DNA from: Asterochloris sp. CNOR1
Lineage: Eukaryota > Chlorophyta > Trebouxiophyceae > Trebouxiales > Trebouxiaceae
Length of the DNA: 64,000 nt
NCBI GenBank assembly: GCA_963969365.1
Contig: OZ017755.1
Span: 2,480,001-2,544,000, forward strand
Reading direction: 5' to 3'
Shown here: positions 1 through 64,000 of the stretch, piece by piece
Numbering within the stretch: position 1 is the first letter of the stretch
Layout: each line of letters begins with the position of its first letter
Translations under genes and position numbers: made by a program
Notes under the pieces: generated by a model
What the model saw: the letters and a program-made list of their open reading frames with translations, nothing else
Told to the model about the DNA's origin: nothing
Database searches by the model: none

Positions 1-281
1 AGTATAGAAGGAGCTCGCTTGTGCCAGGGGAGGACTCAGTCAGGAGCTCAAATGAGATCTCATTCTCTGTCAAGTCACACCTTTCAGCCATGCAGGTGAC
101 AGACAGAAGACCTTTTCAGTGAATACTTCAACTATATCATCACTCAACAGAAGTCAAGGTGGGGCATGAGCACCATGACTGATTTCTCGCCTCGTCGCAG
201 GGTGTTGCATGAGGTCAAAGTCAAATTCAAATGCCATAGAAAGACTTTCTATGTAATGATCACAAATCTCAGTCCTGCCTC

Positions 282-3200
282 ATGACCAACATGCGGCAAC
301 GGATCGGGAGCGCCATTCTGATTTGCACTGCCGTCTGTTGGCTGGGCACTGCAGCCAGCAGATCATTACTGCAGGCAGCCCCTGGTGAGGAGTACTCCTG
401 CAAGGGCGGTCTGTTGCATTCACCCACGCCTCGGCCGTGCCAGTCTGATAGTATTAGATATGAATACAGTGCACCAGGCTCATGCACGATGCTTAGCCAA
501 ATCTGACACCACAGATCTGCAGTGCAGTTTCACTTTCAATCTCTGGCATTTCCAGGTACAGCTTGCACAAATCTGCCCATTTTGGCATGCGATGTCATTT
601 GCACTGCTAGTAGATGACAATGCTGGTGCAGGGACAATGGAACAATGTATCTGGCGTCCCAAGGCGCAGCAAACGCAGTACCTCCGGCCAATGCAAGGTG
701 AGACCAGTCAGTACGCGCATGAGCCGGTTCTGTGCCACATCCCTTTGCCCACCACCTCCCCAGTCCCTCGATTTCCCCTGGGGCCCTGCAGCTTTGTCAC
801 CAGGACTGGCAGCCAGCTGCTGCTGGATGGGCAGCCCTTCACTTATGTGGGAGCCAATTCTTACTACCTGTTGACAATGGCAGCTGGAGTCAGCACACGC
901 CCGCTGGTGAGTGAGGCAGCGCGGCCTCATTAGATGCACCTCTGTGAGGCTGACGTCAGGCACCTGGCTGACCCATGGGCTCCCTGCATGATGTCAAGGG
1001 CATTCCTAGGGCGCGCTTGGGGGCTGCTCACTGCTGCGAGGCACCACAGCCACGTGCAGCACTGCGAGGTACTGAGCGGGGTTTGGAAAAGACCATTCCA
1101 GATGACACTGTGCACAGCGCTCCAGACTGCTGAGCAGAGATGCCCCGCGCATGCAGCTCGAGAGAGTATGGGACGCAGGGTGACCAGTCTGTTGTTTTCA
1201 TTGCTTGTCAAGAGGCTCCACCAGTGTGGCTTAATGGGGCGGCCTGTGCAGTGCTGTGGCCACATGAATGCTGTGCCGTGGAGTGCCAGCAGGTCGCCGC
1301 CACTGATGTCAACAGATGTGCCCTGATGGGTAGTGTGCTGTGCCGTGGCCCACAGTTGTGCTGCAGGTGGCCAGCAAAATGCAGCTGCTGCCACCAACAC
1401 AAGTCACTGGGTGTCAGTTTATAGCCCTGTGTAACTTTCTTCAGGAAAGGCCTGTGTTGCAGGTGGTCAGCTTCTTCCAGCAGCTAATGTACACACCTTG
1501 CCCTGGGTGTCAATGCCAAGCCTGTGTGAGAGTTTTGTTTTAACCAAACCTGTGCTGCAGGTAACCAGCGTGTTCCAACAGATGGCTGCCACCAACACCA
1601 GCGTGCTGCGCACCTGGGCCTTCAATGACTATACAAACTTCACTGGACCCTCATTGCAGCCGGAGCTGGGCACGCTCAATGTCAGCACACTTGCGTGAGT
1701 GTGTCTTGTTAGGACGAGCTACGTCTTTTGCAGGGGCACATCGCTGTTCAGAGGTCTTTGCGAGTCACAGCCGCTGCTGAGACGTGAGCAAAGGCTCCCA
1801 GCAGCCTGTCGCAGCACTACGCTGTGCACACAAGCTGCTTGAGCTGCTAAGCTTGGCAGGCATATTCTAACCAGCAGCGGCTTCAGAAGTGGAGCCCACC
1901 CGCCAACCATAAGCTTGCCAGACACTTCCAGTTTTGTCAGTGCAGGAATGGCTTGGACTATGTGGTGTCCCAGGCCGCAGTGTACAACATCAAGCTGATC
2001 CTGACTCTAACCAACTACTTTGTGAGCCCAACATTTTGCACACGCGACAGCCTCTCTGTGTCTGCGGTGCTTCTTCTGCGCTGAGTGGCACAGCAGTTTC
2101 ACAGAGGAGCCTCTGGGCCCGTTTGAGCTTGCAGCGCTGGCTTCCGCAGGCGGATTATGGAGGCATGCAGGCCTATGTGCAGTGGATCAATCCGGGCATC
2201 AACTCAACAGTCCAGGCATTCTACCAGAACCCCACAATTCAGGTGATCACAACCCTCAGCACTGAGGCAGCGCATGCCCCAACTCTACAGTGCATGAAAT
2301 GCACCAGAAACATGCAGGTGACCTGCTCCACTTCCAGGCAGGGCCCTGCATCACTGCAGTCCCAGTGCTCCAGCCTGTCTGCCTCAGGCAAGCCACAGCA
2401 AGCCTTCTGCATTCTGGGTTCAGGTGGGCAGCCGGCACACTTGATAGCTGTGCTGGCTCTGGCTGGTACTGCATACACAGCTTTGTGCTTCACCCTGAGG
2501 AGGCACCTCTGCAGGCTGCCTGGCCTTTCTAATCAAAGATCATCACGTACAATAATGACTGTGGGCTGCCTTGGTGTCAGGCCTGTTCAATAGAGTGCCC
2601 CTTCTCACGTTGCTCCCCCTGGGCGTCCCGGCGGCCCTTGCTGCAGTAGTGGTGCGGCAGTAGCAGTGAACCTGAGCATGCTTGAAGCATACCTCTTGCT
2701 CCTGTGCAGGCTGCGTATCTCGACTTCGTCACCGCCATTGTTCTGCGTAAGAACAGCATCACAGGTGTGCTGTACAGGGATGATCCCACCATACTGGCCT
2801 GGGACATTGCCAATGAGCCCTCCAACCCTGGGGATGAGACTGGCGACATTCTGCAGGTAGGTCTGTACGCCAAGGGCTGTCAGACAAGCGTGGGAGCCAT
2901 GAGGCACCTGATCGCATGCATCTGGTGCACCAGCCAAGGCTGTCCAGACAGGCTATGCTGCCTGGTATTTCATGTTGTTGTGAAAGTGTGTGCTGTACAG
3001 CTTGATGATAGCCTGTCAGCAGGCTGGCCAGCTCCTCCCTGAGAGCCAAATCTTCCTCAGGTGATGGCGAGTCAGTCAGGCAGCATATGGCAGGTGCCAG
3101 CACCAGGCTGCCCTCGCATTGTGGCGGCTGGGCATGGTTCAAAATGCGTCCTCAGATAGCAAAACTGTGCCCAATAGTTGTGCAGGCCTGGATTGAGATG

Positions 3201-5387
3201 GCCTCAGCTTATGTCAAGCACCTCGACCCCAACCACTTGGTCTACACTGCAACCATTGGATACTTTGGAGCCACCACACCCAGCCTGTGAGCCTACTTGG
3301 CATGGTATCTGCTGTTTGCACCAGATGCGCGTGCTGCTGACCTTTGCAGCTCCTTCTGTGTGTTGTGTTAGTCTGTGAGCGAAGTAAAGGGTGCACCCTT
3401 CGGTCACAGCCTGGTACAAGATACTGTGCACAAGCCGTTCTGCCGGGCTGCACAGGGCAACAAGTCTTTTGTCATGGTGCCTCTTTGTACCATGTTGCCA
3501 TCAGCTGCACCTGCTGTTTGCAATCCAAGCCACTTCCCACCACAGCAGGTTGTCTCTAGGGTGTAGGTGACATTGTGCCTGGCTGTTTGCTGGACATGGG
3601 CCACCCTGCCCTGCAGTTGAGGTACACATTGTACCCTGCAGGGTGTACCTCAACGGCAACCAGACAGAATTTTCACCCTACACCACTGTTCCCTACAACA
3701 GCCTGTGTAATGGCAATGACTGGGCGCGCAACATTGCGACACCCACTGTAGGTGAGCAGCCAGCAGCACTGCTTGCACCGACGTGAGCTACATGTTTTGG
3801 AAGGGTTTTGGAAGGTTACCATACTCTGCAACTTTGAGGCCCTGAGACATGCGTGCTGCTTGCAACATTCTCATGGGGCTGCTGAGCATCTGTTGTGTGT
3901 CCACAGATCTGGCAGGCATGCACTACTATGTTGACTATGGCCCTTCTGAAGCGCAGTACACCCAAAGCCTGGTAAGTGGCCTCTCCTGCACACTTGCACC
4001 ATGCACAGCATCATGCAGGCAATATCCCCTCTTATCAGCCATGATTGGTATTGAAGCTTTTGGCTGTGTCTCTGGCTTGTGCACGCGCTGCCAGCTTTGC
4101 TTTGTGCAAGATGTCCACCGATGTCAAGTTTGAAAGGCTGTCCTGCTACAGATCCAAGGCCACATGCAAGTGGCACAGTCTGCAAACAAGCCCATGATCA
4201 TTGATGAGGTCAGCGGCCAGAGGCCCATCAGTGCCAGGAATGACTTCCTGTCACGGATGTTTGCCCAGGTCCAGGCTGCGGGCTCGCCAGTTGTAGGTGA
4301 GGTCAGCAAATTATATCTGATCCTGTCGGCTGGCTTTGTGGGGCTGGCTGGCGACAGGCTGGCCCAAGTGCTGCAGCCTGCTGGCTGCCTCCACATATGT
4401 GTGGTAAAGGCCTGCAAGTCCCTGCTGCTGGTTGGTGACATGCAATGCAATGTGTATAGTACTCAGGCTACTGGAAGGCAATGAAGCGCACCACTGCTGA
4501 CCTCACGCTCCAGCCCAGCTAAGTATGGCAACCTGCAGCTGCTGCAGTGATGGAGGCCAGATGCGTGCTGCAGGTGTAAACGTCTGGCTTTACGTGGCCC
4601 CCAGCTATGCAGGTAGGCTGCCACTGCCTTGAACTGCCTCTGCATGAGCGCTGCCCCACCAATGTCACCTTACTCTCCCTGTGACGTCAGCATGTCTGTC
4701 ATGTCCCCTGTAGATGAATCCTGCGTGCTGGCCAACCATGTTTGCTTGCATGCCCGATCTGTCCAATCTTGCACTCAGGCAGTTAGGACTTCGTTGCACA
4801 GGAGTTGCTCCTCAAGCTAGCAGCATTGCTATGGCTCTCCTCCCTCAGCAACTGTCCAGACTGCTGATCAAGCTTCCCTGCCGAGTGCCAGTGAAAGCTC
4901 TGATCCCTGCAGCCGCAAAACACTTAGGTTCATGTATGCACTGCTGTCGCATGCTCTGACTGTGTCTGTTTGTGCAGATTATGACGGGTTCAGCGTGTAC
5001 TCATCAGAAGCTCCCTACCTCAATGACTTGCCAGCTTCGCCGTACCCTTTCACTCAGGGCCTGGCCAATGCCCAGAATGCTGTTTTTCATAATTATGCCG
5101 CAGCCGATCTCTGTGCTAGGCGCCTGTTCAAGCAATCGGACAGGGCTGTCGGCTGGGACCAGACTCTTAGCATCATCAGGTGCGGCTGCGCTCACCAGGT
5201 GGCAGATGCTATGCCACAGTTGAGCTGCTGTTTGTGTTGCACATGCTGACGATTGACGCTGTTGACTTGGCTGACTTAGTTTGCTTGGACTGCTGAGGTG
5301 GACTGCTGCAGGTCTGCTGCTGCAAAGACAACAAGCAGCGCTCAAGCACAATTGCCAGCATCACCCACGCCTGCTACAGCAGGCTGA
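282..5387 (+). CDS. Secreted endo-1,4-beta-mannanase, glycoside hydrolase family 5 (13 exons)
   Basis: Hydrolyses internal beta-1,4-mannosyl bonds of mannans, probably outside the cell or in the wall. Exons: 282-384, 764-906, 1561-1694, 1946-2021, 2150-2242, 2710-2856, 3186-3286, 3642-3751, 3907-3971, 4152-4296, 4574-4612, 4978-5179, 5312-5387; frame is continuous, giving 477 aa. Residues 1 to about 30 form a hydrophobic signal peptide. The GH5_7-like core runs from about residue 70: LLDGQPFTYVGANSYYLL, then RTWAFND. The acid/base Glu is E219 in WDIANEPSNP and the nucleophile is E343 in KPMIIDEVSG. The last ~30 residues are a Ser/Ala/Pro/Thr-rich tail, as in plant and algal secreted enzymes. 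The exon 1/exon 2 join is least certain, since another acceptor lies at 791; exon 2 from 764 is the choice that keeps frame. Intron 2 carries two echoes of the exon 3 start. The gene converges on the kinesin gene. GH5 assignment is strong; mannan as substrate is from family knowledge. Confidence 0.92.
1358..1605 (+). repeat. Exon-edge echoes of mannanase exon 3
   Basis: The real acceptor CTGCAG at 1555-1560 is followed by exon 3. Similar acceptor plus exon-start copies lie at 1457-1494 and 1361-1400, spaced 98 and 96 bp. The furthest copy still holds the exon 3 string for GCCACCAACAC. The copies are diverged and not in an open frame with the upstream exon. Confidence 0.75.
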
Positions 5388-5742
5388 GTGGGTGAGCAGA
5401 GGACTTAGATTCAGCTCAACAGTCATGATTTGATATGCAAGCAATTAGATTAGTGACCCATTTCCTGTCAACTTTTGGACTTGACGACATGGCCCCTTTC
5501 GACAGTCCAGGCTTACTCAGTGTAGCAGACGGGTCAGGCACATGCTTCATGTCTGCATCCTCCAATATATTCTGTCTGGGCGCCCGACTGTTATGAGCTG
5601 TTGATTGACCTTCAGCATGCAAACGCTGCACTTACTTTCCACATGCCTATATGATGAAGCGTACTGTTGGTCCCTTGCTTTTGGGCTACCGCCCACCTGG
5701 CGCAGGCTTGCTGCAATCTAAAGCTGCAACCTGAAGGTGCAA
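5388..5742. other. Intergenic region between convergent mannanase and kinesin genes
   Basis: 355 bp holding the 3' ends of both genes. I see no TGTAA signal on either strand and no convincing coding sequence. Confidence 0.6.
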
Positions 5743-8700
5743 TCATGGCTGTTGTGCCAGAGGTGCTCTACCCCTGGCTGAGCGGGGACGTCTGATGGCG
5801 CTGGGGGGGCGCGCAGACCTGGACGGCTGCTGCGGCTGCATGGCCAGGCCATTCAGCACCTCTTCATCTGCCAGCATGATGTTCTGCTGCTTCCCCGGCT
5901 CCAGAAAAACAGTGACATGATTTTCAGACCCAAAGGCAGCATCCAGGGCAGCCTGCAGGGTACAGCTTTCGTCAGTGTGCCAAGTTTTTCCTGGAGGATA
6001 CAAGTCAGCAGTGGCTGTCACTGCTGGCAGTCATCAGTGGCTATCACACTGTGTAGCAGCGCATAGAGACAAGAACAGGCACCTGTGACTAGCAGGCTGT
6101 GAGGGCATGCAAGCAGGACGCCATGACCTTGCCAGCAGCAGATGGTCTTGAGGAATGGCCACAGGCAGGCGCACAACCAGCTCAGCCTTGCCTGCATGTG
6201 GTCTGAAGCGCCGCCAAAGTCGAAGGTGGTGCGCTCTGGCATGTCCAGCTCCATGTTCAGAATGTTTTCTGTCTTGTAGCGGGGGTTGTGGTCGCCTAGG
6301 GCTGCTGCCGCCTGCAGGCAAGGTCAGGATGTCCCCTTTCATGCAGTGGAGGTTGTGATGGCCAGGGCTGCTGCCGCCGCCAGTCAGCTGACACCATCAC
6401 ATGCAGGCCTCCTTCGTCAGCAGCATACACTGCTCCTGTTAGCACCGCCCTGCAGCTTGAAGGAACAGACCCATCCAGGTTGCTGCTCTGCACCTCACAT
6501 CATGCTTTGCTGTGGGCTGCAACGGCCTCTCCTGCCTAGCTACAGCTGAAGGGGTCACAGCCACATTCCTGCCTGCAAAGCTAGATGATTGCTTACGCTG
6601 CACAGTTCCACTCTTGCCATCCACGCTCACCAGGCAACCTGCCCCGACTGCAGCAGCTGCCTGGCTGTAGCTCTACAACTGGCAGGCTGCAAGTCCCACA
6701 CAGACACCTGGGCCCATGTGACCTTGGCACATGCACTTTCAGGCTGCACCTCTGCAAAGCAGATGAGGGACAACCCCGCACAGGGCACCTCGCATGCACA
6801 GTGTCTCACTTCCTTTGGCAGGGGTACTGACAGGAACGCAGCTCTGCAAGTCAGGTCCACCTCCTGCACAACCACCTGGGCTGCACAGCACACCCACCTT
6901 GGCATAGGCGCTGACAGGGCGGCGGGCGCCTGCTGCGCTCACAGGCCGCTTGGGTGCGCCCCCGCGCTGCTTGGCTACGTCACTCAGCCGCTGCAGCACC
7001 CATACTTCCTGCTCCTCGTCCCAGTGGGCTCGCTTCATCAGCTGCAGGGCAGAGACTGGCAGGATGCCTCTGCTGGCATGCCTTGCAGTGACAGCCTCTT
7101 CAAGCTGTGCAGGCACCGGCCTGATCTTAGTGGGCTCACTTTACAAGCTGCAGGGCAAAGGTTGGTAGCTGTCTCTATGGGCATGTCTTGCAGTGGCTGT
7201 GTGGACCCGTCTCTGGCCTCGTTGGGATGCAGGTACTGGCACCTGATCCCAGTGGGCCTCCTTAAGGAGCTACAGGGCACACAGGTTTACCCTTTGATGC
7301 CCGCAAGAGATGCAAGAGTTGACCTTCAGCAGGTGCAGGACACATGGTATTGCCCAGGCATGATGAGCCCTAGCCTCTCTAGGATACGATCACTGAGGTA
7401 TCCTGCCTCATGCCCACTTACATCAGCTGCACTTTGGGATGGTTGTCCATTTACAAACACAGGTCAAGGGGCGCGTCACCTAGCCAGGGCTGTGTTGCGC
7501 TTTTCAGACCAGCCTCAGGCCTCTGCATTGGCTGCAGGGCCTCAGGGATTGCAGCAACATCTTGAATGAGGGCTGTTGGGGCTGGGCTGCACCTGCTGGT
7601 CAATCGCTGCACCGGCCAGCCAGAGGAAAGCTGCGCTGCACAGCTGTGACAAGCCGTCAGTGCAACCTCAGCCGCAGCAGACCCCCTGCCATCAGATTAT
7701 TGGCCAGGCACCCACCTTCTGCACCTCAGGTGGCGGGATGAATGCCTGAATGACCAGGTCCTTGAGCGCCAGCTGCTGCTGTAGCATGCGAGCGCTATCC
7801 ATCATGACCTCTTTCTCTGCCTGCACATGGCAATGGTGCGTTCAGGCAAGTGTTTCATCGTTGTCTAGGGCGGACATGCTGCAGGGTGAAAGTCAAGGAC
7901 CCTTGATATCACTAAAAGCGCTGCTGAATTTCATGAAGCAGCACATTCAGCAGGCTGCATGTTTTATAAAAATTTCTCAGGCTGTGTGGCCCAGTGCAGT
8001 GTCATGTGATGGCCAAGCAGCCCCGCCTCTGCTTATTGCAAATGCCGCTCCATCCAGGCAGCTTCGCTTGCTTGGGTCAAGTATTGGCATGCACTCACCT
8101 GCCAGCCCCCCCGGTGGGCATCCACCTCTGACTTGACCTGGGTGTAGGCGCCCATCAGAGCCCGCAGCTGCTGAGTCAGCTGGGCCGCTTCATCCTGCAG
8201 GAGGATTCAATTTCAAGGTGGCAGGGGCCTGCAGCCCTGGGTCAAATGAGATGTCTTCTGCCAAGAGATGCCCTGCAGTCCGTGCAAGTGCAACGTGCCA
8301 TGCATTTGGTGCATCCACAACCGTCTCAGCATATCTGACAGTCACCGCTACGCCAGCCCACCTGCAGGGACGAGAACTTGCCCCGCGCAGCTGCCTTGGC
8401 CTGCTCCAGCTCTACGATGCGCTGCGCCTTGGCAGCCTCCTGCGAAATAGAGCACTGGAATTGATCAGGTGCGCCCTGGATGTGCCTCTGCAAGCTGAGT
8501 GGCAAAGTGGCGGTCATGGCAGCTCTCGCTTCTGGGCCCACAACGTCACAACCTGCAGACCTGTGTGCGAGGCAGTGCCAAGTGCTCAAAGCACAGCGCT
8601 GGAGACATGGTCCCTCTGACATGGAGGCCCTGGCAGATGGTGCAGGAGCAGTGCCTGCCTTATCCTTCTGCGCCTGCCACTCGCGCTGCCTGGCCGCCAG

Positions 8701-11700
8701 CAGCTGCTGCTTCTTCTCAGCAGCCGCAGCCAGGCCACCCATCTCCTCCCCGCGCAGCAGCTTGCTCTGCATGCGTGCCAGGCGGGCCTCTAGCTCCGCC
8801 CTGCAGCCAACGACTGATCCCTAAGCACTGCAGCTCTGTATCCTGGCAGTAATGAGGAAGGCAAGGCTGTTGCATGCCAGCAAGAGGGGCCTAGAGTTCA
8901 ACCCTGCAGCCAGGCCAGCAATTTGCACCTCGGGATTTGTACTCTGGCAGCCCTCCACAATGCAAGCCTTCTGCAGGCCAGCCAGGTGGGCCTCAAAGTC
9001 CGAACCCACAGCCAGGCCAACAGAGACCCTTGTTGCCAGACCCTACTTGCCACTAAGCGATGCAGCTCTTGGTCAGCACAATGTTCTGCGTAATCAGCCA
9101 GGCAAGCCTCAGCCCTGCAGGCAGGTTGACAGTTGAGACTGACACCCTGTGATTCATATCCTGGCAGCACCTCCTGGTCACTACAGCTCCTGCCGTGAAC
9201 AGGCATGGATTGATAATGACAATTACATGGTGGCCTCCATTCCAGCCTGCTTCAGCATTGGATCCGATGATGAGTGTGTGTGGCAGCCTGTCGTTTGGTG
9301 CACATGGCCTGCTTTGCAGGCAGCCGCAGCCGACCATGGAGCTCTAGCGACGGGTACCTTAGGGGGCCTCAAGGGTTACCACCATCCTGCCATATGCAGA
9401 AGGTAGTGTGATACCTGGCTTGCTGACCCAACCAGGCCTTTGCTGTGAACAGGGCCTCACTCGCAGTCAGCATCAGCTGCATCGACTCCAGAAGCTTCCA
9501 AATGGCAACATCACGTCAAGTCCTGTCAAGGTGTGTCTCGCACACGCTCAGCCCCTCAGTTGCATCCCCTCTCGGGTCTGCTGGCCCGTGCTGCATTTGA
9601 GCTCTCATCTACACCAGTTTTGTGACGCCGACTGCTCCTGAATCTGGTGGTCGAGACTTCCTGAGGCTGTCCTGCTTGCCTTGCAGCCAGCCCCAGGTAG
9701 CTGCCCTCCTCTGTGCTGTTGTGGTGTCTCGCACGCAGCCAGCCCTGCTGCACCCTCCCAAACTCACAATCAAGAGTCATGCAGGGCGTGCCTCACTTGC
9801 GCCGAGCTTCTGTTGCCCGCTGCTCGTGGATCTGGTGCAGTGAGGCTGCCTGCTGCTGCGCAGCTTCCTCCAGCTGAGCCGCCTCCTCCGTCGCCTTCCT
9901 GTGCTGCTCAGCCACAGCCGCAGCCTCCCTCTGTGCCTGCTGCTCAGCTTCCTCGTGGATCTGCAGCAACACAGCACCGCCTCAGCAGGCCATGCCAAGC
10001 GGCGCAAACACGTCACTTCACAGCAGCAGCCTGCCTTAGCACCTGCTGCTCAGCCTCTTCACAAATCTGCAGCACATAATTCCCAACAATCCTGCTGAAG
10101 CAGCACTGCCACAGGTGCTGCAGCACAGTTTCCCAGCCGCTGCCCATGCCTTCCTCTGCGCCTGGGCAGCAACTCTAGCATGGCGCTCTGCTGCTGTGCA
10201 GCATGACCCTGCCTCCTACAGAGCCCCAGCAGATAAGCAAGGCCCAGTGTCACGGCCTTTAAGGCGGTAGGGCCCTAACCCTGACCAGCAGTCTTTGGAT
10301 CTGGTTTTGCCCCTACTGCCCTGCTCATGCAGCATGCCCTCATGATAGGCTTGCCGGGACCTGCACTCAAGCCCCTTTCCCAAAAGGCTTCCCTACAGTA
10401 CTATTGTCGACGTTGTTATGGCTAACATCCTTGGAAGCAGCTCTGCCACGTGCTGCCCCTCTCAGCCTGTCAGCACAGGCCCATGTCGGCCCTCAGCATA
10501 CCCAGGGGAGAGATGAACACTCATTGTGGGCTTCTCAATTGACTCAAACATTCTGGCTGGCCCTTCGGCATGGACTGCGAGCAGGCAAAGCCAGCAGGCA
10601 TGGCGCCTCACTCAGTGTTTTGAGCATGCAATGGAGGAAGGCAGGCTCTCCACAGATAGACTTGGTTGTGTTGCCCCGCTGGGCAAGCCACAAAGTGGGC
10701 ACCTGCGCTGCCATGGCATAGCCCGACAGGCAGTTACACTTCCAAATGGCCACACGCGAGCCACCCTCATCTTGGCAAAGGTCCAGCTCGTCTCCCAGCG
10801 AGTTTGCCACGTCACTCAGTGCTGGCACGCAGCCCTCTCGGCAGGCCCGGCAGGGTTGTGCTGGCCAGTGTCTCCGTGACCAGCAGCAACCCTGCCTGCC
10901 ATGAGACCAGCGCTGGCATGCAAGCTATGTCTCGCGGCACAAGTTTCGGCTCGGTTCTCACTTTGGCCAGTGTCTCGGGGTCCAGCACGGCCCCCTGCTG
11001 CACCAGCTGCTCGCGCAGATCCCGCTCCATGTGGGCCCGCATCGCCTCAACCTCCTCCGCAGACAGCGGGCGCTCCACCCGCCTCTGCAGGCAGACCCCA
11101 CAACACGTGAAGTGCTTCAGGCGCCGTATCCTTAAACCTGTCTTCATGTCAAGAAAGTGGGGTCTCCACAGAGCAGCTGTGCAATCTGCTCAAGCACATG
11201 TTTGACAGCCCTCGGTGCAATCACCCCCAAGCAGTCGGCCCCAAGCACATGCTGCCGGACTCAGCATGAAACAGCGTGCCAAGATGCTGGCGCAACTTTC
11301 CTCAGCAGGTGGGGGGGCGCTACACCAACCTCTGCAGGTCAGGCACAGGTTGCAGTGCTGAGCAACGAGCTTTCTGTCAAGCTGCCGGCAAGCTCTGCAA
11401 TCCCGTGCAAGCCGGGGGCACTCCATTAATCTTTACAGGGAAGGCATGCAACGTCCCCATCTGCACTGTTGTCTGGCTGGCAAGGGTACACCTCCGTCCA
11501 GGTGCAGGGCCACTGGTTGGCACATGTTGCCTATGGCACGCATTGCTTTGCACACGTAGCAACAGGTATTCTGCACACATGGTTGCGTATACCAGCAAGT
11601 CAGGGGCCTCCCCCTAGCTGCTGCAGGCAACACTGTCTGGAGCAGACACCTCATGCTCACAAACTGCTCGAAAGGAGTCCCCTGCCACCGCCCCCTCCAG

Positions 11701-14700
11701 TGCTGCAGCGCTACTTCATCAAAAAGGCCTCAGCCTTGCAGCAAGCACTTTGCCCCACAGTGCTAGCTTGACTGACCTCAACAGTCTGTTCAGGGAAGGC
11801 CTCTGCAGGGACCTCTTTCGGTGCTGTTGCACCTCCTCATCAAGCCCTTGGCGATGTGCAGCAAATCAACCACCCCCTGGTTGCTGACTGCACCGCACCT
11901 CGACGATCTCCTCAAGAGCATCCTCTGCTGGGACCCCTTCCTGTGCTGCTGCAGCCTGTAGTTCAGCCTTGAGGCGCAGGATCTCCTCCTGGAACTCACG
12001 CAGCATGGCGTCCTGCAGAGACAATCAAGGCAGACTGTCAGAGACCTGTAGATTGCTGTCATGCAAGGGCCAGATGAGCAGATGATCATAAGTGCTTGGC
12101 AAGTAATGCAATGGCGTTTGGCCTGAAGGGGCGGACCCATTGCACCATTACTAGTGCCAGTGACATCAGCATGTGTTTGTCAGTCTACAACCTTGATTGA
12201 TCTTCGAGAGCATATTGTGGGCCTTGCAACACACTACGGCATGCACTTGAGGCAGATGAGCACCCCCCTCCCCCCCAGTTTCTAGTCTCAGTCAAGGTTG
12301 TGTGAGACAGGCCAGTGTGAAGGTGCACTCAGTGATGGCTGGCCTTGCTGGGACTTTGTCAGTGCACAGCTTGTTTAACGGTCGTCAACACCACTTTGCA
12401 GTGCAGCCACAGGAGCTGTGGCTGCCTCCGTTCCATGCAGCCCATTGCCCTGTGTGCACCCCACTTCAGCCCCTGCAGCCCTCACAGCATGCATTGCCTC
12501 CCTCTCAGCATTCATACGGCCCCACTTCGCTGTGTGCTGTCTGCAACTTCCCCTGCAGCTTTGACGCACGTGGCTCTGCTGAGCAAGCTTGCCTTGGGGT
12601 CCTCGTTGATGCGCGGCTTGTTCTTGATGTTCTTGGCGCGATTGGCATAGCGCAGGGAGCTGACGGTCTCATCGAAGTTGTAGTCGGCCGGGCCGATATT
12701 GGCAATCATGACTGTCTTGGTGTTGCCACCCAGAGAGTCCTGCAGCGAGGCAAGGCACAATGACCACACTGAGCCTGCAGCACATACCTCCCAGGCACTG
12801 CTTGGCCGCAAGCAGCTTAGGTGGCCTAGCTTGAGGGCAGACTTGATCCCATAGGGCTGTTGATGTCTTGTGCAATGGCCTGGCATATGCTGCCTGCCCT
12901 GCCTGAGGCTGTCAGGGCAAGCGTGCCTGCAGAAAGCAAACCCCAGTCTCTGGCAGGAAGGTTCATTCTGGGAGCATGCAGCCCTCGGGTGCTGCCCTGC
13001 AAATTTGGCTGAGTCAGCCTAGACATGCCGAATTTATAGCAGAAAAGGTGGTACAGCCGTTGTGTGTGATTTCTGTCTGCGTCCCTGCGGTTCAGAACGG
13101 AAGCAGTGCATCAGCCGGCAGAACCCGCAGGGCTGGTTGTTTCTGCTGTGTACTCTTTCCTGGTGGTGTGCCCTGCAACAGGGCCAGCAGTCGGCCAGAC
13201 ACCTTTGCTCTCTGCATCAAGTGACAGGCAGGCACAGGCGGAGTCGGACCGCCCAGGCTCCTTCATCAGATGTGATGGTCAGGCACCTGTCGGCTTGGCA
13301 AGTCTGCAGGTGTTGGCCAGTGTACACCACATATACCAACTCTCTGCAGGGACCTGCTCCTCTGCCAAGCCATGTGCAGAACCAGCAGTCTTGGCACAAG
13401 CACTGGCATGCAGAGTAAGCTGTCTGAAGACATTGGAGTAGCCTGACAAGCATGCTCAAGCTCTGCCCTGACTCTGCTGCATGACCATGCACCAGCACCA
13501 GCATGACTATAGTGAGCTAGAGTGTATCGTTGCACCCTCAGAGGGTGGTAACCATGCACCGGCACCAGCATGACCATGGTGAGCTGAGCGCACCTGCAGC
13601 AGCCGGGTGAGCTTGGAGTCGCGATAGGGGACATGCCCGCCAGGCTTGCCGTCCACCAGGGCGCTGATCACGTTGCCCAGGGCCGACAGGGACAGGTTGA
13701 TTTTGGTGGCCTCCTTCAGGCGGTCCCCCGTGGCACCGGTCTTGCTCTGACGCTCGCTGCCGGCCAGGTCGACCAGGTTCAGCTTGCCCACGCGCACGTG
13801 CCCGCTGCCCTGCAGACAGGCCGGTAGCGGCTGGGGATGGCGTGGAGACATAGCTCCCCTGAGGGGAGACCACCTCTGCAGATGCCTGATGCAGGGAGAG
13901 AGGTGGGACCATCATCTTCCCCTGCAGCATGGCAAGGAGGGAGGCCATAGCCGCCTACTGACCAACGCGTCACCACCACCGACCTTGTGCACAGGCAGCA
14001 GTCCAAGTGCTGAGCCGCACGGCCTGAGACAACGGCAACGTCTGCTGCACAGAATGGAGCGCGTGCAGCGCCCACAAGACGGCTGCGCAGCCGCAGCCTG
14101 TAGGGGCTGCACTGATGACCCCCTTGCTGCCAATGCCCTGCTGCGTCTAAAGCAGACCAGGCACACTGACCTTTCAGATTCGCCACCACAGATGCCGGTG
14201 CATGGCAGACACACACAAGCACCTGCAGCACCCAGGAAGCTGCTCTGTCGGTGCTGCTGCCGCATACTGGGTCACTCAGGTCGCCTCAAAAACTGCTGCA
14301 GGCACTCGTCTGCTGCGGCAGTCCTGACTGTCGTGTTGCTGGGCACCCACCTGGCTGCTGACTTGCAGCTGTCACATGTGCTTGATGAGGGCGGTGCAGC
14401 CGGAGGTGGCTGCACAGGCCCACCTGTAATTGCCATGCTGTCTTGTTCAGGCTGCTCCAGTGCTGTATGGCTACTACAGCAGCTGTGTGTGGCTGCACCA
14501 AAAACAACACATCTCCCTCACCTGCTGCAGGCACTCCACTGTGTGGGTGGAGCTTTTACGATTGCCTGTGTGCAGGGCCGCTGCTTGCTGGGGGACATTG
14601 CACACAGGGCACACCTACTGGTGGCCTGCACTAGACTGCCGTGGATGCCCCACTGCTGTGTAGCTGCCTTAGCGCCTTGAGACTGCACAGAGTGCGTCTG

Positions 14701-17303
14701 CCTGTGCAGTGCCCTGCCATAGGCATTTCATTGTGATGGTGAAGATTTCATGCAAGCACAGCTGAGTGCTTTCACCACATAGCAATCCTGCTACGGTTGG
14801 CCCAAATGCCACTGAACCTCATGTGGCCACTTTCCTGCTGCAGGCGCTTGCCTGTGCTGCAACTCTCTTGTGCTGCATAGAATGGTTGTATTTGTGAAAT
14901 TTGGGCTGGTGACACTCACCTCGCCAGTGCCCTGCTGCAGGCGCTCTACTGTGATGGTGAAGATCGAATGTGAGCGACTGCTGTCCTGGTTCATGAGGGT
15001 TGCCCCCACGCTGCGATTCTTCTTGCCAACCTGCAGGATGTGCAGCAGCAGCAGCATACTCGAGGTAAGACAGTGAGCTCCTGTGCAGTACATGTTGCTG
15101 CCTTGAAGCCCAGCTGTTGCATGGCACCACCTGTAAGGAGCTGGCTGAGTAGTGCTGCATTGGGCTGGCCTTGCTGACAGCAAACCTGCCTGCTGTGCGG
15201 GGACACAGCCGCTTTGGCATGCACAAGACGCCATTGGACTGCCTGCGGTCAAACCCACAGTACAGGCCAGGAGTATTAACATGCACCCCTCATGGCTGGG
15301 CTGTGATGCCGCATAAGCACCAGTGCACACCCAGCATGTGGCCAGGCGGCGATGCTGCAGAACCAGCTGCAGCACGCTGCAAACCTCCTGCATGCTTTGG
15401 GCTATGTAGCTATAAGACAGAAGCATGAACATCATGGGCTGCAGCCCTGAGCTGTGATGCAGGCAACATACCAGCATTGCATTTGAGCAATGGCACAGCA
15501 GCAGCCTCAGCCGAGCTTGCTGGCTGATCGCAGAGATGGTCATTGCAGCAGCGCTGACGCGCTGCCAGTCAGCTGCAGAAGGCAGCGCAAGGTCTCGAGC
15601 TCACCTCCAGCACGCTGGTGATCTCCTGCACGCTCTTGACTACAAAGCTGTTGAGCTCCTTGACGTAGACGCCACTCTCGCTGTGCTCCTTCAGTTCCAG
15701 CTTGTTCTTAGGGTTCTTGCTCAGCAGGTCTCGCACCTGCAACATTTCTGTGGTTGAAATGAGCAACTCATTTGCAGCAGCCGAAGGTCCTGCGCAGGTA
15801 GTGTGCATCACTTGTGAGGTGCACAGCTCTGGGTTGGGGATGTGACCACGTGCAGCATTGCCTGTGCAGCAGCAAGGCAGGATGGCACCAGCTGCTTGCC
15901 AAGCTGATCATCTCCTGTGGGCACCCAAGTTGCACTGTCACATAGGAACCTGCCTCAACATGCCAAAGCTCCCAGGGCACACAGCTTGTCTTTCACAGCG
16001 CAGAGATGGGCTCAGCACTTGCCTCCTCATTGTAGATCTCGAGGAAGCTAGCTCGCACCAGAAACTGGTGGTTCTCTGATACCTACATGCAGGCAACAAT
16101 GAGCATTAGACATGCTATGGGTGAGCGCAGAATGACAGATGCAGCTGGAGTACAATGCATGTGCTGTCATAATCCATGCTGTGCGGGCAAAGCCAATCAG
16201 AGGAGCAGAGCCAGCTGCAAGCCATGAAGCACCGTGTAGGCCATGTGACGCACTCTGCTGCCTGCTTGGCGCACTGTTGGCACAATCCAGGCTGACCTGG
16301 ATTGCATCGAAGATGTGGCCAAACGCTTTGGGGATGATGCCGCGCTCAGTGTCCCCATGCCCGCCGTCCATGGTGTGGGTCTTGCCTGTTCCGGTCTGCG
16401 TGCAGGAACAGCTGTCTCAGACTGCCCTGCCTGCTTCCCAAGGTGTGGGTCTTGCCTGTACCAGTCTGCATGCAGGTTGAGCCGCTCTGTCTGTGTCGTC
16501 TGGGCCATATATGGGAGGGATCAGCCTCATGTGAAAAAACTGCCCTTTGCGTACAGGCAAGGAGCAGAGCTTGCAGCAGACAGGCCCCTGCCAGCAGAAG
16601 TCAACCTGAAGCTCTACAGCTGCTGCTTTTCCTCATCACCATGGGAAGCACAAAGTGCTTGGCAGTCATCTGAGCTTGGCAGCTGTCCCTGCTCGAGAGC
16701 AGATCCGACAATGTCACAGCAAGTGCTGGGCTGTCACAGACCTTATGCAGACATACATGATGCTACCAGAGCTTACATGCCAAATCGCCCAGCAGTGGCA
16801 CTGACCTGACCATAGGCAAACACGGTGCCATTGTACCCTTCCAGCACGCTGTCCACGATAGGCAGGGCAGTCTGTTCATAAACTGTCTGCTGAGAACAGT
16901 TCCAGTCAAAGACAGAATCAAAGGTGAAAGCCTTGGGCGGATCTGCTCCCGCTGGCTCCTTCACCAGGACCTGTCATGGTGGCATGAGCAGAGGATCAGT
17001 GCAGGGGCCTGTGTCTGCCCTGAGCTGTGTGCTTAAACTGGATTGCTTTGCCAACATGCAAGCATGAGCAGCAAGCTGGGCCGTCACTGGATCAGCTGGC
17101 AATGGCCAACCTGATGCCATGTACTCCAGATGAAAGCGTTCACTGTGGTCCAGTTTAATGAGCTTGTCTACCTTTGACAGGGCAGTGTCCACATCCACGA
17201 TGCGTTGCCTGCCCTCTGCCACCTCCTTGCTGTTCAGGGGCCGGCATCTGACCACCACCTTCACACATTCTGCAGTGCTGGCTGGGCCAGTGGGTCCTGG
17301 CAT
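5743..17303 (-). CDS. FLA10: Kinesin-2 motor subunit, FLA10/KIF3 type (18 exons, 785 aa)
   Basis: Plus-end microtubule motor that drives anterograde intraflagellar transport as part of heterotrimeric kinesin-2. Exons in reading order: 17303-17172, 16970-16806, 16395-16297, 16082-16023, 15736-15605, 15030-14920, 13809-13594, 12739-12593, 12012-11899, 11084-10962, 9960-9797, 8800-8659, 8439-8362, 8194-8099, 7820-7716, 7041-6898, 6311-6192, 5952-5743. All joins keep frame; 785 aa matches the known size of Chlamydomonas FLA10. Motor domain, residues ~10-345: P-loop [10 protein letters not shown] at 98-107, switch [10 protein letters not shown] at 210-218, switch II DLAGSE at 247-252, then [10 protein letters not shown]. 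Residues ~355-620 are coiled-coil (for example [16 protein letters not shown]). The tail has the family-typical [19 protein letters not shown] and [20 protein letters not shown], then a basic Arg/Ser/Pro end. No catalytic residue is missing. Four introns use GC donors (after exons 4, 8, 12 and 17). Introns are full of echoes of neighbouring exons. Confidence 0.95.
6284..6396 (-). repeat. Echo of kinesin exon 17 start
   Basis: The exon 17 border (minus-strand acceptor at 6312-6313, reading AAAALGDHN) is repeated about 65 bp upstream in the intron at 6349-6384, where it would read AAAALAITT. Both carry the same GCGGCAGCAGCCCT core. Confidence 0.75.
7021..7285 (-). repeat. Three-copy echo array at kinesin exon 16 acceptor
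   Basis: The exon 16 start (CTGCAG then LMKRAHW, acceptor at 7042-7043) is repeated at about 7129-7150 and 7251-7275, spacings 106 and 122 bp. The middle copy has an in-frame stop; the far copy still reads LLKEAHWDQ after a CTGTAG acceptor. Surrounding sequence (a GCATGCC/TTGCAGTG block) also repeats, so the whole ~110-bp unit was duplicated. Confidence 0.8.
8790..9310 (-). repeat. ~105-bp tandem array derived from kinesin exon 12 border
   Basis: The real border (minus-strand CTGCAG at 8801-8806, reading [11 protein letters not shown]) recurs upstream in the intron with junctions ending near 8909, 9011 and 9120, offsets of 103, 102 and 109 bp. One copy reads [14 protein letters not shown] second shared block (TCCTGGCAG or close variants near 8834, 8940, 9032, 9155 and 9277) keeps the same spacing, so the unit covers intron as well as exon edge. 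This is the longest echo array in the window. Confidence 0.75.
9600..10190 (-). repeat. Echoes flanking kinesin coiled-coil exon 11
   Basis: The start of exon 11 (acceptor at 9961-9962, reading [16 protein letters not shown]) is echoed upstream at 10043-10073, which reads [17 protein letters not shown] and then stops. A weaker echo lies at about 10130-10185 ([13 protein letters not shown]). The exon's downstream end ([16 protein letters not shown]) is echoed in the next intron near 9606-9665 as [15 protein letters not shown]. Both borders of one exon have therefore been duplicated outward. Confidence 0.7.
16440..16478 (-). other. Decoy P-loop exon start in kinesin intron 2
   Basis: A 35-nt copy of the exon 3 border sits exactly 70 bp upstream of the real one (real 16372-16406, copy 16442-16476) with about four mismatches. 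It keeps a GCAG acceptor and reads TGTGKTHT, the nucleotide-binding loop, then diverges to LGSRAV and a stop. If used as acceptor it would truncate the motor, so it is a decoy or poison splice site. Confidence 0.85.
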
Positions 17304-17740
17304 GTCAAACAGTGGCTGAAATGACCAGCTGTCGAAGAAGGAACTGGTGGTTCCGGCTGGCTCGGAGCCTTGATTGGGCCGTAAGTTGCAAGGGTGTCCA
17401 AGAAAGGGTCGAAAGAAAGACAGCCGATGTTCATGGCGATTACATGCCTCTCATCCACACCGCAGCAGCTACAATGGAGTTTGTGTTGCTTGCCTACAGG
17501 TACGCCTTGTTGACAGCACTGAGAATGATGTTGCTGAATTGCAGGAGAGAGCAGGGAAAGGAGACATCGTGATGAGGGAGCAAGCCTGGGCCACTGCGCA
17601 ATGATTGCATGCAACACTATGCAATTGGAGCTGCATTGCCTGTCAGGACTCGAAGTTGTTGTGGGACACAGTGGAAAGGGACGAGTGCTTTGCCTCATCA
17701 ACACCTGTACCTGCTGGCCAGGGTATGAAGTCACCACAAT

Positions 17741-18118
17741 TTGCAGTCTCAGCCACTGAGTCCAGCAAGAAGATGTGGGGGCCCTGATCAGCAGTTTGTC
17801 AGACTAGGCAGGCACAGGCTCTGGGCGGCAATCACAATAAGCGCAACCGCATGGCTGGTCAGCAGTCGGGGTCTCGCTCAGCGGCTGTCCAGCGGCCTGG
17901 CTAGGGACAAGCGCCTAGAATCTTTTCAGGGCAGCCAGGCGGCAGCAGAGCACAAGTTGGCCGCGGGACAGCCTGCCTCTGCCAATGAGGCTGAGTGTAA
18001 GATGCCTGAAGAAGAGCAATCTGAGCTTCAGGCTGCACGGCCACATAAGCCTAGGGAGCAGCGGCACATTGTGAGGGGGCTGAGCAGCAGCTGGCAGGGG
18101 CGACAGCAAATGCATTAA
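17741..18118 (+). CDS. Possible small hypothetical plus-strand exon
   Basis: Open frame ending at 18118 whose last ~75 residues are hydrophilic and Gln/Ala/Glu/Lys-rich (for example AAAEHKLAAGQPASANE) after a short hydrophobic patch (LWAAITISATAWLV). Upstream, an acceptor-like CTACAG at about 17500 precedes a short open stretch ending at 17604. Codon use is not clearly coding and I recognise no family. It could be an exon of a gene divergent from kinesin, or chance. Confidence 0.2.
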   Translation: MQSQPLSPARRCGGPDQQFVRLGRHRLWAAITISATAWLVSSRGLAQRLSSGLARDKRLESFQGSQAAAEHKLAAGQPASANEAECKMPEEEQSELQAARPHKPREQRHIVRGLSSSWQGRQQMH

Positions 18119-18418
18119 GAGCCTGTAGCATCCAGCGCAGAATGGCAGGGTTCCAAGGTGCTTGGCATCAGGTAGAGGGGCGTCTGCTGGGCAGCCACTT
18201 AAAGCAGTCAGAGCAGGACTTGTCTGGGACACAGTCATTCACATAGCAGGAATGTTGCTGGCAATGTGACACCTGCTTGTACAGGAGCAAGTGCCAGCAC
18301 ATCAGCTTGCACCCACCCTGTACACCCTTTGAGGTTTTCATGTTTCAGCTTGGCAGCAAATCCACCATCACAATAAATGGACTCCGTCTTGAAAGGAGCA
18401 CGCTTAGGGTCCTGTGCT

Positions 18419-18423
18419 TTACA
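18419..18423 (-). promoter_or_regulatory. TGTAA poly(A) signal for NDUFS4
   Basis: TGTAA on the minus strand (TTACA on plus) about 225 nt past the NDUFS4 stop. TGTAA is the usual poly(A) signal of green algae. Confidence 0.45.
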
Positions 18424-18646
18424 TGCAATTGACTGGCCCTCAAGGCACCACGACATGCAGCAGAAGCACTGCATGGAGCATTGACACTGTTATCATGTGG
18501 TGACTGCTGCATAAGAAAGTTACCTCAAGCAGCAGCGCCCTTCATGACTGGCCAGCAGGTCTTGCTGATGACTCCTTCACTTTATCGCAATTGCAAAGTG
18601 CATTTGGTTCAAGACAGATTGCAAGCTGTTCAGCTCTTCTTGATAG

Positions 18647-20454
18647 TCACTTGGTGCTGCCCTTGGTCTGCTTGCCGCTGGGCTTGCCAGCACCCGCCTG
18701 CTCAGAGGGCAGGCCGCCGATGGGGTATCCAGCGCGCTTCACGCTGTAGTTGTCTCCATACCCAGCGAAGCGCTTGGTACGGTCTGTCCGCTTCATAGTG
18801 GGTTCTCGAACCTCGTACTCCCACCTGGGGCCGGCAACAGGGGTTGTGAGGTTGACTCATATCAGGAGCGGGACTTGTGAGGCTTACGCATGGCAGGCAG
18901 CAGCAGATGGCTGCCAGGAGAGTATGGCAGGCTTCACGAGGTGTGAGGCTTGAGCAAGCCGCAGGCAGTATCAGGCAGGTGTGAGAGCAGCAGCCTGCCA
19001 GACATGAAACAATGAAACGCTGGAAAGCAAGTTCAGGCAATCCTCAGTTGAGCACATCATCACAGCAATGACTTTGCACTGTCTCAAGGGCCTCTGCAAC
19101 TGGCACACAGCACTCCATACCCAAGCAGGGAACAGAAGCCCCGCTGCCAGAGCACAGCAGCACTGCCCCCTCAGCAAGAACAAATGCTGCGCTGCACATG
19201 CTGGGTTGGAGCAGAAGCTAGATGCAGCACGTTGCTATGTTTGAGCATGCCCCCCAACAAAGGTGATGAAGGGAGTCCTTGACGCCAACCAAGAACCGCA
19301 ATGGGAAGTCCAGCCAGATGCCAGGGCGCACCCATGCTTGTCAGCGAAGGCGATTGCTGCCTCCCTGCTGCCAAACTCCAGGCCTGATCGGGCAACTGTG
19401 TCCACAGGGTCTGCGGTGGATGTCCAGCCAATCAGTGGGTTCTCCCACCTGCACAGAGCAGCTTCAGGCATAAGCGTGGCAGGGCTAGGCAGGCAGCAGA
19501 GGTTGGGAGCTGTTTGCAGTGGCTTGCACAGACCAGCCTCGGGCATGGCCAGCAGTTCTCAGGCCACACTGAAAGGCGCAGTGTTTTAAATGCGGTGTCA
19601 GCAGCAGATGGGTGCCCTCTGTGCTTCAGCAAACTTTTTGTGGAAACTGAAAAGTGGGTGCTGGATGCGCTTCGGCTGCCAGCAAGCACAGTGTGCCGAC
19701 AGAGCAGTTCCTGCGCACAGTCCAGGCAGCAGCGGCCAGCCGAAGCCTGTTGGCATCCATCAGCCCAGCGGCTGGACCATCCAGGACATGACCATGGGCA
19801 CTGCCTCTGGCTGCAAGTGCCCTCACTTCTGCATGTTCTGAAAAGCGATTTTCCACCCTGGGCCCTTGCCGAGAGGCCCTGCTGTCCTGCTGCTGCCCTG
19901 CTGGGACGCAGTTCTGGAAGGGGCATAGATGACAACCTGCAGTAAGCAAACACCCTGTCATTTCCCTGCTTCAAGCTGCTGGTGCTCAAAGGGGTTGTTG
20001 GGAGGCGATCCCAGAAGCTCACTCTGTGGGGGGGCTGACGCTCAGCAGCAGGGTGTAGGAAGCAGCAGGGACAGTGCAGATGAGTGCAGATCCTGTTGCA
20101 GCTGCCCCATGTGGACCCCGGGCAGGAGCAATGCAGCAACGTGCAGCCTGGTGCGGTGGAGAGCAAGCCAGTAATGAGATCAGCAGTGGGCGCGGTGCAG
20201 CAGGTGCGAACAGGGTCGGTGGATGCATCACCTTTGGCAGCCATCCAACATTGCAGTGAGAGCAACACCAAAATGCTGCACACCCTCCGCATGCAAGCAC
20301 ACCCCACCTGACGCCTCAGGATGCCTTCAGGTGCTCCGCAGATAAGTCCAATCTCGCCCTTTGCCACAGCAGCGTCTGCAAAGGCGCGACAGCCCAGCAG
20401 GCAGGTGGTCTGCTGCTGGCTGCGCACCAGGCGGCAGGCTGCCTGCCGGAGCAT
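18647..20454 (-). CDS. NDUFS4: NADH dehydrogenase iron-sulfur protein 4 (complex I 18-kDa subunit), mitochondrial
   Basis: Accessory subunit of respiratory complex I at the matrix arm. Exons: 20454-20308, 19936-19827, 19448-19332, 18824-18647; frame continuous, 183 aa. Residues 1 to ~30 form an Arg/Ala/Leu/Cys-rich mitochondrial presequence. Family marks in order: [55 protein letters not shown]. The C-terminus is Gly/Lys-rich ([15 protein letters not shown]), in line with the short basic tail of the family. Introns of 371, 378 and 507 bp. Divergent from the BTB-like gene with 472 bp between start codons. Confidence 0.93.
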
Positions 20455-20926
20455 GCTTTCAGCTGCTGCTTTGTGTCACACCCCAGATGTCTGCCTTGGG
20501 CCCAGGGCCTGTGCTCAGCTGTCTGCTGTGAATGCTAACTAGTCCTGCAAGTCACTCTGCATGCTTTGACAAAGCCCCGAGCAGGATGTTGCACACGCCT
20601 GAAGCATGACAGAACATGCGGCCTTTCACCTTCAGATTCAATGACATGAAGTAATGGAATGCTTTGTTGCTATGTGACCTTTGCTGCTGTGTGAACAAAG
20701 TTTTTCTGGTTTCATTTTCAGGAGTCCCGGGACTTTGTTGGCAGACCAGCCTGCCAGAAAAGACCTGGCCGGTGCTCTTCAGTACCTCGACCAGGCATTC
20801 CGCAGGAAAGACGACTTGGCAGCAAGACCATTCAATGGTCTTTACAGCAGGCATGGCCCTGTCTAGCAAGCTAGCAAGATCAAGTCCAGGTTGTGCTGGT
20901 CCAGACAGCAGCACCCGCTTCATCTG
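20455..20926. other. Divergent promoter region, NDUFS4 / BTB-like gene
   Basis: 472 bp between two outward start codons. A short plus-strand open stretch (20721-20866, containing DLAGALQYLDQAFRRKDDLA) follows an acceptor-like TTTTCAG and ends in a stop. It looks mildly coding but cannot be joined to a neighbour in frame. No clear promoter motif. Confidence 0.4.
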
Positions 20927-22181
20927 ATGCATCAGCAGGGCAACCGAATTGGTGAGTGCACAAAGCTGGGGCGCTTTCTAGCCTGCTGCCATGGACAAGC
21001 ACTGTGATGACTGTGGCAGTCTGATCTGCCTGCAGTGGCCAGCAAACGACCCAGGACAGAAGGGGACTCTGCGTCCTCAGCCTCCCTGGTCCCTCTGGAG
21101 GACATGACCAACCCCAAAGAACAGCTGGACCTTTGCAAGGTCATCCTTATCAGCTCGCAAGACAACTCCCTCAGAGTCAGGACCAGCCCCAATATCCTTC
21201 TCCTACACAGCAAGCAGCTACTGAGTGCAGCCATGAATGTGGAGGGCCCCCTCACCTTAAATTGCTGCAAGGGTGCAATGAGTGTCCTGGACCTGCTATT
21301 TTGGGCACAAGAGTGGAAGAAGATTGTCCGGCGTCTCACACATGAGGTCAGGCATGCCACGTACTGCCTTGCAGCTATAGCAACACATACGCACCCCACA
21401 GCCAAATACAGATCTGCGAAGCAGATCCCAGCACCCACACTTGCACCGGCCCCCTGCTGACTGCTTCAGATATCGTGCTGGAGTATGCTGGCGCTTGGTG
21501 ATTGCTTCAAATCCCCGTCTGCAGGACCTACTCAACCTCTTTGAGGTGGCCCAGATGTGGCAGATTGATGCCGTGACACATGAAATGCCAGATTTCATCA
21601 GCAGGCATCGCTGGCGGACAGAGCAGGGGCAGTCTGCGCTGGCGGACCTCTATGCCCGGCCCAATCTAGGTGTGCGTGTCTACCAAGCTGCCATCTTTGA
21701 GCTCTTGAACGCTGCTGGGCCGGAGCCCACCAAACTCTTGCGGCTGGTGCCTAGCCCGCAGGAGGGACATCTCCTCTGTCCCTCAGCCTCCCTCACTCAC
21801 CGAGCTGTTGAGTGTCTGAACGGTGCCCAGTTGCCCCTGATCTCATTTGGTGATGCATCAACTTTGCTCCGACACCTTGACACGATGGCAGCGATACTTG
21901 CTGAGCCACATCCAGGCAGCGCCGGTCAGCTTGCTCTTCTGAATGCACTGCATTCAAAAGCTGTAAAGGACGCCCCAAAAATGCATTGCGAACCACTCAC
22001 GTACTTTCCAGCCCATGGGGCCATTGGCATGACATGCAGCAGCCTAGATCGCTGCATCAAAGACATGTTGCATCACTATCTGTGTGAGGCCATTAAGATT
22101 CGAGATGGCATGCCAGACAAGGGCCCTCCAATTACAGTACCCAAGGCCATGGGGTGCTCAGATTGTTTGCTTAGTCCCTGA
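20927..22181 (+). CDS. BTB/POZ-like domain protein, function unknown (3 exons)
   Basis: Exons 20927-20951, 21036-21346, 21525-22181; 330 aa. The start is the ATG at 20927 (MHQQGNRI), which splices in frame to VASKRPRTEGD. Residues ~38-110 resemble an algal BTB/POZ fold: DLCKVILISSQDNSLRV, then HSKQLLSAAMNVEG, then a leucine-rich helix, LLNLFEVAQMWQID and further helices. This suggests a protein-interaction module, possibly a cullin-3 adaptor, but the second half shows no known partner domain. Exon 3 is long (657 nt). The assignment rests on fold-like pattern only; it could be another helical repeat protein. Confidence 0.6.
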
Positions 22182-24024
22182 AGTGCCTGCTCAGTGAAAC
22201 TGCATGCCACTCAATGTCTGTGCTCCCCGTTGAAGATGAGTAGGGTGCCCCCTGACCCCTCAGCCAACACCAGCATATGATCATATGGGTCTCTTGGGTG
22301 CCTCTGCAAGTGCTGGCAGCACACTGGGCTGCCTGTTTACCTGCTGCCTGCCCTAGTCACGCACACCCTGCACTGGCTGCATGTGCCTGCCGTTAGCACT
22401 GCTGGCGGTTAGCTGGTTCATTCACAGCTTCCCTGCTTGCGGAGCCCTGTGCTGTTTGCGCGATGGTGACTGGCTTGGCTGCGCAAGCTCTGTGCGGGCT
22501 CTTACCCAGCTATGCTGCACTGGGCGGCTTGCCCAATGGAGTCCTTTGGGGCGCTGCTGTCAAACAACCTTGACGCCAGGTCAGCCTGCCTGACTAACGT
22601 CTGCTGCACTGGCGCGCACAGGAAGTGGTGCAGCTGGCAGCAAATGGTGCAGCATTCCACAGAGCTTGGGGACCTGCCCACTGCTTACTGGCCCTGCCCA
22701 CTGCTTGCTGGCCCGGCCAATGATGCTGCACAGGGGTCTCTGCTTGTACTCTGTTGGCAGGCGCGATGCAGCATCTGCGGAGTCAGGGAATGCTGGCCGA
22801 TGCTTCTGGCCCAGGGAGCCCAGCTGGTGTTTGGCATCTGTCAGCCATTGGGCTGCACAGGGGCACTGCTTGCTTGCTGCTGGCAGGCTTAAGCAGCAGC
22901 AGTCACACTGCACAGTGAACTCCATGCCGCCAGAGCAGGTCACAAATTAGCGTCAAGACGTCATGAATACTTCAGGTCCGTTTTGCCTTGTCAGTGTGCT
23001 GCCGTGGTTGCAGCCCTGCTTGTTTGCTGCCGTCAGGCATCACGCAGCATTTGCGCAGCATGATGACCCTGCCACCAGCATGCAGCTCTGGCATGTTGGA
23101 AGGCAAGGCGGCTGCATGGGGGCCCACAGCACGGTGAGGTTTGCGGCAGCATACCTCTGCACAAGCATGTGGGCTGCTTCACGGGTCAGTCTTGCCCTGC
23201 CACTGGGCTGCTGCTCTGGCAGCCCCTGCAGGCAGACACCATGCAGCATGCTGTGGACTGCCAGCCTTGCAGATTCAGCCTAACTACATGGCTGCTGACA
23301 ATTCTGCAGCCTCCCTGTGTATTGCGCATGCTTGGACATTGTGCAGCTTCAGATAACCAGCAGCCCATGCTGGTACTCCCGTTTGCCTCTGACATGCTCT
23401 ACAATGATGGCCGCTGAACACTCGGCTCCAGTCAGTCCCCCAATAGCAGTACATAAAGGACAGGCCCTTTCAACTGTGAAAAGGCTTGGGCAAAGATACG
23501 TTGACCACAACTTATGGCTTGAGCTCCCATGAAGAAACCCCTCAAAGCTTAGATTACAGACACAGAGCTACTGCTGTAAGGGGTGCAGACACCTGCCAAA
23601 ATACACATTCAGCAGCATGAGTATTGAAGTCATTAAGCATGAGCGCAGCTGTCTAAGAATTGCAGTGATGTTTGCCGCAGGCGGGGCAAGAGACGAAGAG
23701 ATGAAGCAATACTTCAGGGGGAAGGCAGGCATGCAGGCAGACCAACAGGAACTTCCTTGGGAGAGAGTGTGTGGATGTTAAATTTCTGGCTGACATTGCT
23801 ATGAGAACCTGCTGCCAGAAGTGTAGAGACATGCTACTACGGGGCTCGAACTATGTACACCAGCTTGACAGGCTGGCAGTGGAGGGGGTTTTGAAGTGCT
23901 TGGTCACAGGACAGCCAGCCTGACTGCACAAGGTTGCAGCAGTTGGCGGTGTTAAGGAGGGCATAGGGTCAGCTGAGGTGTGCTCGTGCGCTGAGCAGGT
24001 GTTCCAGGCCTGGCACCCCGTGCC
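22182..24024. other. Intergenic region between convergent BTB-like and rhodopsin genes
   Basis: 1.84 kb with no exon I can support. It holds short direct repeats (for example CCTGCCCACTGCTT twice near 22674-22700) and two opposed TGTAA signals at 23554-23579. Short open frames near 22512-22900 have no recognisable product. Confidence 0.5.
23554..23579. promoter_or_regulatory. Opposed TGTAA poly(A) signals
   Basis: A minus-strand TGTAA at 23554-23558 lies about 470 nt past the rhodopsin stop. A plus-strand TGTAA at 23575-23579 is the first one past the BTB-like stop (1.4 kb). With these signals the two 3' ends would meet or overlap within ~20 bp. Confidence 0.35.
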
Positions 24025-27000
24025 TCAGACAATAGTCTGCCCATTTGCACCTGGGGCTTTGGTGCCCGCCGAAGCTGTGGTGGCACCGGCAGGCACTGCT
24101 GAGCCTGTGGTTGCCCCGGTGGCTGATTCCATGGGGCCTCCCGGGTTGGACTTGCCAACTGGGTGGTAAGCCTTGGCTCCGGTGGGGACAATGCTCAGGG
24201 GCGCATTGATGGGTGATGACAGCAGCTGGGGCAGGAAGCGGCCCCTGCAGACCAGCGGGTACAGCGTTTCAGCCTGTGCAACACAGAGTGTACACCCTCT
24301 ACCAAGCTATTTGAACATGTGCAGCGATCTTGGCCATGTGCCGCAGGACAGATGTGTGAAGAGAAAACACGCCAGCAGATCTGCCAGAGACCAGTTGCCA
24401 GCTCTAAGGATGCACGCAGACATGCAGACAAGCAGCGCACAGCAGCCCCTGGCTTACTATGGTCGAGCAGAAAAGCGTGAACACATGCCATTGGAGACTC
24501 ACTGTTCATGCTCCATGTTCATCTGCTTGCCAATCATGGGGTACCCCAGCAGCATGATGATCCAGCCAAACACAACCTTGGCCACAATGTCCAGCCCGGC
24601 ATATGCGCCAATCTGCAGCAAGCGGTCAATGCATGCAACAGGATGGAATGGAGGCTGTGCTCCTGTTGCAAGGGCGGTACACCCCACTGGGATGTGCGCA
24701 TGCACAGCCAGCAACAATTGCAGAAGCTGGCAGCCAGCAGTAGTGGCCACATGCATGGCTGGAGAGAGCCTGCAGCTCCAGCCCTCGGGAACCAGAAGGG
24801 TCTGGCAGTGCAGTTTGAGGGGGCCAAGGCAGCTACAGATATGTGCCAACAAGCACGAACTAGTCAGTCATGGCTGCTGCCCACCTCGGCATCAGCTGAG
24901 ATTGTGTTGCTGCCCTCAGCCAGGCCCCACACAATGGGGTCTGCAGCCAACATCAGACACTGGTTCAACAGTCTGGGAGACCACAGGTGCTAAAGGTTGG
25001 CAACAGTGGTGGCAGCTCAGCGCGGCACCAGGCGCGCTGAAACGGAAAACAAATTGCTGCCAGCCAGCAAGGCAGGCAACAGAGCGTCATGCCAAGCTCA
25101 CACACCTGCTGCAAGAAACCCACTGCATGAGCAATGCAGAGGTGCACACAGCATCCCAGGCGACTCACATCCCCACCACAAGACAGACAGGTAGACGGCC
25201 ATGATGGCGAAGAGCATGCCAGTGCTCTTGCCGCGAGCGAAGGCGCCCTTCATGCCGGGCAGCATGAGCCCGACCACAATGAGTGCCTGCAGCAGTTGCC
25301 ATCACAGGAGTGAGACGTGCTCCTCAGGCGCAGGACATCATGTGAAGAACATTGGAGTCAAGGGCTGCACAGGGCATGCAGCACTTGTGCATGCTGGCTA
25401 CCCTACAGAGAAACATGCAGCGTGATGCGGCCGCGGAAGCTCTGCGCCGAAGGGCGTGGAGCTTGAAGCTGGGCAGAGGGAGGAGTCATCCATTGGTGCC
25501 ATGTGCAGGGGCTCACCTCAAAGAAGCAGGCCACACCAAACCAGCCCCACCTGCAGTGCAGCCATGGGCGGCTTGGGACATGAGGTGCTGCCCTGCCAGA
25601 TGCACTGCACTTGCTGTATGTGCAGCCATGCAGAGGGGCAACCTCTACGTGCTGGTGTCAGGCAGGGGATGAACGCAGCTGTGACGTCGGGCGTTCCAGC
25701 CTGCCAGCTCACTTTGTCTTGTGGTCGGAGACGGCGCCAAACAGACCAAAGATGATCATGAAGATGTCAGCCGCCATGATCCAGATCGTGGTTGCAACGG
25801 TGATGTCTGTGAGGATCAGCAGGTCCAGCAGCAGCAGAGGGGTGGTGAGAAACCAGTCAATGTACCTATAGTGGTAGAACAACAGTCACTCTGCTGACCA
25901 CATGTGACCTGATCAAGTGTGCTCAGGCCCAGTGAAAACCCCCAGTAGCTGCCAGTGTGTCTCAAAGGACTCCCGCTCTGCACCCCTGCATGTCTGCATC
26001 AGAGGGCAAGCAACTACACCTGCACTGGTGAGAGCAACAGTCCCCAGCACTTTGCATCGAGCCAACAATGGGTCCTGTTGCCTGCCAATGGGGGACAAAG
26101 CCCTTTGAGTCTTGTCAAGGCCCGCAGTGCAGCAGCAGGGACTGGCAGCAGCAGCAACACAGTTCAGCAGGGAGGCAGCCCTGCGCAGCAAGACCCTCTG
26201 CTGTGCTCTGAAGGTGGCAGCAGAAGACATCATCGGCCCCCTGAGACTGGCCATGCCATGCGAGCAGCTTCTCACCGTGCCCAGAAGATGTCGCGACTCT
26301 GGGCATTGTTGTAGTACACTGGGAAGTAATCGTCTCCACCCCCAGCAGCCCTGCAGGAGTGATGCGCTGTCAGCCCGCAGGCCAGCGCGCGATGAGCTGC
26401 TGTTGATGCTGCAAGCATGAGCAGGTTGCACAGTGGTGCCAAGCAGCTCAGAGCTGCTGTGTCACAGGCAGGACTCACATAGCAAAGTACGCTGAAGCGG
26501 CGATGGCCACGATCAGTGTGGTGATGTCTGCAGCGCACATGGAGTTTGGTGTACTGACCCTGATGGGGCAACTGGTACTAGCACAGCACGGCAGTCGTAC
26601 TACAGCTGAGCATGTTGGTGTTGCGATCGACTGAGGGCAGCTGAAGCATCACAGCTTAGGGGCAACCACAGCAAAGGGTACCCACAGCCGTGATGCCGGT
26701 GTGCAGCAGGCTTGAGAGCTGTTATGATCGCGAAGCATACTGCAGAGCCAGCCATCTGCAGAAGGCGGCAGGCTTGGTCACCACTCTGTTTGTAAAGCAG
26801 GAGGGCAGCATCAGGTAGAGAAAGACCATTTGTGGCTGCCAGGCAGAAAGTCAGCCACACATGCAGAGTGCACCACCAAGCCAATTTAGGACTAGACGGC
26901 GCCCAAGCCAAGCTTGACAACGGCAGCAGGGCTCACCAGGCCAAAGGTGATCCAGTACACAGCCAGGCCTGCATGCAGGAAGAGAGATGAAGTGACCACG

Positions 27001-27124
27001 GGGCAGCTTGACCAGCACACCTTGTCCCCCCATTTTGCCCAGGTCCTGTCACACTGCCAGCAGGCAGGAGCCAGCTGCCCCCACCTCCTGCATTCGGCGA
27101 AGTGACAATCGCGGAGCGCCCCAT
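24025..27124 (-). CDS. Light-driven outward proton-pump rhodopsin (11 exons, 318 aa)
   Basis: Type-1 retinal-binding seven-helix membrane protein that exports H+ in light. Exons: 27124-27085, 26968-26937, 26755-26686, 26527-26479, 26350-26276, 25865-25713, 25550-25517, 25286-25169, 24940-24885, 24612-24503, 24244-24025; all phases agree. Functional residues aligned to bacteriorhodopsin: Arg82=R89, proton acceptor Asp85=D92 (ARYIDWFLTTPLLLLD), proton donor Asp96=D103, release pair Glu194/Glu204=E199/E209, Asp212=D217, and Schiff-base Lys216=K221 (GLDIVAKVVFG). All are present, which supports pumping rather than a channel or pure sensor. Y18 in AVYWITFGL matches the Tyr that contacts the Arg in Coccomyxa rhodopsin CsR. 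The ~70-residue tail is Ala/Thr/Gly/Pro-rich, probably cytoplasmic. Starts 195 bp downstream of the Rav1/DmX stop on the same strand. Confidence 0.96.
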
Positions 27125-27318
27125 TGCCACAAGTGTATGCAAGGACGCCTTTGCTGCTTCCCAGGAGGTGGTGCCCGGCGATCAGGGCTCAGCCTGCTCG
27201 AGCACACACCAAAAATTCGGTTTGACGACGAGTCACCGCATGGTCAAACCAACCACATGAACATATTGAATTGTCGGAAATTTGGCACCAGATCGGGGTG
27301 GGTGCAACCACCTCTGGT
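27125..27318 (-). promoter_or_regulatory. Compact Rav1/DmX 3' end and rhodopsin promoter
   Basis: Only 194 bp separate the Rav1/DmX stop from the rhodopsin ATG, so this stretch must hold the upstream 3' UTR and the rhodopsin promoter and 5' UTR. It is more AT-rich than its surroundings (for example ACATATTGAATTGTCGG on plus). No TGTAA on the minus strand. Confidence 0.5.
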
Positions 27319-30300
27319 CTATTGTTGCATCTGAAAAGGGTGTGCTCTGACTGAACCCCCCAAGCTGCAGGAGAGGAGGCCATCTGCTGTCACAGTTATG
27401 TCTGTGACTACGTCAGGGATCTGGGATGGCCGAGCAGTCTTGAACGCGTTACTGAAGAAGTTGCGTCCTGCAGCATGGAAGTGTCCTTTTACTTTGGACA
27501 TGCATTGTGCTGGTGCAGCGTGCATGCATGCATCATCATCACCAGCTGAGCAGGTTCCCCACCTTTGGAAGTGAGAGTCTGCTGCTGGCTGGAGGGCATT
27601 ACATGGGCACCCTCAATGGCTTGCAGGTGGCGGCCCCTGCCGGCAGACCAGACGTGGATGGTACCATCATGGTGCCCTGTCACCAGCATGGTGCCACCTG
27701 CATGCATGGTTGCAGCAGGAGAATGAATGTGATGAGCAGTCCTGATTTGGGCGTGCAGGAGGCTGACCGCTTGAGACCAAATGAGTGGTTGAGAAAGCAC
27801 TTTTTGAAACGATTGGAGGCATCAACCTACTGATGCATAGCAGCTCAGCAGTGTAGAGCACTGTAGGAGATCAGAAGCGGATGCTCAAGTCTGGCATGTC
27901 CAACATTGTTGCTCCCTATCAAGGAGGCGGAGCATGCCGCAAGGGAAAGCACCCCGTCACAAGGCTTTGCAGCCATGTGCCTCACGGTGTGCAGCCCCAA
28001 AAATCAGCCACAGCATAGCAGTCATACAGCTCTGCTTACTGCCCTCACATCCAGTCATGCACCTGTCACCGGAAGCAGCACCCCACACAGCTCTTGCTGA
28101 CTCCCCACCTGCAGACCTGTCCAGCACCGCCAGTGCACAGCCCACTGCCGCTCAGGTCAGGCAAGTGCACTTGCAACCAGGTGTCTGCCTCTGTGCTGAG
28201 CACCTTCGCTGAGAAACAGCAGCCAAGCTCCGCGGCAGACCCTTGTGGTGCTGGCGACAGCCTGGCCGCTGTGCAGCTAATGCCTTGAACCTTGAGCCTG
28301 AGTGTGTTGCCTTGGTGAGCCCCAATTCAAGACTTATTCCTACCTGCACATCTTCCTGGTGCTGGCTCCAGCCCAGATGTTCTGCGTCTTAGCCCAAGTG
28401 CCCAACGAGGGTACATCAGGGGATCTGCCTCCCAGGGGCTGAGCACTCCGCTCAGAGCCCACAGGCAGGCTCCTACATGCATGCCCAATTCCTCTCCTAT
28501 GAGTGGCTGCCCCAGCTGTCGAGGAGACCACGCCTGCGCATTCCCCAACAGCTGAGGGCCAAGGAGGGGAACCCTCACAGCCAATATCATCCCCACGACA
28601 TCCAGAGTGCTGTTCACCCGAGGACTTGTCTGTAGCCCAGCTGCCGTACAGCTGATGCTCGTACATGAGGCCTGAGGCTGAACTCTCAGTGGCGGCCGCA
28701 CAGCAAGATCTCACCTGCAGAACCATCTGGAGCTGGCCACAGGCCGGCCGTCATGCAGACCACACCCGCGCTCTCACTCGGGGGCCTGACCAACCACAAG
28801 AGGCCCCGTGCAGCTGCGTCGGCGGCCGCGCTGCTGGCGCTGCCATCCACACTGAGCCGTTTGCGTGGGGAGCCAGCCATCAGGTGCCCGCTGGACCTGC
28901 AGACAGCAACACAGGGATTCAGCGTTTGAAACACAAGGGTGTGGGGTGTGGCTGGAGGCAGCTCATGTCGCCATCAACTGCTGCCGTTGTGGACTTTGCC
29001 GTGCAGCTTGCCATCAGGCGCCTACGGGATCTGCATGGAGGTCGATGTCAAGCTATTACAGGTGAGCTGCCCTGTGCAGTGCGGCAGCGCAAGCTATCAG
29101 ATCGCTGCTCGAGCTAGACGGTAACAGAACATGGGGACTGGCTGTCTCTGCCAAATACTGGATTTTTGACACAGCAAAGCACAAGATGAAGTGAATGTTC
29201 CTTGGGAAAGCCATAGTCCCTGTGCTGCCACCAGCACTGCACAAAGACAGGCCAGGTGTGCCAATGATGCACCAAACACAGACTTCCGCAACAGCCCCAG
29301 ATGAGCATCGACGGTTGAGCTGCCTGAGCAAGCCAGCTGCCCATGTGGTGCTGCCAGCCCAGATGAGAAACAAGGGCACAGCCTCATGGCAGAAACAAGC
29401 TCGATCTGGTGCTGCAGCCCCAGCACTGACAGTGATCATGACCCAACCCAAAACACCAAGTCAAGACCTGCCGCCTGAAGACGCCGGCTGCCCACCTGGC
29501 ACTGCTACCCCGCGGACTGGCGCTATTGGCCAGCGACCCCCCCAGCATGCGCAGGTCCTTGACTGCAATGGTGCCGCTGGCATCTGCGCTGGCCAGGTGG
29601 TACCCTCCAGGCAGCACCTGCAAGGGACCAGCGCATCTGTGAAGAGTCTGCTTGCCAGGTGGCATGGTTGATGGCTTGTCGCTCTCAGTTTGGAGGGCTT
29701 GACAGAGCTCTAATGAGTGGGACGGTGTGCTCCCTAAACGCATAGCACCTGCAATGGCTTGCGTAATGGTGGTTCATGTGTCGTGCAGAGGCCATCACAC
29801 TGTCATTCAGCACTTTCGGTGGACATCAACCCAGGAAGCTGGGTTAGCTCGCGCCAGAACTGCCATGCTGAGGAATGTGCAGGAAGCAGTGGACATCAAA
29901 TCTGATGCTGGCAGCCTGTCATCAGGCATCACAAGCACTGCAGAGCATGCACAAAGTGCTCCTGTAATTGCCAGCCAACCCCCTGGATTGAGCATTGCTG
30001 GCATGACAGGGCCTGTCCAGCCAAAGCCATGACCTTGCTGGCACCTCTCACCCCTTCCCTGGCATCGGAGGAAGTCGGGCAGCCACGCTCTCACCTGTAA
30101 GGAGGTGACAGCTGCTGAATGGTGATTCAGTCGAGCTACAGGGCGGTGGTAGGAGGGCGCCTGAGTGTCCCAGATTGCAATGTTGGCTCCAGAGGCGTCC
30201 AGACCACCGACAGCCAGCACACTGCTGCCCGTCCCCAGGAATGCCACGTCCATGCCCCGCTTGCTGAGGCCCTGCAGGCACCAATGGTGGGTGAGAGGCT

Positions 30301-33300
30301 GCAAAGCATATGATGGCTTGCGGGGAACCTGCAGCAACAGATGGAGGTAGACTGGCTGTTCGGGATGATATCATCTGTGTTGTGCATTTGTTCAAGCCAC
30401 AGTACTTAGGCGCTGCAGGGTTTGAGTGGGTGTTGGCTGGCTGCTGGGACTCATGTGAAGATGGACTGCAGTTGTGACCTTCCATGTGATACATGTTTAT
30501 CACCCAGCCTGCATCAGGCGGTTGTGACGACCACAGCATGCACGCTGAAGCGCGGTCCTTGGTTTGCCACACCCTTCCCCTGCTTGCTCAGGCCCTGCAG
30601 GCGCACATGGTGCCAAAAGGGCTGCAAACAAGCTGATGGCGTTCGTCTGCAGATCTGCAAACCTGCCTGCCTACTGCAAATGGTGCTCACCACCCTTGCT
30701 GAGCAGCCAACTTGCTGCCCCGGCAGCAGCTGGGTGCTAGCCTGCCCAACCTGCTTCGACAAGCAGCTGACAGCAGGTGAGGTGTGCTGTGGCGCCCTGC
30801 AAACCTACTGGTGGACGCATTCTTGTTGCCAGGCAACATCAGGGGGACTGCAGGTGCAGCGAATTTGCCTGATGGCACCAGTCAGAGCGTCCCAGGTAGC
30901 CGGTATCAGAGGACACCAGGCGGGGGGCATCGATGCGCCACGTGGCCACCACTCCACCATCCCCAATGCCTGCGAAGCGGTCCCCGCAGTCGCTCCACAC
31001 CACCTGCAGCATGTTCTTTTGTTTTACTCTCTTGGGGTGTGCTGCACAGACCTGTCCAACTCAATGTGCCCTCTGCAGCTGCCGGCCGCAACCACATGCA
31101 GCACATGAACTGTCTGTCTGGCTCTTCATCTGTGCATGTGAATCTCAGTCCAAGATATTGTAGCCAAATGCAATTCCCAGCAGTCGGTCATGACCACCAA
31201 CGAGCGCCCAGGCCTCAGAGCAGTTGTCACACTTTTGCTGGGCATGCGACACCATCTCGCGTTGCCCTTGCCAACCAGAAGCCGTCACACGTACGCTCTG
31301 CAAGCCACACTGGCTGCAGGCACCCAGCTGCACGCAAGGCGTCAGCCCAGGGCTCTTTACAGGACATTGCTAGTGATGGTGCCTACTTGAGAGCCTCCAT
31401 GAAAGCCCAGCAGCTGCTCACCACCTGTGGCGGGCCGCTGTGGTGAAGCCGATGCAAGGTGCAGTTTTCCAAGACCTCAGAGGGGAGTTGAGCATTTGAG
31501 TGCACAGGCTGGATGTCAGTTGGCACAGATATCCAGCAGACGCCTTTCAACTGGGATTGGCTCCAGTAGCTGAAGCTGGTGCCAGGCCAAGCTGTGGACC
31601 ACGACAAGTTCCAGGCGGAGCAGCTGCTCACCGACTGTGGCTGGCCCCAGTGGGTGAAGCTGGTGCCTGGTGCAGGGTTCCAGGACCTCGGTGGGGCACT
31701 GAACATGGACTGGGCAGAGCTGGGGGCTATGGTCACGGCGGCAGGCATTGGAGTGTAGCCCGCTGTCGCAAAGCGGTCGCCAAACTTGCACAGGAAGACC
31801 TCGCCTGAGCTGCTGCCTGCAGAGGCAAGGAATGCAAATGTCGGTATGATGGTTTGGCTTGAGTGCTTGCCCTGCCTGCGTCGACTGATGCCATGGACGA
31901 TGCGCAGCTCATTGCAGCGGTGATGGCCAGGAGGCAAGCACGGCGTGCCTGCAGGAACGTCAGGCAGGCAGATCTCGAGCAATGAGCAGAGCGGGCACAC
32001 ATGGCAACAAATCGTCATACTTGCAAAGGCAAACTTTGCCAAAGCTGCTGCCTGCACAGCCAGGCAGGGGCAGCAGTGGCATGGCTGCCAATCGTCAGCT
32101 CAGATGCAGGGCACAACAGAGCTATCAGCACCTCACCTGACATCAGAGCTGCAGGGCACAGCAGAGTGATCAGCAAACAGCTCAGCAGTCATGAGCTGGC
32201 CCCGTGCCAGCCCATTGGTCACAGCCGGCCTTGACTTGATGAAGTCCCCACTTGCCACTGCAGTTTGCCAGTCTGATTGCTTATGACACCACCTCACAAG
32301 CCTAGCATGGCGGTGCAGCTGAAGTGCCGCACCTGACAGGTAGAGCTGGCGCGTGGGGTGGGCACACAGCGTGGATGTCAGGATCTGGCCCAGGGGCGCC
32401 CGCACGCGCGCTGCGCTCGGGGACTCTGGCTTCGGAGCCGTGGCTGCGCGAGTGTGGGGCCCCCCAGCGAGGACGCCGCCCCCCATGTGGGGTGTGGCCA
32501 TGTTGGTCCAGGGATCCCCCGGCCACCGAACTGCCTCCAGCATGTCGCCCAGCAGGGCTGAGAAGGCTGAGCCCTGCAGACGGCAGCCAGTGTACCTTTG
32601 CCAGCTGTCACAAATGCCGGTAACAACTGCATATCATGCTTTTTGTGTACCTGGCAGTTGCAGATTCAAAACCAAGGACATGCAAAGGTCAGGTTCAACT
32701 GACCCCCCAAGGCCCAAATCCCTGGCAGTCCCACACTTTGCAGAGGCATGCACATCACAGTGCAACAGCAGGATGGGCCCCTTCTGCTGATCTGTACATC
32801 AGCCTCACGACCAGCCCTCCAACACTGATATCAGCACGTCGCTGAATGAAGCCCACCTTGCGCTGATCCTCAAGGCCCTCCTCCCGATCAGCCCCCACGC
32901 TGTAGTGCTCATCCAGCAGCAGCACCTCCCCCTGAATGAGGCCGTGGTGCCCCGAGGCTGCCACGAAGGGACGCCCCTCTCCACCTGCATACCCATACAT
33001 GCCTGCACGACGCGGCAGGGCACGCCTCATCTGCTTATGTGTTGGACTGCACATAGCAGCACATCTTGGCCAGGTGAAAAGGCGCAGCAGCCAAGCGCCT
33101 ACAATGCGCATAAAGGCAGCTGTCATCACTGGCTGAGGTCATCAATCTGTGCAGCACAAGGTGCTGCAGAGGAGCTCCCATTACGCCAGCACGCCTACAC
33201 CTGCCTGTTCCTTCATACTTCTGGGTGTGGATATGAAGCAGAGGTCAGCTGCAAACCTAGTGCAGGTGTCCTGGCCGGCGCATGCAGCTCAAAGGCTTTT

Positions 33301-36300
33301 CCAGCTCCCAGCCAACATTGAGAAGCAGGCCTACTGCACAGGTAGGGGCCTGTATGCTGCTGAGGCTGCCTCTCAGGCCGCAATCATCAGCGTGATACCC
33401 CTCAAGTACGCTCCTCTGCACTGGCAAAGAGCTGACTGCCGTGCCTGCTGAGTCTCACAGACGCAGATGACTTGCCTGCATTTGAGGCACAGACGGCGTG
33501 CAGGCGATCCCCCTCCACGTGCAGCAGCTCATGGGAGGCCTCAAAGACAGCAGGGCCCAGCACACTGTGGCGCGTGCTGCACGGCAGCAAACAGGCAGGG
33601 GTCTGACTTTGACTCTGAGGCAGCCTCCGACAGGCATCGAGACAGCAGCCCCCAGCACATACGCGCTGCACAGCAGGCAGCACATCAGCCACAGCCTGGC
33701 CATGATCAGCGGCATGTCCTCCATCTGAAGCATTTGGCAGGCTGAGAAGCGGGCTGCAAGGCAGTGTGACGCTTTCCGCACTGGAAAATTCTGGGTAGCA
33801 GGGCACATCCACAGCTGGGCCTCAAGGCACACGCATCCTCCTTTAGCAACTTAGCAGGGGGCAGGTGTGAAAGATTGCAGCAGGATCCAGCTGATCTGCC
33901 CCCTGCAGCAAGTGGCGTATAGACACACATTCAGCCTCACCTGAAGGAGACAAGGAGTCTGCGGTACACAGAAACGCTCATGCCGTACCTGCCTGCAGCT
34001 CGGTACAAGCCACAACGCCACAAAAATCCCTGCCATGTGAGGAGGGGCCTGCTGCTGGAAGCGGAGGCCCTCCTGCTGAGGCGGTCCCCTCTGCCATGTT
34101 GGGCTGTAACTCCTGCCTTGCATGTTGTCAGCTGTGGCAGAGCCACTCAACCCTACCCTGCCTCACCTGATGAGGGACTTGCCGCTGAAGGCGGAGTGGC
34201 TTCTGCTTAGACGGTCCCCCTCTGCCTTCCCAGGCTGCCCCAGACCAGGCAGCACGGCTGCCTGCAGGGCAGCCTCCCAAATGGCAAGCTGCTGCAGGGC
34301 CACTTGCTGGTCCACAGCAATGCCGGCAGCGTCCAGCCTGGCCAGCAGGGCAGCAGCCTGGTCCTGCCAGGCGGCCGTATGGGCTGTCAGCGCCTTCCGC
34401 ATGGCACTGCCTGGCCTGCTGTCCTGCCCCTGTGCCAGGGCGGTCAGGGGCTGCCAGTCGATGCCCTGCACCAGCACAGCCAGCACCAGACGCTGCTGCC
34501 AAGCCCCTAGCACAGCTGCGTGGCGCTGGCCCTGCCCAGCAGCGCCTTGCAGGCGGTGCATGCAGCTGCTGGCCACGTGCAGGGCCTCCAGCCCGGCACT
34601 GGGCAGCCCCTGCACATCGGCCTGCTGGGCGGCGGCTGTCGCGAGGCTGTGCAGCTCTGGTAGGCTGGGCAAGGGGCCAGGCCACACGTTCAGATTGTCT
34701 TGCAGGCAGAACAGAATGAGATCTAGAGCAAACACATTGTCAAGGGAAGGGAGAGAGGGGGCCTGGCGCGGCACATTGCCGTGGCGCCGAGATGCTGATC
34801 TGACCAGAGCCTGCTCTTTCTGGGGCTGACGCAGGGTTCTAGAGGGCGTCTGAGATGGTGTTCCGCTATCTGAGGAGCTCATCAGGTGGTTTGATGTGAC
34901 AAGGGTCAGCAGCCCTGCTGCTGGCTGCCCGTGCAGCCACTGCAGCAGGCAGACTGCCCAGGCATCTTCAGCCTCCTGAGCATCTGCAGACATAACAGTT
35001 GGGAATCTGATGCTTTACACCTGTCATGCAAAGCACCACGAACAGAGCGCCATGGCACTGAACAGCTGATGTCATGACCAGTGTCAAGGCTGGTACGCAA
35101 GCAGCACATGTGCTCAAGTCGCTGCATGGCAGTGCGTCGGACCTGGAAGCAGCCTGTCGTCTATGATTTCCTGCTGGAGCTGGGGGTTGCCAGGTTCCAG
35201 CAGACGGGCCAGGAACAGAGCCAGCTGGGGATCCCGCATCTCATGCCCACACACGCCCACTGCATCCTTGTTCGAGCCAGCTGCAGGCAGCCAGGAGAGC
35301 ACTTGCAGCGCTGAGGTGCACATGAGCATGGCCACATGCCTTGACAGGATGCGGCTGCTCTGCACGCTTCCAAAGCGAGGTTAGACAGCCATGGCAGGCT
35401 GTGAGGAAAGCCCTTGCAGGAGCCACTGCAGGCTGTGACGGAAGGCGTTGCAGCGCTCTAGTGTGGCCAAGCATGTGGATCTCTGCCTTCAACATTGGGA
35501 AGCACATGCTCCCTTCCTTGCTTGTGGGGCCCAACTGCAGACTGTTAGTATCGCACCTGGGAGGAGTGGCAGCACATAACAGCAGAGACTGCTGCTGTTC
35601 TGTGCTGCCACTCCTCCCAGGAGCCACACAGCTAGCTTATACACTCCGGAATACTTGTAGCAGGCAGGCTCCAACTTTGACACAGAAGGCGAGCCAGGAG
35701 CACTGCTGCTGCCATGCGGTGCTTAGACCAGGCCCTGCATGATACTCTCAGCAATAGTCACATTGCATGCCGAGCTGCGTGTCAGCTCACCCAGAATAAA
35801 GAATGCTGCTGCTAGCTCATGCCTGTGCTTCCCAAGCAGCACAAAGGCATTTTTGGAGGCTGCTGTTCTGTTCTTCACATCGCTGAAGTCCCGACCAAGG
35901 AAGTCCGCCACCTTTTTGTTGTTGGCACTCCTGAACAGGCCCTGCAGACGGACACGGGGACGGTTCATTTGGGCTCCCAACCGCCTTCAGGTCTGTGCTG
36001 CCTTGGGGTCTGAAGTCATTGGTGCGGCTCAGCAGACGCCATGCTCTCAGATGCTGGTGGCAAAACAAAAGGTTGCCTGCAAAAGGGCCTGCTGGATGTT
36101 GAAGCACTTCTTGCAAGGGTGCGCACCGTGAGCAGAGCCTTCCTCTGCAGGGCTGTGTACATGAGGGCGCAGCTGTGGGGGTCCTTGGTGGCTGCGTACT
36201 GCGCCTTTGCCAAAGCTTCTGCGGTGGACTTGACCACCTGCAGAGAAGAGCTAGTCATTGTGCACGAAGGGCACCAGAGAGACAGAGGCGCATTGTGAGC

Positions 36301-39300
36301 GGCTGCAGCTGACCTGACCAGCTACACACAGGAGACGGTTATGAAATCTCAGCAGAGGTGCGCCTGGCATGTGCAGGACACAGTAGTAGTGTAGAACCAG
36401 TGACATCCCATTTGCTGGCTGCCAGGCCTCCATAGAGCTTCCACAGGCAGGACTGACATACCTAGCTAGTCTTGCTACAGCAGCATGGTGCTCACTGTGT
36501 ACATCACCGCAACGGCAGCACTGTAGTCAGCAGCAGCCAACCCCCAGGCAGGCCATGGACACAGCAATTGTAGTGGTGGCTGGCCAGGGCTGACCCGACG
36601 ATCTGTCAGCTAGGAGGTGTTGCATGCAGCAGCTCACATGCAATGATGGGCAAGCCAGGCAAGCCAGGCAAGCAGAGTGCCGCAGGCTGACCAGGCTGAC
36701 CTGGGGGTCTGTAAGCCAAAACCCTGCGCCTGCTTGGCGCATCCCCTCCCAGCTCAGCTGGTGCCGCGGCTGCTTCCTGGCAGGGCCAGTGCTGAACCCA
36801 AACTCCATCGGCTTCTCAGCTGCCTCCTGGTCGAGGCTGCCAGGTACCTGCACATAAAAACAGTCTGCGCACGCACACAGTGCTAGAGCAGCCAGCGCTG
36901 AGCTTGCTGATGCGTGGGGCTCTTGGTCCCAGCTGCCAGGCAGATAGACCGGGATAACATGAACAAGGGCTGCACCTGCTGCAAGGGGCAGGCTCTACAC
37001 AGGCACTGAGCTTGCATGTCTTCGGGTGAGATGCAGATGACGACAGCAGCCAACATCCTGGTATAATGATGACTACCGCCAGCCTCCCTGCCTGGTGCGA
37101 CACTTGTGTCTCTGAAAAGCGCTGCTCTTAAGCTATGCCTGCCCAGCCAGCAGAGCGCCCGCTGACGGCCAACTACAGTGTGCAGCAGGCCCCAGCCATA
37201 GCCCCAGGCAATGCTTGTCATGGACCAACTGCAGTGCCGGCCTGGGTGCAGACCAGGCAAGCTGGCCAAACCATGGCGTACCAGTAGTCAGGGTCCGAGT
37301 TCAAGGCGCAAGGCGACAGATGAGTAAACGCATGTTCCACAAGGCGGAGACAAGCCCCAAGCCGACCTCACCATCAAACAATTACATGACAAAGGAGGAC
37401 GTGATGCTGCAGGGGACAGCAGCCTGCCGCTCAACGGTGTCAGTCAGTCGTGGCTCATCAGGCATTGTGTATCACAGGCAAGCTCAGTGCTGCACAGAGT
37501 GACAGATGATGAGGTGCCCCACAGCTGGCCACAGGGACCAGCCGAGGCTGGGGCACAAATCACTCAAGCGCCACAGCGTGACCCAATCTTGCAGGGTCCA
37601 GCAGAAGCAGGAAGAAGGGGAGCTGCCTGCCTTACCAGCTTGAGGCTGTCGGTCAGCAGGGCCTCCTGTGACTCGCTCAGCACTCCCCACATGGCACCCT
37701 CAGATGAGAGCCCTGGCGTCAGCCCAACCCTCTCTGCCCAGCTTGCTGCCTCTGTCACTGCACATTGGCAAGAGGAGGCCATGAGCTCTGTACAGGTGCG
37801 CATGCATGGTTGTGCAGAGTTTGCACTGCCACAGGCCATCCGTATGACTTTGCACATTGCGTCCCGTGCTCAGCCTCAGGAGGCTCTGGGACTTGCCCTT
37901 GAGCACTGGAGCACCTGCCAGCATGTGGGCGGCGCTGCGCCATGCAGCATGCTCAACCTCCAGGTGTTGCCCCAACCCCACCTGCTTCCTCCTGAGTCCT
38001 CCTGGGAAGAGCATGGCCAAGGGAAGAGAAAGAAAGTGCTGAGGCTCCCCCAAGTTTGCCTGCAGATCCTGTAACACAAAATTGAATGGTTTATAGTAGG
38101 GTACATAAGCTGCTGCTGCTGCATTCGTGACAAGGCAAACGTGCAGCAGGCCATGGCCACCATCCACAGCTGGACATGGGCCTGATCGGCACCTTTGGCT
38201 CGGCCATGCCAAGCAGCATGCACTGCGGTGACATGAGCCTGTCAGAAAGATTATCATAACTTGCTTTCCTCTGCCCGACAGCAACTGAAACCAAAACAGC
38301 AACTGTCAACAGCCTCAGCCCATCAGCATGTTGTCTGTGCCAGAAGATGTATGAGGCCTCACGCTGGGTCCCGCTTATAACAGCACAGGACATGGGCCAG
38401 TGACTGACCTGAGCCCAGCAGCGCATTGTTGGTGTGAGCCGATGCCATGAGGCCATCAGACACCTCCCGTGACCTGCCGGCCCCTGCTCCGCCGGGAGCA
38501 CCTGCCACAGCAGCCTGCTCAGCAGCGATGTGATGCTGCCGCACTAAGGCTAGCTGCAGGCGCCGCAGCAGCTGCTGCCCCGCGGCATCCAGTGCTGCCC
38601 AGTCAGCAGATGGCAGCGCCCTGCAACAAGCAAGGACTGGTTTCCTGACAGGCACAAACCTTGGTGCAAAATACACACAAGTTCCTGTCCTGTTGCCCTG
38701 CAGCACCCTGTAACATGCAAGCACAGGTCTCCCGACCGGTACTGCTCTCAGTGCAAGACCACACACAGGCTCCTCTTCTTGCTCCCTGCAGCATTAAGCG
38801 CTGCCCACTCTGCAGGGCGCAGTCCTGCGGGCAGTGAGAAGCAAAGACAGGTCTCCAGCCAGGCATCATCCCCCAACCACACACACAGGCTCCTGCTCCT
38901 GTTCCCCACAGCACCTGGTGTGGCTGTTTCCACACGTGGCAGCCCCGTGAGTGACAGCTTAAGAGGCAGGCAAAGTGTCCCCACTAGTACAAGCCCCAGT
39001 AGAATTCAACACAGCCTCCTGCTTCCGTTCTGGGCCACCCAAAATCAAATTGTGCTGGGCAGGCTGAGCTTAGGTCTGTGGACAGCTAGAGAACAAAGAT
39101 GAGCCTCACCCTGCTGCAGGTTCCAGCGCACCAGGAGTGGGCGGGAGTGCACGCTGCGCTGCAGAGGGGCACAGCAGCTGCGCAAGCTCAAACACCTCCA
39201 ATGCCTGCTGATGAGTGAGCCCCAGCGCAGCGGTGGCCTCGCCGGTTGCCCATGGGCTCCGGAACGGCATCTGCTGTGACTTGTCAGCCTGCCCTGCCAG

Positions 39301-42300
39301 ATCATCTGCAGAGCATGAAGGAGGATTTGCCAAGCCTCTTCACCCTGATTGTCAGGTAGGCACAGAACACAGCTCGCCCTTGGGCCAGTAATCCTGGCAG
39401 AGTACGAGCTGACTTGTGCTAGGGCCTTGATTGAGAGCAGGTGCACAAATGCAACTAGGCACGGCCGCATGCAGTCGTACATATAAATCAACCTCCCCTC
39501 ACTGCTGTGGCTCATTTGCAGCTGCCACACAGCCGTTTTGTGCAAGGTCAGCTCACCCTCATCATCGCTTGGGTCCACTTGCGGCAACAACAAGCGCTCA
39601 AGCGCCTCCAGCTCTTCTAGACTCAGAGCATCTGCTGGCTTCGAGCCCGGACGCCGAGGCTGAAAGACTGCAGCGGCTTGCTGCCTCCTCTGAGACCTAT
39701 CCCTGGCAGGGCTCTGGGCAGCACCAGGCAGGCTAGTGCCCGTTGTGCGGCTGCCGGGCACGGAGGCTGCCCCCTGCCGCTGGTGCCCTTTGACAGAGAT
39801 ATCTTCATTGGAGGCAGCGGAGTCCCTGCCGTGGCCAGCTTGTGCACTGCCCGGCGGCTGCTGCAGAGGCTGACCCAGCTGGTCCATGCCAAATGCCTCT
39901 GGGTCAAAGGCAAAATGGTCAGCAGCTGCTCCAGGCGCCGGCGCAGCCTGTGCACTGCCCGGCACCTGTTGCGGCGGCTGCCCCATGCCAAACGCTTCAG
40001 GGTTGAAGGCAAAGGGGTCGGCGGCAGCAGCAGGTACGGGGGCAGCGCTGTCAGGCTGCTCTGCATGGCCGCTTCCGGCAGCGTCCCCCATGCCAAAGGC
40101 ATCAGGGTTGAAGGCAAAGGGGTCCCCAGACGAGGCAGGCGGCGGCCCAGGCTGGCTCTTAGTCTGGTGCCCTGCTTCCTGCTGGCTGTCAGTGCCCATC
40201 CCAAAGGCGCCCATGTCAAAGGCGAAAGGGTCAGCAGCGGTGGGCGCCTGCTGCGGTGGCGGGGCTGCTGCAGGGGCAGGGTCCCCGCCAAAGCTGCCCA
40301 TGTCAAACGCATATGGGTCTGCGCTGGCTGGCTGCTGGTCGGCACGAGTCTCTGTAGCAGGAGCGCTGCTGCTCCCCATGTCAAAAGCACCCATGTTGAA
40401 AGCGAAGGGGTCCACTGGCAGGGCTGAGGCTGCCCTGGATCCAGTGCTGCCTGCAGCACACCAACCGAAGCTACTGATGTAAAGCCATGAAACCTGGATT
40501 TGGGGGCGTGGCTGGATCAGACCACCAGTGACAAACGCAGCAGCCCATTACTTAGAGGCACAGGCTCCAAGGGAGCTGAAGATGGCAATAAGGCTGCCAC
40601 CCGAAGCCCCTTTGCGCAGTGTGTCAGGCTCATGGGGGCTTGCCACGGCGACAGAGGTGCAGCAGCCTGAAGGCCCGACTGGCCAAGGCCAGTGAAGTAA
40701 CGATGTCTTGCAGTAGCTGCAGCGTGTTCGCTGCCACAGTGGCTGCAACAGAAGGCTGTATGGAGCTACATGGAGGTTTACAGCAGCAGCAGACAGAATG
40801 ACCTGCATTCTGCCTCTCAGGCAGCCTGGCACTCCTCAGCCATGCTGTCAGACAGGCATTGACATGGAGCCCTGATAACCTGCATCCCCCTTCAGCCATG
40901 CTGCCAGACAGGCATATTTGTGTACAGCCTAAATTACCTGCATTCCCCTGAGGCTGAACACTGACTCCTGCACCCTTCAGGAGTGTGAAGCTGACGCAAC
41001 TTGTCTGAAGCGCGGGAACCCTACCTGCAGTCCCCTTGAGCTCGCCATTGGGCGCTGTGCCCTTGGAGGTGTGCAGGGGCTTCATGGGGCCATCGTCATC
41101 ATCTGTCTGCGCTGAGCCTGATCCAGCCCGAGCAGCTGCAGCAGGTGCCGCAGGCGCAGCCTTTGCTGCCTGGGCAGCTGCAGCCTTCGCAGACTCTGGC
41201 AGCCGAGCGCTGAGGCGGGTGAACGCCTTCAGGAAGTTGGCGTCCAGGATGGCATCCACCATTGGCGGTGGCAGCTTCTGGTCTGCGCCTGCAGAGACGT
41301 CGGGTCGTGCCATCACACAGGGGCTCTGGGGTCGGATGTGGCGGCCGCTGATGCAAGGACAAGCGGTCTTGCTACACAACGCCGCAAGGTATAATTTGTG
41401 TCACCGCTATACAAAACCGCCTACATCTGCAGCCTGTTGCCAGGATGCTGGTGACCAGTCTGAAGTCAGCCACTTTTTGCTCACCAAGGCTGCAGCTTCA
41501 TGTTCATGCCAATGTGCAAAAGCGGAGTCAGAACAGAAGTGCTCTCACACCAATGTATCCAAGAACCACCTTTGTGCCCCGCCAGGGCCTCTCAGTTCTC
41601 AACTGCTGTATATGACTTACTTCCTGAAGAACCTTGTACCAATGCAAGAGGCATGTGGCACATACCTGGCACCTCATCTGGCTTGCCTGTCGCGCTGCGC
41701 CCCTGCAGCCGCTGCAGCATGACCCTGATTGCGGCGCTGGCCGCCTGCATGCGCCCCCGCTCAATCAGCATGCGCAGCCTGCGCGGGTCAAACTGGGGCA
41801 GCGGGCCTCCAGCCTCCGCAGCCACTGCTGCCAGAGCAACGGGGCTGCCACCACTGACCTCCTGACCCACCAGAGCCAGCACCCTCCCATGCCCATCAGG
41901 CTGCTCTGTGGCCCGTGCCACAGGACTGAGGCAGGCCAGCAAGGACCCTGCGCCCAGCAGCACCTGCTGGCACAGTGCCTGGGGTGCAGACCCGGGCGGG
42001 GCTGACGACCCAGGAGTTGCCGGAGCTTTTGGCTTTGTGCCCGCGGCAGCCAGGGCAGGGGTCCCAAGCCCTGCATCTTCCCCTGCACTGGCGCCTGCCA
42101 GCGGCTGCTGGCCCGGCAACCTGCCGGTGTTGGCCCCGCAGAGCTGCCGGACAGAGTCTGGCAGGCTGGGCAGCTTGGCAATGGGGGCGAAGCCGCCATC
42201 CTTGCCACGCACGAAGACTCTGAACTCCGGCCAGGAGTCTGCGACAGCCAGCGCCACACCGGGCAAGCACCCTTCTAGCCAAACCACCGCTGTGGGCGCC

Positions 42301-45300
42301 TCTGGCAGAGGCAGGGCGGCCCGCAGGCTGAAGCTGGGGGTGTCTGAAGCCACGGTGGCCTGCCAGATGCACACTAGGTGGTCTGCACTGCCAAAGCTCT
42401 GCACTGCGGCGGCCAGCCAGGCACTGCCGCCTGATGCCGCCGCCGCAACTGGTATGCCTGCAGGAAGGGTCAGTGTTGACAGGAGCGCATGATGACAAAG
42501 GGAGGGAGGGCGGTCGCACCCCAGCAACATCGCAGTGCAGTGTGTTGCATCTGAGTCAATGGCAACCATCATCTGCCTCTGTACAAAGGTCCGCATGCTG
42601 ATACACTGCAGTTCTCAATGTAGGGCAAGATCCTGCCAGGTGAATTACTATTCACTTCCCTTTTTCTGGTAAGGCAGGCACAGGCTTGCGGCATGCCCCT
42701 GCCGCAAACATGGTCCAAACACACAGGGCAAGAGGGTATAAAGTCTGCTCAAGTGTCCAGTCTGCAGCAGACTGGAAGGAGCGCCATGCCCTGCCTCCCC
42801 AGCACACAGCAAGTTGACACAGCCAGCACACACCTGTGGGCTGCCCCTGGCCTGATGCGCTGCACACCAGCCTGTCCTGCTCCAGTAACGAGTTCCTGTC
42901 GCCCAGAGTCACCAGTCGCAGCAGGCCATCACTGCCCCCCAGCAGCAGATCAAACCCTGACTCCTGGGGCGCTGCAGCCATGCAGGTGGCCTGCGACGCC
43001 ATCTGCACCAGGTCAGGGCCGCTGCATGCTACAGGGTGCGAGGGACCGCCGCCTGAGGTGCCCGCCTGCTGCTGCTGGGTGGGTGGCGAAGCCAGCACCT
43101 GCCAAGCCGCCACAGGCGGTGGCGTGCTCTGGGGAGTCGCGGTTCCAGGCTGTTGCTGCAGCCCCAGCAGGAGCTGGCGCCCGCCTGGACGCCCTGCCAG
43201 GCTGGTCAGGTGCTCAAGGCCCCTCCACTGATCTGGCAGTCTTGCAACTGCCAGGTGCGCCACCTGAAGGGGCGTCTGCTGCTGCTCGCCGAGCCTGCAC
43301 AGCACACCCAATCAGGGCTGACATGCTTCACAGCCAACTTGCATAAACATGCAGGCAGACATGGACACACAGAATCTGCTGCCGCAGGACTTATGTGCAA
43401 AGGATGTCTCCTCTACACCTCTACTGCTTGTTATGTGGTGATGCAGCCCGATCATCTGGGAACCCATAACTTGGCTCCTTTACACCTCTGTAGAGCTTTC
43501 TCTTGTCATGTAGCAGCCAGATCATGTGCGCCTTGCCTGCTTTGACGCCTACTGCAGGCCACCCCTCTGCAACAGCCCAGATGCCCAAAGGTGCTGCCTT
43601 GGCCTGCGCTGCCCAGGGGCGCATTCTGAAGTTGCTGGGTGTGCATGACGAGCACACCTGCTCACGCCATATATGTCCACCCCATGTGCTCCGCCGACAG
43701 CCAGCTGCGCGCCGCCTGCTGCAGGGTCCAGCCAGACCACAGCTGTGGCCCCTTCTGGGGCCTGCACAGCCCCCGAGAGCTCGCTCAGGCTGCCCAGCAG
43801 CCGCAGGGGCGCCCCAGCAGGGACTGACCAGAGCAGCACCAGCCCGTTGGCATCCAGGGAGGCGGCCAGCGGCTGCCGGGGGTGCTGGGCGAGAGCTGTG
43901 ACTGGCGCTGCATGGCCGGTCTGCCGCTGCAGTGTCAGGGAGTGCAGCGGCAACTCGTGAACCATGGCTAGGGGCTGGTTGCCAGCTGAGATGCCTGCAG
44001 GTGCAAGTGGGGAGGTGTTGCACCAATTTAGACTTGGCAGTGTGGCAAAGAGTGCCGCTAAGTGCCCCGGGGCTGCATGATGTGTTGTGGCCAGGGGCAT
44101 GCTGCCAGCTGAGACATCTGTGGGGCAGCAGGGAAGAGGCACATTGGCTCAGCAGGAAGACCATGCTGCTGCAGGTTTGGCATGATCACCCAGCTTTACA
44201 GTATCTGGTCTCAAGCACATGCCAGTGCTGCTACAGGTCTGGCATGTGTTGCCAGCTGAGAGACCTTTAGGGGGCAGGAGATAATGCACTCCGACTCAGA
44301 AGGACACAGCAGCTCAGCAGGGTGTGCTGCACGGTGCCATTGCCGTAAAGCATCTAGCATGAGGTACAGGCCATCGCTGCTGCCTTTGGTACATCGTGCC
44401 GGCCGTGATGCCAGCAGGTGCAAGGGGAGGACCATGGCCTAGCAGGAGGACGCAACAGCCCAGCAGAGCATGCCGTAACACATATCAAGGCCGCAGCATG
44501 CCTGAACCAGGCCGGTGGCCAGTCAGGCATCATGTGCCGCTTGAGAGCAGTGTGAGAATGCATGGCAGAGCTGGCCACAGCTGGTGTCGCAAGCACGGTG
44601 CTATTGCATTCGGCACTGTTCCCTGCAGGGTCCTTGTCAGCATGCAGCCAGGGCCTCAACGACAGTCAGAGCTCAGCAGGAGCCTCGACGGCAAGGGCAT
44701 GCCAGCAGCCCACCCGCTCGGCTGCGCCTGGCCACGTGCAGCTGTGTGACCTCGTCGACTGTGTGCAGCTCAAAGGTGCGCAGCAGGGTGTCTGAGCCCT
44801 CCCCCCTGCAGCTCTCCAGCACTTGCAGGACTGGCGCAGCATGCTCGGTGGAGCACCCACAGGCCAGACGCCTCTGCCCTGCAGGAAGGAATTAGGGTTT
44901 AGGGTTTATGGGAACGTAGCACAGCAGGCCACAGTCTTGAGGTTTGCGTGCAACTGGCAGCAGATTTGACTGACTGCAGATGTATCAGAAGAGGCTGAGC
45001 ACAGCAATCAGCCAGCATTGCAGTGCACACAGGTCCTGAGGTGGGCGTTATGCAGCATTGATCATGACTTCAGCAGGGCTCTCACAGCCCACACATGCCT
45101 GCTGGTTGGGCGTTGATGCAGACGGACACAATCCCCACACCTGCAGCCTTTGGCCAGACAAGCGCGCTGCAATGCTGGCCCCAGAGAACGGCCTTGGGCA
45201 CGCTCGCAGCGCGCGTGCCAGGCAGGTTGTTGGGAATGCCGTTGATCACCACGCCTGACAGCCCGTCCAAGGCCCACAGCAGCAGCTGCTCCGACTGTGG

Positions 45301-48300
45301 CTCTGTGCTGCCTTCAAGCGCTGCATTGGGCAGCATCAAGCACCTTGACGAGCATTGCACCAGTGGAACTCTGCCCCTGGTAAACAACCGTCTTTTTCTA
45401 GCAACACCGCACCACAAGCCTGCGCAAGCTGGAGGATGCCAAACTGGCTTTGTATTCCACCCCCCCTCCCCTTTCCCGTGATGCACAGATACAGATATAA
45501 AATGGCAGAGCCCTCTGCGTCAGCCCTGGTACAGAGAAGTCGGCTCAATCCTGCCACAGTGCTGGCGTGTCCACACAAAGTCAAAGCAGTGTGCACCAGG
45601 GCCCTGCAAGGTGCCTGCATCGTCTGGCACGCACCAGACGACGGGAGCTGAGATGCAGCTGAAGGTGAGCAGCACATCAGAGCACAGACAAGGCGTGCAC
45701 CTCCTGTGCTGCGCATGTGCCGCAGCACCCAAGTGGTCCAGCCGTCCTGTAGGCAGTGTTTGGCCCCTTCGACACACAATGCAGTCGCCTCATGATGCAC
45801 GCAATGATCGACTGGTTGACTCCTTCAATCCATGTTGCAGTCCCCTCAGAGTGGCTATAACTTCGCTAATGTGCCGCTCACTGCCAGGACCTACATGATT
45901 TGGCTGCTTTGCAGGCAGTAAGTCACCCCTTTTGCCCACACAGCAGCCCCCTCACAGCGGCCTGTCACCTCTCTGCTGCGCCACCGCCAAGACCCACATG
46001 ATCTGGCTGCTCTGCAGGCAGTGAGTCACCCCTTCAACCCACTTCAACCCACACAGCAGTCCCCTCACAGCGGCCTGTCACCTCTCTGCTGCGCCACCGC
46101 CAGGACCCACATGATCTGGCTGCTCTGCAGACGGTGGTTCACCCCTGCGAGCCCCGCGTCGGGCTGGCCCCAGCAGGCGCGCAGGGTGCCGGGTGCCAGC
46201 TGGGCCTGCACCCCCTCAGGAGGCTGGATGACCAAGCTCACACAAAAGTGCGAGCTGCCGAAGTGGGGGTGGGGGCGCGTCAGTCCTGCAGGCACCGAAA
46301 CGGAAGCCTTTTTTGTACAGGCTGGTCTGTTGCAGCAATCTGCATGCACTGCTGGAGGCCGGTGTGACAGCTGGGACCTGCAGGCACATGCAGCTGCTTT
46401 GGGCATGGAGGCATGAACTTCATTAGGTGCAAGCTGGCACCCTCACAGGTCTAAGTGACTTATGCAGATGGAGACTGAAAGAGTGGATTCTGCTGTGGTG
46501 CACCACACAGAGTGTCAATAAACACAAACATATGTACATGTTTTGTGTAATTTTGCTTTGCCTTCCCGTATTATGTTGTTGGGGGTTGCCTGCCAGGTGT
46601 CCTCGGCACTCATAGATGCCGCAACAGGGCAAGCACCACCTTGGCAAGACAGTGGTATGTATGCTTATATGACTTGCCTTTGACAGGAGAGCCGGCGGGT
46701 GCAGGAGGTTGCGGCGCAGGCGGCTGCTGCTGCACATTGCCTTGCTGCTGCTGGCTCAGCTGCAGCGCGTGCTGCACATGGGCATAGCCTTGGCCCCTGC
46801 AGAACACAGCAGTGCTTGTGTCTGCTGTGCATAGTCTGCTCAGCGTGGTTGTGTGCAAGCTCAGCTGTGTACATATTGTGCACAACACTGCATCCAGGAG
46901 ACCTGTGGCGAGAGTTGCATGCCTTGCTGCTCCTGTGTGGGGCATTGCATTGCAACACATGTCCCTACGAGAATGGCCTTGTCTAATGCAATCACCATAC
47001 AAAGGGAGCTTGACCAAATGCTGATGACTCACCGCGTCAAGCTGCAAGGCAAATGCCGGCGCTTGAGGCATACCATAGCGAGTGCGCCACCACGTCAGGG
47101 CCAGCTGCATCTAGCTGTGGGGCAAGTGGCTGCCCTTCAAGCAGTTGCACAGCAGCTACGCCCACACGGACCCCCTTGGCAGGCCACACCTGCAGCTTAA
47201 ACCCTCTTGCCCCACTGCCAGATGTGTACAAGGTGGTGCACAGCGCCTGTGCCCACCTGGGCTCCTCTTTGCTCCACTGCTGGATGCCTCCAAGGAAGTG
47301 CACAGCGTCTCTACTCACCTGGGCTCCCTTTGCCCGGCAGCGCCTGCAGCTGGGTGACGTTGCCCCACTACCAGATGGATGCAAGGAAGTGTAGAGAACC
47401 TCGGCCCACCTGGGCTCCCCTTTGCCAGGCGGCGCCTGCAGCCTGGCACCACCACTGCCACCGCCAGGTGCAGCGGGGCCAGCTGGCTGCTGGGGCAGGG
47501 CAGGTCTGCCCAGGCTGGAGCCCTGTGCGGGGCCCAGCATGGGGCCCACAGTGACCTCCACCCAGATGCGTATGACGCTGTCCTCCCCCACAGTCATCAG
47601 GGCTGGCTGGGAGGTGGCTGCAGCCACAGGCGAGCCCGCCTCATCCCCATTCTCCTCTTCTAGGTCGGGACTCACACCTGCAGTTGCACTCAGAGTTCTG
47701 TCGTCAGGCGGGGCTCAGGTTGCTCCAATGGTGCAGAGCTCCAAGCAGCCAGCAAGACCGCCGTCTGAGGCTGCTCTGACAGCAACCTGCAGGGCAGGTT
47801 GAACCTGGACGGGCATTCAGTATCTGGGGGCCAATCCACTCCAGCATAGATTGAGCTTGATCCAGTGCGGACACTGCTGTCGCGCCAGTCCTGAGAAGTT
47901 GCCCTTGCAGGCAGGCTGAAGCCAATCGCCATGACAGCAGCACACTGCTCAGTGAGCACCGTCAGAGGCCGCCTGCCACATTGATGTGTGCCCCTGCCAT
48001 GGCAAGCAGCCTGCACCTGCAGATGCAACCCAGCAGACTGGTGGCAGTCCTCGGGGAAGCTTCCCTGCAGGTACCCTGCCACTCGGTAGCGCCACAGGAT
48101 TCAGTTCAGGTCAACATAGCCATCAGGCTGGCACTGCTTGGGGAGACCCAAGCGCAGGCAGCGCGCTCAGCTGGGCTTCAGGTCAACAGAGTCAGCAGCA
48201 GGGTAGACACCAGCCATGCAGCGACACTCTCCATTGGGTCCCATTGCAGGCCGCTCACTGCTGCTGGAGCGAAGCTTGCAGTTCAGCAGCAAAGTATGTG

Positions 48301-49756
48301 TGCTGGAGCGCCCCTGGATCCCAACAGTGTCAGCAGGGGGCAAGTGCTGCAGGAGAACCAGCCAGCAGGCAGCTCACTAGGCTGCGGTGCCGCAGGCAAT
48401 CCACGCCAGGCCACCAGCTCAAACTGAAGCCCAGCGTGCAGGCAAACATTTTCTCTTCCAGAGAAGCAATACAAAGGCAGGTCACCATGCTGCAGTGCCC
48501 CTGGGCTCCACTCCAGGCCGACAACGCCAGCAGGGTGGCGCAGCTGCTCAGCCAGCACCGCAACCTGCTCTGGGGAGGGCCTGTGGTGTGCCTGCCGCTG
48601 ATGCGCTGCGTCCTGGACGTCTGGGAGGTGCTCTGGCCACCAGATCGTCACCTGCACATCAACGAGATGCCAACATCTGAGGCAGGACGTGGCTGCTGAG
48701 CTCAAATGGGAGATGTTGGTTGACAAGCTTGATGAAACTCGGCATGCCCTCCTCGCAGTGATCAAAGAACAGGTCTCGATCATTTGCACCCCTGTCCGTT
48801 CCCATGCGCCACACAATTCCTGTTGAACCTGCAGGCTTTGCCCACCTGTCTGCTGCCTGGCGAGGCAGAGGCTGCCGGGGACATCACGTTGGTGCCCGCC
48901 GCCAGCAGGGTCTGGGACTGCACCAGCATGGAGGAGCTCCCCGTCCACACATGCACCAGCCTGCTGCCCCTGCCGCTCAAGTCGCCGGGCTCCGGGACGC
49001 GGTACATGACTACGCAGCCTTGGGTGTCGGCTGCCAGCAGGCCATCTCCTGCTTGGGTCCAGGACAGCGCAGCAATGTCTGCGGAGTGCTGCACCGCGCA
49101 CAGCATCTGGCTGTCCCCCTGTGGCGGCCCTGCAGCATTTGCTGCCAGCTCTGGAAGCTGCGGTGGACTTGAGAGAGACATAGCAGATCATGTGGCGGGG
49201 AACTGCAGCATGCAGGCTGCATGGAGTAGACAAAGCAGCCACCACAGCAGAACTGCAGGTGGTGCCTGCTGACCTTCGTGGGGTGCTATGCGGCCTTGGA
49301 GAGCCAGCATGCTCGCTGTGAGCGAGAAGAGGTGGATGTGATTGCCGGCAGCGGCAGCAAGTAAATTCTCTGCAGACTTGCTGCTGAATACCACGCTGAT
49401 GATGTCCCTGCCAGCATTGCGGGCCGCGGGGACAGCCAAAACTATGTCCGGCTGTCGTGCAAAAGGGACACCAGGCTGAGATGGGCTGTCTGATGATGCC
49501 TGCACCAAAAGACACTAAGTGCAAAGCTGACACCCAAGCATCCCTACCTTCTCCGCACTTAGCCACCCAGCACAAGCTCATGATGCAAAACAGATGCTTC
49601 CATGGCACTGACCTGACATGTTGCTATGCCAACCAGGCCTGCCCCTGCACCATAAGCGAGGAAATGCTGATCCGGGAGGTCGACAGATTTACAAAACTCG
49701 ATGGGTGAAGTGGGGGAGCCCAGTGCTTGGGCATCAAGCTGAAGTTGGGCCAGCAT
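27319..49756 (-). CDS. RAV1: Rav1/DmX-like (rabconnectin-3 alpha) V-ATPase assembly factor, about 2,640 aa, 32 exons
   Basis: RAVE-type regulator that reassembles V-ATPase V1 and V0 on acidic organelles. Exons: 49756-49613, ~49475/49451-49266, 49157-48846, 48651-48486, 47677-47410, 46796-46678, 46285-46082, 45320-45141, 44878-44714, 43994-43658, 43294-42834, 42457-41666, 41288-41025, 40450-39557, 39305-39110, 38620-38409, 37757-37636, 36847-36701, 36237-36127, 35941-35791, 35280-35143, 34983-34167, 33576-33476, 32984-32857, 32573-32333, 31816-31632, 31003-30869, 30271-30095, 29617-29496, 28896-28715, 27697-27611, 27467-27319. N-terminal WD-like repeats (LMTVGEDSVIRIW, LAASLDANGLVLLWSV) lead to the Rav1p_C region: GVLSESQEALL, MRQAGAGFWLTD, KDPHSCALMYTALQRKALL, VADFLGRDFSDVKNRT, KNAFVLLGKHRHELAAAFF, DPQLALFLARLL. 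A C-terminal WD fold follows (SSSGEVFLCKFGDRFATAGY, GLDASGANIAIWDT, ASADASGTIAVKDLRM). Exon 2 borders are unresolved and the start of exon 23 is chosen by frame. Several GC donors. Exon 14 encodes DPF-rich repeats. Confidence 0.92.
30255..30620 (-). repeat. Echo of Rav1/DmX exon 28 start
   Basis: The exon 28 border (CCTGCAG then GLSK, plus strand 30257-30278) recurs at about 30579-30606 with the same TTGCTNAGGCCCTGCAGG core. Following sequence also matches (ATGGTG, then GGCTGCAAA, then GATGGC). Offset about 329 bp. Confidence 0.65.
31405..31700 (-). repeat. Echoes of Rav1/DmX exon 26 donor end
   Basis: The exon 26 end (plus CAGCTGCTCACCGACTGTGG at 31621-31640, with flanking TTCCAGGACCTCGGTGG) is echoed at 31411-31480 (CAGCTGCTCACCACCTGTGG, TTCCAAGACCTCAGAGG). 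The offset of ~210 bp equals two ~105-bp units. A GAAGCTGGTGCC block repeats at about 31570 and 31656. Confidence 0.65.
34020..34230 (-). repeat. Echo of Rav1/DmX exon 22 end
   Basis: The end of exon 22 reads EGDRLSRSHSAFSGKSLI. About 130 bp downstream in the intron (34041-34095) a copy reads RGDRLSRRASASSSRPL in the same orientation, clearly paralogous but outside the gene model. Confidence 0.8.
38586..38950 (-). repeat. Four-copy echo array at Rav1/DmX exon 16 acceptor
   Basis: The real exon 16 start reads ALPSADWAALDAAGQQ (acceptor 38621-38622). An echo near 38791-38834 reads LRPAEWAALNAAGSKK after its own acceptor-like CAG. Further partial copies near 38701 and 38909 share the ACAGGTCTCC and CACACACAGGCTCCT blocks. 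Spacing is about 90-118 bp. Confidence 0.8.
39557..40450 (-). repeat. DPF-rich protein repeats in Rav1/DmX exon 14
   Basis: One long exon codes for six imperfect copies of a motif like DPFAFNMGAFGMG (variants DPYAFDMGSFGGD, DPFAFNPDAFGMG, DPFAFNPEAFGMG, DHFAFDPEAFGMD), spaced by Ala/Pro/Gln-rich linkers of ~15-25 residues. It ends in an acidic helix (SLEELEALERLLLPQ). The frame is open for 298 codons and in phase with both neighbours, so the repeats are translated. It lies in the low-conservation middle of the Rav1/DmX protein. Confidence 0.9.
43979..44275 (-). repeat. Echoes of Rav1/DmX exon 10 start
   Basis: The real border reads GISAGNQPLAMVHE (acceptor 43995-43996). Upstream intron copies at 44100-44120 (reading DVSAGSMPLATTHH) and 44248-44270 keep GCCAGCTGAGA and an acceptor-like CAG or TAAAG. 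Offsets are 121 and 148 bp. Confidence 0.8.
44891..44912. repeat. Telomere-like TTTAGGG run at a splice acceptor
   Basis: Two adjacent units of the plant/green-algal telomere heptamer (TTAGGGTTTAGGG plus a degenerate third) lie in a Rav1/DmX intron, 12-34 nt upstream of the exon 9 acceptor. On the coding strand this is a CCCTAAACCCTAA tract that could serve as branch site. Confidence 0.8.
45840..46140 (-). repeat. Near-identical 106/113-bp tandem copies of Rav1/DmX exon 7 end
   Basis: The exon 7 end (reading SSQIMWVLAVAQQRG, donor at 46081) lies in a ~75-nt block from 46056 to 46130. The block is repeated at about 45944-46017 with only about two mismatches, and again, more diverged, at about 45841-45915. 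CTCACAGCGG starts at 46064 and 45951, and its variant at 45845. Each copy carries the donor site. The youngest pair looks recent. Confidence 0.85.
47160..47450 (-). repeat. Echo array of Rav1/DmX exon 5 donor
   Basis: The real exon 5 end (GKGEPR then GTGGGC donor, plus CACCTGGGCTCC at 47407) is echoed at about 47317 and 47254, with a degenerate copy near 47170. Copies keep the donor and the following VLYTSLHPSGSG-like or LCTTLYTSGSG-like frame. Spacings are 90 and 63 bp. Confidence 0.75.
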
Positions 49757-49868
49757 AATGGTCCACTGATCTGTTTGGAGCTCAACACGTGAACATCAAT
49801 GGTTTCAGAGCACAGCACTGGCCCACTTCCTTGCTTGACTGTGCTTGTTGTGGGCTGACTGGCATGCG

Positions 49869-49873
49869 TTACA
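49869..49873 (-). promoter_or_regulatory. TGTAA poly(A) signal for beta-tubulin
   Basis: Minus-strand TGTAA 88 nt past the tubulin stop and 113 bp before the Rav1/DmX start codon, within a 204-bp intergenic gap. Confidence 0.6.
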
Positions 49874-49960
49874 GAAGGGCAGGACCCTGCTACTTCTGAT
49901 TGATCCCCATTGGGTTGATGAGCATGCGATACAGAGCACTGCCAAGGGGATATCAAGCTA

Positions 49961-53638
<3,678 letters not shown>

Positions 53639-55255
53639 GTTTGCTTAGAGCCTGCAGGGCAGCACAGAAAACGCTTGGGTGATCAGCCTGGGGGCGGCGC
53701 TTTGCTGTATTGTGGTGGCCCTCCTGTCAATAGAGGTCAGCCTGTGGCTTTAGGGCTAAGGTTCTGCAGCCAGAATGAAGAGTGGCGCCGTACTTTGACC
53801 AAGTCAGCATCGCAGGCACCAAAAACAGCCAGTTTGCAGTGCTGCGGCTGGGCCCATTACAGGCGCCCTGCTGTCCTGGCAGCACCATGACACATGACTG
53901 CCTGTATTGTTTGGCCTGCAGCTCTTCAAGACTGGAAGATCATGATGGAAAGGACAAGAAGCAGCCAAGGGCAAGCTGCATGACTGAGGCCAGCTCATGT
54001 GAGGCGGTCTGACCATGGCGCACAGCCATGCGTCATCTCAGCTGGCAGTCAACTCAGCTGGCTGCAGGCCTCAGGTAGCTTGCCCAGAGGCCTGCTGAAG
54101 CACACCAGGTAAAGAGCTGGAGCTGCAGGGGACTGGTCAGGCCAGGAATGGACCTGGCGCCCAGACAGTGTTGTGAGCTGACAGGCGGCAATGCCCGCCT
54201 CTACAATGCTGCAAACGCTGCACGGTGTCTCGCGCTGGCGGCCCGGCCACCTCGGGCGACATCAAGAGCCATGCAGACGCGCTGGCCTGCGACCGTTGGT
54301 ATCAGCTCACCTATGGCAGGGGGCGTGGGCTCCAAGGGGAGGGTCAAGAAGACACCAGCTGGTCCGGAAGGAGGTGTGATGGACGATACTTTTTGAACTG
54401 AGGGAGGGAGAGCTGTGAGGATATTAAATTGCAGACATGCCAGCAACTTTCTCGGTGGACATCCTGCCCTGCTTCGATGAACCCCTCCTTGAGCTTGGTG
54501 CTTTCCCAAAAGCCCCAGCCTAGTTCAGTCTGATTGATTGGTCGTTGGTGAAATCAACATTGTTGCATGACCACATAAAGGCAGGAGGCAGCCATCCAAC
54601 CTGACACAGCCTTGGAGCGAAGGTCACCTGGACTTCAGTAATAGCAAGCACGGCATCAAGTGCAACACCACAATGCGGCTGCTGCGCAGGGACATGGATG
54701 CCCTCAGTCTTTATTATGCCATTCAGGCCAGGGTCATCTCTGCTCAGGGGCTTAAGTTCAAATTCATGGCGTTGTTTCATGGGGACCATGAAGCCTGCGA
54801 TCACCACCAGGGCAATGGCAGCCCATGTGACACGGTCGCTGCAGCAGCTTTGAACACAGTAACCCCAACAAAGCCACTGCCTGTCATGGAAGGCATACTT
54901 GGGCACGTCAAGTGGCACTTGACAGAGCAGTGATTCGCGTAGCATGCCCCGCCTTGGGAACTGTCAGCAATGCTGCCTTCCTCCATGGCCCCCAGCCCTT
55001 CAGTTGCAGGCCCCTTCTGCACTTCATGCTATCCTGTGTCTCCTCAGTCCAGCACTTTACGGGCCCTGCAACTATGGCTCCAGGCAGCACCATGTGGCAG
55101 ATGTTGCAGCAATGCAAGTACTGTATGGCAGATGGCCATCATTGAGCTTATCACCTGACCTGTGAATTGCCCCGAACGAGCATTGACATCCAGTGCTTGC
55201 AGAGCAGATGCTGGGCTTGTACCCGTATTCTAACCTAGATCTTACAGCCGGCAGC
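53639..55255. other. Region between divergent beta-tubulin and RRP5 genes
   Basis: 1.6 kb with both promoters. A possible small minus-strand gene inside it is listed separately. No core promoter element is recognised. Confidence 0.5.
54311..54838 (-). CDS. Possible small membrane protein, partial exon model
   Basis: Two exon-like segments on the minus strand. One begins after a TGCTGCAG acceptor at 54838 and reads a single hydrophobic helix followed by a charged region (VTWAAIALVVIAGFMVPMKQ, then HEFELKPLSRDDPG). The other (54397-54311) has a CTCCCTCAG acceptor and an ideal CCATAG/GTGAGC donor and reads SSITPPSGPAGVFLTLPLEP. Start codon, intervening donor and end are not resolved, and I know no matching family. 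A plus-strand frame overlaps (54148-54396). Confidence 0.25.
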
Positions 55256-58200
55256 ATGGTCGCCAAAAGGGCTGACAAGCCTGTCCCTGCCAAGCCAGTC
55301 CCTGACGTTCTCCAGGATGAGGAGACAGCATTTCCAAGAGGAGGAGGCAGCACCATCTCAGCACTTGACCGGCGCAGGATCAAAGCTGAGGCCCAAGCTG
55401 ATGCAGAGAGGGACTTCTTTGCTGAGGCATCTGCAGCCAAACGCAGGAAGTTGGGCACATCTCAGGTGTGTTTATTTGTGTGCATCTTTCACCCAACTGA
55501 CACTGGCGGGGTGTTCTGCTGGGATAGTCAGCAATTTTTGTCAGAGCCAACTTTATTTGATTGGCTGCAGGATACTGATCTCTCGTTTGTATCAAGAGGC
55601 ATCGCCAGCAAGCCGCCCAAATATGTGGACCTGCTGAAGCTCAAGGTGCTGCTCAACTGCTCTTGCTGCTCGAAAAGCACTGCCTACTTCAAGCCAGCTG
55701 TTCTGCAGACGTCAGCACCATGGTGTCAGGCCGCCATCCTCTGACCGGTAACCTGCCTGACTGACCTGCAGACGCTTAGCACTGGGGCCAAGCTGTGGGG
55801 GAGCATCGTGGAGGTGCATCCTGCGGAGCTGGTCGTAAGCCTCCCAGATGGCCTGCGCGGGCGAGTCCCTGCACAGCAGGCAAGCTGCTGTCGGCCAGCC
55901 TTCTGTGCTGCTGCTCGGCTGGTCTTCCAAACATTGGACCGCTGTCACCCATTGCAAGCTTGCACGGCGTGTCACAGGAGCAAAGCCTTGAGGTTGCTGG
56001 CACGTGGTCGCTTTTGAGGTGGCAGGCGCGGTCGCCATGCCTTGTGAGATTGTGGCGGAGATGTGTTCCGCTTTCAGGCCGCCTCGCCCCTGCACACCTG
56101 CAGGCCTCGGATCTGCTGTCTCCTACAGGCGGCAGGCGGGCTGTATGCCGCTGTGTGGGCTTGTTAGAGAGCCAGGTCCTGCATACGCCTGAGTGAAGAG
56201 CCTGCCTGCCTGTGGCAAGCCCTATTGCCATGCCACACCGCCCTGCACAAGTGCAGCAGCATGGCTGTGCCTGCCTCACACCTGCTGCCAGCCCACACCG
56301 CTCCCCCCACACCTGCAGGCCTCTGACGTGCTGGCACAGCAGGGCAAGCACGGGGAGAGCCTGCCTCCCCTGACCCGCCTATTCCATCCTGGGCAGCTGG
56401 TGCGCAGCATAGTGACAGGCCTCCGGACCGGGGCTGCAGCCGAGCCAGAGCCCAGGGCGCCAGCAGGGCAGAAGCGTAAGCGTGGGGCACCTCAAAAGCT
56501 GATCGAGCTCAGTCTTGAGGTGGCCAGGATTTGCGCGGGGGTGGCGGCAGACGAGGGTCTGCGCGAGGGCATGGCCCTGCCGGCCTGTATCAGGAGCGTG
56601 GAGGACCATGGCTACACTCTCCTGCTGGGGCCACAGGGAGCTGAGGGTGGGTGCGCCTCCTTTTAAGTTCTGTGCTGTCTCTGAACTTCACTCATCAGTC
56701 TCTTGTTGGTCATCGGGAGCTGAGGGTACGTGTTTTCCTGGCTCTGATGCATGCAATACTTGGAGCACATCTATGGATGGCTGCACACCCTCTGCACATG
56801 GCATGCTGTTATCCCGTCAGGGGGGTGCACCTCTGTTGAATCCACCCTCTTCTCCTTCTGCCTCTGGAGCATGATGGCAGAAGGCATGGTGCACCTTGGC
56901 ACCAAGCTCAACCCAGGAATGATCTGCAAGGTGAGGGATGACAACAGGCAGTGCTCTGCAGCGCCAGGCGGCAAGGTCAACAATGTTGAGATCCTTGACG
57001 AAGCTTGCTGACTTTGTTTCATGAGGTGCAAGTGGCAGGCTCCTGTGGGAGAATCGTGAGGCAGCCTGTTCAAACAGAGTGCTTCAAGCTGCCCATGAGC
57101 TGTAACAGAGTCGTAAGCACTTCAGCACATTTCTCTGTGCTTTCCATAGTACATACCCGCTGCAGTCTTCCCCACGACAAGGATGAGGCAGCTTATGGGC
57201 AGGAGGCCGTGCTGCAAGATGCCCATTCAGCCATTGGCAGAGTCGTGACATCACTGCCACAGATCTCTGTCTCACCTACTGCAGGCCTCCTTGAAGGAGT
57301 AGGATGATGAGACAGCACATGGACCGGGAGATGTGCCTGGAGCCGCTGTCCCAGGCCATAGCAAGACTGTCACTGTCACTGTCACCTGCTGCAGGCTTCC
57401 TGAGGAAGAAGGATCATGAGGCAGCCTATGGGCAGGGAGCTGTATTGGAGCAGGGAGCCCTGCTGGAGTGCGTGGTCATGCCTGGCAGCAAGGGGCGCCT
57501 TGTCAAGGTCACGACAGACCCAGAGGCGGTGGCTCACACTGTGACCAAGGATCAGGAGCGGCTGAACATTGGTGAGCGGTGTGCTTTGCTGCTGGGGCTC
57601 AGGACGTGCAGGGCTGGACACACACTGGATGTCTGAGAGGTGAACGGGCTGCTGCATAATTTGTCGTCTGGGTCCCAGGCCCTGAACACTATGTTGTGCC
57701 TGCTCTGCGATGTCTGTTCAATGAAGGCGACATCTGGCTCATGAGCAGCTGGGTGGTGCTAAGTGTGGATGCCTGGAGGATGCACTGGGTGGCTGTTTTC
57801 TGTGCCATGGCAGGCCGTCAAAGTTCTCAACTACTGGCATCCAACATCAGCATGGTTTTTTTTCAATTTTTGTTACCATAGGCAGCACAGTCCCCTCTGG
57901 GTCCAGAGTTTATGCTGCAGCATGGGCAGCATCGTATAGATCCTGCAAGCTCTGCTTTGCAACTGTCACACGATGGAGATCCCTTTCAGTGTGTCCTGTG
58001 CAGCATTCCTGCTGCCTGACACGCTGGTGACCGCACGTGAGGCACATTTCCCAAGTCGCTGCCGTGCTCCGGTCAAGGTGCAGGCGCACACTGCTGCGTG
58101 GTCCAGGCTCAAGCAGACACGTCCCACACCTTAAGGTGCAGCATCAAATCCTTTCTCATGTGTTGTGCAGCCTCGCTGCTGCCTGGATCCCTGGTGAATG

Positions 58201-61200
58201 CGCGTGTGAGGCACATCCTGGGGGATGGTCTGCAGCTGTCTTTCCTTACCTACTTCAGTGGCACAGTGGACATCTTCCACCTAGCTCAGGTGACTGGCAC
58301 CTGATTGTGAGGTGGCACTGTAAACATCCTCCACTGGACTGCAAACCTGACTGCGGGGTGGCACTGTTGACATCTTTGACCTGGCTCAGGTTGCTGGCAA
58401 CATTTGAATCCGAGCTTGACACATGACAGGTCTCTGCCTGCTGGCAGAGACCAGCCCTCAGTTGCCATTCGGCGAGCATAACTTCAGCCGCTAGAGGTGC
58501 CTGACCAGCAGCATGCTGTTGGACTGGTGTGAAGGGACTCCTGGGCTGCTACAGGCAGCAGTGTAGACGGCTGCCGATTTAGTGTTTGGGTGACCCTGCA
58601 GGAGGTGCCCGAGCAGAATTGGAGGGAGAGGTACACTGAGGGGCAGAAGCTGAGAGCTCGCATCATCTATGTGGATGCCAACAGCAAGAAGGTAAGCACC
58701 TGGTGTGGTGGGCCTCAGACGGAGTGCACCGGTCTTGTGCCTCTGTCGGGCAGTGCGTGGTCTGGTGAGCTGCAGCCCTGCCTGAGTATATTGCTGCGCA
58801 GTGATGGAGCTGCCTGGTGCACTGGCCTAAGGCTTGAGGAGGGCTCATAGATCCGCAGCTCTCCAGGCAGTCTGCTCTGTCAGGCTTCAACATGCCTCTG
58901 CTGCCATGGGGTGCATGTACAGCTTTGTGGGCAGCAAGTCCTTCCAGACATGACTGCCCTTGGGCTGCCCGTCCCAGACCTCATTGGCAGCTGCCTGCGC
59001 TGCAGGTGGGACTGTCCCTGCTGCCTCACCTGATGGCCTTCACCCCCAAGAGCGGCCAGCCAGCCCAAGGGGAGTTGTTTGAGGTGAGATGGCGGTCTGC
59101 TGCCTGCAGCTGCACTGTTTCTCTCACGGCCTGCTCACATGGCAGCACCCTGTGGGGCTGCCCCTGCTGCCTCCCTTGTTGGCTCTCACTCCCAAGATTG
59201 GCCACCCAGCTCAGGGGGGGGTGTCTGAGGTGAGAAGGTGTTGAGTCTCACTGCCCACAGCTGCATTCATCTGTCAGGCCCTGCCGCGTGTGGCAGCTCA
59301 TCTATCCTGTGCAGTGTCGGTCCTGGGCAGTGCAAGGCACTGAAAGCAATTTTCTAGCAGACCTTTTTCTGCTCAAGTCAGACAGGGGGCTGCTGCAGGG
59401 CTGCTGCAATGACCATCCATTGCCCTGCAGCCTCCAGCATCACTGGACATACTGCCCTCAGCCTTTTTGCTGGGGGCTAGGAGACATCCAGTACCCTCTT
59501 ACAGGGTGGACTCCCTTACCGCGCACTTTGTCGCGAGCGATTTGAGCTCTGGCCAATGCCGACAATGCGCTTGTCTTCAAGAGATTCAATCATGCTGCAG
59601 AATGCCATTGTGCGTCGGGTCAGCCCCAACCTGGGGCTGGCACTGGAGTTGCCCACAGAGCCCTCCCCGCGCGCCGGCTTTGCGCATGTCAGCAACATTC
59701 TGGACAACAAGAGCGACAAGCTTGAGAAGGTCCGCCATCTGTCATACCCTGCCATCCGCTGCTTACTCTGCGAGTAGTGATGCCTTCTTGCTCCTGGAGG
59801 ATCACACAAGGAGATGCGTGAGCCCCAGAGCTGTGCAGCCCGAACGTGAGAGTGCTTCAGACTGGCATGCCTGCTCACGGCTTGCTGATGTCTGCGCCCG
59901 CAGACCACGCTCCCCCCTAAGGGTGGTGTCTTGACCTGACCTGAGTCATGTGCATCACTCACTGATACCGCATCCCCCACACGCCCCTCGCATCTCCCTG
60001 ATCAGAGTTGGACATGAGCACAGGCACCCCTGCAGGCCTTCAACGTGGGGCAGACAGTGCGGGCCAGGGTCATTGGTAGCCGCCCCTTTGATGGGCTGGC
60101 TGTCCTTAGCCTGAAGCCGGGTGTGGTGGACCAGCAGGCTGTGGCAGCAGGCGACCTGCAGCTGGGGGCCTCTGTGGCTGGGGAGATCATCAAAGTAGAG
60201 GACTACGGTCTGCTGGTCAAGCTGGGACCAGGCTCTAGGTGAGTGCGTCAAATTGAGGGCATCACTGCTTTCGGGGGGGCCAGTCAGGTGCAAGGTTGGA
60301 CCTGAGGGCGACGTGCAGGGGTGGGTGACATGGCCTGGCATGTTGTTGGCCAGCCTGCATGAGCCTGCACTGTCACCAAGCAGGCTGCCATACGTCAGCA
60401 GGCAGCACCGTGAGGGGTGTAGCTGGGCACAGCTGCTGTGCCAACTTCGCTGTTGCTCAATGACTATGCCTGCACGTATGTAGGCGCTGCAGACTGAGCT
60501 TTTGCGTCTGGTGGTGTGCAGGGCTCTGGTGCCAATGGTGCACGTCAGCGAGACCAGCCTCCACCGTCTTCCTGCCCATATCAAGCCTGGACAGAAGGTG
60601 ACGGCCAGGGTCTGGGAGGTCAACCCCAACACCCAGCGTGCCACGCTGACGCTGCGCAAGGGGCTTCTGAAGTCCAAGCTGCCTGTGCTGGCACAGCTGA
60701 AGGTGGGGGGGCTGCCTGGTGTGGGGTGATGCGCAACTGGCTGCGCCATCTGCTGGTGGCTGGCTGATTTTTATCTTGTTGGAGTGCAGACTGCTGCTAG
60801 ATGGGTTCAAAGGTTGAGATTGCCGACAGGTTGAGACTGCCGAAAGGGGGGTTTCACTGCGCCAGGATGCAGCGTGACTGCATGCCAAGCAGTGCAGCTG
60901 GGCTGCATCCTGGCGCATGCAGCGTGACTGCATGCCAAGCAGATGCAGCCCATCTGCACTGCACTAATATTTGTGGTCAGAGAGAGCTGCCCTTTGTGAT
61001 GGGCTGATGGCTCGTCTATTTATAAAAATGAGATTGCCAAAGGGAGACCTCCTTGTGCCGGGATGCAGCATGACTGGCCTCTCAAGCAGATGCAGCCCAG
61101 CTGCTACACTGATATGAGTTCTGAAAGAGGCGTGCCCTTTGTGCCATGCTGGTAGCTTGTCGCTTCCGAGTTGCAAGCGTAGCCTGAATGTAGACCCTCC

Positions 61201-64000
61201 CCTGCTATGCAAGCTTGAAACTGTCCATAATGGCATCTTCACTCTTAGCTGTCACCATGATTGCCCTCCCTACGCTCCTGCAAATGGTTGGGCACTGGTC
61301 CATACTAGCGCAACTGCAATGGAGAGTTACTGGACTTGCGTCACTGCCAAATCGCGTCTTGCAGGATGCTGAGCCAGGCACACGCACCCACGGTATTGTG
61401 ACTGGCGTGAAGGAGTACGGCGTGTTTGTGGCGCTGTGGGGCGGGCTCAAAGGGCTCGCGCACAGCTCCGAGCTGGGCCTGCCGCCAGGGCAGACACCCC
61501 CGGATGGCTTCCAGGAGGGGCAGGTCAGCCTCTCTCTGAAGCATTGCCTCAGGGGCAGGTCAGCCTCTGTCTAGAGCTTTGCCTCAGGGGCTGGCATGCT
61601 TCTGAATTGGATTGTGATCGATCGGCCAATTGATTAGAAGGTGAATGGCCCTCCAGGGTGTCCCCTCTGGGCTGCAGGTGGTCAAGTGTCGTGTGCTGCG
61701 AGCTGACATTCCCCATCAGCGTCTCTCGCTTAGCCTGGCGCCCAAAGCTTCAGCACCCATTGCGGAGGAAGAGGCTCCCATTGGCACTGCAGGTAAGGCA
61801 TGCTGCTTACTTTGTTGTGACAGTCGGATAGTGACCTAGCAGACCTCAGCAACCAGATGTGTTCTAGCCATGGCACCTGCCTCCTCAGGGGACCTTCAAA
61901 GCTTCCTCTGGCCCCCACTCAAGAGATTGAATGCACCAGTGCTTATCTTTCTCACATGCAGTCACATGGCATAGAGCTGGCGCCGCCCACATTGTGTTAC
62001 TGGTACCCTGCCAGTTTGAGGCCTGTATCATGCTGCTGCACAACCCCAATGCTGGCACAGCCCTTTGTTTTCCTCTTGTCAGGTGCTTGACCCTTTCAGC
62101 AAAGCTGGGGTTTGATTCCAAAACGCTTCCACACTGTGGATTGCCCTGCAGCTGGCTCAGCCAGAGCAGCCCTGCCTCGCACGGCGAGAGGACACGGCGA
62201 GAGCTGCAGGCACTCTGGAAGCCTCATGCTGAATCAGGACTGACAGCTCTGCTGGGTTCTGCAGCAACCCAAAGCAACGCTGGCCAGTTGGGGGGAAGCG
62301 CAGAGCCAGGCGACGTGCTGTCAGATGGAGTGGTGTCAGCATTCAAGACAGAGGAGCAGGACGTAGGTCCCCACCCACTGCAGACGCTGAGGCTGTCCCC
62401 ACACAGCACACCATGGCCTCGCTTGTGCTGTTGGTGTCTGGATATGATTTGTTTCTCGTCATCTGTTCAATGCATCCTGCCTGCGGCAGAGGGGTTGCCT
62501 TGCATGTGCTGTTGTGGCCTCTGCCTGCATCGCCTAGGCTGTGCCTGCACAGCTCTGCATTGCCGGGACTCTGCGCACCCTGCCCCTGCCCTATGCAGGG
62601 CGACATCGAGACTGAGGCTGTCCCCACACAATACACCATCACCTTCCCTGGCAGCGAGGCTCAGGGGCTGCTGGCTGCGGCCCACCTGGCTGACAGCGCC
62701 ACAGCTGTGGCAGAGCTGAGGTCTGCAATTAAGGTCGGGGACCAGCTGGGTGACCTGCTGGTTCTGGAACGTCTGGAGGTGCGTCATGTCATCACATGGT
62801 CTATCCAAAGCACATTTAGGGTACAACCAGTTCGTCCATACCTAGCAGCAGGGGAGTCCAAAAGTTGCGCCTGCTGAGCTACTCTGCCTTGTTGCTGCAT
62901 TCCTGTATGCCTACAGGCCTTCTGCCTTGCTGCAGGCTTGACAGGCTCGCCAGCTCCTTGCCTGTGTTGTTCACCTACATGCAATACCAAGCTTTTGCTG
63001 CCTTGCTGTGTGCCTGGGGCACCACAAGGGAGACCTGCAGGTGCTTCAAGCTGGCTGTCCGCCAACCAGACATATGCGCAGCCCCCTGAATTGCTCCCTA
63101 CTGGCCTCAGGTGCCCTCAGGCTGGTCGTCAACTGTCTGCTGCTGGCAGGCACTAGCAGGGCCGGGCGCCTGCCTGTTTTGTTGACTGTAATGGTTGCGC
63201 CCTGCAGCTCTCGAGCACTTCTCGTGAAATAGCGCCACCACCACGCCCACTCCCCTCTCAGACCAGGTCTGCTCATCCCTACAGGCCTCTGGAAACCTGA
63301 GGGTGACTCGCAAACGCTCCCTGGTGGCGGGCGCTGCCACCATGCCCCGCGCCTTCGCGGACGTGAAGCTGCACCTGGTGGCCCCAGGCTACGTGCACTC
63401 CGTGGCCGCGGATGCAGTGTATGTCCACTTCCTGGGGCGCGTCTCGGGGCGTGCCGGGCTGCCCCAGCTGTCAGACGTCTTTGTCAGCGACCCGCGGCAG
63501 CACTTCAAGGCGGGGCAGTCTGTGCGCGCCCAGGTCGTGCAGGTGACGAGGGTGCACCCAAAAGTGGCATCCGCAAACGCTGAGCGTCTTCTGCAATGTC
63601 AAGTGCTTTGCCATGCTCAGAGTTGTGCAGCTGGGCTTGGCTGTGCCTGCGCATCAAGGCTGCTGAGGAGCCGCACTCAGCTCTGAGCCATATGGAGCAT
63701 CCTGTGCTGGCCTGTAGATGATGTAGGATGACGCAGAGGCTGCAGAAGCAAGTCTGGCATACACTTGTTTCACTGTCCTGGGTGCCCCCTCAGGTGGACG
63801 CTGCAAAGGAGCGCTTTCTGGTGACGTTGAAGAGCAGCGCCGTAGGCTCCAAGGATGCAGGCTACCTGCAGGGCATGTTCCAGGACCTGGAGGCTGCTGA
63901 GGCGCTCAGGTGTGTGTGCTGGCTTGGTGACTTGGTGAGAAAGAGGGTGCATGTTGAACGTCACAGGCAGAGGGTACCTCTTCTGATGACACCAATTGCT
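55256..64000 (+). CDS. RRP5: RRP5 / PDCD11, multi-S1 ribosomal RNA processing protein (5' part, at least 17 exons)
   Basis: Nucleolar factor needed for pre-rRNA cleavages of both subunits, binding pre-rRNA through tandem S1 domains. Exons: 55256-55465, 55571-55645, 55772-55879, 56319-56646, 57395-57571, 58171-58289, 58602-58691, 59006-59083, 59601-59729, 60036-60238, 60522-60702, 61365-61523, 61678-61792, 62265-62362, 62599-62778, 63285-63542, 63794-63909 or beyond; about 875 aa so far. The N-terminus has the family FPRGGGSTISALDRRRIK stretch. S1-type blocks follow: GAKLWGSIVEVHPAELVVSL, VKVEDYGLLVKLG-like, VTGVKEYGVFVALWGGLKGL. The C-terminal S1 and HAT/TPR region lies beyond the window. ATG at 55256 chosen; an in-frame ATG at 55208 is possible. 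Intron 3 starts with GC. Many exon-edge echoes. Confidence 0.93.
56090..56345 (+). repeat. Echo of RRP5 exon 4 start
   Basis: The real acceptor at 56317-56318 is followed by GCCTCTGACGTGCTG (ASDVL). At 56097-56121 the intron holds CTGCAG then GCCTCGGATCTGCTG (ASDLL), a decoy acceptor offset about 218 bp, roughly two ~110-bp units. Confidence 0.7.
57030..57470 (+). repeat. Four-copy echo array at RRP5 exon 5
   Basis: The real border (GCAG at 57391-57394, then GFLRKKDHEAAYGQGAV) is preceded by copies with GCAG at 57281, 57162 and 57035, spacings 110, 119 and 127 bp. Copies keep blocks such as AAGGATGAGGCAGC and ATGGGCAGGAG, but contain stops or frame changes. Confidence 0.85.
58004..58402 (+). 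repeat. Echoes on both sides of RRP5 exon 6
   Basis: The exon 6 start (58171-58218, SLLPGSLVNARVRHI) is echoed at 58004-58048 (CTGCCTGACACGCTGGTGA, then GTGAGGCACAT). The exon 6 end (GGCACAGTGGACATCTTCCA at 58260-58279) is echoed at 58311-58340 and 58358-58400 with a ~50-bp period, the last copy keeping a CTCAG/GT donor. Confidence 0.8.
59146..59229 (+). other. In-frame duplicate of RRP5 exon 8 (candidate alternative exon)
   Basis: Exon 8 (59006-59083, 78 nt) reads VGLSLLPHLMAFTP, then KSGQPAQGELFE. Exactly 146 bp downstream, 59152-59229 (also 78 nt) reads VGLPLLPPLLALTP, then KIGHPAQGGVSE, open throughout and followed by GTGAGA. The original acceptor is lost, but GGCAG at 59141-59145 would give an 84-nt phase 0 exon. 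It could be included, swapped with exon 8, or be a dead copy. Confidence 0.7.
61510..61600 (+). repeat. 35-bp tandem repeat across RRP5 exon 12 donor
   Basis: The exon end and donor (GGGGCAG/GTCAGCCTCT at 61517-61533) is repeated 35 bp downstream with the same GGGGCAGGTCAGCCTCT string, and a decayed third copy follows. This gives two equivalent donors 35 nt apart; use of the second would shift the frame. Confidence 0.8.
62386..62640 (+). repeat. Echo of RRP5 exon 15 start
   Basis: CTGAGGCTGTCCCCACACA from exon 15 (62612-62630) is repeated at 62387-62405 in the preceding intron, just after exon 14. Offset 225 bp; about 26 of 30 bases match. Confidence 0.75.

What the first reader, a model, noticed from the sequence alone, without database searches (positions are those of the whole stretch)
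8790..9310. Introns made of exon-edge echoes: a ~105-bp tandem array built from the kinesin exon 12 border
At least three upstream copies of the acceptor plus exon start follow one another at 103, 102 and 109 bp, together with a shared intronic block at the same period. The intron appears to have grown by tandem duplication of a unit spanning the splice junction, with the copies then decaying. The same pattern recurs in at least four genes here, on both strands, at acceptors and donors. I know of no described process that gives exon-border arrays this consistently; a lineage-wide intron-expansion mechanism is an inference.
Basis: partly seen in the sequence, partly recalled or inferred. Interest (0 to 1): 0.85.

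Follow-up and report, generated by a model that had tools for sequence, protein, structure and literature searches.

The report
Decayed tandem duplications across splice junctions
A green-alga-like gene has an intron lengthened by old, decayed tandem copies of a stretch that covers the end of the intron and the start of the next exon; the same kind of copy occurs in roughly one in fourteen introns examined, and ordinary short DNA duplications, kept recognisable because exons change slowly, explain it best.

Summary
Intron 8801-9796 (minus strand, kinesin-2-like gene) holds three upstream copies of its own acceptor plus exon start, spaced 103, 102 and 109 bp; 0 of 1000 dinucleotide shuffles and 0 of 478 other window stretches reach the summed score. 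With a self-trained gene finder on 264 kb, 33 of 462 testable introns match their own exon edge better than 200 foreign edges; the reverse-complement control gives 4. A 40-kb replicate, model untouched, gives 6 of 57 against 0. So the pattern is genome-wide but marks about 7% of introns; recognisable repeats cover 5.0% of intron and 4.9% of exon bases. "Introns made of exon-edge echoes" is too strong. Best explanation: short tandem duplications arise throughout the genome; those crossing a splice junction are tolerated because splicing keeps one copy, and the exonic half stays recognisable because the working copy is constrained. Simulations reproduce most features, though no single setting fits all. 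No dispersed family was found, and the signature of intron creation by duplication is absent (0 of 454). Border-crossing tandem duplication is already described: a new example of a known kind.

The parts
8659..8800 (-). exon of the kinesin-2-like gene whose start is echoed ([20 protein letters not shown]...)
   Evidence: gene finder; the protein matches KIF3A in the PDB, E 1.5e-05, from query residue 37 on, which fixes the frame of this exon but does not cover the junction itself; the motor start of the gene matches Pfam Kinesin, E 6.2e-19
8801..9796 (-). intron of 996 bp that carries the array; working acceptor TTGGCTGCAG|GGCGGAG, score 8.0
8871..8912 (-). echo 1 of acceptor plus exon start, 103 bp upstream, 76% identical over 42 nt; keeps a full acceptor-like site (first base 8903, score 8.2)
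8970..9014 (-). echo 2, a further 102 bp upstream; the acceptor AG is lost (CTGTGG)
9108..9123 (-). echo 3, a further 109 bp upstream; acceptor-like site intact (first base 9114, score 8.4); gapped similarity runs to 9167
8801..8865 (-). intronic half of the unit, similar in gapped alignment to about 8904-8950, 9006-9106 and 9115-9167
   Evidence: gapped alignments with lenient scoring, no significance test
9283..9403 (-). possible fifth, strongly decayed unit (gapped score 32; not tested for significance)

Best explanation
The array is the decayed remains of successive short tandem duplications, each of a roughly 100-bp unit that ran from inside the intron across the 3' splice site into the exon. 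After such a duplication, splicing to the copy nearest the exon body still gives the correct mRNA, so the upstream copies become intron and drift freely. The working exonic copy is held by selection, so exon-echo pairs diverge at roughly half the rate of intron-intron pairs, and the similarity that survives looks like an 'exon edge'. The same process, at donors and acceptors and also inside exons, introns and intergenic DNA, leaves about one recognisable repeat cluster per 1.7-3.2 kb in the three stretches examined. SHOWN here: same-strand, short-range repeats far above background; own-edge specificity with several controls and a replicate; unit-wide gapped similarity at the target; no dispersed family found; no signature of intron creation. 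INFERRED: neutrality of the echoes, the order of events, and the molecular cause. The most likely cause is fill-in and end joining at staggered breaks or paired nicks, reported to give tandem duplications in plants and animals.
For: Direct repeats exceed inverted ones at lags 60-500 bp (117 against 10 at score >=28). 175 ungapped hits at lag 20-500 with score >=18 form 100 clusters in 264 kb; 7 such hits lie at lags 1300-2500. Own edge best of 201 in 33 of 462 introns, RC control 4; replicate 6 of 57, RC 0. Own edge scores >=30 in 24 of 738 edges (only introns with at least 3 other tested introns in the gene), against 0.58% for neighbouring introns (n=1200), 0.04% for other introns of the gene and 0.06% for other genes. 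Exon-exon repeats have lags that are multiples of 3 in 10 of 13 cases, as expected if mainly in-frame duplications survive in exons. Where a copy crosses a junction, the intronic half of the unit is also similar in 14 of 54 testable cases at p<=0.05, donors 11 of 28 (39%), acceptors 3 of 26; the neutral simulation, made for donors only, gives 41% and 30% for d 0.2-0.4 and 13% for d 0.25-0.5. Simulated reach of similarity into the intron (10-90 percentiles -2, 4, 9, 20, 36) against observed (-1, 5, 10, 22, 35) for one of six tested settings. Echoes keep GT/GC in 21 of 29 and AG in 21 of 30, against about 0.6 expected from the exon-part identity.
Against: No single simulated setting fits everything: the intron reach fits d 0.2-0.4, which predicts a border share of 0.81-0.92, while the observed 47 of 72 (0.65; clusters whose copies both cross a border, or exon against border, left out because the simulation leaves them out) fits d 0.1-0.4 (0.58-0.60). 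Settings with duplications of all ages predict a lower border share (0.50-0.53, p 0.007-0.027; about 0.40-0.51 in the four settings) and more similarity in the intronic half (78% against 26% overall or 39% for donors). Acceptor cases keep the intronic half in only 3 of 26, unexplained. Some high-identity echoes (e.g. C1 donor at 95907, 94% over 33 nt) show no similarity in the intronic half. The similar stretch is about as long as the lag (>=0.8) in only 20 of 100 clusters.
Confidence: 0.85

Rival explanations
1. A border-directed process: duplications are triggered at splice junctions (for example by nicks or R-loops where introns meet exons), so that exon borders really are hotspots.
For: Copies that cross a junction exceed random placement in the first gene model: I/mixEI 30 against 15.7, mixEI/mixEI 12 against 3.7. 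The border share of 0.65 exceeds the settings with duplications of all ages (p 0.007-0.027; 0.40-0.51).
Against: Slower change of the exonic copy gives a similar bias for d 0.1-0.4 (p 0.13 and 0.23) and a larger one for d 0.2-0.4. Recognisable repeats cover 4.9% of exon and 5.0% of intron bases; exon-exon repeats are about as frequent as random placement predicts (11 against 13.2).
Confidence: 0.08
2. The echoes are kept because they work: duplicated splice sites act as decoys or alternative sites that tune splicing of the gene.
For: Two of the three echo acceptors score 8.2 and 8.4, the real one 8.0; 17 of 30 acceptor echoes and 7 of 29 donor echoes still score >=5.
Against: Retention of GT/GC (21 of 29) and AG (21 of 30) is near the neutral expectation of about 0.6. 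At the target every echo acceptor gives a frameshift (103, 205, 314 nt) and a stop codon. Echo 2 has lost its AG. Another acceptor-like site inside the array (8970, score 8.4) is not at an echo junction.
Confidence: 0.05
3. Tandem duplication created these introns (Rogers model: duplication of an AGGT-bearing exon stretch makes a new intron of unit length).
For: Donor consensus CAG|GTGAG and acceptor CTGCAG|G share CAG|G, so such gains are possible in principle.
Against: Similarity at lag = intron length beyond the consensus: 0 of 454 introns at threshold 12, expected 0.0 and 0.2 for the two ends.
Confidence: 0.02
4. Chance similarity caused by the shared splice consensus and biased composition, or an assembly error.
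For: The acceptor motif CTGCAG is very strong, and the target array has two weak matches elsewhere in the 264 kb (31 and 38 nt, 87%, E 9e-05).
Against: Splice signals were left out of the intron core in the rank tests; reverse-complement, foreign-edge and far-lag controls are near or below expectation. The target copies differ from the exon edge at 24-38% of sites, which assembly duplication would not give.
Confidence: 0.01

Closest known systems
Potato RdRp intron gain by tandem duplication across an intron-exon boundary (PMC4974935; abstract and passages seen)
   Same: A tandem duplication covers the end of an intron and the start of the next exon, carrying acceptor and exon start into the copy.
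   Different: There one recent event made a new intron; here many older events in one genome appear to have lengthened introns, and no intron-creation signature of the unit-length kind is seen.
Small tandem duplications from break repair (PMC8355091, passages seen; Messer and Arndt 2007, Vaughn and Bennetzen 2014, Schiml et al. 2016 seen only as entries of its reference list)
   Same: Short head-to-tail direct duplications.
   Different: The molecular cause was not tested here; the copies here are mostly old and decayed, and many lags exceed the <100 bp class named in that paper.
Tandem genomic duplication model of intron gain (review PMC3443670, passages seen)
   Same: Duplication of sequence carrying splice signals inside genes.
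   Different: That model predicts intron length = unit length with AGGT at both ends; tested and not found (0 of 454).
Direct repeats at splice sites of novel Drosophila introns (PMC2809761, passages seen)
   Same: Direct repeats overlapping splice sites, attributed there to break repair.
   Different: Those mark newly gained introns and can be as short as 8 bp; here the repeats lie inside introns of unknown age and are longer.
Introner elements (recalled, no call on the literature)
   Same: Repeated sequence in introns.
   Different: Introners are dispersed through many genes; the units searched here were found only at their own place, apart from weak short matches.

Membership tests
Short tandem duplication (mutational class) | head-to-tail, same-strand copies at short distance | tested here: met
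   117 direct against 10 inverted at lags 60-500, score >=28; lag spectrum
Short tandem duplication (mutational class) | copies abut, so the similar stretch is about as long as the lag | tested here: inconclusive
   length/lag >=0.8 in 20 of 100 clusters, 8 of 28 with identity >=0.85; at the target a lenient gapped alignment covers whole units
Short tandem duplication (mutational class) | made by break repair | not testable with these tools
   needs recent events in related strains or an assay
Border-crossing tandem duplication (potato RdRp type) | duplicated unit crosses the intron-exon boundary | tested here: met
   target array; 59 border cases (29 donor, 30 acceptor; one cluster can count at both ends) from 100 clusters in 264 kb
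Border-crossing tandem duplication (potato RdRp type) | a new intron results | not tested
   no relatives available; the number of introns before and after is unknown
Intron gain by AGGT tandem duplication (Rogers model) | exon end resembles intron end, and intron start resembles exon start, at lag = intron length | tested here: not met
   0 of 454 introns (60-600 bp, flanking exons >=45 nt, of 582) at threshold 12; 1 and 1 of 454 at threshold 10 against 1.4 and 3.0 expected
Introner element or transposon | same unit at many unlinked places | tested here: not met
   three arrays searched in the whole 56.4 Mb genome match only themselves, by a search that skips very common words; 3 of 100 clusters, the target among them, have a short non-local match at E<1e-4 in 264 kb
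Minisatellite | array of similar units that a tandem-repeat finder detects | tested here: not met
   TRF at minimum score 40 finds no ~103-bp array at 8790-9310; about four decayed units

The most novel reading that the evidence does not exclude
In this algal lineage exon borders are hotspots where splicing- or transcription-linked nicking triggers tandem duplication, so that introns grow outward from their own splice sites and gather a trail of ready-made spare splice sites.
Probability: 0.07. Interest if true: 0.75.

Novelty: new member of a known kind. Interest (0 to 1): 0.35.

Why it matters
It shows, within one genome and with controls, a concrete route by which introns can lengthen without transposons: short tandem duplications that splicing tolerates at exon borders. 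It also offers a reason why surviving traces look like exon edges, a bias that could mislead others into proposing a border-specific mechanism. Echo splice sites as strong as the real one are a natural source of cryptic splicing that RNA data could test.

Tried and rejected
Tried and rejected: transposon or introner origin; intron creation by duplication; known RNA family in the window (Rfam gathering thresholds, 0 matches); special 105-bp period; chance or composition; assembly error (divergence of copies). The first gene model had exons of 3-10 nt, some of which may come from echoed splice sites luring the gene finder, so it was retrained with a minimum internal exon of 24 nt; the earlier echo test (own edge best of 151 in 8 of 347 acceptors and 18 of 347 donors, RC control 3 and 3) points the same way. 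BLAST self-comparison gave no hits at lags under 60, taken as a BLAST artefact because the direct lag scan finds them. Nine paper searches bearing on the pattern (listings capped at 10-20 rows, one search found no paper) showed no description of exon-edge echoes in algal introns; passages of the Coccomyxa genome paper PMC3446292 do not mention it either. The library lacks most subscription journals.

Full report
SETTING. The window is C10:2480001-2544000 of a genome of 56,383,464 bases in 21 contigs. That the species is Asterochloris-like is inference, not a test.

OBSERVATION. The gene runs on the minus strand. Its protein begins with a kinesin motor (Pfam Kinesin, E 6.2e-19 for the first 110 residues) and its tail matches KIF3A (E 1.5e-05), so it is kinesin-2-like. 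That match starts 23 residues inside the target exon: it supports the exon's frame, not the exact junction. The exon is 8659-8800, after the acceptor TTGGCTGCAG; the intron is 8801-9796. Copies of acceptor plus exon start have junctions at 8903, 9005 and 9114 (spacings 103, 102, 109). Their summed score is 90 against 48.6 +/- 4.3 in 1000 dinucleotide shuffles (none reach it) and none of 478 other window stretches. A lenient gapped alignment extends them over full units with a shared intronic block, and gives two weaker candidates (no significance test).

ARE THE ECHO SITES USABLE? The real acceptor scores 8.0 in the trained matrix, echo sites at 8903 and 9114 score 8.2 and 8.4, and the middle echo has lost its AG; a further site at 8970, inside the array but not at an echo junction, also scores 8.4. 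Using any of the three echo junctions shifts the frame (103, 205, 314 nt) and meets a stop codon. No RNA data were available.

GENOME-WIDE SCAN WITHOUT GENE MODELS. In 264 kb (window plus 200 kb of C1), direct repeats exceed inverted ones at lags of 60-500 bp by 117 to 10 (score >=28). An ungapped lag scan gave 175 hits at lags 20-500 with score >=18, grouped into 100 clusters, against 7 hits at lags 1300-2500. Best lags per cluster: 42 in 20-100, 17 in 100-120, 14 in 120-160, 27 above 160. The window is denser (38 clusters, 0.59 per kb) than C1 (62, 0.31 per kb; p 0.002). A further 40 kb of C4 gave 21 clusters and 0 hits at lags 1300-1780.

GENE MODELS. I trained a hidden Markov gene finder on the sequence itself, then again with a minimum internal exon of 24 nt. 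There is no RNA support, so single junctions may be wrong; conclusions rest on totals.

For each intron of 80-1500 bp with flanking exons of at least 40 nt, the 40-nt exon edges were aligned to the intron core with splice signals removed, and compared with 200 edges from other introns. Testable: 462 of 582. Own edge strictly best: 15 acceptors and 19 donors, 33 introns in all; reverse-complement control 4 introns; expectation about 2.3 per side. By length quartile, shortest first: 3, 4, 10 and 16 of about 116 each. Introns with echo have median length 312 bp, others 227 (p 0.0002); longer introns also offer more room, so this is consistent with growth but does not prove it. Score >=30, for introns with at least three other tested introns in the gene: own 24 of 738 edges (3.25%), neighbouring introns of the gene 0.58% (n=1200), other introns of the gene 0.04%, other genes 0.06%. 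Replicate on C4 with the model left untouched: 6 of 57 introns, control 0 (57 of 81 introns were testable). In the 264 kb, echoes occur in 18 of 64 genes. So the pattern is real, local and found on all three contigs sampled, but it concerns about one intron in fourteen, and recognisable repeats cover 5.0% of intron bases, 4.9% of exon bases and 2.2% of intergenic bases.

WHY DO THEY LOOK LIKE EXON EDGES? In 59 border cases (29 donor, 30 acceptor) the ungapped similarity reaches a median of 40 nt into the exon but only 10 nt into the intron. This first suggested copying of exon edges alone. But if a tandem unit crosses the junction, the exonic half compares a drifting copy with a constrained one, while the intronic half compares two drifting copies. 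Simulating this gave intron reaches of -2, 4, 9, 20, 36 (10-90 percentiles) against observed -1, 5, 10, 22, 35, and matching exon reaches and identities, for one of six settings tried (divergence 0.2-0.4 per copy, exon rate 0.2, indel 0.1). With real sequences, for donors, 41%, 30% and 13% of simulated cases keep detectable similarity in the intronic half in three settings of old duplications and 78% with all ages; observed 11 of 28 donors (39%), 3 of 26 acceptors, 14 of 54 together. The share of border cases among border plus intron-intron pairs, 47 of 72, lies inside the simulated range of 0.50-0.92 over ten runs, and above the roughly 0.40-0.51 of the four settings. Frame effects agree with selection on ordinary duplications: exon-exon lags are multiples of 3 in 10 of 13, border-crossing lags in 6 of 41 (one cluster of mixed kind left out), the latter perhaps because in-frame ones are kept or called as exon.

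WHAT DOES NOT FIT. No one setting fits all measures: the reach into the intron wants d 0.2-0.4, the border share d 0.1-0.4. Young duplications seem fewer than a steady rate would give. Acceptor cases keep the intronic half less often than donor cases. A few high-identity echoes lack any similarity beyond the splice signal. These leave room for a modest border effect, loss of young copies by recombination, or retention of some echoes.

WHAT IT IS NOT. Three arrays searched in the whole genome match only themselves (that search skips very common words), and 3 of 100 clusters have short non-local matches in 264 kb, the target with two of them; so nothing points to an introner or transposon. The signature of intron creation by duplication is absent: 0 of 454 introns. 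No Rfam family reaches its threshold in the window.

KNOWN RELATIVES. A tandem duplication crossing an intron-exon boundary is described in a potato gene, where it made a new intron (PMC4974935, abstract and passages). Tandem genomic duplication is an accepted route of intron gain (PMC3443670, passages), and direct repeats at splice sites of novel introns are reported in Drosophila (PMC2809761, passages). [quoted passage not shown] My searches (capped listings) showed no report of this pattern surveyed in algal introns, but the library is partial.

VERDICT. A real, well-supported trace of ordinary short tandem duplication at exon borders, made conspicuous by the slow change of exons. Useful as a quantified case of intron lengthening; not a new mechanism on present evidence.

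Noticed in passing
45926-46153 (minus-strand gene end): A 113-bp unit tandemly duplicated at 89% identity, the highest-scoring direct repeat in the 264-kb scan; it crosses a predicted exon/intron border near the end of the predicted gene at 45965-49756.
   Followed up: partly
window as a whole against C1:1000001-1200000: Repeat clusters are about twice as dense in the window (0.59 per kb) as in the C1 stretch (0.31 per kb), p 0.002; the C4 stretch has 21 in 40 kb.
   Followed up: partly
all predicted introns: Very strong acceptor consensus CTGCAG|G (T 90% at -5, G 92% at -4) and about 6% GC donors; from a self-trained model without RNA support.
   Followed up: no
39836-40424 (predicted exon, minus strand): Repeats with best lag 105 bp, and lags 87, 99, 108, 180, 204, 213 and others, inside a long exon of the large predicted gene 23179-45336; no Pfam match for that frame.
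   Followed up: no
30210-30645 and 31777-32062 (minus strand): Repeats in which both copies cross a predicted acceptor (lags 323 and 235): either tandemly duplicated exons or small false exons called on echoes.
   Followed up: no
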